Positions 1 through 64,000 of a stretch of DNA of 64,000 nucleotides are shown here, in pieces. Position 1 is the first letter of the stretch. Each line of letters starts with the position of its first letter. The position numbers were made by a program, and so were the translations under genes. The stretch covers positions 1,302,001-1,366,000 of the forward strand of contig NZ_JAJISP010000001.1 of assembly GCF_022132145.1 (NCBI RefSeq), written 5' to 3'. A model generated the notes under the pieces. It saw only the letters and a program-made list of their open reading frames with translations. It was not told the DNA's origin and did not search any database. The DNA is from Pseudomonas sp. MMS21 TM103 (GTDB lineage Bacteria; Pseudomonadota; Gammaproteobacteria; Pseudomonadales; Pseudomonadaceae).

Positions 1-1427
1 ACGGACTGAGCATCATCGAGAACAACGCCGACACCATCCTCGAAGAGATCGGTATCGATTTTCGCGACGACCCGGAAGCGCTGCAGATCTGGCGCGACGC
101 CGGCGCCGACGTCCAGGGCGAGCGGGTGCGCATGCCGCGCGGCATGTGCCGCAAGCTGATTCAGGACAACGCCCCGCGCGAGTTCACCCAGCATGCCCGC
201 AACCCCGCCCGCAGCGTGCGCATCGGCGGCGCCAACACCGTGTTCGTGCCCGCCTACGGTTGCCCCTTCGTCCATGACATAGATCGCGGACGGCGCTACG
301 GGACCATCGAGGACTTCCGCAACTTCGTCAAACTGGCCTACCTGTCGCCGAGCATCCATCACTCCGGCGGCACCATCTGCGAACCGGTGGACCTGCCGGT
401 GAACAAGCGCCATCTGGACATGATCTACAGCCACATGAAGTACTCCGACAAGTGCTTCATGGGCTCGGTGACCCACCCGGAGCGGGCCCAGGACACCATC
501 GAGATGGCCAAGATCCTGTTCGGCGACAACTGGACCGATCCCGACACCGGCAAGCCGAGAACCTGCGTGATCAACCTGATCAACGCCAACTCGCCGATGA
601 CCTTCGATGACACCATGCTCGGTGCCGCCAAGGTCTATGCCCGCGCCAACCAGGCCTGCATCATCACCCCGTTCATCCTCGCCGGGGCCATGTCGCCGGT
701 CACCGTGGCCGGGACCGCCGCCCAGAGCCTGGCCGAGGCCCTGGCCGGCATGGCCTTCGTGCAGCTGGTCAACCCGGGCGCCCCGGTGGTACTCGGCAGC
801 TTCGCCAGCTCCATGTCGATGCAGTCCGGTGCCCCCACCTTCGGCACCCCCGAGCCGGCGCTGGTGCTCTACGTGATGGCCAACCTGGCCCGGCGCCTGG
901 GCGTGCCGTTCCGTTCCGGCGGCTCCTTCACCGCCTCGAAGATCCCCGATGCCCAGGCGGCCAGCGAGAGCGCCAACACCCTGCTGCCGACCACCCTGGG
1001 CGGGGTCAACTTCGCCCTGCACACCGCCGGCTGGCTCGAGGGTGGCCTGGCCATGGGTTACGAGAAGTTCATCATGGATGCCGACCAGGCCGGCATGATG
1101 CAGACCCTGCTCAAGGGCATCGACCTGTCCGAAAACGGCCAGGCCATGGATGCGATTCGCGAAGTCGGCCCCGGCAAGCACTTCCTCGGCTGCAACCACA
1201 CCCAGCTGAACTTCAAGACGGCCTTCTACCTGTCGCCGATCTGCGACAACAACAGCTTCGAGCAATGGGATGCCGACGGTCGTCTGGACATGGCTCAGCG
1301 CGCCAACGCCCGCTGGAAGAAGCTACTGGCCGACTACCAGCCGCCGGAGCTGGACCCGGCCATCGACGCGGCGCTGCTGGCCTATATCGAGCAACGCAAG
1401 GCGAGCATGCCCGACTCGAACGTGTAG
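1..1427 (+). CDS. MttB-family corrinoid methyltransferase, 5' end missing
   Basis: About 474 residues are visible in a frame that is already open at base 3, so the N-terminus lies before the window; family members are roughly 500 residues. The protein resembles the trimethylamine:corrinoid methyltransferase superfamily, which forms a TIM barrel and moves a methyl group from a quaternary or tertiary amine to a cobalamin protein. Recognisable stretches include SPMTFDDTMLGAAKVYA and GCNHTQLNF near the C-terminus. No in-frame amber codon is seen, so this is a non-pyrrolysine member, a group that includes glycine betaine demethylases; the substrate cannot be read from sequence. No corrinoid protein gene is visible, though one may lie upstream. 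It converges on a hydantoinase/oxoprolinase-like gene. Confidence 0.85.
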   Translation, partial: GLSIIENNADTILEEIGIDFRDDPEALQIWRDAGADVQGERVRMPRGMCRKLIQDNAPREFTQHARNPARSVRIGGANTVFVPAYGCPFVHDIDRGRRYGTIEDFRNFVKLAYLSPSIHHSGGTICEPVDLPVNKRHLDMIYSHMKYSDKCFMGSVTHPERAQDTIEMAKILFGDNWTDPDTGKPRTCVINLINANSPMTFDDTMLGAAKVYARANQACIITPFILAGAMSPVTVAGTAAQSLAEALAGMAFVQLVNPGAPVVLGSFASSMSMQSGAPTFGTPEPALVLYVMANLARRLGVPFRSGGSFTASKIPDAQAASESANTLLPTTLGGVNFALHTAGWLEGGLAMGYEKFIMDADQAGMMQTLLKGIDLSENGQAMDAIREVGPGKHFLGCNHTQLNFKTAFYLSPICDNNSFEQWDADGRLDMAQRANARWKKLLADYQPPELDPAIDAALLAYIEQRKASMPDSNV

Positions 1428-1446
1428 CCGCTGGCGGCGATGGCAC

Positions 1447-1470
1447 CCAGGCGGCTGTTCGGCCGCCTGG
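1447..1470. terminator. Hairpin between convergent genes
   Basis: A perfect 9-bp stem (CCAGGCGGC at 1447-1455, GCCGCCTGG at 1462-1470) encloses a TGTTCG loop, 20 bases after the methyltransferase stop and 33 bases before the end of the convergent gene. No strong T-tract follows on either strand, so termination activity is inferred from position and stem strength. Confidence 0.45.
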
Positions 1471-1502
1471 TTGCGCTGCCTGGCGACTGATCGTCGTCGC
1501 CC

Positions 1503-3521
1503 TCAGGCCTCGGCGGCCAGCTGCAGCGCCGGCATGCCGCTGGCCACCGCGGTGACCCGGGCCTCGACGAACAACTCGCCGTCGATGTCATTGCGCACCC
1601 GTTTTTCCGCCAGCTCGAAGTCGATCCGCGGGCTCTCGGCGCCGGCCTCGCGGGCCATCTGCTCGGCGTCCGCGGCGGCCTCCGCGCGCGCCTGGGCCAG
1701 CGCCGCCTCGAGGCTGGGATGGTCCACCGGGCCGTGCCGGCCGAACACCCGAAACACCCCGAACACCGGCTGCAGCACGCTGATGTGCACCCGTTGCACC
1801 ACCTCGCCATACACCGTGCCCACGGCATTGGCGACCTCGCCGTGTTCCGGCAGGCACAGGTGCACGCCCAGGGCTTGGGCCGCCAGCGGGTAGTAGCTCG
1901 CCGCCGGCCCGCCGACGGCCACCACCGGCAGCTCGTCGGCAAAGTGCATGCTGAATACCGAGCCGCCACCTTCGCGCGCCTGGGGGGTCAGGATCAGCTC
2001 GCTGAGCACCCGTGCCAGGCGGCTGACATCGCCTTCCTGACCGGCATCGTGCAGCCCGGCCTCGACCAGCTTGGCGCAGATGATCTGCACAACCCGCTGG
2101 AACACATCCCGGGCCGGCGCCTCGGCATCGCCTTCCGGCCAGCTGCCGAAGCCGTACTGACGCCGCATCCGGCGGGCCCAGATGCGCGCCGCCAGATTCG
2201 CCGCCTCGCTGCTCCAGTGCCGGGAAAGGCCCAGCACGTGGGTGGCATCGGTGGGGGTGAAGCCGCTGTAGATGACCAGTCCCTTGCGCTCCAGGCGGGC
2301 CAGGGCGCGCGCCAGCCAGCGTTCGTCCATGGCCGCCTGTTCGATGGCCACGGGTCCGGCTTCCAGGCGCTCCCAGGCGGCCTGCTCGTCGCCGCTGAGG
2401 TGGCGCAACAGGGCGTCATCGCGCTGCAGACGCAGGGCAAAACGGTTGTGGCTGCTGCTGGGGGACGAACGCAACTGGCGCTCCAGCACCTCGATCACCG
2501 CCGGATACTGACTGGCCAGCAGGCTCAGCGGCACCACCCGACGGGGGCCGATGACGATGCCCAGGCCGCTGTCGAAACTCAGCTCGCTGTCCCCGCCCAG
2601 ACCGACCGAATACAGGCGGATGGCTTCGACCATCGGCCGCCATTCGCCCACCCGGGCACCGTCGAAGGACAACTGCGGGCGACCGTTGCGCACCACCGCG
2701 ATATCGGTGGTGGTGCCGCCCATGTCGGCCACGATCAGGTCGCGGTAGCCGCTCAGGGCGCAGGCCCCGTTGACACTGGCGGCGGGTCCCGAGAGCACGG
2801 TACTGATCGGGCGGCGCATGGCGCTCTGGGCATTGACCAGGGAGCCGTCGCCCTTGACGATCATCAACGGGGCGCGAATATCCAGGCGCGCCAGCAGGCC
2901 CTCGACCGACTCGATCAACTGGCTGACCTGGGCGATCATGCGCGCGTTCAGCGCCGCGGTCATCGCCCGTCGCGGCGCACCGAGCGAGGAGGCCAATTCA
3001 TGGCCGCAACTGACCGGCTTGCCCGCCAGGCTGGTGACCAGTTCCTGCACGCGCAGCTCGTGGCAGGGGTTGCGCACGCTGAAACTGGCCGAGATGGCGA
3101 AGGCCGAGACCCGCTCGCGGTAATGCAGGATGGCCTGGCGCGCGGCCTCCTCGTCCAGCGCGGTGTGTTCCTTGCCGCCGGGATCATGGCCGCCGGCCAG
3201 CATGACGATGCCATCCGCGCCGAGCAGCTCGGGGAGCCCGCTGGCCTTGAGCTGCTGGGCGTCGTAGCCGATCAACAGCACGCACACCGGCGAGCCCTTG
3301 CCTTCCACCGCCGAATTGGTGGTCAGGGTCGAGGACAGCGAGACCATGGCCACCTCGGGCATCAGCTCTTGGGGCAGCGCCGCCAGCGACTGGCCGATGC
3401 CGACGCTCAGATCCAGGCGCGTGGTCAGCCGCTTGGCCGAGGCCACCACACGCCGCTGGTCGTCCAGCAGCACGGCATCGGTGAAGGTGCCACCGGTATC
3501 GACTCCAAGGTAGTAAGCCAT
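1503..3521 (-). CDS. Hydantoinase/oxoprolinase (HyuA-like) family protein
   Basis: The 672-residue protein begins with the nucleotide-binding motif GVDTGGTFTD (residues 6-15) and carries a second phosphate-binding motif, VADMGGTTTDIAVV, in the middle, as in the ASKHA-fold hydantoinase A/oxoprolinase/acetophenone carboxylase family. These enzymes couple ATP to ring opening or carboxylation, usually with a HyuB-type partner that is not seen here. An ASKHA-fold protein beside an MttB-family gene may act in corrinoid activation, but it lacks the ferredoxin domain of RamA-type activators, so this is only a contextual guess. The ATG start sits directly before the motif. It lies 115 bp downstream of the sensor kinase gene on the same strand. 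Confidence 0.75.
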   Translation of the reverse strand: MAYYLGVDTGGTFTDAVLLDDQRRVVASAKRLTTRLDLSVGIGQSLAALPQELMPEVAMVSLSSTLTTNSAVEGKGSPVCVLLIGYDAQQLKASGLPELLGADGIVMLAGGHDPGGKEHTALDEEAARQAILHYRERVSAFAISASFSVRNPCHELRVQELVTSLAGKPVSCGHELASSLGAPRRAMTAALNARMIAQVSQLIESVEGLLARLDIRAPLMIVKGDGSLVNAQSAMRRPISTVLSGPAASVNGACALSGYRDLIVADMGGTTTDIAVVRNGRPQLSFDGARVGEWRPMVEAIRLYSVGLGGDSELSFDSGLGIVIGPRRVVPLSLLASQYPAVIEVLERQLRSSPSSSHNRFALRLQRDDALLRHLSGDEQAAWERLEAGPVAIEQAAMDERWLARALARLERKGLVIYSGFTPTDATHVLGLSRHWSSEAANLAARIWARRMRRQYGFGSWPEGDAEAPARDVFQRVVQIICAKLVEAGLHDAGQEGDVSRLARVLSELILTPQAREGGGSVFSMHFADELPVVAVGGPAASYYPLAAQALGVHLCLPEHGEVANAVGTVYGEVVQRVHISVLQPVFGVFRVFGRHGPVDHPSLEAALAQARAEAAADAEQMAREAGAESPRIDFELAEKRVRNDIDGELFVEARVTAVASGMPALQLAAEA

Positions 3522-3636
3522 GCCCGTTCTCGTTCCCGTGGCTGCCCATAGATCGCACTAATAGCACCCGCCAAGGTTCGTCACTGATCCACCAGCGGCA
3601 TCGCGCCACCGAAAACCGACCGCGCCTGGGTATTTT

Positions 3637-5406
3637 TCAGGCGCTGGATGGATCGGGATTCGGCGCCGCCGGCAGTCTCAGGCTGAACACCGCGCCCCGC
3701 GCGCCATTGGTTGCCACCAGGCTGCCGCCCAACTCGCGGACGATGCCGTAGGACACCGCCAGGCCGAGGCCCAAGCCCTGGCCCACCGGCTTAGTGGTGA
3801 AGAACGGCTCGAACACCCGGCTCAGGTTTTCCTCGGCAATGCCGCCGCCACTGTCCGCAATACTCAGCAGGCACTGCTCGCCCTGGCGCTGGATCGACAC
3901 CGTGAGCAACCGCGGTTCGGCATCCGCCATGGCATCCAGGGCATTGTTCAACAGGTTGAGCAGGACCTGTTCGAGTCGAATCGCATCGCCCAGCACCATG
4001 GCATTGCTGTCGATTTCGCAGTGCAACTCCACCTGTTCGCTGCGCAGGCGTGGCGCCAGCAGTTGCAGCGCCTGCTCCAGCACATCACCCAGGCGCAAGC
4101 GTTCGCTGAGGCCGGCCGGGCTCTTGCGGGCGAAGGTCTTCAGGTGCCCGGTAAGCCCGGCCATGCGTTGCAGCAACGCATCGATGCGGCGCAGACCTTC
4201 GTGCACATCGGCCTGGCGACCACTGTCGAGCAGCAGGCGCAGGCTGCCCAGTTGCATCTGCATGGCGGTCAGCGGCTGGTTGATTTCATGGGCCATGGCC
4301 GCCGACATCTGCCCCAGGGCAGCCATCTTCGCCGCATGCACCAGGCCATCCTGAGCCTCGCGCAACTCGGCGGTGCGCAGCGCCACCTCGCGCTCCAGGC
4401 GCTCGCGAATCCCCGCCTGCAGGCGCTGGTTCTTGCGCCGCTGGGCCAGGTACAGCAGCAGAAACGCCAGGGTCATCCACACCCCAGCGGCGGCCAGGCG
4501 GTAGCTGCGCACGCTGTCGACCAGCGCCTGCGGCTCGACCAGCAGGTGCAGGGTCCAGTCTTCCTCAGGCAGCGCCAAACGCTGCCAGAGGTAGTCGCGG
4601 CGCCCGTCCGGGCCATCGACCCGGCGCCATTCGCTGTCCTCACCGATGCGCCGGCGCAGCTTGCTGGGCAGCGGTTGCAGCGCCTGCTCGGCGTACTTGC
4701 GCACCTCCACCAGCTCGCCACGATCCGCTTCGCTGAGCTCGCCCAGGGCCCGAAAACGCCAGGCCGGGCGGTTGCTGAGGATCACCACCGAATAACTGTC
4801 GGCCACCAGCAGCACCCCGGGTTGCCCCGCCCATTCGCGCTGCAATTCCTCCAGTTCGAGCTTGACCACCAGCACGCCGAGCACCGCGCCGTCATCGTCG
4901 CGCACCACATGGGAAAGGAAATAACCGGGTATGCCGGTGGTCACGCCCACCGCAAAATAGCGCCCGGAAGACTGGCGTATGGCATCCTGAAAGTACGGGC
5001 GAAAGGCGTAGTTGTTGCCGACGAAGCTGCTCCAGTCGCGCCAGTTGCTCGCCACCAGGGTCTTGCCCTGGCTGTCGAGCAGGTAGAGCACGGTGGAACC
5101 GGCCGCGGCGTTCAACTGCGTCAGGCGTTGATTGAGTTTTTCGCGCAACAGGCGATCATTCGGCGCATGCAGCAGCGACTTGATATCGCTGTCCAGCGCC
5201 AGCACCTCGGGCACCGAACGGAAGCGCTCGACCAGGGTATGGATCGATTGGGCATAGAGTTGCAACTGGCCACGCGCCTCGACGCTGCGCTCCTGCCAGG
5301 CGTGCTGCTCGGCATAACGGCCGGCCAGCCAGATGCTGGCGAGCAGGCCGAGGAGGATCAGCAGCACGATCAGAATGACGCGGAAACGCGGAAAAAAGGC
5401 AGGCAT
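3637..5406 (-). CDS. DctB/MifS-type sensor histidine kinase
   Basis: A 589-residue inner-membrane kinase. A first membrane helix (about 9-28) and a second (about 305-321) flank a periplasmic double-PDC sensor with the DctB-like signature [13 protein letters not shown] (128-139) and [13 protein letters not shown] (153-165). The cytoplasmic part has a coiled linker, the H-box MAHEINQP with His373, and N, G1 and G2 ATP-binding boxes ([28 protein letters not shown]). Such kinases sense C4-dicarboxylates, alpha-ketoglutarate or amino acids and phosphorylate NtrC-type regulators. No response regulator adjoins it, so it looks like an orphan in this window. The start at 5406 is chosen because the membrane helix follows at once; an in-frame ATG ten codons upstream is also possible. 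The gene overlaps the 3' part of the LysE frame. Confidence 0.85.
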
Positions 5407-6025
5407 GCACGGCTCGTCTCGACCCAATCCCGGCATGGTAAGGCAAAGCGCGCCCCAATGCAGACGCCACCAGCAGCAGGGCCAGGGCACGATTGAACAG
5501 GCGCATGCGCCGCGGTTGCTCCAAGTATTGGCGCAGGAACGCACCGGCATAGGCCCAGCAGGCCAGAGAGAGGTAGCAGATGACGAAATACAGCGCCGCG
5601 AACTGCCCCACCACGCCCAGTTCGCCGTCCGTCGCATAGGCGCCCATGCCGGCCAGGGCCGCCAGCCAAGCCTTGGGATTGAGCCACTGCATCACCGCGC
5701 CGGTGAGCAGAGTGGGTGGCTGTTGCGCCTTGCCGCCATCCAGCCGGCCATCGTCCCGCGCCAGGCCATAGGCCATATAGAGCAGAAAGGCCACGCCGGC
5801 CCAGCGAATCAGCGCCGCCAGCAGCGGCCATTGCTGCAACAGGCGGTGCAGTCCCAGGCCCATGGCCAGCAATAACAGGGTGAAGCCCAGGGTCGCGCCG
5901 GTCACATGCCGCAGGCTGGCGCGCAGGCCATAGCGGGCCGCGCAGCTGAGCGCCACGAGGTTGACCGGGCCAGGGGAAATCGAAGAAGCCAGGGCAAAGG
6001 CCGCCATGGAAAGCAGAAGAGTCAT
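5156..6025 (-). CDS. LysE/RhtB-family amino-acid exporter with aberrant C-terminal extension
   Basis: Residues 1-195 form a typical LysE/RhtB exporter: hydrophobic helices, the N-terminal signature ISPGPVNLVAL (16-26) and the QWLNPKAW motif (113-120). The family usually ends near residue 205, but no stop is met and the frame runs to 289 residues, adding an Ala/Arg-rich tail that lies out of frame over the start of the kinase gene (about 250 bp overlap). The tail looks like antiframe noise rather than conserved protein. Either the native stop has been lost by mutation or indel, or the sequence has an error near 5420-5460. Substrate is unknown; relatives export amino acids. Confidence 0.7.
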   Translation of the reverse strand: MTLLLSMAAFALASSISPGPVNLVALSCAARYGLRASLRHVTGATLGFTLLLLAMGLGLHRLLQQWPLLAALIRWAGVAFLLYMAYGLARDDGRLDGGKAQQPPTLLTGAVMQWLNPKAWLAALAGMGAYATDGELGVVGQFAALYFVICYLSLACWAYAGAFLRQYLEQPRRMRLFNRALALLLVASALGRALPYHAGIGSRRAVHACLFSAFPRHSDRAADPPRPARQHLAGRPLCRAARLAGAQRRGAWPVATLCPIDPYPGRALPFGARGAGAGQRYQVAAACAE

Positions 6026-6136
6026 CGCGTACCTGCCAGCATCGCCAGAGAGAAGGCGAAGACTGACAGGCGTGCAACTCGTGGTATTGAAGGAAACTGC
6101 CCCGCGCCCGGCCCGCGCTCAGCCGGGCCTCACGCC

Positions 6137-7321
6137 TCAGCGATACAGATCGGCGCGGGTCCAGGGCAGGTCGTGGCTGCCATCGGCGTGCGGCTTGACC
6201 GCGAGGATCTGGTGCAGGCTCATCCAGCCGCGGGCAAAACCGTAGGCGCAGCCGGCCAGGTACAGCCGCCAGATGCGCAGGGCCTGCTCGGGCACCAGTT
6301 GCGCGGCCTGCTCCAGTTGCGTTTCCAGGCGTGCGCTCCAGTGTTCCAGGGTGCGCGCGTAATGCAGACGCAGATTTTCCACGTCGACCACTTCCAGGCC
6401 GGCATCGCTGAGCTCGGTGATCATGGTCGCCAGGTGCGGCAGTTCGCCTTCGGGGAACACGTAACGGCCGATGAACTCGCCGCCACCGCGCGCCACCGGA
6501 CGGCCGTCGGTGTATTTGGCGGTGATGCCATGGTTCATCACCAGTCCGCCGCTCTTCACCGCAGCGAACAGGCGCTGGCAGTAGAGCGGCAGGTTGGCGT
6601 GGCCGACATGCTCGAACATGCCGACGCTGACCACCTTGTCGAAGCGGCCGTCCTGCGGCAGGTCGCGATAGTCCAGCAGTTCCAGGTGCACCTGCGGCGC
6701 CAGCCCCTCGTCCGCGACCCGTTGCCGGGCCAGTTGCAGCTGCGCCTGGCTGAGGGTGATGCCATGCACCTCGACGCCGAACTCGCGGGCGGCGAAGCGC
6801 GCCAGCCCGCCCCAGCCGCAGCCGACATCGAGCAGCCGCTCGCCCGGTTGCAGACGCAGCTTGCGGCACAGGTGGCGCAGCTTGGCCTGCTGGGCCTGCT
6901 CGAGGTCCTCATTGCCGGTCTCGAAATAGGCGCAGGAGTAGACCATCTCGCGGTCCAGCCAGAGCGCATAGAAGTCGTTGGACAGGTCGTAGTGGTAGCT
7001 GATGGCCGCCGCATCGGTGTCCTTGTCGTGGGCGCTGCGCTGCGCCTCGACAACCGGCTCATCGTCGATCAGCGCCTGACTGAGGGCATCACCGAGTTCG
7101 ATCACCGCGCTGATCGGCCCCTCCAGCTCCAGGCGTCCTTCGACATAGGCGCCACCCAAAGCAGCCAGGCTCGGATGGGCCAGTTGCGCCACCAGGCTCG
7201 GGTCTTTCACCACCATGGTGACCCGCGGTTCGGGCCCCAGATCGATTTGCTTGCCGTCCCACAGCCGCAGGCGCAGGGGCAAATGAAGATCACGCAGGGT
7301 AGGCGGCAGATACGCGAGCAT
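6137..7321 (-). CDS. cfa: Cyclopropane-fatty-acyl-phospholipid synthase family
   Basis: A 394-residue SAM-dependent enzyme of the Cfa/mycolic acid cyclopropane synthase family, which methylenates unsaturated acyl chains of membrane phospholipids. The SAM site LLDVGCGWGGLARFAA is in mid-protein, preceded by YHYDLSNDFYALWLD and the CAYF motif, and followed by the VGMFEHVG motif. A GGAGG ribosome-binding site sits five bases before the ATG. A cfa-like gene at this distance from glmS is also familiar from other Pseudomonas. It is transcribed separately from the buf operon upstream, with an 81-bp gap. Confidence 0.9.
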   Translation of the reverse strand: MLAYLPPTLRDLHLPLRLRLWDGKQIDLGPEPRVTMVVKDPSLVAQLAHPSLAALGGAYVEGRLELEGPISAVIELGDALSQALIDDEPVVEAQRSAHDKDTDAAAISYHYDLSNDFYALWLDREMVYSCAYFETGNEDLEQAQQAKLRHLCRKLRLQPGERLLDVGCGWGGLARFAAREFGVEVHGITLSQAQLQLARQRVADEGLAPQVHLELLDYRDLPQDGRFDKVVSVGMFEHVGHANLPLYCQRLFAAVKSGGLVMNHGITAKYTDGRPVARGGGEFIGRYVFPEGELPHLATMITELSDAGLEVVDVENLRLHYARTLEHWSARLETQLEQAAQLVPEQALRIWRLYLAGCAYGFARGWMSLHQILAVKPHADGSHDLPWTRADLYR

Positions 7322-7402
7322 AAGAACCTCCAGCTTTCAGCAATCAATGAAAGACTAGTTCAAATGACTCGCGGGTCAGCTAATCGGCTCCATAGAAGCT
7401 GG

Positions 7403-8188
7403 CTATCCGCCATGTCGCTGCAACAGGCCGTCGCCAAGCCACTGGCGCAGCCAGGTGGCGGCCTGCAGCGGAGCGTTCTCACCCAGCTCGTGCAACTGTG
7501 CGCAGAGTTCGGCGAAACTCCAGCCGGCCACGGCCATGCCGTGCAAGGCTGCGGCTTCGTCGGGATCCAGGCTGCGGTACTGGCTGATCAAGCCGTGCCG
7601 CCAGATCAGGCAGACCTGGGGCTGCTCCAGCGCCTGGCTGCCGGGGAACTCGCTCTGCGCCTTGCACGCGCGCCAGAGCGCCAGGCTGTTGTGCCGGCAG
7701 ACCTGCCATTGCACGCTGGGCAGCAGGCGCACCTGCAGGTTCGGCCAGTCCTCGGCCGGCAGACTGGCCATCTGCGCCATGCTCAACGGCTCACCTGCGG
7801 CCGCATCGAAAGCCAGGCCGAACGCCCACTCCAGCCGCGCCAGCTCGCCGAGCGGGATCGCCTGCTCAGGCACCAGATAGGTATCGATGAAGCTGGCCAA
7901 CTCGGCGCCCAGCCAGCGCAGGCTGAAGTGCTGCGAGGGGCGCGCATCGATATAGGCGCCGGCCAACGCATCGAATTCCTGGTCGCCGAGCCAGCCGTGC
8001 ACGGCTGGGTAATCGCCGCGCAAGGCTTCGAGCAGGCGCGCGCGATAGGCGTTGTGATAGATCGCCAGGCCCTGTTCGGCACTGAGGGCCGGGCTGCCGA
8101 GCAGGCTAGCGCGCAACTCTGGATTGGCTGTCGGGTCGCTGCCGAGCAGGTAGCTCTCGAGTTCGCGCTGCCAGTCGTTCAGACGCAT
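7403..8188 (-). CDS. BufC/HvfC-type partner protein (DUF2063)
   Basis: A 261-residue protein with the DUF2063 N-terminal domain (DWQRELESYLLG, then IYHNAYRARLLEALRGDYP). In HvfBC and bufferin systems this protein is the RiPP-recognition partner that presents the precursor peptide to the DUF692 iron enzyme. Its ATG overlaps the end of bufB by 10 bp, implying translational coupling in the order bufA-bufB-bufC on the minus strand. No transmembrane DoxX-type bufD follows. Function is inferred from family and operon. Confidence 0.82.
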   Translation of the reverse strand: MRLNDWQRELESYLLGSDPTANPELRASLLGSPALSAEQGLAIYHNAYRARLLEALRGDYPAVHGWLGDQEFDALAGAYIDARPSQHFSLRWLGAELASFIDTYLVPEQAIPLGELARLEWAFGLAFDAAAGEPLSMAQMASLPAEDWPNLQVRLLPSVQWQVCRHNSLALWRACKAQSEFPGSQALEQPQVCLIWRHGLISQYRSLDPDEAAALHGMAVAGWSFAELCAQLHELGENAPLQAATWLRQWLGDGLLQRHGG

Positions 8189-9024
8189 GCTGGCGCTCCC
8201 CCCAGAGCCACGGCGGCATAGGCGCGGGCCTGGTCGAGCTCGGCGAGCAACTGCGCAAATGGCGGGTAGTGGTCGTCACGCTCGAGCAGCGTCGAGACCG
8301 GCCCCAGGTGACGCAAAGTTCGCTGATAGAGCTGCCAGACCGGATCGCTGACCGGCTGATCGTGGGTGTCGATCAGGTAGCTGCCGTAATCGCTGTGCCC
8401 GGCCAGATGCAGTTGGCGGATACGCTCCCTGGGCAGCCCGCTGATGAAGTCCCAGGGCTCGAAACCATGGTTGCGCGCGCTGACATAGACATTGTTGACG
8501 TCGAGCAGCAGTTCGCAGCCGCTGAGTTCACAGAGCGCGGCGAGGAACTGCCACTCACTGAACTGATCGTCGGCGCTGCGCAGATAGCTGGACACGTTCT
8601 CCAGCACCAGCGGCCGCTCGATCACGTCCTGCACCTGACGCACCCGCGCCGCGACGTGCTGCAGGCTCTCTTCGGTGAATGGCAGTGGCAGCAGGTCGTG
8701 CAACTGATGGGCATTGCCGCGGCTCCAGCACAGGTGATCGGAGATCCACTGGGGCTGAACCCGCTGCGCCAGCTGTTTGAGACGGCGCAGGTAATCACGA
8801 TCCAGTTCATGGGGGCCGCCAATCGACAGCGAGACGCCATGCATCACCAGCGGATAGTGCTCACCGATGGCGTCCAGGTAGTAGAGCGGCTTGCCGCCCT
8901 CGACCAGATAATTTTCCGAGATAACCTCGAACCAGTCGACGTTGGGTCGCTGCTCGAGAATCTCCTGGTAATAGGGGGTACGCAAACCCAGGCCATAGCC
9001 CAGGCTGGGTGACTCGATGGACAT
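8179..9024 (-). CDS. BufB, DUF692-family multinuclear iron peptide-modifying oxidase
   Basis: A 281-residue TIM-barrel protein of the DUF692/MNIO family, which uses two or three iron ions to modify cysteines of a precursor peptide, in bufferins giving copper-binding heterocycles. Family landmarks are visible: MHGVSLSIGG (61-70), SDHLCW (95-100), ENVSSY (142-147), LLDVNN (173-178) and HLAGH (206-210), which supply the usual His/Glu/Asp ligands. The start at 9024 is supported by GAGGAG six bases upstream; a longer reading frame before it has no such signal. It lies between the bufA precursor and bufC. Confidence 0.88.
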   Translation of the reverse strand: MSIESPSLGYGLGLRTPYYQEILEQRPNVDWFEVISENYLVEGGKPLYYLDAIGEHYPLVMHGVSLSIGGPHELDRDYLRRLKQLAQRVQPQWISDHLCWSRGNAHQLHDLLPLPFTEESLQHVAARVRQVQDVIERPLVLENVSSYLRSADDQFSEWQFLAALCELSGCELLLDVNNVYVSARNHGFEPWDFISGLPRERIRQLHLAGHSDYGSYLIDTHDQPVSDPVWQLYQRTLRHLGPVSTLLERDDHYPPFAQLLAELDQARAYAAVALGGAPACV

Positions 9025-9051
9025 GCCGGGCTCCTCGGCCATGGGGTGAAC

Positions 9052-9078
9052 CGGAGTGGCCGTAGCTCGGCCACTCCG
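9052..9078 (-). promoter_or_regulatory. Strong hairpin between bufA1 and bufB
   Basis: An 11-bp perfect inverted repeat (arms 9052-9062 and 9068-9078, loop TAGCT) fills most of the 61-bp gap between the precursor stop and bufB. No T-tract follows on the minus strand, so it is more likely a partial terminator or 3'-end stabiliser that keeps precursor mRNA in excess over enzyme mRNA, as is common in peptide operons. Confidence 0.55.
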
Positions 9079-9085
9079 ACGGACG

Positions 9086-9340
9086 TTACTCGCCAACAGT
9101 ACCCTTGGCCGCATTGCACTCGGCCAGGGTCATGGTCTTGAAGCCTTGGCCCTTGCAGGAGCCCTGGCCTTTGCAGGCGTTGCTGGCGGTCTTGCAATCA
9201 TTCTGACCTTTGCAGGCGTTAACGCCGTAACAGTGAACCATGGCCTCTTCAGCCACAACCATGGTGCTGGTCAGGCCAGCGAACAGGGTAGCGGCGGCGA
9301 AGGCCAGGGCAGCGCCAGTAGCAGCAGTCTTGGTAGTCAT
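9086..9340 (-). CDS. Bufferin precursor BufA1 (DUF2282)
   Basis: An 84-residue secreted peptide precursor. Residues 1-31 form a long Sec-type signal ending near VVAEE, and the mature part has six cysteines (37, 43, 49, 56, 62, 75) in the repeated [11 protein letters not shown] / NACKGQGSCKGQGF pattern that defines DUF2282 bufferins. Known bufferins are Cys-modified by BufB/BufC, exported to the periplasm and bind copper. The internal start at 9340 is chosen because GAGGA lies seven bases upstream and the signal peptide begins there. A degenerate copper box lies 87 bp upstream. Closely similar to the second precursor at 15475-15735. Confidence 0.88.
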   Translation of the reverse strand: MTTKTAATGAALAFAAATLFAGLTSTMVVAEEAMVHCYGVNACKGQNDCKTASNACKGQGSCKGQGFKTMTLAECNAAKGTVGE

Positions 9341-9426
9341 GGGTGCATCCTCGGATAGTCTGGTTGGGTCGGTCAAACAGGAGTGCTCAACGCCGACATA
9401 GAACTAGAGAGCGATCGGGGCCAGGC

Positions 9427-9441
9427 GTTACAGCCCTGACG
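9427..9441 (-). promoter_or_regulatory. Degenerate copper-box-like site upstream of bufA1
   Basis: On the minus strand this reads CGTCAGGGCTGTAAC, matching the copper box before bufA2 at 10 of 15 positions, including the CTGTAA half. It lies 87 bp before the bufA1 start. It is much weaker than the three other sites, so binding is only a suggestion. Confidence 0.3.
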
Positions 9442-9527
9442 ATAAGTTTTGCGCTACTCAGCCGGCGCCCCCAGTACAGTCACGGCAATCGCCTACGTTT
9501 GCCACGCCAGGCATAAGCGTGCCTTGC

Positions 9528-10910
9528 TCACTCAGCCTCCCGGGGCTGCCCGTATTGGGGAAACGCCATGTGGAAAGCCGTCCTGCCATCCACCGAGCTG
9601 CAGCAGATGCTGCCCTGATGGGCCGCGACTATCGAGCGAGTGATCGCCAGGCCCAGACCGGCATTGCTCCGGCTGCCTTCTCGGCGTGCAGGATCGGCGC
9701 GGTAAAAGCGATCAAAAAGCCGCTCAAGGTGTTCAGCAGGAATGCTCGGCCCAGGGTTTTCAACGGTCAGGTTGGTGGTGCCAGCAGCCTCGCCGATCGT
9801 CACCAATATGGTCGCTCCTGCGGGGGTGTAACGCAGCGCATTGGACAACAGGTTGGAGATCGCCCGATGCAACATCAGCAGGTCGCCGCGGATGCTGCCA
9901 TGACCTGCCAACTTCAGTTCGACCCCACGGTCCTCGGCCAGCAACTGGTAGTACTCGAACAACTTGGCCACCACCGCTTCGAGTGCAATGTGCTGCTGCT
10001 CGGGGATGATCAGGCCATTGTCCGACTTGGCCAGGAACAGCATGTCATCGATCATCCGCGCCATGCGCTTGAGGTCTTCCAGGTTCGAATAGAGATTCTC
10101 CTCATAGGTGTCGACATCACGCTTGCGGCTGAGAATCACCTCGGTGTGGGTCATCAGGCTGCTGAGCGGCGTCCTCAGCTCGTGGGCGATGTCGGCAGAG
10201 AAGCTGGAGAGTCGCACGAAGGCATCATCCAGCCGGCCCAGCATGGCATTGAATGAAGTCACCAACTGCTGCAGCTCCAAGGGCACAGACGTCAGGGGTA
10301 TGCGCCCCTTGAGCGACTCGACCGACACCGAAGTGGCCAGCTGGGTGACCTGGCGCAAGGGCCGCAGGCCGCTGCGGGCAACGATCCAGCCCAGCCCCGC
10401 ACTGACCAGGGCGCTGACGACCAGACCAATCCAGAACCAGCGCTGCAGGGTTTCGAAGAACGACAGGTGATGGGTGACATCGAGTGCCAACATCAGCGTA
10501 ACCGGCCCAGACCGGCCGGGCGCAGCCAGCTGAGCGGTGATCCCCCGATACCTCTGGGCCTGGCTCCGCCACTCCCACAACGCGCCCTCGGGGTAGCCCG
10601 CGAACTGCCGCGGGATGCTGACCGCCGGTGGCTCGGCGAACAGCTCGTGGCCGTCGGCCGCGAGGATGATGGCCGACAGATCACGGTGTGCGCCGAGCAA
10701 GGCATGCAGTTGCTCGAAACTCATTGCCCCTGCCGGGTCGGCAAGTATGGCCTGGGCGGACTCGAGTTTTTCCATCAGGATCTGTCGATCGAGCATCTCG
10801 AAGTGGTGCTGGCTGAGCCGATTGAAACTCAGCGCCGCGACGCTCAGCACCGCCGCCACGGCCAGCATGAACATCAGGCTCAGGCGGGCGGTCAGGGACA
10901 GTCGATTCAT
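9528..10910 (-). CDS. copS: CopS/CusS-type heavy-metal sensor histidine kinase
   Basis: A 460-residue kinase with an N-terminal membrane helix (about 8-29), a periplasmic loop containing only scattered His residues, a second helix (about 158-178), a HAMP region, and the H-box [14 protein letters not shown] with His243. ATP-binding boxes follow ([33 protein letters not shown]). This arrangement and the partner regulator match copper/silver sensors of the CusS/CopS/PcoS group, which sense periplasmic metal. Its ATG overlaps the copR stop by four bases (ATGA), so the pair is translationally coupled. Confidence 0.88.
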
Positions 10911-11590
10911 TGTGCTTCCGGCACCTCGAGCTTGTAGCCCATGCCGCGCACGGTCTGGATCAGCTTCAGCGGGAAATCGTCATCGATCTTTGCCCGCAAG
11001 CGCCGGATCGCCACCTCGATGACATTGGTATCGCTGTCGAAATTCATGTCCCAGACCTGCGCAGCGATCAGCGACTTGGGCAGCACCTCGCCGCGGCGGC
11101 GCAGCAGCAGTTCCAGCAGGGCGAACTCCTTGGCGGTCAGATCGATACGCTGGCCACTGCGCATGGCCCGATGCTTGAGCAGGTCGACTTCCAGGTCGGC
11201 AATCTTCAGGCTCGACTGGGTCGGCGCGCCAGTGCCGCGGCGCAGCAGGGTCCTGACCCGGGCCAGCAGTTCGGCAAAGGCAAAGGGCTTGATCAGGTAG
11301 TCATCCGCGCCCAGTTCCAGGCCCTTGACCCGGTCCTCGATCCGATCCCGCGCGGTGAGGAACAGCACGGGCAGCTCCTTGCCGGCAGCACGCACCCGGC
11401 GCAGCACTTCCCAGCCGTCCAGGCCCGGCATCATCACGTCGAGGATCAGCAGGTCGTAGGTTTCAGCCAGGGCCTGTTGCAGGGCATCGCTGCCGGTCAT
11501 CACCCGGTCCACATTGAACCCGGCCTCGCTGAGCCCCTGCTGCAAGTAGGTGCCGGTTTTAGGTTCGTCTTCGGCGACCAGAATCTTCAT
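10907..11590 (-). CDS. copR: CopR/CusR-type OmpR-family response regulator
   Basis: A 227-residue regulator: receiver domain (1-115) with phosphoacceptor Asp51 in [14 protein letters not shown], acidic pocket E7/D8 and switch Lys in LIKPF, followed by an OmpR-type winged helix (about 130-225). The start [10 protein letters not shown] at 11590 is standard for this group; the open frame extends further upstream without similarity. It heads the copRS operon. A copper box lies 62 bp before the start, consistent with autoregulation, and related boxes precede other copper genes here, which I infer to be its regulon. Confidence 0.9.
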
Positions 11591-11651
11591 GTACTGTTTC
11601 CCAGGTGGCGAGCGCCTTGAGTGTGCCGCTAATCCAGCACAGCAACCAGCA

Positions 11652-11668
11652 GCTGACAAAAATGTAAT
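11652..11668. promoter_or_regulatory. Copper box (putative CopR site) before copR
   Basis: GCTGACAAAAATGTAAT fits the 17-bp pattern GCTGACA-RAAM-TGTAAT found at three places in this window, all next to copper genes. It lies 62 bp upstream of copR and 189 bp upstream of the divergent DUF2933 gene. It resembles the imperfect palindromes bound by CopR/CusR/PcoR regulators. Confidence 0.7.
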
Positions 11669-11771
11669 GGTCCCACCAGCTGTCTGTCAGGCACCACTGC
11701 CTAGGCTGTACTCACGCGCACGGCTCGAAGTCGCAACTGCGGCTAGCGAGGCGCGCTGAAATGATCTTGGC

Positions 11772-11785
11772 TTGATTGATATCAA
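11772..11785 (+). promoter_or_regulatory. Consensus Anr/FNR box upstream of the copper ATPase operon
   Basis: TTGAT-TGAT-ATCAA is a perfect match to the FNR/Anr consensus TTGAT-N4-ATCAA. Possible -10 hexamers TACCCT (11808-11813) and TAGACT (11813-11818) lie downstream, placing the box centre roughly 41 to 47 bases before the start of transcription, as in class II activated promoters. An additional dyad, GGGTAG at 11788-11793 and CTACCC at 11807-11812, sits between the box and the -10 region and could bind a second regulator. Confidence 0.65.
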
Positions 11786-11856
11786 GCGGGTAGCCCAGGC
11801 TGTTGCCTACCCTAGACTACAGTTCGTTCGCCAACGCTCGCCATCGGAGTTGGATC

Positions 11857-12084
11857 ATGACCCACCCCACCACGCCGCTGTGGAAGAGCAAGGCCGGCAT
11901 CCCGCTGCTGATGCTGCTGGTCATCGGCCTGTTCTATCTGGTTCGGGAGCACTCGACCCACGCCTCGCAGCTCCTGCCTTACCTCATCTTGCTGCTGTGC
12001 CCCCTGATGCATCTGTTCGGCCACCACCACGGCCATCATCGGCATGGCGAAACCGATGTCCGCAAGGACGAGACCAGGAAATAA
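11857..12084 (+). CDS. Small DUF2933-type membrane protein
   Basis: A 75-residue protein with a short polar N-terminus, one or two hydrophobic segments (about residues 15-29 and 38-54) and a His-rich tail (HLFGHHHGHHRHG) before a charged C-terminus. Proteins of this type are often encoded just before copper P-type ATPases; the His cluster suggests metal binding. GGAG seven bases before ATG supports the start. The stop is separated from the ATPase ATG by only three bases, so the two genes are co-transcribed and probably coupled. No enzymatic role is known. Confidence 0.75.
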   Translation: MTHPTTPLWKSKAGIPLLMLLVIGLFYLVREHSTHASQLLPYLILLLCPLMHLFGHHHGHHRHGETDVRKDETRK

Positions 12085-12087
12085 CCC

Positions 12088-14439
12088 ATGAATACTGCTT
12101 CGGGCCATCACGAACATGACCACCAGCACCCTGCAGGTCGGCAGAATGATGGCCAGCAAGATCCGGTATGCGGCATGCAGGTCAACCCCGACAGCTCGCA
12201 CAGCGCGCAGTACCAGGGCGAGACGTACAGGTTTTGCAGTCAGAAATGCCTGGACAGGTTTCACGCCGAACCGACTCGCTACCTGGACCCGCAGCACGCC
12301 GCCGAGCAGACCGAGCAGCCGCCTGAGCAGGCCGAGGCAACCGAATACACCTGCCCCATGCACCCGCAGATCCGTCAGCCGGGTCCGGGCGTCTGCCCGA
12401 TCTGCGGCATGGCGCTCGAGCCGCTGATGCCGACGCTCGAGGAAGAGGAAAACCCCGAGCTCAAGGATTTCACCCGGCGCTTCTGGTGGACCCTGCCGCT
12501 GACGATCATGGTGACCGCCCTGGCCATGGCCGGGCACGCGCTGCCGTTGTTTCACGGTGCCACGCAAAACTGGGTGGAACTGGTGATCGCCACCCCGGTG
12601 ACCCTCTGGGCGGGCTGGCCGTTCTTCGCCCGTGGTCTGGCCTCGGTGCGCCAGCGCAGCCCGAACATGTGGACCCTGATCGGCCTGGGCACTGCCGCCG
12701 CCTACCTGTACAGCGTCGCCGCCACCCTGGTCCCGCAGATTTTTCCGCAGAACTTCATGCAGGACGGCAGGATCGGCGTCTACTTCGAGGCGGCCGCGGT
12801 GATCATCTCCCTGACCCTGCTGGGCCAGATGCTCGAGCTCAAGGCGCGCTCGCAGACCTCGGCGGCGATCAAATCCCTGCTCGGCCTGGCACCCAAGACG
12901 GCGCGCCGGATCAACAGCGACGGTCAGGAAGAAGACATCCCGCTGACGCATGTACACCAGGGCGACCGGCTGCGCGTGCGTCCGGGCGAGAAGGTTCCGG
13001 TCGACGGTAAGGTGCTGGAGGGCGAAAGCGCCGTCGACGAGTCGATGCTCACTGGCGAACCCGTGCCGGTGATGAAGACACCCGGCGATGCACTGATTGG
13101 CGCCACCCTGAACGCCCACGGCAGCCTGGTGATGGAGGCGCAGAAGGTCGGCGGCGACACCACCCTGGCGCAGATCGTGCAAATGGTGGTCCGGGCCCAA
13201 CGCTCGAAAGCGCCGATGCAGCGCCTGGCCGATACGGTCGCCGGCTACTTCGTAGTCGGCGTCATTGCCATCGCCGTGCTGACCCTGTTCGGCTGGGGGC
13301 TGTTTGGCCCAGAGCCGGGCTGGGTATTCGGCCTGATCAACGCGGTGGCGGTGTTGATCATCGCCTGCCCCTGCGCCCTGGGCCTGGCCACGCCGATGTC
13401 GATCATGGTGGCCACCGGCAAGGGCGCCAGCAATGGGGTGCTGTTCCGCGATGCCAGCGCGATCGAGAACCTGCGCAAGATCGATACGTTGATCGTCGAC
13501 AAGACCGGCACCCTGACCGAGGGACGGCCGGTGTTCCACAGCGTCGAAGGCACCCAGCAGGTCGAGCCCGATGAAGTGCTACGCCTGGCCGCCAGCCTCG
13601 ACCAGGGCAGCGAGCATCCGCTGGCCCACGCGATCGTCGAACACGCCCGAGCCGCAGGGCTGGAGCTGGCCAAGCCGGAGCAGTTCGAATCCGGTTCGGG
13701 GATAGGCGTGCGCGGGCAGATCGAGGGCAAGCAGATCCAGTTGGGCAATAGCGCCTTGATGGAAGACGCCGGCGTCGACATCGGCCCCTTGCAGGACCGT
13801 GCCGAACAGCTCCGCGCCGACGCCGTCAGCATCATCTACCTGGCGGTGGACGGCGCGCTGGCCGGCTTGCTGGCAGTGTCTGACCCGATCAAGCCGACGT
13901 CCAAACAGGCCGTCAGTAAGCTGCAGAGCAAAGCGGTCAAAGTCATCATGGCGACCGGTGATGGGCTGACCACGGCGCGGGCGGTGGCCAAGCAGCTAGG
14001 CATCGAAGAGGTACATGGCGAGGTCAAGCCGCAGGACAAGGAGCGGCTGGTGGCGGCCCTGCAAGCTCAGGGCCGGCGGGTGGCTATGGCCGGCGACGGC
14101 ATCAACGACGCCCCGGCACTGGCCCGTGCAGAGGTCGGCATCGCCATGGGCACCGGCACCGACGTGGCGATGAACAGCGCCCAGGTGACCCTGGTCAAAG
14201 GCGACCTGATGGGCATTCTGCGGGCACGCACGCTGTCCGTGGCCACGGTGAAGAACATGCGCCAGAACCTCGGCTTCGCCTTCCTCTATAACGCCATGGG
14301 CATCCCCCTGGCGGCGGGGCTGCTGTACCCTCTGACCGGCCACCTGCTGTCACCGATGATCGCGGCGCTGGCCATGAGCGTGAGTTCCGCCTCGGTGGTG
14401 TTCAATGCCCTGCGCCTGCGCCGGGTAGTCATCGACTGA
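12088..14439 (+). CDS. Cu(I)-exporting P1B-type ATPase with YHS and HMBD N-terminus
   Basis: A 783-residue pump that exports cytosolic copper using ATP. There is no classical HMA domain. Instead the N-terminus has a His-rich start, a YHS/TRASH-like domain (DPVCGM at 25-30 to about 66) and a heavy-metal-binding domain (YTCPMHPQ ... CPICGM, 87-108). Core motifs are the ion-site CPC at 427-429, phosphorylated Asp471 in [17 protein letters not shown] and GDGIND at 669-674. The last helices contain YN and MSVSSASVV residues typical of the P1B-1 Cu(I) class. It follows the DUF2933 gene and a consensus Anr box, suggesting induction at low oxygen. Confidence 0.92.
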
Positions 14440-14504
14440 ACGGGCGACAACACTCGACTTGCAGCTTGCTGCTGGATTTATCAATAACCTGGAGACGTCC
14501 TTTG

Positions 14505-14723
14505 ATGCATGACCCCTCGATGTGGCCATTTGGGCCCGTGATGATGCTGGTGTTCTCAGTACTGATCATCCTGCCGTTTTGTCTGATCTTTAAAAAGGCG
14601 GGGTATTCGCAGTGGCTGGGGCTGTTGATGGTTGTGCCCATCGTCAACTTCGTTCTGCTGTATTTTCTGGCGTTTTCCAGTTGGCCGGCACACAGCGCCC
14701 GGCAAACACCCGCCAATGAGTAG
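14505..14723 (+). CDS. Small two-helix membrane protein
   Basis: A 72-residue hydrophobic protein with two predicted membrane helices (about 7-25 and 32-53) and a short polar tail. I do not recognise a named family with certainty; it resembles the small helical membrane proteins often found with copper ATPases. The ATG at 14505 is preceded by GGAGA. It lies 65 bp after the ATPase and is probably part of the same transcript. Confidence 0.6.
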   Translation: MHDPSMWPFGPVMMLVFSVLIILPFCLIFKKAGYSQWLGLLMVVPIVNFVLLYFLAFSSWPAHSARQTPANE

Positions 14724-14832
14724 CCACTCGGATCAGTTGTGCCCGGCGCTGCAGGCCAGGCCCTCTTGCCCAGGGCCTGATGGAATGGGCCAAAAGCGCT
14801 GACCCGTTAGCCTGTGCACACGAGGAAGGACG

Positions 14833-15396
14833 ATGAGAGTTTCAGCGCGACCAATCCGTGACTATCCCTGGTGGGTACGGCCCTTCTTCTGGAATCAGCA
14901 AAGAAAATACGGCGCCATCCTGCAACCTGGCTTGCTCTGGGCACGCGTGCCGAAACTGTTCGCGGCAGTGGCTATTCTGTATGGCGTGCTGGACAGAAAA
15001 GGTTCGCCGCTGAGCCCAGTTTTGCGCTCACTGGTTACAGTGCGGGTCTCGCAAATCAATCAGTGTGAGTTCTGCGTGGATATCAACTCGGCCACGCTCG
15101 CCAAGCGCACGGGCTCCATGGAGAAAGTCGAGAGTCTCGCGCAGTGGCGCGATAGCGCGTTATTTGACGAAAGCGAGCGGACGGTGCTGGAGTACGCGGA
15201 GGCCATCACCTACCCGGAGCGTCGGGTCACCGATGAATTGATGGGGAAAGTAAGCCGACTCTTCGATGAGGACGGCATCATTGAACTGACCGGGCTTATT
15301 GCCTTCCAGAACTTATCGAGCAAATTCAATAGTGCGCTCGATGTGCCCGCCCAGGGCTTGTGCAAGCTCCCGCCGGCTCCGGCGAGTGGCCCCTGA
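14833..15396 (+). CDS. Carboxymuconolactone decarboxylase/AhpD-fold protein
   Basis: A 187-residue AhpD-like protein. The redox motif is CEFCVDIN at about residues 77-84, a CxxC active site with the usual following His replaced by Asn. Proteins of this fold act as peroxidase or disulfide-handling enzymes; the member here is unassigned. AGGAAGG upstream of ATG supports the start. It sits between copper ATPase genes and a bufferin precursor, so a thiol-redox role during copper stress is plausible but inferred. Confidence 0.75.
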   Translation: MRVSARPIRDYPWWVRPFFWNQQRKYGAILQPGLLWARVPKLFAAVAILYGVLDRKGSPLSPVLRSLVTVRVSQINQCEFCVDINSATLAKRTGSMEKVESLAQWRDSALFDESERTVLEYAEAITYPERRVTDELMGKVSRLFDEDGIIELTGLIAFQNLSSKFNSALDVPAQGLCKLPPAPASGP

Positions 15397-15445
15397 ATTG
15401 ATCACGCCGAGGTTACCGCGATTGCTTATCAAGGGGGGCGAAGCA

Positions 15446-15466
15446 AGGGAGTGGCAGGCACTCCCT
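15446..15466 (-). terminator. Hairpin after the second bufferin gene
   Basis: AGGGAGTG (15446-15453) and CACTCCCT (15459-15466) form an 8-bp stem with a five-base loop, nine bases past the bufA2 stop. The T-content after it on the minus strand is modest, so termination is likely but not certain. Confidence 0.5.
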
Positions 15467-15474
15467 GCGCAACC

Positions 15475-15735
15475 TTACTTGCCGGTCTTGCCACCCGCCT
15501 CGTCGCACTTGGCCTGGGTCATCAGGTTGAAGCCCTGGCCTTTGCAGGCGCCTTCACCCTTGCAGGCATTGGTGGCGGTCATGCAGTCGTTCTGGCCTTT
15601 GCAGGCATTCACACCGTAGCACTGCACTTGAGCTGTTTGCGCATCTTGGGCCGCTTGCGCCGGCAGACTGGCGAACAGGCCGGCGGCAACCAATGCCAAT
15701 GCGGCGCCGGTGACGGCAGAAGATATTGTCGACAT
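15475..15735 (-). CDS. Second bufferin precursor, BufA2 (DUF2282), without adjacent maturation genes
   Basis: An 86-residue secreted precursor: signal peptide (1-29, ending PAQAAQ) and a mature part with six cysteines (39, 45, 51, 58, 64, 77) spaced as in BufA1, including [13 protein letters not shown] and ACKGQGF. It has no bufB or bufC beside it, so its modification presumably depends on the BufB/BufC pair about 6.5 kb away. It is transcribed opposite to the neighbouring copA oxidase gene and is preceded at 133 bp by a copper box. The ATG at 15735 is chosen because the signal peptide starts there; the ribosome-binding site is weak. Confidence 0.87.
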
Positions 15736-15867
15736 AGGGCTATTGCTCTTGCTGGGGATGGTTGAGGTCACGACTGACCGAGAGAAGCCTGCATAGCGCT
15801 GCTGTTCAGGCTTTGTAGAGTAGACCTTACAGAACCCGGGCAAATCCCTACAAGCGAAAGATAGCTT

Positions 15868-15884
15868 GCTGACAGAACTGTAAT
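15868..15884. promoter_or_regulatory. Copper box (putative CopR site) before bufA2
   Basis: GCTGACAGAACTGTAAT, the second copy of the GCTGACA-RAAM-TGTAAT pattern. It lies 133 bp before the bufA2 start, close to the spacing of the third box to copA on the other side of the same intergenic region. The 300 bases between the two boxes (15885-16188) contain no gene I can support. Confidence 0.7.
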
Positions 15885-16188
15885 CTTTGCCTCAGCGGGC
15901 TGGCAGGCCGCGCAGATCACGATTGTCTCGAACCCGAAGCTCGATAAAAAAAGGATCGGCGGGGCAACCGAACGCTATCCAGGACAGCCCCATGCACCTC
16001 ATGCTAAGCCGCGTCGCCATCGTCGGCCTGAAGCGAGGGCAACGGCGCACGCCGCTTGGCGCGGATCGAGCAAACTGCAACTATCTCTGCACCGGTCGCA
16101 CAGCAGCAGACCAGCGATTCGCCGCCGGCCATAGCTGAGCCGCGCATGAAGCGCCATGCCGCCAGTTGAGCCTCATCAGGGCAGCCAA

Positions 16189-16205
16189 GCTGACAGAAAT
16201 GTAAT
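16189..16205. promoter_or_regulatory. Copper box (putative CopR site) before copA oxidase gene
   Basis: GCTGACAGAAATGTAAT, the third copy of the 17-bp pattern, 132 bp upstream of the copA ATG. It differs at one base from the box before copR and at one from that before bufA2. Confidence 0.72.
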
Positions 16206-16337
16206 CTGCCGCAAGGTCGAAATATGGCAGTTTACCCTCGCTGAAGTTTGCCGGTTCCGCAGCGCCGCGAGCAAGGCCGTCAGCCAAAGCGCTGGCTACT
16301 CAGCACCGATTTCTATTGATTGATTGGACAACACGCC

Positions 16338-18188
16338 ATGCACAGCAAAACCTCGAGGCGAACGTTCGTCAAAGGCCTGACCGCCGGCGGCCTATTGGCG
16401 AGCCTGGGTCTCTGGCGGGCTCCGGCCTGGGCGGTAGTCAGCCCAGGGCAGCCCAACGTTCTCAGCGGTAGCGACTTCGAACTCTATATTGGCGAAACGC
16501 CGGTGAACATCACCGGCGCGCCCCGTACCGCGATGACCATCAACGGCAGCCTGCCTGGGCCGCTGCTGCGTTGGCGCGAGGGCGACACGGTGACCTTGCG
16601 GGTCAAGAATCGCCTGAGCCAGGACACCTCGATCCACTGGCACGGCATCATACTGCCGGCCAACATGGATGGCGTGCCCGGCCTGAGTTTTCATGGCATC
16701 GCCCCCGATGGAATGTACGAGTACCGCTTCAAGGTGCAGCAGAACGGAACCTACTGGTACCACAGCCACTCGGGGCTGCAGGAACAGGTGGGGGTCTATG
16801 GCCCGATCGTGATCGACGCCAAGGAACCGGAGCCGTTCCAGTACGACCGCGACTATGTGGTAATGCTGAGCGACTGGAGCGATGAAGACCCCGCGCGGGT
16901 CTTGGCCAAGCTGAAAAAGCAATCGGACTACTACAACTTCCACCAGCGCACTCTCGGCGACTTCATCGCCGACGTCAGCGAACAAGGTTGGTCGGCCGCC
17001 GTAGCCGATCGCAAGATGTGGGCCGAGATGAACATGAGCCCCACCGACCTCGCCGACGTCAGTGCCTATACCTACACCTACCTGATGAACGGCCGGGCGC
17101 CGAATGGCAACTGGACCGGCATCTTCCAGCCCGGCGAGAAGCTGCGCCTGCGCTTTATCAACGGCTCGGCCATGAGCTATTTCGACGTGCGCATCCCCGG
17201 CCTGAAGATGACCGTGGTCGCCGCCGACGGCCAGCACGTCAACCCGGTCAGCGTCGATGAATTGCGCATCGCGGTGGCGGAAACCTATGACGTGATAGTC
17301 GAACCGGCAGGTGCCGAGGCCTACAGCATCTTCGCCCAGTCCATGGACCGCAGCGGCTATGCCCGCGGCACCCTGGCCGTGCGCGAGGGCCTGAGCGCGC
17401 CAGTGCCCGAACTCGATCCACGCCCGCTGATCGGCATGGGCGATATGGGCATGGATCACAGCCAGATGGCTGGCATGGGCGACATGGGCGGTATGGACCA
17501 CAGCCAGATGGCCGGCATGGGCGACATGGCCGGCATGGACCACAGCCAGATGGCTGGCATGGGCGACATGGCCGGCATGGACCACAGCCAGATGGCTGGC
17601 ATGGGCGACATGGCCGGCATGGATCACAGCAACATGGGCAGCCCGGCCGCAACGAGCGGCGAGATGCAGTCCCACCCGGCTTCCGAGACCAACAACCCGC
17701 TGGTCGACATGCAGACCATGATGCCCACCCATAAATTGAATGACCCGGGTATGGGCCTGCGCGACAACGGTCGACGGGTCCTGACCTACGCCGACCTCAA
17801 AAGCAGCTTCGCCGACCCGGACGGCCGCGAACCGAGCCGTACCCTGGAACTGCACCTGACCGGCCACATGGAGAGGTACGCCTGGTCCTTCGATGGCATC
17901 AAGTTCTCCGATGCCGAGCCACTGCGGCTCAAATACGGCGAACGCCTGCGCATCACCCTCGTCAACGACACCATGATGGCCCACCCCATCCACCTGCACG
18001 GCATGTGGAGCGACCTGGAGGACGAAGAAGGCAACTTCATGGTGCGCAAGCACACCATCAACATGCCACCTGGCTCCAGACGCAGTTACCGGGTCACCGC
18101 CGATGCCCTTGGGCGCTGGGCCTACCATTGCCACCTGATGTTCCACATGGAAATGGGCATGTTCCGTGAAGTACGCGTGGATGAATAA
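16338..18188 (+). CDS. copA: CopA/PcoA-type periplasmic multicopper oxidase
   Basis: A 616-residue multicopper oxidase that oxidises Cu(I) in the periplasm. A Tat signal with twin Arg at 7-8 ([10 protein letters not shown]) leads into cupredoxin domain 1 with HWHG (100-103) and YHSHSG (141-146), and the C-terminal domain carries HPIHLHG (549-555) and [12 protein letters not shown] (597-608), giving the type 1, 2 and 3 copper ligands. Between them lies a Met-rich insert of five MDHS repeats (from residue 372). The ATG at 16338 directly precedes the Tat signal. It is followed 12 bp later by copB, and a copper box lies upstream, so CopR control is expected. Confidence 0.95.
17451..17636 (+). repeat. 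42-bp in-frame tandem repeat in copA (Met-rich copper-binding array)
   Basis: ATG GA(T/C) CAC AGC recurs with an exact 42-bp period at 17451, 17493, 17535, 17577 and 17619, encoding five 14-residue units of the form [14 protein letters not shown]. The near-identity of units suggests recent duplication and possible copy-number variation. Such Met/His arrays bind Cu(I) in CopA proteins. Confidence 0.9.
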
Positions 18189-18200
18189 GGGAATCTGCCG

Positions 18201-19124
18201 ATGAGCCTATTAGTGAACCAAAAAATACTGGTCGGTGGCGCTTTGGCACTGCTACTGGGCAGCGCTGGCCCAGCCGTGGCTGCCGAGCCGATGGACCACG
18301 CGGCGATGGGCCATGGCGCCAAACCCGCCGTGCCGCCCAGCCAAATGGAGTCCGTCAACCACGCGGCCATGGATCACAGTCAGATGAACCACGGCAGTCG
18401 CGAGCCAGCCAGCAGCCGGACGCCGATCCCGCGGCTGACCGATGCCGATCGCGCCGCCGCATTCCCGCCGCTGGACGGTCATAAGATGCACGACAAGGCG
18501 CTCAACGGCTTCCTGCTGTTCGAAAAGCTGGAATACCAGGATGCCGATGAAGGCAGCGTACTCAGCTGGGACGCCTCGGGCTGGATCGGCGGCGATATCG
18601 ACCGCTTGTGGCTGCGCTCGGAAGGCGAGCGAACCAATGGCGTGACCGAAGATGCCGAACTCCAGGCACTCTGGGGCCACGCTATCGGCCCCTGGTGGGA
18701 GCTGGTCGGCGGGGTGCGCCAGGACTTCAAGCCGGGCTCGGCACAAACCTGGGCCGCGTTCGGCGTGCAGGGCATGCCGCTGTTCGGCCTGGAAGTCGAA
18801 GCCACCGGTTTCGTCGGCGAGCAAGGGCAAAGCGCCCTGCGCCTGGAAGGCGACTACGACATGCTACTGACCAATCGACTGATCCTGCAGCCCACTGCAG
18901 AGCTGAATTTCTATGGCAAGAACGACCCTGGACGCGGCCTGGGCTCCGGCCTGGCCAACAGTGAAATCGGTCTGCGCCTGCGCTATGAAATTCGCCGAGA
19001 ATTTGCCCCCTATATCGGGGTTAGCTGGAACCGCGCCTACGGCAATACCGCCGATCTGGCGCGCGATGAAGGCGGCTCTGTCAGCGAGGCTCGCTTTGTC
19101 GCCGGTATTCGACTGTGGTTTTGA
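18201..19124 (+). CDS. copB: CopB/PcoB outer-membrane copper resistance protein
   Basis: A 307-residue protein with a cleavable signal (1-28, ending AVAAE), a Met/His-rich N-terminal segment ([18 protein letters not shown]) and a CopB-type beta-barrel domain ending in an aromatic residue (GIRLWF), as expected for an outer-membrane barrel. It partners CopA in periplasmic copper sequestration. The short MDHSQM motif is shared with the CopA repeats. It lies 12 bp after copA and nine bases before the cytochrome gene, so the three form one operon. Confidence 0.92.
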
Positions 19125-19133
19125 GGACCTGAG

Positions 19134-19949
19134 ATGAAAAGAACAATAAAAACCTTGGTGGCAGCCAGCATTGTCGCCAGCATCGCGGTCACCGCCGGCG
19201 CCTACTATGGCCTGGTCAACGTGGGCGCCGACGATCCCCATCCGCCTGCCGTCTATGCCTTCCTGGCCATGGCCCGTGATCGCTCGATCCTGTTGCGCTC
19301 ACGGGATATCCAGGTACCCGATCTGCAGAACCAGGCCCTGATCCGCGCCGGGGCCGGCAACTACAACTCGATGTGCATCGGCTGCCACCTGGCGCCCGGT
19401 ATAGCGGCTACCGAGTTGAGCCAGAGTCTCTACCCGGCACCGCTGAACTTGACCAAGGCCGGCTTCGATCGCGATCCGGCGGCGACCTTCTGGATTATCA
19501 AGCACGGCATCAAGGCCAGCGGCATGCCCGCCTGGGGCAAGAGCATGGCCGACCCCTATATATGGGGCCTAGTCGCCTTTATGAAAAAGTTGCCCGACCT
19601 CGATGCCCAGCAGTATCGGACCCTGGTTGCCAGTAGCGCGGGCCACCAGCACGGCGGGGGCGAGAGCGAGATGCACAACCATGAGGGTCAGCACAACAGC
19701 GCGGAGGCAGGCGCCGATCACCATTCCGGCGAAATGGCCGGGATGAACCACCCTGATGAAGCCGCAGCCGACCATCACGCCGGGGAAATGCCCGGGATGA
19801 GCCACCCTGATGAAGCCGCAGCCGACCATCACGCCGGGGAAATGCCCGGGACCAGCCACCACGACGTCAAGCCAGCTGCCGCGGCCCCCAAGCCTGCGAG
19901 CAAGGGCCACGTCCACGCCGATGGTAAGGAGCATCTCCATGCCGGCTGA
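19134..19949 (+). CDS. Membrane-anchored cytochrome c with His/Met-rich copper-binding tail
   Basis: A 271-residue protein. A signal-anchor helix (8-28) precedes a single class I cytochrome c domain with haem site CIGCH (81-85) and a probable axial Met in KASGMPAWG near residue 133. From about residue 175 the chain becomes a low-complexity His/Met/Glu tail with about three copies of an 18-residue unit (DHHAGEMPGMSHPDEAAA). The haem domain could accept electrons from Cu(I) oxidation by CopA, with the tail holding copper; this is inference. It is the last gene of the copAB operon. Confidence 0.85.
   Translation: MKRTIKTLVAASIVASIAVTAGAYYGLVNVGADDPHPPAVYAFLAMARDRSILLRSRDIQVPDLQNQALIRAGAGNYNSMCIGCHLAPGIAATELSQSLYPAPLNLTKAGFDRDPAATFWIIKHGIKASGMPAWGKSMADPYIWGLVAFMKKLPDLDAQQYRTLVASSAGHQHGGGESEMHNHEGQHNSAEAGADHHSGEMAGMNHPDEAAADHHAGEMPGMSHPDEAAADHHAGEMPGTSHHDVKPAAAAPKPASKGHVHADGKEHLHAG
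19713..19862 (+). repeat. 54-bp tandem repeats encoding the cytochrome tail
   Basis: Units start at 19713, 19767 and 19821 (the third incomplete), each coding for an 18-residue His/Met-rich block. Copies two and three are almost identical, pointing to recent slippage or duplication. Confidence 0.85.
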
Positions 19950-20178
19950 AACCGTCGTTTCACAGATCGAGTAGCACGTGTCGCCGCCTTGGCGGCAGCG
20001 CTCATCGATGCTGCGCCCAGGGCATCGCCTCGAGCACGCGCGCCGACCTGCCGGGCATCGCCCGGCGGGCTCTGCCGGTATTCCGGACGGCGGCAGGCCT
20101 ACCAGGTCATTGGCCTGCCCCGCGCCGACAGCGAACAGTGGTAGCCGGGTAACCTGCCAACCTATGGCCGATCATTGC
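19950..20178. other. Gene-free spacer between the copper operon and glmS
   Basis: No coding region is supported. It contains several GC-rich hairpins, for example GCCGGGC/GCCCGGC at 20050-20066 and GCCGCC/GGCGGC at 19983-19996, none with a T-tract. They may serve as 3' ends for the cytochrome operon. Confidence 0.5.
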
Positions 20179-20203
20179 AAATGAACAACAGGGTGGTAAC
20201 CCT

Positions 20204-20204
<1 letters not shown>
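20179..20204 (-). terminator. Rho-independent terminator of glmS
   Basis: CAGGGT (20189-20194) and ACCCTG (20199-20204) form a stem with a four-base loop, followed on the minus strand by TTGTTCATTT. It begins 27 bases past the glmS stop. Confidence 0.7.
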
Positions 20205-22082
<1,878 letters not shown>

Positions 22083-22094
22083 AGTCTTTCTCCT

Positions 22095-22865
22095 TTAATG
22101 CTCTACGGCGGCGCAGATCAGGTTGACCCCGCGCGCCATCAGTTGTTCACGCACTTCAGCGCTGAGGCGCTCGTCGGTGATCAGGGTATGGATGCTGCTC
22201 CAGGGCAGTTCCAGGTTGGGAATCTTGCGGCCGATCTTGTCACTCTCGACCATCACCACCACCTCGCGGGCCACCTCGGCCATCACCCGGGACAGGCCGA
22301 GCAACTCGTTGAAGGTGGTGGTACCACGGGCCAGATCGATGCCATCGGCGCCGATGAACAGTTGGTCGAAGTCGTAGGAGCGCAGCACCTGCTCGGCGAC
22401 CTGGCCCTGGAAGGATTCCGAGTGCGGATCCCAGGTGCCGCCGGTCATCAGCAGCACCGGCTCGTGCTCCAGCTCGCTCAGGGCGCGGGCCACATTCAGC
22501 GAGTTGGTCATCACCACCAGGCCCGGCTTGTAGCCAAGCTCGGGAATCATGGCCGCCGTGGTGGTGCCGCTGTCGATGATGATTCGCGCATGTTCGCGGA
22601 TGCGTGCCACACCAGCGCGGGCGATGGCCTGCTTGTAGGGGGAAATTGGCTGGCCGGCATCGCCGATCAGCTCCTGCGGCAGGGGTACCGCACCGCCATA
22701 GCGGCGCAGCAGCAAGCCGTTCTTTTCCAGGGCGGCGAGGTCTTTGCGAATGGTCACTTCAGAGGTGGCGAAACGCTTGGCCAACTCATCCACACTCACC
22801 TCGCCCTGCTCGGCGAGCAAGGTGAGGATGGTGTGACGACGTTGCGGCGTGTTGCGTTTCGACAT
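22095..22865 (-). CDS. DeoR/GlpR-family transcriptional regulator next to glmS
   Basis: A 256-residue regulator with an N-terminal DeoR winged helix-turn-helix (VSVDELAKRFATSEVTIRKDL, about 23-43) and a C-terminal sugar-phosphate-sensing domain with IIDSGTTTAAM and TNSLNVARAL. Position immediately before glmS, with a 12-base gap, suggests control of amino-sugar synthesis or sensing of a hexosamine phosphate. The specific ligand is not evident. Confidence 0.88.
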   Translation of the reverse strand: MSKRNTPQRRHTILTLLAEQGEVSVDELAKRFATSEVTIRKDLAALEKNGLLLRRYGGAVPLPQELIGDAGQPISPYKQAIARAGVARIREHARIIIDSGTTTAAMIPELGYKPGLVVMTNSLNVARALSELEHEPVLLMTGGTWDPHSESFQGQVAEQVLRSYDFDQLFIGADGIDLARGTTTFNELLGLSRVMAEVAREVVVMVESDKIGRKIPNLELPWSSIHTLITDERLSAEVREQLMARGVNLICAAVEH

Positions 22866-23002
22866 GCTAAGTTTCGATTCGAAAGATAATGGTGCGAATC
22901 AAAACCTAATGAAGCTTTCGAGTCAAGAGCCGCTGGGCGACCAGACCCTTCGGCATACTCGCCCAACTCAATAGCGGGCTGCCGCTGCGCGGCGAGGCCG
23001 CA

Positions 23003-24367
23003 CTACTTGTTGATCTTCACCGGGCGCTTCCAGGCGTCGATATTGCGCTGCTTGGCCCGGCCGACCGCCAGGGTGCCCGCCGGTATATCGGCGGTGATCA
23101 CCGAGCCGGCGCCAGTGGTGGCGCCGTCACCCAGGGTCACCGGCGCCACCAGGGCACTGTTGGAGCCGATGAACACGTCCTCACCCAGTACCGTCTTGAA
23201 CTTGTTCGCGCCATCGTAGTTGCAGGTGATGGTGCCGGCACCGATGTTGCTCCGCGCGCCGATCTCGGCATCGCCCAGGTAGCTCAGGTGCCCGGCCTTG
23301 GCACCCTCGCCCAGCACGGCGTTCTTCAGTTCGACGAAGTTGCCGACATGCGCCTTGGCCCCCAGCACGCTGCCGGGCCGCAGACGGGCGAAGGGACCAC
23401 AGTCGGCGCCCTCGCCCAGTTCGGCGCCGTCCAGATGACTGTTGGCCTTGACCAGCGCGCCCTTGCGCAGGGTGCTGTCCTTGATCACGCAGTTCGGCCC
23501 GATCTGCACGCCATCCTCGATGACCACCCGGCCTTCGAGGATCACATTGATGTCGATCAGCACGTCGCGTCCCACCGTCGCCTCGCCGCGCAGGTCAAAA
23601 CGCGCCGGATCGCGCAGGGTCACGCCCTGGGCCATCAGGCTGCGGGCGGCACGCTGCTGGTAATGACGCTCCAACTCGGCCAGTTGCAGGCGATCGTTGG
23701 CGCCCTGCACTTCCATCGCATCCAGTGGTTGCTCGGTGGCCACGACCAGGCCGTCGGCCACCGCCATGGCAATCACGTCGGTGAGGTAGTACTCGCCCTG
23801 GGCATTGCTGTTGGACAGGCGCGCGAGCCAGTCGCCCAGACGCTTGCCGGGCACGGCGAGAATGCCGGTGTTGCCTTCGCAGATCTGCCTTTGCTCGGGC
23901 GTGGCGTCCTTGTGCTCGACAATCGCCTTCACCACGCCAGCCGCATCACGCACGATACGGCCATAGCCGGTCGGGTCGATCAGGTCGACGGTCAGCAGCG
24001 CCAGTTGCTCGGCGCCGACCCGTTCCAGCAAACGCTCGAGGGTGGCAGTCTCGATCAGCGGCACATCGCCGTAGAGAATCAGCACGCGCTCGGCAGTCAG
24101 CGCCGGCAGGGCCTGGGCCACGGCATGGCCGGTGCCCAGTTGTTCGTTCTGCAGGACGAAGTTCAGGTCATCTGCGGCCAGTCGCTCACGCACCAGGTCT
24201 GCGCCATGCCCGATCACCACATGGATGCCGACAGGTGAAAGCTGTCGGGCGCGGTCGATGACGTGCGCGAGCATGGATTGTCCGGCGATCGGATGCAGGA
24301 CTTTCGGCAAGGCGGAGCGCATGCGGGTGCCTTGGCCGGCGGCGAGGATGACGATATCGAGAGACAT
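23003..24367 (-). CDS. glmU: Bifunctional GlcN-1-P acetyltransferase / GlcNAc-1-P uridyltransferase
   Basis: A 454-residue bifunctional enzyme completing UDP-GlcNAc synthesis. The N-terminal pyrophosphorylase has LAAGQGTRM (9-17 approx.) and YGDVPLI; the C-terminal half is a left-handed beta-helix of hexapeptide repeats ending in [16 protein letters not shown] and the catalytic region around SYLGDAEIG. The start MSLDIVIL is family-typical; the open frame continues upstream through the atp terminator and is discarded there. It lies just after the ATP synthase operon on the same strand. Confidence 0.97.
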
Positions 24368-24401
24368 AGGCAGACACTGATCCAAAAAATGCGGACAAAG
24401 A

Positions 24402-24427
24402 AAAAGGGTAGCCAAGGCTACCCTTTT
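24402..24427 (-). terminator. Terminator of the ATP synthase operon
   Basis: A 12-bp perfect stem (24402-24413 and 24416-24427; AAAAGGGTAGCC and its complement) with a two-base loop flanked by A/T tracts on both sides. It lies between atpC and glmU and would end atp transcription on the minus strand. Confidence 0.9.
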
Positions 24428-24463
24428 ACTGACTTTCGATGAAGTGCAACGTCTAGCTTGGTA

Positions 24464-24892
24464 TCAGCTGCCGCCGTACTTCTTGCGCAGCTGCTGGACG
24501 GTGCGCAGCTGAGCTGCGGCCTCGGCCAGACGAGCGGCGGCGGAACCGTAGTCGAACTCGGCGCCTTTTTCATGCAGGGCCTTCTCGGCAGCCTTGACGG
24601 CTTCCTGAGCAGAGGCTTCGTCGAGGTCGGCAGCACGCTGCACGGTGTCGGCAAGAACCTTGACCATGTTCGGCTGCACTTCAAGAAAGCCACCAGAGAT
24701 GTAGTACACCTCGGTTTCGCCACCCGGCATGACCAGACGAATCGGGCCCGGCTTGAGGTCGGTGATCAGCGGCGCGTGACCCAGAGCGATACCCAGATCG
24801 CCCAGGTTGCCGTGCGCAATCACCATCTCGACCAGACCGGAGAATATTTCGCCTTCTGCGCTGACGATGTCGCAATGGACTGTCATAGCCAT
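24464..24892 (-). CDS. atpC: ATP synthase F1 subunit epsilon
   Basis: A 142-residue epsilon subunit with the N-terminal beta-sandwich ([36 protein letters not shown]) and C-terminal helical hairpin ([14 protein letters not shown]), which inhibits ATP hydrolysis and couples F1 to the c-ring. The start at 24892 gives MAMTVHC; a second ATG two codons on is possible. Last gene of the operon, 42 bases after atpD. Confidence 0.95.
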
Positions 24893-24934
24893 ATCTAGCC
24901 TCACAAAAGCGCCCGTCTCCGGGCGCACGGGTGA

Positions 24935-26341
<1,407 letters not shown>

Positions 26342-27202
26342 TCAGACCGCGGCTGCGCCGCCAACGATTTCCGAGATCTCTTGGGTGATCGCCGCCTGAC
26401 GTGCCTTGTTGTAGATCAGCTGCAAATCGCTGATCAGATCACCGGCGTTGTCGGTAGCGTTCTTCATCGCGATCATCCGCGCCGCTTGTTCAGCCGCGTT
26501 GTTCTCGACCACCGCCTGGTACACCTGCGACTCCACGTAGCGCACCATCAAGCCGTCCAGCAGCTCCTTGGCATCGGGTTCATAGAGATAGTCCCAGTGA
26601 TGCTTGAGCTGTTGATCCGAATCAGCCACCAGGGGAATCAACTGTTCCACTGTCGGCTGTTGCGTCATGGTGTTGACGAACTTGTTCGAGACCACGGACA
26701 AACGGTCGATGCGGCCATCGAGGTACGCATCGAGCATGACCTTGACGCTACCGATCAGATCATTGATCGACGGTTCTTCGCCCAGGTGGCTGATCGCAGC
26801 AACGACATTGCCACCAAAGCTGCGGAAGAAAGCCGCACCCTTGCCACCAATCACGCAGAGGTCGATCTCTACACCTTGTTCGCGGTTTACCACCATGTCC
26901 TTGACCAGGGCCTTGAACAGGTTGGTATTGAGGCCACCACACAAGCCACGGTCACTGCTCACCACCACATAACCAACGCGCTTTACTTCGCGCTCGATCA
27001 TGAACGGGTGACGGTATTCCGGGTTGGCGTTGGCCAGATGACCAATCACCTGGCGGATGCGCTCCGCGTAAGGACGGCTGGCAGACATGCGCATTTGAGC
27101 CTTGCGCATCTTGCTGACAGCTACCTTTTCCATGGCGCTGGTGATCTTTTGCGTGCTTTTGATGCTCGCAATCTTGCTGCGAATCTCTTTTGCGCCTGCC
27201 AT
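26342..27202 (-). CDS. atpG: ATP synthase F1 subunit gamma
   Basis: The 286-residue rotor shaft subunit: N-terminal helix [21 protein letters not shown], the central Rossmann-like part with [13 protein letters not shown], and the C-terminal helix with NDA-type region [22 protein letters not shown]. Confidence 0.97.
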
Positions 27203-27252
27203 TTGACACCTATCGGGTTAGCAGGCGGAGGTCATAAGACCTCCGCTGCGGC

Positions 27253-28797
27253 TTACCAGGTTTGGGTGGCCTTGAACTTCTCGATACCGGCTTTGAGGCC
27301 AGCGTCGATTTCGTCATTGAAGTCACCCTTCACGTTGATCTTCGCCATCAAGTCGGCGTGATCGCGGTTGAAGTAAGCAATCAGAGCTTGTTCGAAGCTG
27401 CCGATTTTGACGATTTCGATGTCCTGCAGGTAGCCACGTTCGGCCGAGTACAGGGACAGCGACATGTCGGCGATGGACATCGGCGCGTATTGCTTCTGCT
27501 TCATCAGCTCGGTAACGCGCTGACCATGCTCAAGCTGCTTGCGGGTGGCTTCGTCCAGGTCAGAAGCGAACTGGGCGAAAGCCGCCAATTCACGGTACTG
27601 AGCCAGAGCGGTACGGATACCACCGGAAAGCTTCTTGATGATCTTGGTCTGAGCGGCACCACCTACGCGGGAAACCGAAACACCGGCGTTCACTGCCGGG
27701 CGAATGCCGGAGTTGAACATGGCCGATTCCAGGAAGATCTGACCGTCGGTGATCGAGATCACGTTGGTCGGAACGAACGCGGAAACGTCGCCAGCCTGGG
27801 TTTCGATGATCGGCAGAGCGGTCAAGGAACCGGTCTTGCCTTTCACTTCGCCATTGGTGAACTTCTCGACATACTCTTCGGACACGCGCGATGCGCGCTC
27901 CAGCAGACGGCTGTGGAGATAGAACACGTCGCCCGGGTAGGCTTCACGGCCTGGCGGACGGCGCAGCAGCAGGGAAATCTGGCGGTAAGCCACGGCTTGC
28001 TTGGACAGATCGTCATACACGATCAGCGCGTCTTCGCCACGGTCGCGGAAGTATTCGCCCATGGTGCAACCGGAGTACGGTGCAATGAATTGCAGCGCAG
28101 CGGATTCGGAAGCACTGGCCGCGACGATGATGGTGTTAGCCAAGGCGCCGTTTTCTTCCAGCTTGCGCACCACGTTGGCGATAGTCGATTGCTTCTGACC
28201 AATTGCTACGTAGACACACTTAATGCCGCTGTTCTTCTGGTTGATGATGGCATCGATCGCCAGAGCGGTTTTACCGATCTGACGGTCACCGATGATCAGC
28301 TCGCGCTGGCCACGGCCAACCGGGATCATGGCATCGACGGCCTTGTAACCGGTTTGCACCGGTTGGTCGACCGACTTACGCCAGATCACGCCCGGTGCAA
28401 CCTTCTCAACCGCGTCGGTAGCGACGTTGTTCAGCGGGCCTTTACCGTCAACCGGGTTACCCAGGGCATCGACTACGCGACCCAGCAGTTCCGGACCAAC
28501 CGGAACTTCGAGGATGCGGCCGGTGCACTTGGCGCTCATGCCTTCAGCCAACGACTGATAGGCACCGAGAACCACGGCGCCGACAGAGTCGCGCTCAAGG
28601 TTCATCGCCATGCCGTAAACGGCACCCGGGAACTCGATCATTTCACCGTACATAACGTCGGCGAGACCGTGAATGCGCACAATACCGTCGGATACGCTGA
28701 CGACAGTGCCTTCGTTACGGGCTTGCGAGGCAACATCGAGCTTGTCGATGCGGCCCTTGATGATTTCACTTATTTCGGAAGGATTGAGTTGCTGCAT
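27253..28797 (-). CDS. atpA: ATP synthase F1 subunit alpha
   Basis: The 514-residue non-catalytic nucleotide-binding subunit, with Walker [12 protein letters not shown] and the signature [17 protein letters not shown]. The N-terminus [14 protein letters not shown] is the delta-contact region. The gene follows atpH by 21 bases. Confidence 0.98.
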
Positions 28798-28818
28798 AGC
28801 TCTGCTGCCCCTTCAAAC

Positions 28819-29355
28819 TCAAGATTTCAATGCTTCGGCCAGCTTCGCGATTTTGCCGCGAACTGAGCCATCGATAACCAGGTCGCCGGCGCGGATTACG
28901 ACACCACCGATAAGGCTGGCATCCTCCGTTGCATGCAGGCGCACTTCCCGGTTGAGCCGTGCACTGAGAACCTTGGCGAGTTTGTCTTGCTGTTCATCGC
29001 TCAATGCAAAGGCACTGGTGACATCCACGTCGACCGATTTTTCCTGTTCGGCTTTGTACAGCTCGAACAGATCGGCGATCTCCGGCAGCAAGGCCAGGCG
29101 ATCGTTTTCGGCGACAATGTGAATGAAATTGCGTACCTGGGCGTCGAACTTGTCACCACACACCTCGTTGAAGGTGGTGGACTTATCTGTACTCGTCAGA
29201 CGCGGAGCCCCGAGCATGCGCTGGATGGTGTCGTCTTGCGACACCGCAGCAGCCAGGCCGAGCATGGCTGACCAAGAGGCCAGTTGCTGGTGGGCCTGGG
29301 CATACTCAAAGGCAGCCTTGGCGTAAGGTCGGGCCAGCGTGGTCAGTTCTGCCAT
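28819..29355 (-). CDS. atpH: ATP synthase F1 subunit delta
   Basis: A 178-residue delta (OSCP) subunit of the peripheral stalk: N-terminal helical bundle starting [14 protein letters not shown] and the C-terminal signature [25 protein letters not shown]. Confidence 0.96.
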
Positions 29356-29369
29356 GATCGCGCCCTCGC

Positions 29370-29840
29370 TTAAATTTCGGCTGCCAGTTTGGAAACCAGC
29401 TCCGCATGCGCGTTTTGGTCGATAGATTTGCCCAGGATCTTCTCGGCACCGCTGACGGCCAGGCTACCCACTTGGGCACGCAAGGCGTCTTTGACGCTGT
29501 TCAGTTCCTGTTCGATCTCGGCCTGAGCCTGAGCCTTCACGCGGTCAGCTTCGACACGGGCCTGGTCACGGGCTTCGTCGACGATCTGGGATCCACGCTT
29601 CTTGGCTTGCTCAATGATTTCGGCTGCTTGGCCTTTGGCTTCGCGCAGTTGTTGGGCCACTTTATCTTGGGCCAACTCCAGGTCACGAGCCGCACGGCTG
29701 GCAGCGTCCAGTCCATCTGCAATCTTCTTCTGACGATCCTGCAAAGCCGTAATGACCGGAGGCCACACGAACTTCATGCAGAACAGCACGAAGATGAAGA
29801 AGGCAACGGACTGGCCAATCAGGGTTGCATTAATGTTCAC
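29370..29840 (-). CDS. atpF: ATP synthase Fo subunit b
   Basis: A 156-residue peripheral-stalk subunit: one N-terminal membrane helix (about 5-25, [22 protein letters not shown]) followed by a long charged coiled coil of Ala/Gln/Lys-rich heptads that dimerises and reaches delta. Confidence 0.96.
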
Positions 29841-29897
29841 GCCAACACCTCGCTCGTTCGTTGTCCATCAAACCAATCCACTCGAATACTCGAGTGA

Positions 29898-30170
<273 letters not shown>

Positions 30171-30321
30171 TTATGTCGTATTGGTTTAAGGTTTTCTAAG
30201 GTAAAGCGGTAAAGCTAAATCATTGCCTGTGTTGCCCTTGCGGGCGTCCACCTCGAGCAGAGCGCAGCCTCATCTGCCGTTTCCCCGGAGGGGAAGGGCA
30301 TCGAGGATGCGCATTGCGCCC

Positions 30322-31613
<1,292 letters not shown>

Positions 31614-31686
31614 CGTCACAGTCCCTACGGCGTCGGCCGCCTTAAATCAACGACTTGGCATATTTCCTGCCGACAAAAGCGCGCAA

Positions 31687-31715
31687 AGTATAGGGGCGCA
31701 AGTCCCACGGTTCAA
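31687..31715 (-). promoter_or_regulatory. Sigma70 promoter of the atp operon
   Basis: On the minus strand a -35 TTGAAC (31710-31715) and a -10 TATACT (31687-31692) are separated by exactly 17 bases, between parB and atpI. Transcription would start near 31680 and give a leader of about 65 bases. Confidence 0.8.
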
Positions 31716-31760
31716 CTGTCAGGTAGTGATTTCCGTGAACCTGCTACATGGTCAATTGTT

Positions 31761-32633
31761 TCAGCGAATGTGGGCCAGAACACCCTGCAATTCATCCAGC
31801 GAGCTGTAACGAATCACCAGTTGACCTTTGCCCTTCTGTCCGTGCTTGATCTGCACCGGAGAGCCCAGGCGCTCAGCCAGACGCTGTTCCAGGCGACTGA
31901 TATCCGGGTCGGTCTTGGGCGTCACAACCGGCTTGTCCTTGCCACTCAACCACTGGCGAACCAGGGCTTCGGTTTGCCGCACTGTCAGCCCGCGTGCGAC
32001 AACGTGTCGCGCCCCTTCGACCTGTTGCTCCGCTGGCAAACCAAGCAGAGCGCGCGCATGGCCCATCTCCAGGTCACCATGGGACAGCAGGGTCTTGATC
32101 TCGTCCGGCAGACCGATCAGGCGCAGCAGGTTGGTGATGGTCACGCGGGATTTGCCCACGGCCTCAGCCACCTGCTGCTGGGTCAGCTGGAATTCCTGCT
32201 GCAGCCGTTGCAGGGCAACGGCCTCGTCGATCGGGTTGAGGTCTTCACGCTGGATATTCTCGATCAGCGCCATGGCAATCGCCGCCTCGTCGGGCAGTTC
32301 GCGCACCATCGCCGGGATCTTGTCCAGGCCAGCCTGCTGGCAGGCACGCCAGCGCCGTTCTCCGGCGACGATCTCGAAACGGCCTTCGCCAATCGGCCGC
32401 ACCACGATCGGTTGCAGGACACCCTGGGCCTTGATCGACTGTGCCAGTTCCTCCAGCGCGGTGGCATCCATGTCGCGGCGCGGTTGGTACTTGCCGCGCT
32501 GGATCAGGTCCAGTGGCACGTATTGCAGCTCGCGGCTATCGACCTGGGCGGCTTCTTCCTGCAGAGCAGTGACGGTGGTGCCCCCCAGCAGGGCGTCCAA
32601 GCCTCGTCCCAGCCCTCGTTTCTTGACGGCCAT
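31761..32633 (-). CDS. parB: Chromosome partitioning protein ParB
   Basis: A 290-residue centromere-binding CTPase. After an N-terminal ParA-binding tail (KKRGLGRGLDALLGG) comes the ParB/Srx domain with the CTP-binding GERRWRACQ motif, then the helix-turn-helix (LTQQQVAEAVGKSRVTITNLLRL) that binds parS, and a C-terminal dimerisation region. Its probable targets, two parS sites, lie in recF in this window. Ten bases separate it from parA. Confidence 0.97.
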   Translation of the reverse strand: MAVKKRGLGRGLDALLGGTTVTALQEEAAQVDSRELQYVPLDLIQRGKYQPRRDMDATALEELAQSIKAQGVLQPIVVRPIGEGRFEIVAGERRWRACQQAGLDKIPAMVRELPDEAAIAMALIENIQREDLNPIDEAVALQRLQQEFQLTQQQVAEAVGKSRVTITNLLRLIGLPDEIKTLLSHGDLEMGHARALLGLPAEQQVEGARHVVARGLTVRQTEALVRQWLSGKDKPVVTPKTDPDISRLEQRLAERLGSPVQIKHGQKGKGQLVIRYSSLDELQGVLAHIR

Positions 32634-32643
32634 GCGGAGTTCC

Positions 32644-33432
32644 TTATGCGGTTGCGGTGTGGGCGCCGGCGCGCTGACGGCGAACTAGTTCGCCAGCCAA
32701 GGCCAGGTAGGCAATGGCGCCACGGGATTGCTTGTCATAGACCAGCGCCGGCATGCCGTAGCTGGGGGCCTCGGCTAGGCGAATGTTGCGCGGGATAACG
32801 GTTTGATACAGCGTGTCGGGGAAATGCTGCTTGAGCTGCGCCGATACATCGTTGGTCAGGCTGATACGTGGGTCGTACATGGTGCGCAGCAGGCCTTCGA
32901 TCTTCAGCGAAGGATTGAGCATTTGCGCAATGCGCTGAATGCTGTTGATCAGGTCGCTCAAGCCTTCCAGGGCGAAATACTCGCATTGCATGGGGATGAT
33001 CACCCCATCGGCGGCCACCAGGGCATTGACCGTGAGCATCGACAGCGCCGGCGGGCAGTCGATGAGGATGTAGTCGTAGTTCTCGCGGATTGGCGCCAGG
33101 GCGTTACGCAGGCGACTTTCCTTCATTTTCATTTCCAGCAGGCCAACTTCCGCAGCCGTCAGGTCACGGTTGGCCGGCAGCAACTGGTAACCGCCGTGCT
33201 CGGAATATTGCATGGCCTCGATCAGGTTGCATTCACCGATCAACACGTCGTAGATCGAATGCTCCAGGGCATGCTTATCCACACCGCTGCCCATGGTCGC
33301 GTTGCCCTGTGGATCAAGATCGATCAGCAGTACGCGGCGCTTGGTCGCAACCAGCGAGGCCGCCAGATTGATGCAGGTGGTGGTCTTGCCCACGCCGCCT
33401 TTCTGGTTGGCGATTGCGAATACTTTAGCCAT
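32644..33432 (-). CDS. parA: Chromosome partitioning ATPase ParA (Soj)
   Basis: A 262-residue deviant Walker ATPase: KGGVGKTTTCINLAASL (11-27) with the signature Lys, Walker A' LIDLDPQGNAT and the switch DCPPALSML. It drives origin segregation together with ParB. It is in the mnmG-rsmG-parA-parB cluster with 10-12 base gaps. Confidence 0.97.
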   Translation of the reverse strand: MAKVFAIANQKGGVGKTTTCINLAASLVATKRRVLLIDLDPQGNATMGSGVDKHALEHSIYDVLIGECNLIEAMQYSEHGGYQLLPANRDLTAAEVGLLEMKMKESRLRNALAPIRENYDYILIDCPPALSMLTVNALVAADGVIIPMQCEYFALEGLSDLINSIQRIAQMLNPSLKIEGLLRTMYDPRISLTNDVSAQLKQHFPDTLYQTVIPRNIRLAEAPSYGMPALVYDKQSRGAIAYLALAGELVRRQRAGAHTATA

Positions 33433-33444
33433 GTTGCGTTCCCC

Positions 33445-34091
33445 CTAGACCGAGCGACGCAGTATCAGCAGATGACGCTGACCTTGGCAACCGGGAACCT
33501 TGAGCACATGGGTGGCTGCCAGGCGGAAGTCGGCCGGCAGGGCTTGCAGTTCGTCATCCGGATGCACGCCCTTCATGGCCAACCACTGGCACTGGCCATC
33601 ACCGAGATGGCGGGTCCAGTTGGCAAAATCCTCGAGGCTGCTGAACGCACGGGAGACGATACCGCTGAACGCCTGCTGCGGCTTGAAGGCCTCGACCCGG
33701 CTGTGGATAACTTCCAGGTTGCTCAGTTTCAGCTCCAGCTTCACCTGGGTGAGAAAGCGGGTTTTCTTGCCGTTGGAGTCGAGCAGGGTGAACTGCCGCT
33801 CGGGGAACAGGATGGCCAGAGGAATGCCCGGCATACCGCCGCCACTGCCGACGTCCAGCCAGTTATCCCCAGCATCAAAGACGAAGGGCTGCACACTCAG
33901 GCTGTCGAGCAGGTGGCGCGAAACCATTTCGTCCGGGTCGCGCACCGCGGTGAGGTTGTAGGCCTTGTTCCACTTGATCAGCAGCGCCAGATAGGCCAGC
34001 AGCTGTTCCTGCTGCAATGCTGATACCTCGACGCCCAGCTCGAGGGCGCCTTGCGCCAGTTCTTCGGCGTGCTTGCTGGTTACCACAGACA

Positions 34092-34092
<1 letters not shown>
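33445..34092 (-). CDS. rsmG: 16S rRNA (guanine527-N7)-methyltransferase
   Basis: A 215-residue SAM enzyme (GidB) methylating G527 of 16S rRNA; SAM motif [18 protein letters not shown] at about 68-85. Its ATG shares one base with the mnmG stop (TGATG), indicating coupled translation. Confidence 0.96.
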
Positions 34093-35987
<1,895 letters not shown>

Positions 35988-36113
35988 GCACCTCGTGCCT
36001 GTTGAGAAGCTTTGAAAAGCCGGAAAGCCGGCGAGTATAGGGATTTAGCCGGTGTGAAAGAAGCCTTTTGCACAAAAAATAGCCAGCCTGCCTTGGCTCT
36101 CCCAGAGCGTCCG

Positions 36114-36373
36114 GTTAATAAAGAATAAAAGAATAGATTTATATAGATCTTTGTTTTTATGTTTATAAAGTACGGAGCGCTTTTCTGTGGATAGATCGCT
36201 GCAGCCCAATGCTCATGTGCCCTGCAGCGTTTCAAAAGGCTGTGATGATCCTGCCGTTAGCCTGTTGGGTAGCCGTAGACAGCCTGTGGATTAAAGTGAT
36301 GGTTATCCACAGGGGCATTTATCCTCAGTTTTATCACCGGGTTATGGACTGGGCTCAGGCACGGTTTTCCACA
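36114..36373. other. DnaA-box cluster with AT-rich tract upstream of mnmG (second origin-like region)
   Basis: A strongly AT-rich stretch (36114-36180) opens with GTTAATAAAGAA, the same 12-mer that opens the AT-rich stretch of oriC at 40773. Downstream lie a perfect DnaA box TTATCCACA (36303-36311, plus strand) and four one-mismatch boxes: CTATCCACA (36186-36194, minus), TAATCCACA (36285-36293, minus), TTATCCTCA (36319-36327) and TTTTCCACA (36365-36373). The remainder of the gap to mnmE (36374-36671) shows no gene. The arrangement is that of an origin, here next to mnmG (gidA) as in Escherichia coli. Confidence 0.65.
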
Positions 36374-36671
36374 GGGCTTAGACGAGAAAATAACCGAATA
36401 TAAAACCGTATTTGGCTAAGATAACGACTGCCCGAAGGATGCAAACGTGAAGTCGTTGGGCAGGACGGCTCGCCCAGGTCGCAGGATCGGGTAAACGCAG
36501 AGGGGGATATTTCTATCAGCCGCAGGAGCTGAAGGCGTTAGCCAGCAGGGCTGATCGATGTTGTGGCAGCGAGTGCTATCGCTGCGCTCTACGGGGTTTG
36601 CGTAGCCGGGTTCTGCAGCGCGGTCGAGCTGAAACGGAGTACCGCCCAGCTCACCGTGGGCAAGGCGCTAG

Positions 36672-38039
36672 CTACTTGCCGATACAGAAGCTGGAGAAGA
36701 TCCGTCCGAGCAGGTCGTCGGAGCTGAACGCACCGGTGATCTCCCCCAGAGACTGTTGCGCCAGGCGCAGGTCTTCGGCGAGCAGCTCACCGGCCCCTGC
36801 CAGGGTCAGCTGAGCGTGACCGTGGTCGAGATGGGTTGCAGCGAGGCGTAACGCCTCCAGATGGCGCCTGCGGGCACTGAAGCTGCTCTCGGCAGTCTGT
36901 TCATAGCCCATGCAGGCTTTCAGGTGCTCGCGCAACAGGTCGAGACCGTCGCTGGATCTGGCCGAGAGGCTGATGGTTACATGGCCATCGCTGCCGACTT
37001 CCAGGGCAATGGCTTCGCCCGACAGATCAGCCTTGTTGCGAATCAGGGTGACTTTGCCCGGGGCGGGGCGCTGAGCGAGAAATTCAGGCCATAGCGAGAA
37101 GGGGTCGTCGGCTTCTGGAGCAGTGGCATCGACCACCAGGAGAATACGGTCGGCTTCGCCAATGGCTTTAAGTGCGCGCTCGACGCCGATCTTTTCCACT
37201 TGATCCTGGGTGTCGCGCAAGCCGGCGGTATCCACGACATGCAACGGCATGCCATCGATGTGGATATGTTCGCGCAGGACGTCGCGGGTGGTGCCGGCGA
37301 TCTCGGTGACTATGGCGGCTTCACGCCCGGCCAGGGCATTGAGCAAACTGGATTTACCGGCATTCGGCCGACCGGCGATCACCACTGTCATGCCATCGCG
37401 CAACAGCGCGCCTTGTCCTGCTTCGCGCAGCACCTCGGCCAGATCTGTGCGTACGCCCTCGAGCAGGCTGAGCACATGGCCATCGGCAAGAAAGTCGATT
37501 TCCTCTTCGGGAAAGTCGATGGCCGCCTCGACGTAGATGCGCAGGCTGATCAGGCGTTCGGTCAGGCCATACACGCGACGCGAGAACTCGCCTTGTAGCG
37601 AACGTAAGGCATTTCGCGCGGCCTGTTCCGAGCTGGCTTCGATCAGGTCGGCAATCGCTTCGGCCTGGGCCAGGTCGAGTTTGTCATTGAGGAATGCACG
37701 CTCGCTGAACTCACCGGGACGTGCCTGGCGCGCGCCGAGTTGCAGGCAACGGCGCAGGAGCAAGTCGAGCACCACCGGACCGCCGTGGCCTTGCAGTTCC
37801 AGTACATCCTCGCCGGTAAAGGAGTTGGGGCCGGGAAAGTACAGGGCCAGGCCCTCATCCAGCACCTGCTCGGCATCGGCAAAAAAAGGCCCGTAATGGG
37901 CATAGCGGGGTTTCAGTTGGTGCTGGCAAATCGCCAGGGCCAGTTGCCCGGCCAGGGGGCCCGAGACCCGCACGATGCCGACACCACCGCGGCCCTGGGC
38001 GGTAGCGACGGCGGCAATGGTTTCACGGACTGCTGACAT
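36672..38039 (-). CDS. mnmE: tRNA modification GTPase MnmE
   Basis: A 455-residue GTPase partnering MnmG. N-terminal tetrahydrofolate-binding domain ([21 protein letters not shown]), a helical domain with the inserted G domain ([26 protein letters not shown]) and the C-terminal FCIGK active-site motif. The start at 38039 (MSAVRET) is chosen over an upstream in-frame codon lacking similarity. Confidence 0.97.
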
Positions 38040-38062
38040 GCTGGACTCCAAACGCTGGATAG

Positions 38063-38090
38063 CAAGACGCCCCACGATGGGGGCGTCTTG
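38063..38090 (-). terminator. Hairpin between yidC and mnmE
   Basis: An 11-bp perfect stem (CAAGACGCCCC at 38063-38073 with its complement at 38080-38090) and six-base loop, 36 bases past the yidC stop. No T-run follows on the minus strand, so it may only partially separate mnmE from the rpmH-rnpA-yidD-yidC transcript. Confidence 0.55.
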
Positions 38091-38126
38091 GGTAACGGCT
38101 TGCTAGAGCTTAGGCGCTCCGACTGA

Positions 38127-39875
38127 TCAGGCCGCAGCCGCCTTGGTCGCCGCTTCGATCTTGCGGGTAATGTACCACTGCTGGGCGATCGACAAGACGT
38201 TGTTGACCACCCAGTACAGCACCAGACCGGCCGGGAACCAGAGGAAGAAGAAGGTGAAGATGATCGGCATCAGCTTCAGCACCTTGGCCTGCATCGGATC
38301 CGGCGGCGTCGGGTTGAGCTGCTGCTGGATGAACATGGTGGCGCCCATGATGATCGGCAGGATGAAGAACGGATCCTTGATCGCCAGGTCGGTAATCCAG
38401 AACATCCAGGGAGCCTGGCGCATCTCCACGCTTTCCAGCAGGGTCCAGTAGAGCGCGAGGAACACCGGCATCTGAACCAGAATCGGCAAGCAACCGCCCA
38501 GGGGGTTGATCTTCTCTTTCTTGTACAGCTCCATCATCGCCTGGGACATCTTCTGCCGATCGTCACCGTGCTGCTCTTTCAACAGCGCCAGTTTCGGCGC
38601 TACGGCACGCATGCGCGCCATCGACTTGTAGCTGGCGGCAGACAGTGGGAAGAAGATCAGCTTGATGATGACGGTCAGGACGATGATCGACCAGCCCCAG
38701 TTACCCAGGATGCTGTGGATATGTTCCAGCAACCAGAAGATCGGTTGGGCGAGGAACCACAGAATGCCGTAGTCGACAGTCAACTCCAGTCCGGGGGACA
38801 GGGTTTTCAGATGACCCTGAAGTTTCGGGCCGGCATACAGAATGGCACTGATTTCGCCTTGGGCGCCGGGAGCAACCTGAACGGCCGGGCCGGTAAAGCC
38901 GACAATGTAATTGCCTTGGCTATCCTTGCGGGTCTGTACTTGGTTGGTGGTGCCTTTTTCAGGAATCCAGGCAGTGACAAAATAGTGCTGCAGCCAGGCA
39001 ACCCAGCCTCCTTCGACGGTTTCTTTGAAGACTTGCTTGTCGATATCTTTCATCGACACTTTTTTGTACGGCTCGTCGGCTGTCCAGAGCGCGCCACCCA
39101 GGTAGGTAGCGGTGCCAGTGGCAGTGGTCGAAGAGGGATCGTCACTGCCATCGCGCTTGAGCTGGGCGAACATATTGCCGCTCCACGCTTTGCCACTCTG
39201 GTTATCGATCAGGTAGCTGACGGTCATCTGGTAAGACGCGGGATCTACGCACCCCGGCTTTTTCTGCTGTTGTTCAGTGGCCGAGCACTCGGGGTTCAGG
39301 CCACGGGTGAAGGTGAAGCGTTTGATGTAATTGACGCCGTCTTCGCTGAGCTTGAGGTCTACCTGCAGCTGGTCCTGGCCTTCGGCCAATTCATAACTCT
39401 GCTTGTCGCTGCTCCACAGGGCACGGCCGCTGGATCTGTCCGGTGCGCTAGCGCCAATCAAACCGCTTTGCGCCAGGTAGGTGCGTTCGCTGCCGTTATC
39501 GAACAGCTGGAAAGGCACCTCCGGGTGGTCTTGGCGGCGCGGGTACTGCGGCAACCGCAGCTCCACCACATCACCGCCACGTGGATCGATGGCCAGATCC
39601 AGGACGTCGGTTTTCACTCGAATCAGTTGGTCACTGACGGCCACTGGGGCAACGCTGATGGAGCCTGATTCGGCGGCAGGGGCTGCAGTCGGTATGTCGT
39701 CACCGCTGGCGGTTTGGGCGCGGGCAGTGGTATCCGGCAAGCTCGGAACATTACTGCTGACTGCTGCAGTCTGAGTCGGCAGGGCAGCTTGACCGTAGTC
39801 CTGGTTCCAATTGAGAACCATCATATAGGACACGATTGCCAGGGCGACGATCAGGATCGAGCGTTGAATATCCAT
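38127..39875 (-). CDS. yidC: Membrane protein insertase YidC
   Basis: A 582-residue insertase. The N-terminal helix (MDIQRSILIVALAIVSYMMVL) anchors a large periplasmic beta domain, followed by five conserved helices with SYKSMARMRAVAPKL and NPLGGCLPILVQMPVFLALYW. It inserts and folds inner-membrane proteins, including Fo subunits encoded nearby. Start at 39875 by family alignment. Confidence 0.97.
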   Translation of the reverse strand: MDIQRSILIVALAIVSYMMVLNWNQDYGQAALPTQTAAVSSNVPSLPDTTARAQTASGDDIPTAAPAAESGSISVAPVAVSDQLIRVKTDVLDLAIDPRGGDVVELRLPQYPRRQDHPEVPFQLFDNGSERTYLAQSGLIGASAPDRSSGRALWSSDKQSYELAEGQDQLQVDLKLSEDGVNYIKRFTFTRGLNPECSATEQQQKKPGCVDPASYQMTVSYLIDNQSGKAWSGNMFAQLKRDGSDDPSSTTATGTATYLGGALWTADEPYKKVSMKDIDKQVFKETVEGGWVAWLQHYFVTAWIPEKGTTNQVQTRKDSQGNYIVGFTGPAVQVAPGAQGEISAILYAGPKLQGHLKTLSPGLELTVDYGILWFLAQPIFWLLEHIHSILGNWGWSIIVLTVIIKLIFFPLSAASYKSMARMRAVAPKLALLKEQHGDDRQKMSQAMMELYKKEKINPLGGCLPILVQMPVFLALYWTLLESVEMRQAPWMFWITDLAIKDPFFILPIIMGATMFIQQQLNPTPPDPMQAKVLKLMPIIFTFFFLWFPAGLVLYWVVNNVLSIAQQWYITRKIEAATKAAAA

Positions 39876-39877
39876 GA

Positions 39878-40123
39878 TTATTCGGCCATCGAAGAGGAAC
39901 GGGAGGTTTTCGCGGGGGGAACCGGGTCGTAGCCACCGGGATTCCACGGGTGACAGCGGCCGAGCCGGCGCAATGCCAGCCAGCCACCACGCATGAGGCC
40001 TTGTTGTTCAATGGCTTCATGCGCGTAGCAGGAGCAGCTTGGATAAAAACGACAGTGACTGGCCATCAAAGGACTGATGGCATAGCGGTAGAACTGGATT
40101 GGAACCAAGGCCAGTTTACGCAT
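39878..40123 (-). CDS. yidD: Membrane protein insertion efficiency factor YidD
   Basis: An 81-residue protein with the family core [20 protein letters not shown]...[10 protein letters not shown] and three conserved cysteines; membrane-associated and thought to help YidC-dependent insertion. It overlaps rnpA by eight bases and ends two bases before yidC. Confidence 0.94.
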
Positions 40124-40520
40124 GGGGACTGTCGTTTATCCCGATAGGGGTAGAAGTTTCCGGGTTTGGTTTGTTGCGTGCGAGGCGTTTCCAGAGCTTG
40201 CCGAACTGGTGAGCCAGTTCGGCATTCTGCAGATCGCCCAGGCCTTTTCGCGCAACCACTACGATGTCCCAACCAACCAGGTTGTCCTGGTGGAGGCGGA
40301 ACGATTCGCGGATCTGGCGTTTCAGGCGATTGCGCTCAACCGAGAGCTTGACGCTCTTCTTGCCGATCACCAGACCCAGACGGGGGTGGTCAAGCTGGTT
40401 GTTGCGCGCCAGCAGCAGGACATTTTTGCCCGGAACTTTGCCGCTAGGGGAGTCGAAGACTGCCTTGAATTGTCGGGGGGTTAGCAGACGCTTTTCCCGA
40501 CTGAAGTCTCGACTCACCAC
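40116..40520 (-). CDS. rnpA: Ribonuclease P protein component
   Basis: A 134-residue protein subunit of RNase P with the RNA-binding signature [17 protein letters not shown] (about 59-75). It follows rpmH by 11 bases, the usual rpmH-rnpA operon. The C-terminal tail ([19 protein letters not shown]) is poorly conserved. Confidence 0.96.
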
Positions 40521-40531
40521 GATACCGAAAT

Positions 40532-40666
40532 TTAGACGGCGAGACGCTTACGGCCCTTGGCGCGGCGACGCGACAGGACAGCACGGCCGTTCTTGGTGGC
40601 CATACGAGCACGGAAACCGTGAGTGCGAGCGCGTTTGATAGTGCTGGGTTGGAAAGTGCGTTTCAT
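40532..40666 (-). CDS. rpmH: 50S ribosomal protein L34
   Basis: The 44-residue L34, starting [18 protein letters not shown] and ending GRKRLAV, read directly from the minus strand. It is the first gene of the operon leading to rnpA, yidD and yidC and borders the origin region. Confidence 0.98.
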
Positions 40667-40772
40667 GGCGTGTTACCTGGCTGTCGACTACGGGCCGGAA
40701 TGGCCCCCGTTTTAAGAGACCGGCGATTCTAGAGAATCACGAGGGTCAGGTCAATTTCCAACCAGCATTTTC

Positions 40773-41121
40773 GTTAATAAAGAAATATAGAGAAGAGAAT
40801 ATTTAAAGCTTTTCTGTAATGTTAACTACTATTAGTAAGCCGTTTTTCTGTGCATAAGTGCCCTAAGCCCTTTATCCATGCTGCTTACGCGGCAGGGTAA
40901 GTCTGTCAGGAAGAGGTGCTGCAGCTGTGTGAAGGCAGCGGATAAGCTGGGGATGGAATGCCATGTTATCCACAGCAGGGTTCATGCACCACTTATGCCC
41001 AGGCTTATCCGCCGGGCTTAAGCGGGGTTATCCACAGACTTGAATCTGCAATTATCGACCAGTGGTAAGGGCCATGGCCGACGTCAGGTATCTCAGCAGA
41101 GCGATCGTTACGTGTGGATAA
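40773..41121. other. oriC: Chromosomal replication origin oriC
   Basis: Between rpmH and dnaA lies an AT-rich tract (40773-40840, beginning GTTAATAAAGAA) followed by DnaA boxes: TTATGCACA (40849-40857, minus), TTATCCACA (40966-40974, plus), TTATCCACA (41028-41036, plus) and TTATCCACA (41113-41121, minus), with weaker copies at 40872-40880 and 41005-41013. Order and flanking genes match known Pseudomonas origins. Confidence 0.92.
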
Positions 41122-41143
41122 CTCGCTCTTCGGCCGCTACAAT
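41115..41143 (+). promoter_or_regulatory. dnaA promoter overlapping a DnaA box
   Basis: A -10 TACAAT (41138-41143) is 17 bases after a -35-like TGGATA (41115-41120) that lies within the consensus DnaA box at 41113-41121, so DnaA bound there would block its own promoter. Confidence 0.6.
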
Positions 41144-41188
41144 GGCGGCTGTTTTTTGCCTCGCCGCTTTCCTATTTAGGGGTTATCC

Positions 41189-42643
41189 GTGTCCGTTGAA
41201 CTTTGGCAGCAGTGCGTAGAGCTTCTGCGCGATGAACTGCCTGCCCAGCAATTCAATACCTGGATCCGACCGCTGCAGGTCGAAGCCGCAGGCGACGAGC
41301 TTCGCGTCTATGCGCCGAACCGTTTCGTGCTTGACTGGGTCAATGAAAAGTACCTGACCCGGCTGCTGGAATTGCTCGCCGAACGCACCAACGGCATGAT
41401 GCCGTCACTGTCCTTATTGATAGGCAGCAAACGCAGCAGCGCTCCTCGCGTGGCTGCCGCTCCGGCGCCAGTTGTGACCAGTACGCCAGCGGCCGCGCCG
41501 AGGGCCGCCCCTGCGCTGTCAGAGCCATCGCGCTCCAGTTTTGACCCCATGGCCGGGGCTGCCAGCCAGACCGCTCCTGCGCGCACTGAGCGCACGGTCC
41601 AGGTGGAAGGCGGGCTCAAGCACACCAGCTACCTGAACCGTACCTTCACCTTCGACAATTTCGTTGAGGGCAAGTCCAACCAGTTGGCCCGCGCGGCGGC
41701 CTGGCAGGTGGCGGACAACCCCAAGCACGGTTACAACCCGCTGTTCCTTTATGGCGGCGTGGGGCTGGGTAAGACCCACTTGATGCACGCGGTGGGTAAT
41801 CATCTGTTGCAGAAGAACCCGAATGCCAAGGTCGTGTACCTGCATTCCGAGCGCTTCGTTGCCGATATGGTCAAGGCACTGCAGTTGAATGCGATCAACG
41901 AGTTCAAGCGTTTCTACCGTTCGGTGGATGCCTTGCTGATCGACGACATTCAGTTTTTCGCCAAGAAAGAACGCTCTCAGGAGGAGTTCTTCCACACCTT
42001 CAACGCGCTGCTTGAGGGTGGCCAACAGGTGATTCTGACCAGTGACCGCTACCCGAAGGAAATCGAAGGCCTGGAAGAGCGCCTGAAATCGCGCTTCGGT
42101 TGGGGCCTGACGGTGGCGGTCGAACCGCCTGAGTTGGAAACCCGGGTGGCGATCCTGATGAAGAAGGCCGATCAGGCCAAAGTTGATCTGCCTCACGACG
42201 CGGCGTTCTTCATTGCCCAGCGCATTCGTTCCAACGTGCGCGAGCTGGAAGGCGCGCTCAAGCGAGTAATCGCGCATTCGCACTTCATGGGCCGTGACAT
42301 CACCATCGAGTTGATCCGTGAATCGCTGAAGGATCTGTTGGCGCTGCAAGACAAGCTGGTCAGCATCGACAATATCCAGCGCACCACGGCCGAGTACTAC
42401 AAGATCAAGATCTCCGATCTGCTCTCGAAACGCCGTTCACGCTCGGTGGCAAGACCGCGGCAAGTGGCGATGGCACTGTCGAAGGAACTGACCAACCACA
42501 GCCTGCCGGAGATTGGTGATGCCTTCGGCGGCCGCGATCACACCACGGTATTGCATGCTTGCCGTAAGATTGCTGAACTGAAGGAATCCGACGCGGATAT
42601 CCGCGAGGATTACAAGAATCTGCTGCGTACGTTGACCACTTGA
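41189..42643 (+). CDS. dnaA: Chromosomal replication initiator DnaA
   Basis: A 484-residue initiator. Domain I ([26 protein letters not shown]), a Pro/Ala-rich linker (about 90-150), AAA+ domain III with Walker [11 protein letters not shown] and Walker [10 protein letters not shown], and DNA-binding domain IV with the signature [14 protein letters not shown]. It starts with GTG after AGGGG, as usual in the genus. Confidence 0.98.
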
Positions 42644-42675
42644 ATACGCCACTCCACTAGGCAAGGGACTAGACC

Positions 42676-43779
42676 ATGCATTTCACTATTCAACGCGAAG
42701 CCTTGTTGAAACCACTGCAACTGGTCGCCGGCGTCGTGGAACGCCGCCAGACCTTGCCGGTGCTGTCCAATGTGCTGCTGGTGGTCGAAGGCCAGCAACT
42801 GTCGCTGACCGGTACCGATCTCGAAGTCGAGTTGGTGGGCCGCGTAAGCCTGGAAGAGCCGGCCGAGCCCGGTGAAATCACCGTACCGGCGCGCAAGCTG
42901 ATGGATATCTGCAAAAGCCTGCCGAATGATGCGCTGATCGATATCCGCGTCGATGATCAGAAGTTGCTGGTCAAGGCCGGACGTAGCCGTTTCTCCCTGT
43001 CGACCCTGCCGGCCAATGACTTCCCCACAGTCGAGGAAGGACCGGGTTCGCTGACCCTTAGCCTGAGCCAAAGCAGACTGCGCCGCCTGATCGAACGCAC
43101 CAGTTTTGCCATGGCGCAGCAAGACGTGCGCTATTACCTCAATGGCATGTTGCTGGAAGTCCAGACGGGTATTCTGCGTGCAGTTGCCACCGATGGTCAT
43201 CGCCTGGCCATGTGTTCGATGGCCGCCGAGATCGAGCAAACCGAACGGCATCAGGTGATAGTGCCGCGCAAAGGCATTCTCGAGTTGGCTCGTCTGCTGA
43301 CCGAGCAGGATGCCAACGTCAGTATCGTCCTGGGCCAGCATCATATTCGTGCGACCACCGGCGAGTTCACCTTCACCTCCAAACTGGTTGACGGCAAGTT
43401 TCCCGATTACGAACGTGTGCTGCCGCGCGGTGGTGACAAATTGGTGGTCGCCGATCGTCAGGGGCTGCGCGAAGCGTTCAGCCGCACGGCTATTCTCTCC
43501 AACGAAAAGTACCGCGGTATTCGTTTGCAACTGGCGGCTGGCCTGCTGAAAATCCAGGCCAACAACCCGGAGCAGGAAGAGGCCGAAGAAGAGATTGCCG
43601 TGGACTACAACGGCAACCAGTTGGAGATCGGTTTCAATGTCAGCTACCTGCTCGATGTGCTGGGTGTGATGACGACTGATCAGGTGCGCCTGATTCTGTC
43701 CGACTCCAATAGCAGTGCCCTGGTGCAGGAGGCCGATAACGACGATTCCGCCTATGTCGTTATGCCCATGCGTCTGTAA
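42676..43779 (+). CDS. dnaN: DNA polymerase III sliding clamp (beta)
   Basis: The 367-residue beta clamp, three DNA-clamp domains, starting MHFTIQREALLKPLQLVAGVVERRQTLPVLSN and ending in the conserved VMPMRL peptide-binding tail. It lies 32 bases after dnaA. Confidence 0.98.
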   Translation: MHFTIQREALLKPLQLVAGVVERRQTLPVLSNVLLVVEGQQLSLTGTDLEVELVGRVSLEEPAEPGEITVPARKLMDICKSLPNDALIDIRVDDQKLLVKAGRSRFSLSTLPANDFPTVEEGPGSLTLSLSQSRLRRLIERTSFAMAQQDVRYYLNGMLLEVQTGILRAVATDGHRLAMCSMAAEIEQTERHQVIVPRKGILELARLLTEQDANVSIVLGQHHIRATTGEFTFTSKLVDGKFPDYERVLPRGGDKLVVADRQGLREAFSRTAILSNEKYRGIRLQLAAGLLKIQANNPEQEEAEEEIAVDYNGNQLEIGFNVSYLLDVLGVMTTDQVRLILSDSNSSALVQEADNDDSAYVVMPMRL

Positions 43780-43786
43780 CTGCTAA

Positions 43787-44890
43787 ATGTCCCTCACCCG
43801 CATCATGGTTACCGCGGTGCGCAATTTGCACCCGGTGACCCTCTCCCCCTCCCCGCGTATCAATATCCTCCACGGCGCCAATGGCAGCGGCAAAACCAGT
43901 TTGCTGGAAGCCGTGCATCTGCTCGGTTTGGCCCGATCATTTCGCAGCACACGACTACTGCCAATGATTCAGTACGAGCAACAGGCTTGTACGGTTTTCG
44001 GTGAAGTGCAACTGGCCGATGGCCGGCAAAGCAGTTTGGGAATTTCCCGTGATCGTCAGGGCGAGTTGCAGATTCGCATCGATGGGCAGAATGCGCGCAG
44101 TGCTGCCCAGTTGGCTGAAGCGCTGCCATTGCAATTGATCAACCCGGATAGTTTCCGCCTTCTTGAAGGCGCGCCCAAGGTTCGCCGGCAGTTTCTCGAT
44201 TGGGGAGTGTTCCACGTGGAACCTCGCTTTATGCCGGCCTGGCAGCGCCTGCAGAAGGCCCTGCGGCAGCGGAACTCGTGGCTGCGGCATGGTACACTTG
44301 ACGCCGCTTCGCAGGCGGCCTGGGACCGTGAGCTTTGCCTGGCCAGCGACGAGATTGATGGTTACCGCAGGGCCTATATCAAGGCCTTGAAACCGGTGTT
44401 CGAACGCACGCTAAGCGAGCTGTTGGAGCTGGAAGGCTTGACCCTCAGTTATTACCGCGGCTGGGACAAGGACCGCGAGCTGAATGAAGTGCTGGCCACT
44501 TCCCTTCTCCGTGATCAGCAAATAGGTCATACCCAGGCCGGCCCCCAGCGCGCGGATCTCAGATTGCGTCTGGCAGCCCATAGTGCCGCGGAGATATTGT
44601 CGCGAGGCCAACAGAAGCTGGTTATTTGTGCCCTGCGCATTGCTCAGGGCCATTTGGTTAATCAGGCCAAGCGCGGGCAATGTATTTATCTGGTGGATGA
44701 CTTGCCGTCAGAACTGGATGAGCAGCATCGCCGCGCCTTGTGTCGTTTGTTAGAAGACTTGCACTGCCAGGTGTTCATCACCTGTGTAGACCATGAATTG
44801 TTGAGGGAAGGCTGGCGCACGGATACGCCCGTTGCCATGTTCCACGTGGAACATGGCCGTATCACCCAGACCGATGACCACCGGGAGTGA
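43787..44890 (+). CDS. recF: DNA replication and repair protein RecF
   Basis: A 367-residue SMC-like ATPase for RecA loading at gaps: Walker [14 protein letters not shown] (31-43), ABC signature [18 protein letters not shown] and Walker [14 protein letters not shown]. Its coding sequence contains two parS sites. It is seven bases after dnaN and three before gyrB, with little ribosome-binding signal of its own, suggesting coupling. Confidence 0.97.
44208..44223. promoter_or_regulatory. parS site within recF (15/16 match)
   Basis: TGTTCCACGTGGAACC differs from the perfect parS palindrome only at the last base. Reading inside recF it encodes VFHVEP. It is a ParB nucleation site near the origin. 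Confidence 0.85.
44838..44853. promoter_or_regulatory. parS site at the end of recF (perfect palindrome)
   Basis: TGTTCCACGTGGAACA is a perfect 16-bp palindrome identical to the Pseudomonas parS consensus, 630 bp from the first copy and 3.7 kb from oriC. It encodes MFHVEH in recF. Confidence 0.92.
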
Positions 44891-47311
<2,421 letters not shown>

Positions 47312-47375
47312 TCCTGGTGTCGACGGGCGCATGAACTGACCTGTTTGTGCGCATTTGTTGTCATGAGCAGAACGA

Positions 47376-47402
47376 AAAACCCCGGCCAAAAGCCGGGGTT
47401 TT
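47376..47402 (+). terminator. Rho-independent terminator after gyrB
   Basis: An 11-bp stem with AAAACCCCGGC and its complement GCCGGGGTTTT, five-base loop and following T-run (TTTTTCATTTT), 64 bases past the gyrB stop. It is symmetrical enough to work on both strands. Confidence 0.92.
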
Positions 47403-47421
47403 TCATTTTATGATCAGTGGG

Positions 47422-47709
47422 TTACGAGTGGCGTGGCGAGATCAAGGCTCCTGTACTGCTGGAGTGTACTGTGGACCGAGTGAAAATCAGCTGTGTCGGC
47501 AATGCAGAAAATCCGAGGGCGGTGAAACCGCAGAGAAATATTGCAGACCGCCGGGGTAAACAGCGCCCAATAGTTTCCACGCCGGTGTGTACAACCATCC
47601 GCTCATTTGCTCGGTGAATTGCGGTGTTATCAATGCACAGCAGTACGGATATTCGGCGGCTGGCTCTGGTCAGTGGCCAGGGCATCAGCCCCAAATAGAA
47701 ATTGGTCAT
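47422..47709 (-). CDS. Unrecognised small ORF with strong ribosome-binding site
   Basis: A 95-residue frame starting MTNFYLGLMPWPL, preceded by AAAGGAGGT nine bases upstream, a near-perfect Shine-Dalgarno. I recognise no family; the second half is moderately hydrophobic. It lies downstream of, and on the same strand as, the CrcZ-like RNA, and could be expressed by read-through. Codon use is unlike neighbouring genes and it may be non-coding or a gene remnant. Confidence 0.25.
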   Translation of the reverse strand: MTNFYLGLMPWPLTRASRRISVLLCIDNTAIHRANERMVVHTGVETIGRCLPRRSAIFLCGFTALGFSALPTQLIFTRSTVHSSSTGALISPRHS

Positions 47710-47816
47710 CGCAGTTTGACCTCCTTTCCGGCAAGCACCACAAAAGCGGGGAAGTAACCTGCCGCGTGATCGCCGCCACAGCAAGACGAGAATGACCTGC
47801 TGAAGATGGAGAAGCC

Positions 47817-48169
47817 AGAAAGCACTGAGGGGAGCCATTGGCTCCCCTCTAATAACTAATGCGTGCTTTGTTTTTCTTGTTTAGCGATCTGTTGTTGTTA
47901 TTAGTGATCGACAGCTTTTTCATCAGATCCCCAAGAGGGATCAAGGGCAAACGTATTTCTTTGGTTGCTGGTAATGCCCTTGTCACCAGGTGATCCAACC
48001 AGAACGAGCTACCTCAGGGTAGTTTTATTCTTCTAAGACTGGTTGCCGGAATGAACCCGGAAAAGCCTACCCTCTCCAAAAAAATCGGTTTGCTGCTTCT
48101 CTGCGGTTTTGTTTTTGTTTTACCAGAGTCGAGATGTTTTTTCTTTTTGCTGTTTTTGTTGTTGTTCTT
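47817..48169 (-). ncRNA. CrcZ/CrcY/CrcX-family small RNA (Hfq/Crc antagonist), predicted
   Basis: A transcript of about 350 bases is predicted from the minus strand, starting near 48169, 12 bases after a sigma54 promoter. It holds at least four A-rich CA-motif clusters of the type bound by Hfq-Crc: AACAACAACAAAAACA near 48165, AAAACAAAAACAAAACC near 48120, AATAACAACAACAG at 47890-47904 and AAACAAGAAAAACAAAG at 47867-47883, with a weaker one near 47960. It ends in a 10-bp GC hairpin (47827-47836 and 47840-47849) followed by AGTGCTTTCT. CrcZ-type RNAs titrate Hfq away from catabolic mRNAs and relieve carbon catabolite repression. Length, promoter class, motifs and terminator all fit; which paralogue it is cannot be told here. 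Confidence 0.8.
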
Positions 48170-48179
48170 CCGTAGATAA

Positions 48180-48196
48180 AGCACGGCTCGTGCCAG
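48180..48196 (-). promoter_or_regulatory. Sigma54 (RpoN) promoter of the small RNA
   Basis: On the minus strand CTGGCACGAGCCGTGCT carries the -24 GG (48193-48194) and -12 GC (48181-48182) with the required 10-base spacing and matches YTGGCACGRNNNTTGCW at all but one fixed position. Confidence 0.85.
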
Positions 48197-48214
48197 ATTC
48201 AAAATATCTTTATA

Positions 48215-48227
48215 AATCAATATATTG
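48215..48227. promoter_or_regulatory. IHF site between enhancer and sigma54 promoter
   Basis: AATCAATATATTG on the plus strand fits WATCAANNNNTTR exactly, and lies in an AT-rich region about 50 bases upstream of the predicted transcription start, where IHF bends DNA at sigma54 promoters. Confidence 0.65.
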
Positions 48228-48292
48228 TTAGATGGCGGTTGTTTCAGCCAGGTGAGAAGCGTGCCCGATCTGTTTCCCTATCACTCAGTTGC

Positions 48293-48317
48293 GTTACCTG
48301 AGGAAGGCGGCCGTAAC
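48293..48317. promoter_or_regulatory. Putative CbrB-type upstream activating dyad
   Basis: GTTAC (48293-48297) and GTAAC (48313-48317) form a dyad separated by 15 bases, centred about 136 bases upstream of the predicted start. Distance and symmetry suit an NtrC-family activator. CbrB sites at crcZ-type promoters are reported to have GTTAC/GTAAC half-sites; the assignment here is inference. Confidence 0.6.
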
Positions 48318-48830
48318 ACGGGGCGCTTGGTGGGCGGTGTCACTCAGGGCGCTTGGTGAGAAAAAGGGTGGGCCATAGCGCTGGCGTAGCCGCGCGATCA
48401 GGCCGCCTGTGGGAGCCTGCCGCTGATCAGGTAATCCAACCGATTGAGCAGGAGAACCCCGCCGCTGGAATCGATGATCCGCCCTGCCCTTCAAGTAATC
48501 ACTCGGACAGTGCGTGCCCTGGCCGGAGACAGGATAAAAGGTGTCGCCTACAGCAATGCGAAGGGTTGCAGCTAACGACAGGATAACGACCACACCAGAG
48601 CGTGCACGCCGCCAGCCCTGGAACTCAAGATGTTGGCCCGGATCAACTTGGCACAGCTGCCGACCGTAGTTGAACCCTGGCTATCAGGTACCAGGACCTC
48701 AGCGCGGCAAGCAAGGACCAATCCGCACGCAATCCATCCAGCCATTTCAACAACAAGTACAACGCTAAGGCTGACCTGAAGGTTGATCCTGACCCACAGC
48801 TACAGGCTAGGCGTTCGGTATGGGATCGTT
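48318..48830. other. Gene-free region upstream of the BCCT-like gene
   Basis: No coding region is supported. A direct repeat GGGCGCTTGGTG occurs at 48321-48332 and 48347-48358, just beyond the enhancer dyad. Further on the sequence is mixed, with short fragments resembling Pseudomonas REP sequence (around 48408) and no clear promoter. Confidence 0.4.
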
Positions 48831-49967
48831 ATGAATATTGTATTGTCCGGCGCGATCATCACGCTGTTGCTCGCCACCCTGTTTGTCCTGATGCGCTGGG
48901 GTAATCAGCGCTGTCATGGCGCCGAGCCAGTGGGGTTGTTGACCTTCATGGCCATCCTGTTCACGTCGGGCCTGGACATGGGCCTGATCATATTTCCGTT
49001 GACCGAGTTCCCGGTCTACGCCAAGGATGGGCCATATCAATTCTCCAACCCGTTGGCTGTCGAGTTCGGCTTCTGGGGCTTTCTGATTTGGGTGTTTTAC
49101 TTCATCACCACCTTTTACTTCTGTGTGATCGAGCCACGGGTGAAGTTCTTCGAGCTGAAACCGGTGAAGATCATCAACAATCTGGTGATCATCTCGACCT
49201 GCGCCTTCACCGCTTACCTGTTTCTGGTGAATATCGCCTGGTATGCCCCGGAAGTTGGCGAGGCCTGGGGTTACCTGGTGGTCTTCCTGATACTGTTGGC
49301 GGCGGTCTATTCGAGTACGGATCTCCGGTACCTGAAGATCCTGAGCGTGGCGTCGACCTGGTTGTTCTTCGCCCTGATTGCCGGAATGTGGTGGTTGATG
49401 GATGCCGATGCAGGCTACGTGGCCGAGGCGGCTGCGGCGATCGGCAGCGGCTATTTCGCCAAGCTGCATGAGTTCGTCCTGCCGCTGAGCGACTACCACG
49501 CCTTCTATTTGTTCTGGTGGTTTGCCTGGAGCGTGATGATCGGCCAGTTCGTATCGCGCTTTGTCGGTGGCCTGAAGACCTATCAACTGCTGCTGGCCCT
49601 GCTGATCATTCCGTCCATACCCTTGGCGATATGGTTTTCCGTGCTGTACTACTACTTCGCCAACGCCATCGAGATCACCTTGCTGTTGAAGCTGGCGATG
49701 GTCACGGTGGGGATTATCTTCGTGATCAATTCGGTCGATTCGCTGGTGCGCTTGTACACCGACAATCTCGGGATCAAGGTCGAGAAACTGGGGCGGCCGA
49801 AGTTCATTTTGCTGAACGTGAGCCTGCTGACTGCCCTGGTCCTGCTGTTCAAATTTACCCCGTTCGAAATTCAGACGGTGGGGCTGGTGGTGATTGCCCT
49901 GTATGCCGCGACCATCGCGACCCTGATGTGGCGCCACCGGCCGGCGCTGGCCTCGATCAATGGCTGA
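48831..49967 (+). CDS. Divergent BCCT-like membrane transporter
   Basis: A 378-residue protein with about ten hydrophobic helices. The stretch FWWFAWSVMIGQFVSRFVGGLKTY resembles the BCCT (betaine/choline/carnitine) helix with WSPFVGxFIARISRGRT, and EFGFWGFLIWVFYFITTFYF resembles an early BCCT helix, but the protein is shorter than the usual 500 residues and lacks the tryptophan-box in classical form. Substrate and direction are unknown. The ATG at 48831 is preferred to an upstream TTG. It stands alone, convergent with the lipid gene trio. Confidence 0.6.
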   Translation: MNIVLSGAIITLLLATLFVLMRWGNQRCHGAEPVGLLTFMAILFTSGLDMGLIIFPLTEFPVYAKDGPYQFSNPLAVEFGFWGFLIWVFYFITTFYFCVIEPRVKFFELKPVKIINNLVIISTCAFTAYLFLVNIAWYAPEVGEAWGYLVVFLILLAAVYSSTDLRYLKILSVASTWLFFALIAGMWWLMDADAGYVAEAAAAIGSGYFAKLHEFVLPLSDYHAFYLFWWFAWSVMIGQFVSRFVGGLKTYQLLLALLIIPSIPLAIWFSVLYYYFANAIEITLLLKLAMVTVGIIFVINSVDSLVRLYTDNLGIKVEKLGRPKFILLNVSLLTALVLLFKFTPFEIQTVGLVVIALYAATIATLMWRHRPALASING

Positions 49968-50080
49968 AAAACCTATCCACTGAACGGTATATCGAGGCTT
50001 GGCTTCAGCGAATAAAACCGCTATCGAGTACTCGAGGCTGTTCCATTCCTGGGACGTGCTGGCGGCCGACATTACTGATG

Positions 50081-51025
50081 TCAGGCCAGTGCCGGCACCC
50101 ACCAGTAGCGCACGAAGTGGAAGAATATCGGAGCGGCGAAGCACACCGAATCCAGGCGGTCGAGCATGCCGCCATGGCCTTCGATCATATGGCCCCAGTC
50201 CTTCACCCCGCGGTCGCGTTTGATTGCCGACATCACCAGGCCGCCGGCGAAACCGAGCAGGTTGACTGTCAGGGCCATGAGCGCAGCCTGCCAGAAGTTG
50301 AACGGGGTGATCCAGCACAGCAGTGCGCCAACCAGGCAAGCCAGGCTGACACCGCCGATAAAGCCTTCCAGGGTCTTCGAGGGCGACAGGCGTGGGGCAA
50401 TCTTGTGTTTGCCGAATAGCTTGCCGCAGACGTATTGCAGCACGTCGGAGAGCTGCACCACGATGATCAGCCAGGCAATCAGCAACAGGTTGCGGCCTTC
50501 ATAGCCGGGGATGTCGAGGGTCAGCAGTGCCGGCACTGCGGAGATGCAATACACCGCGATCATCAGGCCCCATTGCACCTTGGACGCCCGCTCGAGAAAG
50601 CGCGTGGTATCGCCGCCCAGGGTGGCGAGAATCGGTAGCAAGAGAAACAGGTAAACCGGGATAAAGATGGCGAACAAGCCGTACCAGTCCAGCGCGATCA
50701 GCAGGTACTGCATGGGCAGGGCGAAATAGAAGGCCGCCACCAGTGCCGGGTAATCACTGCGCCGGGTCGGAGTCAGGGTCATGAATTCGCGCAGGGCATA
50801 GAACGAGACAAAGTAGAACAGCAGGATGACGCCGATATCGCCGAACAGAAAGGCCACGCCTATCACCAGCACCATCACCCACCAGGCGTTGATCCGCGCA
50901 TTGAGGTTGTCGATCACCGGATTGGGCGTGTTGCCGGTGCGGCGCTTGAGCAAAAAGCCAATGGCCGACGCCAGCAGTAACAGGGCGCCGATACCGGCGA
51001 ACAGCATCAGGGTGTTGTGATCCAT
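50081..51025 (-). CDS. Phosphatidate cytidylyltransferase family (CdsA/YnbB-like)
   Basis: A 314-residue multi-helix membrane enzyme that makes CDP-diacylglycerol from phosphatidate and CTP. The family signature is present near the C-terminus (SAIKRDRGVKDWGHMIEGHGGMLDRLDS), preceded by SDVLQYVCGKLFGKHKIAPRLSPSKTLEG in two parts. GAGGAGGT precedes ATG. Located away from the usual frr-uppS-dxr neighbourhood, it is probably a paralogue, in a trio resembling E. coli ynbABC. Confidence 0.85.
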   Translation of the reverse strand: MDHNTLMLFAGIGALLLLASAIGFLLKRRTGNTPNPVIDNLNARINAWWVMVLVIGVAFLFGDIGVILLFYFVSFYALREFMTLTPTRRSDYPALVAAFYFALPMQYLLIALDWYGLFAIFIPVYLFLLLPILATLGGDTTRFLERASKVQWGLMIAVYCISAVPALLTLDIPGYEGRNLLLIAWLIIVVQLSDVLQYVCGKLFGKHKIAPRLSPSKTLEGFIGGVSLACLVGALLCWITPFNFWQAALMALTVNLLGFAGGLVMSAIKRDRGVKDWGHMIEGHGGMLDRLDSVCFAAPIFFHFVRYWWVPALA

Positions 51026-51026
51026 C

Positions 51027-51647
51027 TCAAACCTCCTCGGGCGCCATGGCCAGCAGGGCATTGCGCGCGCGTTCGAGGAACGCATGCTTATTCTCTGTTT
51101 CGAGCCGCTGCAGCGGCTCGCCGAAACTCAGGGTGCACAGCAGCGGCAATGGCAGCGCCCTGCCCTTGGGCATGACGCGGCTGAGGTTGGCGATCCATAC
51201 CGGGATCAGCTCGACCTGTGGTCGTGCCTGGGCCAGGTGGTAGAGGCCACTCTTGAATGGCAGTAGGCCGTCCTCCAGATTGCGCGTGCCCTCGGGGAAC
51301 AGGATCAACGAATCACCGTTGTCCAAGGCGTCGAGCATGGGTTGCAGCGGATTGGCGTCGGGCGAACTGCGCTCGCGGTCGATCAGTACGCCGTTGAACA
51401 CCCGGTTGATCAGATAGCGGCGCACGCCATCGCGCTGCCAGTAGTCGGCACCGGCCACCGGGCGGGTCGTACACCGCAGCTCTGGCGGCAACGAGGCCCA
51501 GAGCAGGACGAAGTCGCCATGGCTGCTGTGGTTGGCGTAGTACAGCCGTTGCACCGGCTGGGCGGTGCAGCCGAGCCAGAGTGCACGGGCGCCGGTCAGC
51601 AGGCGCGCGGCGGAGGTGATTGCAAAAGCGCTCAGGGAAGCGAGCAT
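51027..51647 (-). CDS. 1-acylglycerol-3-phosphate acyltransferase-like protein
   Basis: A 206-residue PlsC-fold acyltransferase with catalytic NHSSHGD (39-45, the NHx4D motif) and substrate motif LFPEGTRNLEDG. Its stop is one base from the start of the cytidylyltransferase gene, so the genes are coupled. The likely substrate is a lysophospholipid or related lipid. Confidence 0.85.
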   Translation of the reverse strand: MLASLSAFAITSAARLLTGARALWLGCTAQPVQRLYYANHSSHGDFVLLWASLPPELRCTTRPVAGADYWQRDGVRRYLINRVFNGVLIDRERSSPDANPLQPMLDALDNGDSLILFPEGTRNLEDGLLPFKSGLYHLAQARPQVELIPVWIANLSRVMPKGRALPLPLLCTLSFGEPLQRLETENKHAFLERARNALLAMAPEEV

Positions 51648-51793
51648 GACGACTCCTTATCCAGTAATGATTAGCTGAGGACGGCCGAGAATGATCATTA
51701 CCAGCAGCCGTCAGGCAACGTACCGAAGCAAGAGCGCACCGCCGTGAGGGGGACGCTTCGCGCATGGAGATGCCCTTATGTCGAGGTGGCAGA

Positions 51794-52399
51794 TCAGGCC
51801 GCTTCGGCGAGGCCCTGGCGCACGCGGTTGTAGAGGGTGTAGAGCAACAGGGCGAGGACCAGGGCGAGCAGGCCGTCGATCCAGCTGGCCGGCAACAGGC
51901 CGCTGGCTACACCGGCGCCGAGCACACCGAAACAGAAGGCCCGGTCGCTCTTGCCCATGGGCCCGTCGTAGCGGCGCGAGGCACCGACCATCGGCCCGAG
52001 TACGCCGGCGTATTCGCTGATCAGGGCCAGCAGCACCACCAACACCACCAGCAGCGGCGAGACGCCGGGCAGCAGGGCGAACGGCAAGTACAGGGCGCTG
52101 TCGGCGATCAGGTCGCAGAGTTCGTTGAGGTAGGCGCCGAGCCGCGACTGTTGAGCGAATTCGCGGGCGAGCATGCCGTCCACGGCGTTGAGCGCCATGC
52201 GCAGCAGCATCCACAGCGGGATCAGGGCGAACAGCCAGGCGTGCTGATGGAAGATCGCCAGGAGGCTGCCGAGCAGCAGCGAAAGCAGGGCCGCTGCCAA
52301 CGTCACCTGATTGGCGCTCACACCTCTGTCGTAGAGGTACTTCACGCCGGGACGTAGCAGGTTCTGGAAGTGTGGCTTGAGTTGATATATGGACGGCAT
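51794..52399 (-). CDS. CDP-alcohol phosphatidyltransferase family (YnbA/PgsA-like)
   Basis: A 201-residue membrane enzyme transferring a phosphatidyl group from CDP-diacylglycerol to an alcohol. The CDP-OH motif appears as N-x2-D-G-x2-A-R-x8-G-x3-N-x3-D (NAVDGMLAREF...), so the first and third conserved Asp are Asn, a pattern I associate with the YnbA subgroup. About six hydrophobic helices are visible. The start at 52399 (MPSIYQLKPHF) is chosen since the upstream extension has no similarity. It is the first gene of the trio with the acyltransferase and cytidylyltransferase. Confidence 0.85.
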   Translation of the reverse strand: MPSIYQLKPHFQNLLRPGVKYLYDRGVSANQVTLAAALLSLLLGSLLAIFHQHAWLFALIPLWMLLRMALNAVDGMLAREFAQQSRLGAYLNELCDLIADSALYLPFALLPGVSPLLVVLVVLLALISEYAGVLGPMVGASRRYDGPMGKSDRAFCFGVLGAGVASGLLPASWIDGLLALVLALLLYTLYNRVRQGLAEAA

Positions 52400-52601
52400 C
52401 GGCCTGAATTCCCTTTCAGTGCACTGCAGTGGTGAACAGCTTAACTGCTTTGTGTATGGCGCAGTCGCGCGCCAGTGTCGAATTAGCGCAACGGGTGAAA
52501 ACTTATGCCCAGTTGTCGTGCGTTCCATGCTCTATATAAAGCATCGAATAATCAGTTAGTTATATTTCAATAAAGGATATTGCCAATATTTCGCCCACAG
52601 C

Positions 52602-52610
52602 TTATCCACA
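52602..52610 (+). promoter_or_regulatory. Isolated consensus DnaA box
   Basis: A perfect TTATCCACA lies in the intergenic gap 52400-52660, far from oriC. The rest of the gap has an AT-rich stretch (52540-52590) but no gene or clear promoter. Confidence 0.5.
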
Positions 52611-52660
52611 GGTAGCGCAGTAGGCGGCGGATTCTCCATGGTGACGAATCCACCCGGTGG

Positions 52661-53434
52661 CTAGAGGCTTTCGCTGGTATCGCAGGCGGCACCTTCGGCG
52701 GCCAGGGCACCGATATCGCGTTGTGCCTGGCTGATCCAGGCGAAGGCGCGATCATTCAACGCGGCAATCGCCCGCGGGCCTGTGCCTTCGGCCTGCATGG
52801 CCGGGCCTATTACCACCTGAATGGTGCCGGGGGTCTTGCCCCAGCCTTGCTTGGGCCAGAACTCGCCGGCGTTATGGGCGATGGGCAATACCGGCAGGTT
52901 GGCGTTGACCGCCAGGGAGGCGCCGCCACGGGAGAATTTGCCGATCTGGCCGGTGGCGATCCGCGTGCCTTCCGGGAAGATCAGCACCCAGGCGCCCTGC
53001 TCCAGGCGCTCGTGACCCTGCTTGGCTAGCTGCTTGAGTGCGGCTTTGGGGTTGCTGCGGTCGATGGCGATGGGTTTGAGCATGGCCATGGCCCAGCCGA
53101 AGAACGGCACATAGAGCAGTTCGCGCTTGATCACCTGGCTCAGTGGCTCGAACAGCGCCGAGAGGAAGAAGGTCTCCCAGGTGCTCTGGTGTTTGGCGAG
53201 GATCACGCAGGGCCGCTGCGGGATGTTCTCCAGGCCTGTGACCTGGTAGCGGATGCCCAGCACCACCTTGGCCAGCCAGACGGCGCAACGGCACCAGGTC
53301 TGATTGACGAAACGGTAGCGCGCCCGAAACGGCAGGAACGGCGCGACGAACATGCTGAGGATGCACCAGAAGCACGCGCTGGCAGACAGCAACAGGTAGA
53401 AGAGGAAGGTTCTGATGGTCTGCAATATCGACAT
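52661..53434 (-). CDS. plsC: 1-acyl-sn-glycerol-3-phosphate acyltransferase
   Basis: A 257-residue lysophosphatidate acyltransferase with a membrane-associated N-terminus (about 8-38), the active-site AKHQSTWETFFLS (H-x4-E variant), and LIFPEGTRIATG. It catalyses the second acylation in phosphatidate synthesis. It precedes gmhB in the order known near gyrB in other Pseudomonas. Confidence 0.92.
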   Translation of the reverse strand: MSILQTIRTFLFYLLLSASACFWCILSMFVAPFLPFRARYRFVNQTWCRCAVWLAKVVLGIRYQVTGLENIPQRPCVILAKHQSTWETFFLSALFEPLSQVIKRELLYVPFFGWAMAMLKPIAIDRSNPKAALKQLAKQGHERLEQGAWVLIFPEGTRIATGQIGKFSRGGASLAVNANLPVLPIAHNAGEFWPKQGWGKTPGTIQVVIGPAMQAEGTGPRAIAALNDRAFAWISQAQRDIGALAAEGAACDTSESL

Positions 53435-53460
53435 GGGAGCGTGTACCGTCCTGCTGTATT

Positions 53461-53991
53461 TCAGTGGATAAGTTGGCTGGCGACCGCCGCCAGGTCATCG
53501 AATACCAGGGTTCCGGCAGGCAATGGCTGGGCCAGAGTCCGCAGGCCTTTGCCGGTCTTGACCAATACCGGCTGACAATCGACGGCCAGTGCGGCTTTAA
53601 GGTCACCGCTGCTGTCGCCGACGAACCACACCCCGGCCAGACTGACGCCGTAGTGTGCGGCTATCTGCTGGAGCATACCGGGCTTTGGCTTGCGGCAGTC
53701 GCAGCCGTCATCCGGACCATGCGGACAATGCACGATCAGCCCCAACTCGCCGCCCTGCTCGGCAACCAGTTGGCGCAAGCGCGCGTGCATCGCCTCCAGC
53801 GCGGCCTGATCGAAATAGCCACGCGCCAGACCGGACTGGTTGGTGGCAACCGCGACCGTCCAGCCGGCCTTGGACAAGCGGGCGATGGCGTCGACGGCAC
53901 CGGGCAGCGGCAGCCACTCGTCAAGGTTTTTGATATAGGCGTCGGAGTCGTAATTGATCACGCCGTCGCGGTCGAGAATCAGCAGTTTCAT
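53461..53991 (-). CDS. gmhB: D-glycero-beta-D-manno-heptose-1,7-bisphosphate 7-phosphatase
   Basis: A 176-residue HAD phosphatase for LPS heptose synthesis: nucleophile/acid pair Asp7/Asp9 in LILDRDGV, ATNQSG, a zinc-binding loop CPHGPDDGCDCRKPKPG, and VGDSSGDLKAA. The start at 53991 places the motif at the N-terminus as usual. Confidence 0.93.
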   Translation of the reverse strand: MKLLILDRDGVINYDSDAYIKNLDEWLPLPGAVDAIARLSKAGWTVAVATNQSGLARGYFDQAALEAMHARLRQLVAEQGGELGLIVHCPHGPDDGCDCRKPKPGMLQQIAAHYGVSLAGVWFVGDSSGDLKAALAVDCQPVLVKTGKGLRTLAQPLPAGTLVFDDLAAVASQLIH

Positions 53992-54100
53992 GGGGCGTCC
54001 GTGGCCGGATTGCGGTGGTGGCCGCAACCCGGCGAAGGTGATGATGGGTCTCGCGAAGGTCTACCTGCGCGATCCGACCCATCCTACGATCAGGCGAGCG

Positions 54101-56155
54101 TCAGCTCAGTACCGAGATATCGGCCACGCCAAGGAACAGGCCGCGCAGTTTGGCCAGCAAGGCATAGCGGTTGGCCCGCACTGCCGGGTCTTCGGCGTTG
54201 ACCAGCACCGACTCGAAGAAGGCGTCCACCGGTTCGCGCAGGCCGGCCAGTTGGGCCAGGGCGGCGCTGTACTGACGCGCCTCGGCCAGTGGCTGCACCG
54301 CCTGTTCGGCCTGCTGGATAGCGGCGTTGAGGGTGAACTCGCTCGGCGTATCGAAGTGGTGGGCCTGGATACTCGCGGCGACCTGACCCTCGGCCTTGCC
54401 CAGCAGGTTGGATACGCGCTTGTTGGCGGCGGCCAGGGCCGCCGCTTCAGGCAGGGCGCGGAAGGTCTGCACGGCCTGCACGCGCTGGTCGAAGTCCAGC
54501 GGCGAGACCGGGTTGACCGCCCGCACGGCCTGGTAGACGGCGACATCGACGCCTTCGTCTTCATAACGCGCGCGCAGGCGGTCGAAGATGAAGTCCTGCA
54601 CCTGGGACGCCAGATTGCCGGCTTCGACCTTGCCGTCGAACTGCTCGATGGCGAAGGCGATGGTGGCCGCCAGATCCAGATCCAGTTGTTTCTCGATCAG
54701 GATACGCAGCACACCGAGGGCGGCGCGGCGCAGGGCGTAGGGGTCCTTGCTGCCGGTGGGCAGCATGCCGATGCCGAAGATGCCGACCAGGGTGTCGAGC
54801 TTGTCGGCCAGGGCCACCGCGGCGCCGGTCAGGGTGCTCGGCAATTCGGCGCCGGCACCGCGCGGCATGTATTGCTCGTTCAGTGCCAGGGCGACGTCGT
54901 CCGCCTCGCCGTCATGCTTGGCGTAGTAATAGCCGGCGATGCCCTGCATTTCCGGGAACTCGCCGACCATCTCGCTGGCCAGGTCGCACTTGCACAGCAG
55001 GCCGGCGCGCGCGGCGCGCGTAGCGTCGCCGCCAACGCGCTGGGCGATGAAGCCGGCCAGCGCGGAAACCCGCTTGGCCTTGTCGTAGACCGAGCCGAGC
55101 TGGGCCTGGAACACTACATTGGCCAGGCGCTGGTTGAGGGTCTCGAGCTTGTGCTTCTGGTCCTGCTTGAAGAAGAACTCGGCGTCGGTCAGGCGTGGGC
55201 GCACCACCTTCTCGTTGCCGGAAATGATCTGCTGCGGATCCTTGCTTTCGATGTTGGCCACGGTAATGAAGCGCGGCAGCAACTTGCCGTTGGCATCGAG
55301 CAGACAGAAGTACTTCTGGTTGTCCTGCATGGTGATGATCAGGGCTTCCTGGGGCACGTCGAGGAAGCGCTCCTCGAAGGAGCAGACCAGCGGCACCGGC
55401 CATTCGACCAGGGCGCTGACTTCATCCAGCAGCGCAGGCGGCACTATCGCAGTGCCCTGCTGCTCGCTGGCCAGTTGCTCGATGCGCGCGGCGATCTGTG
55501 CGCGACGCTCGGTGAAGTCGGCGATCACATAGGCGCTGCGCAGGTCCTCGGCGTAGTTGGCCGGTGCCGAGATGCGCACTTCCTGATTGGCGTGGAAGCG
55601 GTGGCCGCGCGAGACTCGACCGGAGGTCTGGGCGAGGATTTCGCAATCGATCACCTGGTCGCCGAACAGCATCACCAGCCACTGGCTCGGACGGACGAAT
55701 TCGGTCTTGCGCGCACCCCAGCGCATGCGCTTGGGAATCGGCAGCTCGTTCAGCGAGGTTTCGACGATGCCCGGCAGCAGGCCGGCGGCGGCCTGGCCAG
55801 GGATGCGCAGGCTGAATCTCAGCTTTGGCCCACTGCGGTCGATCTCCGTCAGCTCGACACCACATTTCTTGGCGAAGCCCAGCGCCGCCTGGGTCGGGTT
55901 GCCGTCCTTGTCGAAGGCCGCCTGCAGGGGTGGGCCATCGAGGTTCTGGGTGCGATCGGCTTGTTGCTCTTCAAGTTGCTCGACGAGCACCGCGAGACGG
56001 CGCGGCGCGGCATAGTAGCGCACCTTGCCATAGCTCAGCCCGGCGCCTTTCAGGCCCTTTTCGATACCGGCGAGGAAGGCTCGGCCCAGGGTGTTCAAGG
56101 ATTTTGGCGGCAGTTCTTCGGTGCCCAGTTCTACCAGGAAATCGTGCGCACTCAT
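54101..56155 (-). CDS. glyS: Glycyl-tRNA synthetase beta subunit
   Basis: The 684-residue beta subunit of the alpha2beta2 bacterial glycyl-tRNA synthetase, starting [20 protein letters not shown], with an HD-like domain and a C-terminal anticodon-binding part ([11 protein letters not shown]). Its ATG overlaps the glyQ stop by four bases. Confidence 0.97.
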
Positions 56156-57099
56156 TCTGCTGCCTCCAGCTTGGCCAATACTTCATCACGCAGGTCGGGG
56201 GCGGCGAGGGGGAAGCCGAGTTTGCGCCGCGCTTGCAGGTAGCTCTGCGCCACGGCGCGGGCCAGGGCGCGTACGCGCAGGATGTATTGCTGGCGCGCGG
56301 TCACCGAAATGGCGCGGCGGGCGTCCAGCAGGTTGAAGGTGTGCGAGGCCTTGAGCACCATCTCGTAGGTCGGCAGCGGCAGTTCCAGTTCGATCAGGCG
56401 ATTGGCTTCCGACTCATAGAAGTCGAATAGCTCGAAGAGCTTCTCGACGTTGGCGTGCTCGAAGTTGTAGGTCGACTGCTCCACCTCGTTCTGGTGGAAC
56501 ACATCGCCGTAGGTGACGGTGCCAAACTGACCATCGGTCCACACCAGGTCGTAGACCGAGTCGACGCCCTGAATGTACATGGCCAGGCGTTCCAGGCCGT
56601 AGGTGATCTCGCCGGTTACCGGGTAGCATTCGATGCCGCCGACTTGCTGGAAGTAGGTGAACTGGGTGACTTCCATGCCGTTCAGCCAGATTTCCCAGCC
56701 CAGACCCCAGGCGCCGAGGGTCGGCGATTCCCAGTTGTCCTCGACAAAGCGGACGTCGTGTACCAGCGGGTCGATGCCGATGGCCTGCAGCGAGCCGAGG
56801 TACAGCTCCTGGAAGTTTTCCGGATTGGGTTTGAGTACCACCTGGAACTGGTAGTAATGCTGCAGGCGGTTGGGGTTCTCGCCATAGCGGCCGTCAGTCG
56901 GACGACGCGAAGGCTGCACGTATGCAGCGTTCCAGGTCTCTGGGCCGATGGCGCGCAGGAACGTGGCAGTGTGGAAGGTGCCGGCGCCCACTTCCATATC
57001 GTAAGGCTGTAACACCACACAACCTTGCTCGGCCCAGTATTGTTGCAGGGTGAGGATCAAGTCTTGGAAGGTGCGCACGGCAGGCGTAGTCTGGCTCAC
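56152..57099 (-). CDS. glyQ: Glycyl-tRNA synthetase alpha subunit
   Basis: The 315-residue catalytic subunit, with the class II motifs [29 protein letters not shown] and [19 protein letters not shown]. The start is GTG at 57097-57099 ([13 protein letters not shown] by family alignment) with AGGTG upstream; the frame is open further upstream without similarity. It is divergent from tag with an 83-bp gap. Confidence 0.97.
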
Positions 57100-57182
57100 G
57101 GAAAATTCACCTGTTGGGGCTGCGACAGAAAGGGCGGGAGTATACCCCAATCGACGCGGCCTCCACCGCCCTGGAAGGCCCT

Positions 57183-57737
57183 ATGCCGCGTTGCTTCTGG
57201 TGTACCGACGACCCGCTCTATCAGGCCTATCACGATCAGGAATGGGGCGTGCCACAGCGCGATCCCCAGGCCCTGTTCGAGTTATTGCTGCTGGAGGGCT
57301 TTCAGGCCGGTTTGTCCTGGATAACCGTGCTGAAGAAGCGCGAACGGTACCGCGAGGTGCTGTTCGGCTTCGACGTGCAGCGTTTGGCCGTTATGAGCGA
57401 TGAGTATCTGGAAAGCCTGATGCAAGACCCCGGTATTATCCGCAACCGCTTGAAACTCAAGGCCGCGCGGCAGAACGCCCAGGCCTGGCTGAGGCTGGAG
57501 GATCCGCTGGCGCTACTCTGGTCGTTCGTCGGCGGCGCGCCTAAGATCAATCACTTCAGCGAGCGCAGCCAGATGCCGGCCGTCACCGTGGAGGCCGAAG
57601 CCATGAGCAAGGCGCTGAAGAAGGCCGGCTTCACCTTCGTCGGCCCGACCATCTGCTACGCCTATATGCAGGCCACAGGGATGGTCATGGACCACACCAC
57701 CGATTGCGACCGCTATGCCGTGCTGGCCGGTGTGTAA
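57183..57737 (+). CDS. tag: DNA-3-methyladenine glycosylase I
   Basis: A 184-residue base-excision repair enzyme removing 3-methyladenine. Zinc ligands are visible as Cys4, His17, His171 and Cys175 (MPRCFW, YQAYHD, MDHTTDCDRY), and the HhH-like core contains EGFQAGLSWITVLKKR. The start at 57183 is the one that places Cys4 properly. Confidence 0.95.
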   Translation: MPRCFWCTDDPLYQAYHDQEWGVPQRDPQALFELLLLEGFQAGLSWITVLKKRERYREVLFGFDVQRLAVMSDEYLESLMQDPGIIRNRLKLKAARQNAQAWLRLEDPLALLWSFVGGAPKINHFSERSQMPAVTVEAEAMSKALKKAGFTFVGPTICYAYMQATGMVMDHTTDCDRYAVLAGV

Positions 57738-57933
57738 GTCGGGCTGAGCCCAGCGAGGCCCCACTCCCGGTTGCCGCTCGGCACAATCCCGTTGGGCGGG
57801 GCCATCCGCCTGGATCACCCGCATGACTGGCGGGTTGCGCCCGCCCTATTTCCCAACCCAAACCAAGGGGCACGCCTGCAACCGTTTCAGCCGGTTACAA
57901 TGCCGGCTTTTATCCAACTGCCTGGAGTCGTAC

Positions 57934-58821
57934 GTGGAAGTATTCAAAGGCCGCCTGGTGGTCGGCTTTCTCCGTCTGTTCGCCCTGCTGCCCTGGCGCG
58001 CCGTGCAGGCGGTGGGCAATGTCATCGGCTGGCTGATGTGGAAGCTGCCGAACAGCTCACGCGAGGTGGTGCGGATCAACCTGGCCAAGTGCTTTCCCGA
58101 ACTGGGCGAGGACGAGCGTGAGCGCCTGGTCGGTCAGAGCCTCAAGGACATCGGCAAGACTCTCACCGAAAGCGCCTGCGCCTGGATCTGGCCGGCCCAG
58201 AAGTCCATCGGCCTGATCCGTGAGGTCGAGGGCCTGGAAGTCCTCGAGGAGGCTCTGGCCAGCGGCAAGGGCGTGGTCGGTATCACCAGCCATCTGGGCA
58301 ACTGGGAGGTGCTCAATCACTTCTACTGCGCCCAGTGCAAGCCGATCATCTTCTACCGGCCGCCCAAGCTCAAGGCGGTCGACGAGTTGCTGCGCAAGCA
58401 GCGGGTCCAGCTGGGTAACCGGGTGGCGCCCTCGACCCGCGAAGGTATCCTCAGCGTTATCAAGGAAGTGCGCAAAGGCGGCGCCGTGGGCATTCCCGCC
58501 GACCCCGAGCCCAGCCTGTCGGCAGGGGTGTTCGTGCCCTTTCTGGGCACCCAGGCGCTGACCAGCAAGTTCGTGGCCGGCATGCTGGTTGGCGGCAAGG
58601 CCCGCGGGGTGTTCCTGCATGCCCTGCGCCTGGCCGATGGTTCCGGTTTCAAGGTGATCCTTGAGGCGGCGCCAGCAGAGATGTACAGCGAAGATGTGGA
58701 AACCGCGGTGGCGGCGATGAGCGCGGTCATCGAGAAATACGTGCGGGCCTACCCGAGCCAGTACATGTGGAGCATGAAACGCTTCAAGAAGCGCCCGCCA
58801 GGCGAACCGAGGTGGTACTGA
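57934..58821 (+). CDS. LpxL/HtrB-type lipid A acyltransferase
   Basis: A 295-residue lysophospholipid acyltransferase of the lipid A biosynthesis (LpxL/LpxM) family. An N-terminal membrane anchor (about 7-33) precedes the H-x4-E motif in SHLGNWEVL and the conserved GIPADPEPSLSAGVFVPFLG. It starts with GTG at 57934 (VEVFKGRLVVG) after GGAG; frames upstream lack similarity. Located just after tag as in other pseudomonads. Confidence 0.9.
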   Translation: MEVFKGRLVVGFLRLFALLPWRAVQAVGNVIGWLMWKLPNSSREVVRINLAKCFPELGEDERERLVGQSLKDIGKTLTESACAWIWPAQKSIGLIREVEGLEVLEEALASGKGVVGITSHLGNWEVLNHFYCAQCKPIIFYRPPKLKAVDELLRKQRVQLGNRVAPSTREGILSVIKEVRKGGAVGIPADPEPSLSAGVFVPFLGTQALTSKFVAGMLVGGKARGVFLHALRLADGSGFKVILEAAPAEMYSEDVETAVAAMSAVIEKYVRAYPSQYMWSMKRFKKRPPGEPRWY

Positions 58822-58920
58822 GTCGAGGCGCCCGAACGGCACCTTTTGCCCATTGCTGCTCGGTGTTTCCAGGATTTGGCGCGATGAATCGAACCTCACC
58901 CGCTTAGGAGGGCCACCGCC

Positions 58921-59184
58921 ATGCCCAGTCAGCGCCAGCACCCTCGTACCTCAATGAAGTGTCGGATCAAGATCTGCCACCCGAGTTTCGGTGAAGTGGT
59001 GGCGCAGACCCGTGACCTCTCCGATGGCGGCGTCTACGTCCAACACCCGGATCTGCTGGTCCTGCCCCAAGGCACAATAGTTACCGGTCAGGTACAGGAT
59101 CTGCCGATCGAGGCACCGGTGCTGCAGATGGAAGTGATGAGGGTGGACGCCAAAGGTATCGGCCTGCGCTTTATTGAGCGTTGA
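58921..59184 (+). CDS. PilZ-domain protein
   Basis: An 87-residue single-domain PilZ protein with the c-di-GMP-binding RQHPR (5-9, RxxxR) and DLSDGGVYVQ (32-41, D/N-x-S-x2-G). It probably binds cyclic di-GMP and controls motility or surface polysaccharide by contact with a partner. GGAGG precedes ATG. Confidence 0.9.
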   Translation: MPSQRQHPRTSMKCRIKICHPSFGEVVAQTRDLSDGGVYVQHPDLLVLPQGTIVTGQVQDLPIEAPVLQMEVMRVDAKGIGLRFIER

Positions 59185-59268
59185 CCTACGGGCCGCCGCG
59201 CTGAAAACTTATCCCAGTGGTCAAGAAACCGCTAGAATGCCGCGCGGTGAATATTTCCAGCCGCGGCA

Positions 59269-59302
59269 ATGGGTTCCCTAACCCCATCTCATTTAAAAAG
59301 GA
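59269..59302 (+). promoter_or_regulatory. preQ1-I riboswitch controlling yhhQ
   Basis: A compact pseudoknot can be drawn: stem ATGGG (59269-59273) with CCCAT (59283-59287), loop TTCCCTAAC (59274-59282), then an A-rich tail (CTCATTTAAAAAGGA, 59288-59302) that carries the Shine-Dalgarno GGA six bases from the yhhQ ATG. The UCC of the loop can pair with GGA, sequestering the ribosome-binding site. Layout and bases (GGG loop ...UAAC-CCC) resemble the small preQ1-I aptamers, and the downstream gene imports queuosine precursors. Confidence 0.78.
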
Positions 59303-59308
59303 CATGCC

Positions 59309-59968
59309 ATGCCCACAGTCCCTGCGACTATCTGGCGCCCGGCCCTGAGCGGCCTGATCGCCTTTCACATGCTTATCATCATTGCCAGCAACTACCTGGT
59401 GCAGCTTCCCATGACCCTGTTGGGTTGGCAGACCACCTGGGGCGCGTTCAGCTTTCCGTTCATCTTCCTCGCGACCGACCTTACCGTGCGCCTGCTCGGC
59501 AAAGGGCCGGCGCGGCAAGTGATCGCGCGGGTCATGCTGCCCGCCTTGGTCGTCTCTTATGGGGTGTCCGTGCTGTTCCAGAGCGGCAGTTTCGCCGGCG
59601 TTAGCGCGTTGCTGGCGTTCAACCTGTTCGTCGCCCGCATCGCCCTGGCCAGCTTCCTCGCCTATGTCCTCGGGCAGCTGCTGGATATCCAGGTATTCGA
59701 CCGCCTGCGCAACCTGCGTCACTGGTGGGTGGCCCCGGCTGCCTCGACGGTGTTGGGCAACCTGCTGGACACCTTCGCCTTCTTCTCCATCGCCTTCTGG
59801 CAAAGCAACGACCCGTTCATGGCCGAGCACTGGGTCGAGATCGCGGCAGTGGATTACGCCATCAAACTGGCGGTCAGCCTGCTGCTCTTCGTGCCCCTCT
59901 ACGGCATGCTGCTCAACGCCATCGCCCGGGCTGTGCCCAAGCGCGAGGTGCTGTCTTCCCGAGGTTGA
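59309..59968 (+). CDS. yhhQ: Queuosine precursor transporter YhhQ
   Basis: A 219-residue membrane protein of the COG1738/YhhQ family, which imports 7-cyano-7-deazaguanine (preQ0) or preQ1. Six hydrophobic helices, the FLATDLTVRLLGKGPAR segment and the C-terminal AVDYAIKLAVSLLLFVPLYG are typical. The start follows the riboswitch tail AAAAAGGA by six bases; an earlier ATG at 59304 is out of frame. Confidence 0.9.
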   Translation: MPTVPATIWRPALSGLIAFHMLIIIASNYLVQLPMTLLGWQTTWGAFSFPFIFLATDLTVRLLGKGPARQVIARVMLPALVVSYGVSVLFQSGSFAGVSALLAFNLFVARIALASFLAYVLGQLLDIQVFDRLRNLRHWWVAPAASTVLGNLLDTFAFFSIAFWQSNDPFMAEHWVEIAAVDYAIKLAVSLLLFVPLYGMLLNAIARAVPKREVLSSRG

Positions 59969-60008
59969 CGGCGACGCAACAGCGAACCGGGGGCCGACTG
60001 CGTGTGAG

Positions 60009-60332
60009 CTACTCGGGTTGCTGCTGGCGTTTATCCAGCTTGCGCAGGAATACCGTCATTTCCTTTTCCGCCTGCTTGTCGCCATGATCGCGCGCGGCCT
60101 GCAAGCCCTGCTCCCATGCCTGGCGGGCCGCCAGCGGTTGTTCGGCGGCCAGCAGCGCCTTGCCGAGCAACTTCCAGGCGGCCGAATACTTGGGGTCGAA
60201 CTCGACACAGCGCTGCAGGTGTTCGGCGGCGCGCGCCGGTTCGCCCGCATCCAGATAGCCCTTGCCCAGGCCGAAGCGCAGCAGGGCGTTGTCCACGCCC
60301 TTGGCCAGCATTTTTTCCAGGGATTCGAGCAT
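60009..60332 (-). CDS. Small TPR-repeat protein
   Basis: A 107-residue protein made of two to three tetratricopeptide repeats (ALLRFGLGKGYLDAGEPARAAEHLQRCVEFDP, then AAWKLLGKALLAAEQPLAARQAWEQGL). No catalytic motif; probably a protein-binding scaffold. Conserved next to trkA in this genus. The C-terminus is polar (RKLDKRQQQPE). Confidence 0.75.
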   Translation of the reverse strand: MLESLEKMLAKGVDNALLRFGLGKGYLDAGEPARAAEHLQRCVEFDPKYSAAWKLLGKALLAAEQPLAARQAWEQGLQAARDHGDKQAEKEMTVFLRKLDKRQQQPE

Positions 60333-60421
60333 AAAACCTCCGAGTAGGAGCGGACGGAACGCCTAGTTCCAAGCCCGCGAAGCTCTTGCGTTGCCCAGCT
60401 AGCAGGCATGGCCTCCTGTGC

Positions 60422-61795
60422 TCAGAAAAACGTCAGGCCGACCTGGAACAGTCGCTCGGCATCGCGGATGTACTTCTTGTCCACCAGGAACAGGATCACG
60501 TGGTCGCCGGATTCGATCACCGTGGCGTCGTGGGCGATCAGCACTTCCTCGGCGCGAATGATCGCCCCGATGGTGGTGCCCGGCGGCAGCGGGATGTCCT
60601 TGATGGCGCGGCCGACCACCTTGCTCGACTTGGCGTCGCCGTGGGCGATGGCCTCGATGGCTTCGGCGGCGCCGCGACGCAACGAGTGCACGCTGACGAT
60701 ATCGCCACGGCGCACATGGGTCAGCAGGGTGCCGATGGTGGCCAGCTGCGGGCTGATGGCGATGTCGATCTCGCCGCCCTGGACCAGGTCGACATAGGCC
60801 GGGTTGTTGATCAGGGTCATCACCTTGCGCGCGCCGAGACGCTTGGCCAGCAAGGACGACATGATGTTGGCCTCGTCGTCGTTGGTCAGGGCGAGGAAGA
60901 TGTCGGCATCGCTGATGTTCTCCTCGACCAGCAGGTCGCGGTCGGAGGCGCTGCCCTGGAGGACCACGGTGCTGTCGAGGTTTTCCGAGAGGTAGCGGCA
61001 GCGCGCCGGGTTCATCTCGATGATCTTCACCTGATAGCGACTCTCGATCGCCTCGGCCAAGCGCTCGCCGATATGCCCGCCGCCGGCGATCACCACCTTC
61101 TTGTAGCTGACCTCCAGGCGGCGCATCTCGCTCATCACCGCGCGGATGTGGCCCTTGGCGGCGATGAAGAACACCTCGTCGTCGGCCTCGATCACCGTAT
61201 CGCCCTGCGGCAGTATCGCCCGGTTGCGCCTGAAGATCGCCGCCACCCGGGTGTCGACATTGGGCATGTGTTCGCGCAACTGGCGCAGTTGTTGGCCGAC
61301 CAGCGGGCCGCCGTAGTAGGCGCGCACGGCCACCAACTGGGCCTTGCCTTCGGCGAAGTCGATTACCTGCAGCGAGCCGGGGTATTCGATCAGGCGCTTG
61401 ATGTAGTTGGTCACCACCTGTTCCGGGCTGATCAGCACGTCGACCGGAATCGCTTCGTTGTTGAACAGGCCGGAGCGGGTCAGGTAGGCCGCCTCGCGCA
61501 CCCGGGCAATCTTGGTCGGGGTATGGAACAGGGTGAAGGCCACCTGACAGGCGATCATGTTGACTTCGTCGCTGTTGGTCACCGCGATCAGCATGTCGGC
61601 ATCGTCCGCGCCGGCCTGGCGCAGCACCGTGGGGAAGGAGCCGCGGCCCTGTACGGTGCGGATATCCAGACGGTCGCCGAGGTCACGCAGGCGATCACCG
61701 TCGGTGTCGACCACGGTGATGTCGTTGGCCTCGCTGGCCAGGTGTTCCGCCAGGGTGCCGCCGACTTGGCCAGCGCCGAGAATGATGATTTTCAA
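60422..61795 (-). CDS. trkA: Trk potassium uptake regulatory protein TrkA
   Basis: A 457-residue cytosolic NAD-binding regulator of the Trk potassium channel, with two RCK_N domains ([18 protein letters not shown] at the N-terminus; [17 protein letters not shown] in the middle) each followed by an RCK_C domain. It binds NAD(H) and controls TrkH/TrkG, not visible here. Confidence 0.96.
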
Positions 61796-61911
61796 GCGAT
61801 CACTCCTGTTGGGTGGACCGGGCTGCGTTCAGCTCCAGTCCACCGACTCCAGTTATACGGGCGTTGCGCTGGACTCGAGCCTGTGCAGCCCGGCCCAGCC
61901 GACGAATCTGT

Positions 61912-63216
61912 TCAGCATGCGGCGATCTTGCTCAGCTTGGCATAGTAGAAACCATCGTGACCGTCGATTTGCGGCAACAACTGGCGACCGTGGGCCACCT
62001 GGAGACCGAAGTCGGCGCTTATCTCCAGTTCACGGGCGCTCGGCGTACGGGCGAGAAAGGCGGCGATGTTGTCACTGTTCTCCATGGGCAGCACCGAGCA
62101 GGTGGCGTACAGCAGGATGCCGCCGACTTCCAGGGTCGGCCACAGGGCATCGAGCAATTCGCCCTGCAACTGGGCCAGCGCTGGAATATCCGCGGGTTGA
62201 CGGGTCAGCTTGATGTCCGGATGGCGGCGAATCACCCCGGTGGCGGAGCACGGCGCGTCGAGCAGAATCCGCTGGAACGCCTGGCCATCCCACCAGGCCG
62301 CGGTATCACGGCCATCGGCGGCGATCAGCTCGGCGTCGAGGTTGAGGCGCTTGAGGTTTTCGCGCACCCGGACCAGGCGCTTTTCTTCCAGATCCACGGC
62401 CACCACGCCGGCCAGTGCCGGTTCGGCCTCGAGCAGGTGACAGGTCTTTCCGCCCGGTGCGCAGCAGGCATCCAGCACCCGTTGCCCGGGGGCCAGTTCG
62501 AGCAGGTCGGCGGCCAGTTGCGCGGCTTCGTCCTGCACGCTGAAGTAGCCTTCGGCGAAGCCCGGCAAGCCGGTGACATCGCACGCTTGCAGCAAACGGA
62601 TGCCGTCTCGGCTGAACGTGCAGGGCTCGGCGGCGAATCCGCTGCGGCGCAGCTCAGCCAGGTAGTCATCGCGGCTGCCGAGGCGGCGATTGACCCGCAG
62701 GATCAGCGGCGGATGGGCGTTGTTGGCTGCGCAGATGGCTTGCCATTGTTCGGGCCATTGGGCTTTCAGGGCTTTCTGCAGCCAGCGTGGATGGGCGCTA
62801 TGCAGCACCGGATCGCGATCCAGGCTGGCAATAATGCTGTCGCTGTCGCGCTGGGCATTGCGCAGCACGGCATTGAGCAGGCCCTTGAGCGAAGGCTTCT
62901 TCAATTTGTCGATACAGGCGACGGTCTCGCCGATGGCGGCGTGGGCGGGAATACGCGTGTAGAACAACTGATACAGCCCGATCAGCAGCAGTGCCTCGAC
63001 ATCCCGGTCGACCGCCTTGAAAGGTTTTTGCAGCAGTTTATCGGCGATCAGCGCCAGGCGTGGTTGCCAGCGTGCGGTACCGAACGCCAGATCCTGGGCC
63101 AGGCCGCGATCGCGCTGCTCAACCCTGTCCAGCAGCGGTGGCAGGCTGCTGCCCAGGGAGGCCTTGCCATTGAGCACGACAGCCAGGGCGCGGGCGGCTG
63201 CGAGACGAGGGTTCAT
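61912..63216 (-). CDS. rsmB: 16S rRNA (cytosine967-C5)-methyltransferase
   Basis: A 434-residue enzyme: NusB-like N-terminal domain (1-140), then a SAM-dependent Rossmann fold with [33 protein letters not shown] and the catalytic Cys in [11 protein letters not shown]. It overlaps fmt by four bases (ATGA). Confidence 0.96.
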
Positions 63217-64000
63217 ACGCCGAGCACCAGGCCGACGGCGAACTGCTCGCGGCGGCTGTTGTACAGGTCACTGAAGTTAAGCGCCTTGCCGCCGGGTAGT
63301 TGCAGACGGGTCAAGCGCAGTGCGCCTTGGCCGCAGGCAACCGTCAGGCCCTGTTTGTCGGCCGCGAGTATGCTGCCGGGAGCACCGCTGCCCTCACCCA
63401 ACTCAGCCGCATGCACCTTCAGCGCTGCGTCACTCAGGGTGCTGTGGCAGATCGGCCAGGGGTGGAAGGCGCGGATCAGCCGCTCCAGTTCCAGCGCCGG
63501 GCGCGTCCAGTCCAGACGTGCTTCATCCTTGTTCAGCTTGTGCGCGTAGGTGGCCAGGCTGTCGTCCTGCACATCGCCGACCAGGGTGCCGCTGGCCAGG
63601 CCGCTGATTGCTTCGAGCACTGCCTGCGGGCCAAGAGCGGCCAGGCGGTCGTGCAGGCTGCCGCCGGTGTCGTCGGCGGCAATCGGTGTGCTGACTTTCA
63701 GCAGCATCGGCCCGGTGTCCAGGCCAGCTTCCATCTGCATGACGGTGACCCCGGATTCGCTGTCGCCGGCTTCAATGGCGCGCTGGATCGGTGCGGCGCC
63801 GCGCCAGCGCGGCAGCAGTGACGCGTGGCTGTTGATGCAGCCCAGTCTCGGGATATCCAGGACCACCTGCGGCAGGATCAGGCCGTAGGCCACGACCACC
63901 AGCAAGTCTGGCGCGAGCGCTGCCAGTTCGGCCTGGGCTGCCGGGTCGCGCAGGGTTTGCGGCTGAAATACCGGAACTGCATGCTGCAGTGCCAGCTGCT
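63213..64000 (-). CDS. fmt: Methionyl-tRNA formyltransferase, 5' end missing
   Basis: The C-terminal 261 residues of Fmt; the N-terminus lies beyond the window. Present are the catalytic region [29 protein letters not shown], and the C-terminal tRNA-binding domain from about [12 protein letters not shown]. It formylates initiator Met-tRNA and is followed by rsmB. Confidence 0.96.

Follow-up and report, generated by a model that had tools for sequence, protein, structure and literature searches.

The locus beside gyrB

Between gyrB and a gene for a BCCT-like membrane protein, the window (the whole 64,000-nt stretch of DNA analysed here) carries a predicted gene for a small RNA of the CrcZ family, whose features are collected in Table 1. 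The Rfam CrcZ model, RF01675, matches the minus strand at 48168-47795 over its entire length (model positions 1-398 of 398), with 255 bits and an E-value of 6.4e-70. The initial annotation had read a CrcZ-type RNA on this strand and had named the covariance model as the way to check it; with a curated cutoff of 95 bits, the match is well over what the family demands. The predicted transcript, of about 350 nt (352 nt were scanned), starts near 48168 and ends near 47817, and it is more stably folded than 100 of 100 shuffles (z -3.9). Its GC-rich terminator hairpin agrees in coordinates with the one annotated earlier at 47827-47849 and is enclosed by an outer stem, AAAGCAC/GTGCTTT (47869-47863 with 47825-47819); the T-run 3' of the hairpin is short, which counts against the decoy reading given below. 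The A-rich CA motifs, of which four to five had been noticed, form five blocks with 13 overlapping AANAANAA matches in 352 nt, far beyond dinucleotide shuffles, which hold a mean of 1.6 +/- 1.5 and reached 13 in 0 of 2000.

Directly upstream, as the initial annotation also had it, stands the sigma54 promoter TGGCACGAGCCGTGCT at 48195-48180, and in 40 of the 40 loci scanned the best sigma54 match is likewise GG-N10-GC, with one to two mismatches to the fuller consensus. CbrB-type subsites and an IHF-type site lie further upstream, beyond what had been recorded before. The IHF-type site matches the IHF consensus WATCAANNNNTTR without mismatch. The three putative CbrB subsites, F1, R1 and R2, are spaced 21 and 21 bases apart and hold two mismatches in total, and a triple this good appeared in 0 of 2000 shuffles. 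At crcZ and crcY of P. putida, both activated by CbrB with sigma54 (RpoN) and IHF, the available text of PMC6296734 describes one forward and two reverse CbrB subsites with 20-25 bp between centres, and places IHF between the CbrB and sigma54 sites.

A covariance search of the window's own assembly returned three RF01675 copies over the cutoff; run on 14 control genomes, the search gave no member of the family. We take the copy on contig C8 as crcZ proper because it lies between a CbrA/CbrB-type pair and pcnB; the pair, a histidine kinase and an NtrC-like sigma54 activator preceding the copy, is named by type and place. The earlier observation that the RNA beside gyrB is not next to cbrB thus stands, the cbrB place being held by the C8 copy. 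In other genomes, relatives of the third copy have gbcA or genes for a BCCT transporter, a CoA-transferase or a butyrobetaine dioxygenase in their vicinity, for which reason we refer to its place as the betaine/carnitine locus. Both hfq and rpoN are present in the genome. A 259-aa xth-family member beside a pyrE-like gene is taken as the crc candidate, since crc adjoins pyrE in A. vinelandii in the available text of PMC6292655.

Table 1. Features of the gyrB locus and the three RF01675 copies of the assembly (positions refer to the window unless a contig is named).
Feature	Position	Strand	Basis or remark
gyrB	44894..47311	+	NCBIfam gyrB, 1000 bits; converges on the RNA gene, 505 bp from the RNA's predicted end
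CrcZ-family sRNA gene (predicted)	47817..48168	-	RF01675 match, fold z, alignment with 19 relatives
Terminator hairpin GAGGGGAGCC-AAT-GGCTCCCCTC	47849-47827	-	sequence and fold
A-rich block 5 (AACAAGAAAAACAA)	47881-47868	-	motif scan
A-rich block 4 (AATAACAACAA)	47902-47892	-	motif scan
A-rich block 3 (AAGAATAA)	48032-48025	-	motif scan
A-rich block 2 (AACAAAAACAA)	48119-48109	-	motif scan
A-rich block 1 (AACAACAACAAAAACA...AAAAAGAAAAAA)	48166-48138	-	motif scan
sigma54 (-24/-12) promoter TGGCACGAGCCGTGCT	48195-48180	-	GG-N10-GC; 12 bases before the proposed start
IHF-type site	48227-48215		exact match to WATCAANNNNTTR; between CbrB subsites and sigma54 element
Putative CbrB subsite R2, GAAACA	48276-48271	-	1 mismatch; subsite model from the available text of PMC6296734
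Putative CbrB subsite R1, GTAACG	48297-48292	-	1 mismatch; same model
Putative CbrB subsite F1, TGTTAC	48318-48313	-	exact; same model
BCCT-like membrane protein gene	48783..49967	+	weak BCCT match below curated cutoffs; diverges from the RNA promoter
RF01675 copy 1	C8:51271-51669		345 bits; between CbrA/CbrB-type pair and pcnB
RF01675 copy 2	the gyrB-side copy of the window		255 bits
RF01675 copy 3	C1:1535583-1535949		225 bits; adjoins gamma-butyrobetaine dioxygenase gene

Two further observations concern the protein-coding genes of the window. Among 25 loci, the BCCT-like protein (394 aa) has 14 relatives from outside Pseudomonas, which are 53-60 percent identical to it, and its gene lies close to the RNA gene at 8 of the 11 gyrB-class loci of the genus. 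At the other end of the window, a gene of the trimethylamine methyltransferase (MTTB) family (126-1427, plus strand, 684 bits) contains a match to the pyrrolysine insertion element PYLIS_3 at 927-1026, above cutoff at 42.2 bits. As the MTTB frame is open, without a stop, this match probably reflects shared ancestry of the coding sequence.

Occurrence in the genus and beyond

Every one of 99 genus genomes searched has at least one RF01675 copy, the number ranging from 1 to 4, where the count of 4 (G082) includes two below-cutoff pieces at a contig end. Linkage to gyrB was surveyed by a DNA search of 398 genus genomes, RF01675 searches of chosen genomes and inspection of flanks. At least 10 of the 398 have a gyrB-linked copy: the window's genome and G224, G381, G180, G187, G069, G288, G060, G260 and G042, among them Pseudomonas sp. 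CC6-YY-74, P. tumuqii, P. taeanensis, Pseudomonas sp. SJZ079 and two MAGs. The count of ten is a minimum, since in nearly all genomes the DNA search rated no more than the two top candidates. In P. borbori (G082) a copy near a contig end has the same far-side genes and is counted with the gyrB class as putatively gyrB-linked. Forty further genomes were picked mainly by gyrB similarity, and none of the 38 with useful length (one of 6.7 kb) has a copy within about 8 kb downstream of gyrB; nor was a copy found at four other Pseudomonas loci reached through a neighbour protein (L009, L011-L013).

At two of the gyrB loci, those of P. taeanensis and SJZ079, an rsmX gene (RF02144) lies divergently beside the RNA gene, so that two decoy-type RNAs stand back to back (L007:5311-5422 with L007:4551-4923, and L008:5339-5451 with L008:4689-5058, respectively). 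SJZ079 has a second rsmX at L008:378-486. A search of the 64,000-nt window for an rsmX remnant found none.

When 198 genomes from the wider taxonomic family were searched at the DNA level, matches near the chromosome start appeared in genus g12, and 20 stretches were then fetched. The RNA and gyrB occur together in eight of these, seven from g12 and one from g9; two more (L204 and L206) retain only the acyltransferase-gmhB-glyS side, and the rest comprise three cbrB-linked, two mvaB-linked and five without assigned context. The window and the other genera have far neighbours in common, namely the acylglycerol-phosphate acyltransferase gene and gmhB. Within this same interval the orientation of the RNA differs between genera: all 10 cases from the window's genus have it antiparallel to gyrB, and all 8 cases from the two other genera (L198-L202, L207, L208 and L213) have it parallel.

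Placement within the CrcZ family

The gyrB-side gene resembles CrcZ (RF01675) in its full-length model match, sigma54 promoter, CbrB-type subsites, A-rich blocks and terminator hairpin. It is not CrcZ in the narrow sense of an RNA directly downstream of cbrB, as it adjoins gyrB instead; and whereas P. aeruginosa CrcZ has 407 nt and six blocks in the available text of PMC4063720, the gyrB-locus RNA has about 350 nt and five. With CrcY of P. putida (PP3540b) it shares the status of a second, unlinked copy and the promoter type, but it has neither the locus nor the branch of that RNA, both of which are mvaB-linked (we take PP3540 to be mvaB, and by CrcY rows we mean copies adjoining a gene for an HMG-CoA lyase of the mvaB type). 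Comparable is CrcY of Azotobacter vinelandii, a CbrA-controlled decoy RNA that has five A-rich motifs and a predicted RpoN promoter; in the available text of PMC5429807 it lies between two hypothetical genes, Avin04790 and Avin04820, rather than at gyrB, and it is set apart here by that described locus alone. A further named member, CrcX of P. syringae DC3000, stands beside CrcZ in the family. Searched titles and abstract openings name no CrcZ-family gene at gyrB, the subscription literature lying mostly outside this search.

Two side observations bear on other members of the family. In G086, two CrcZ-type copies lie in tandem beside an mvaB-type gene (L121:1919-1518 and 2591-2193). A third-copy class of RF01675 occurs in other genus genomes (L137, L138, L140-L146 and L149), with actP (L143, L149), mlaA-type (L143, L144) and choline/glycine-betaine binding protein (L144) genes as neighbours where annotated; this class is possibly the CrcX locus.

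Trees were built from hand-picked rows, 76 and then 94 RNAs out of a larger number of loci, are unrooted, and in the second omit two long-branched rows of one genome (L177 and L166); L214 and L216, labelled there as other genera, come from genomes of the window's genus. In the 76-row tree, the gyrB and betaine classes together with L179 of G042, which later flank inspection found to be gyrB-linked, form a branch of 18 with support 100/99. The 94-row tree recovers a branch of 30 holding both classes with support 99/97, made up of 11 gyrB-class genus rows (with G082), 10 other-genus rows (with L204 and L206), 7 betaine-locus rows, and L203 and L205 of g12, whose fetched stretches include no gyrB. 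The crcZ rows, the mvaB-linked rows and the third copies of other genomes all fall outside it; of the named types, the comparison covers crcZ and mvaB-linked crcY. The split between gyrB and betaine classes is weaker (94/75), and three g17 rows without assigned context, which may be a known CrcY of another genus, adjoin the branch at 93/72. The initial guess of a further paralogue fits with this position and with the presence of crcZ and a third copy in the same genome. What is new, then, is the gyrB place and a branch apart from crcZ and mvaB-linked crcY; the gene is a separately placed new member of a known sRNA family, and neither the kind of RNA nor its proposed mechanism is new.

One could argue that the gyrB copy is no more than this species group's CrcY, relocated to gyrB. 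Two copies, crcZ and the gyrB copy, are indeed what most carriers have, as P. putida has crcZ and crcY: among the other nine carriers of the genus in which gyrB shares a contig with the RNA, eight contain RF01675 at full length twice and G381 contains it three times. The layout of promoter and RNA is similar to that of CrcY as well. Among the ten same-genus carriers, no genome has both mvaB-linked and gyrB-linked copies, the other copies being cbrB- or betaine-linked. The tree, however, groups the gyrB copy with betaine-locus copies (99/97) and away from the mvaB-linked ones, in an unrooted topology whose deep branches are only fairly supported, and on this ground we consider a relocated CrcY unlikely, at about the level of an outside contender. 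A bolder reading, which we put at a little under even odds, treats the gyrB and betaine/carnitine copies as an ancient lineage of decoy RNAs in its own right. It would make a fourth type next to CrcZ, CrcY and CrcX that has stayed by the replication-start genes in three genera, with one inversion there, and genomes like the window's would run three decoys with partly different control. One-clade tests gave p 0.307 and 0.179 and leave the named groupings neither rejected nor proved, since L203 and L205 fall inside them. With unrooted trees, the gyrB place may be old and have gone through an inversion and many losses; alternatively, members of the lineage may have arrived at gyrB more than once.

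Conservation and proposed role

We aligned 20 RNAs of the gyrB/betaine branch, the window's RNA and 19 relatives. The conserved motif spacing that the initial annotation had asked for in relatives is borne out by this alignment, and all five A-rich blocks fall in unpaired columns of the consensus fold. Of the A positions within the window's AANAANAA motifs, 32 of 50 do not vary across the 20 sequences, versus 20 of 77 elsewhere (Fisher p 2e-5, for columns that are not independent). As raw counts, at least one two-sided change is seen in 11 of 50 consensus pairs, many of the remaining pairs being invariant and so uninformative; two of the 11, in the terminator hairpin, show GC-to-AU double changes among relatives.

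The promoter elements were followed through the same loci. In the gyrB-class loci of the genus, F1, R1 and R2 with at most two mismatches in total occur in 11 of 11, the sigma54 element in 11 of 11, and the IHF consensus, placed as in the window, in 10 of 11. The three-subsite pattern, allowing up to three mismatches, is found in 3 of 9 gyrB-class loci of g12 and at the usual distance only in L202, which weakens a claim of common CbrB control in that genus. It is also absent from 2 of 7 betaine-locus rows and from 1 of 2 third-copy rows; since the search missed 1 of 2 mvaB-linked rows as well, such a miss is weak evidence.

A duplicate decaying without function might be suspected from a family score below that of the same genome's crcZ (255 versus 345 bits), from its being one of three copies, and from its patchy presence across genomes, but the branch as a whole retains the promoter elements, the A-rich blocks and the terminator pairs, and its best-conserved positions are the A-rich ones, making decay very improbable. 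A small protein gene in place of the RNA, suggested by an ORF (48220-48014, 68 aa) overlapping the 5' part of the RNA gene, is rejected as barely credible because the ORF begins before the point where transcription is predicted to start, and single-base indels cross it in the alignment of relatives.

Since the sequence features needed for it are present, the locus is best read as encoding a decoy RNA that poor carbon would induce. With a probability of roughly 0.85, judged from sequence, we regard the gyrB-side gene as a predicted CrcZ-family sRNA gene at its own chromosomal place, likely encoding a decoy that is switched by CbrB and sigma54 and would titrate Hfq/Crc. CrcZ itself, through its A-rich stretches, binds and sequesters Hfq at the distal face of the protein and so relieves repression, according to the available text of PMC4063720. 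At the gyrB locus, CbrB aided by IHF would activate sigma54-RNA polymerase at the promoter, and the RNA of about 350 nt would accumulate when preferred carbon runs short. Its unpaired A-rich blocks would then capture Hfq at its distal face, together with Crc, and thereby release catabolic mRNAs at their A-rich ribosome-binding sites. Alongside crcZ and the third copy, the gyrB copy would add to the overall dose of decoy, in a reading that gives the gyrB position no special role of its own.

In pseudomonads, catabolite repression hinges on the amount of Crc-type decoy RNA in the cell, supplied by a family described under three names. The gyrB/betaine branch offers a comparison showing which parts of the RNA selection keeps, namely the A-rich positions. 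If the branch is truly distinct, species groups would not share the same decoy dose and control, and in this group a crcZ deletion by itself would not remove all decoys.
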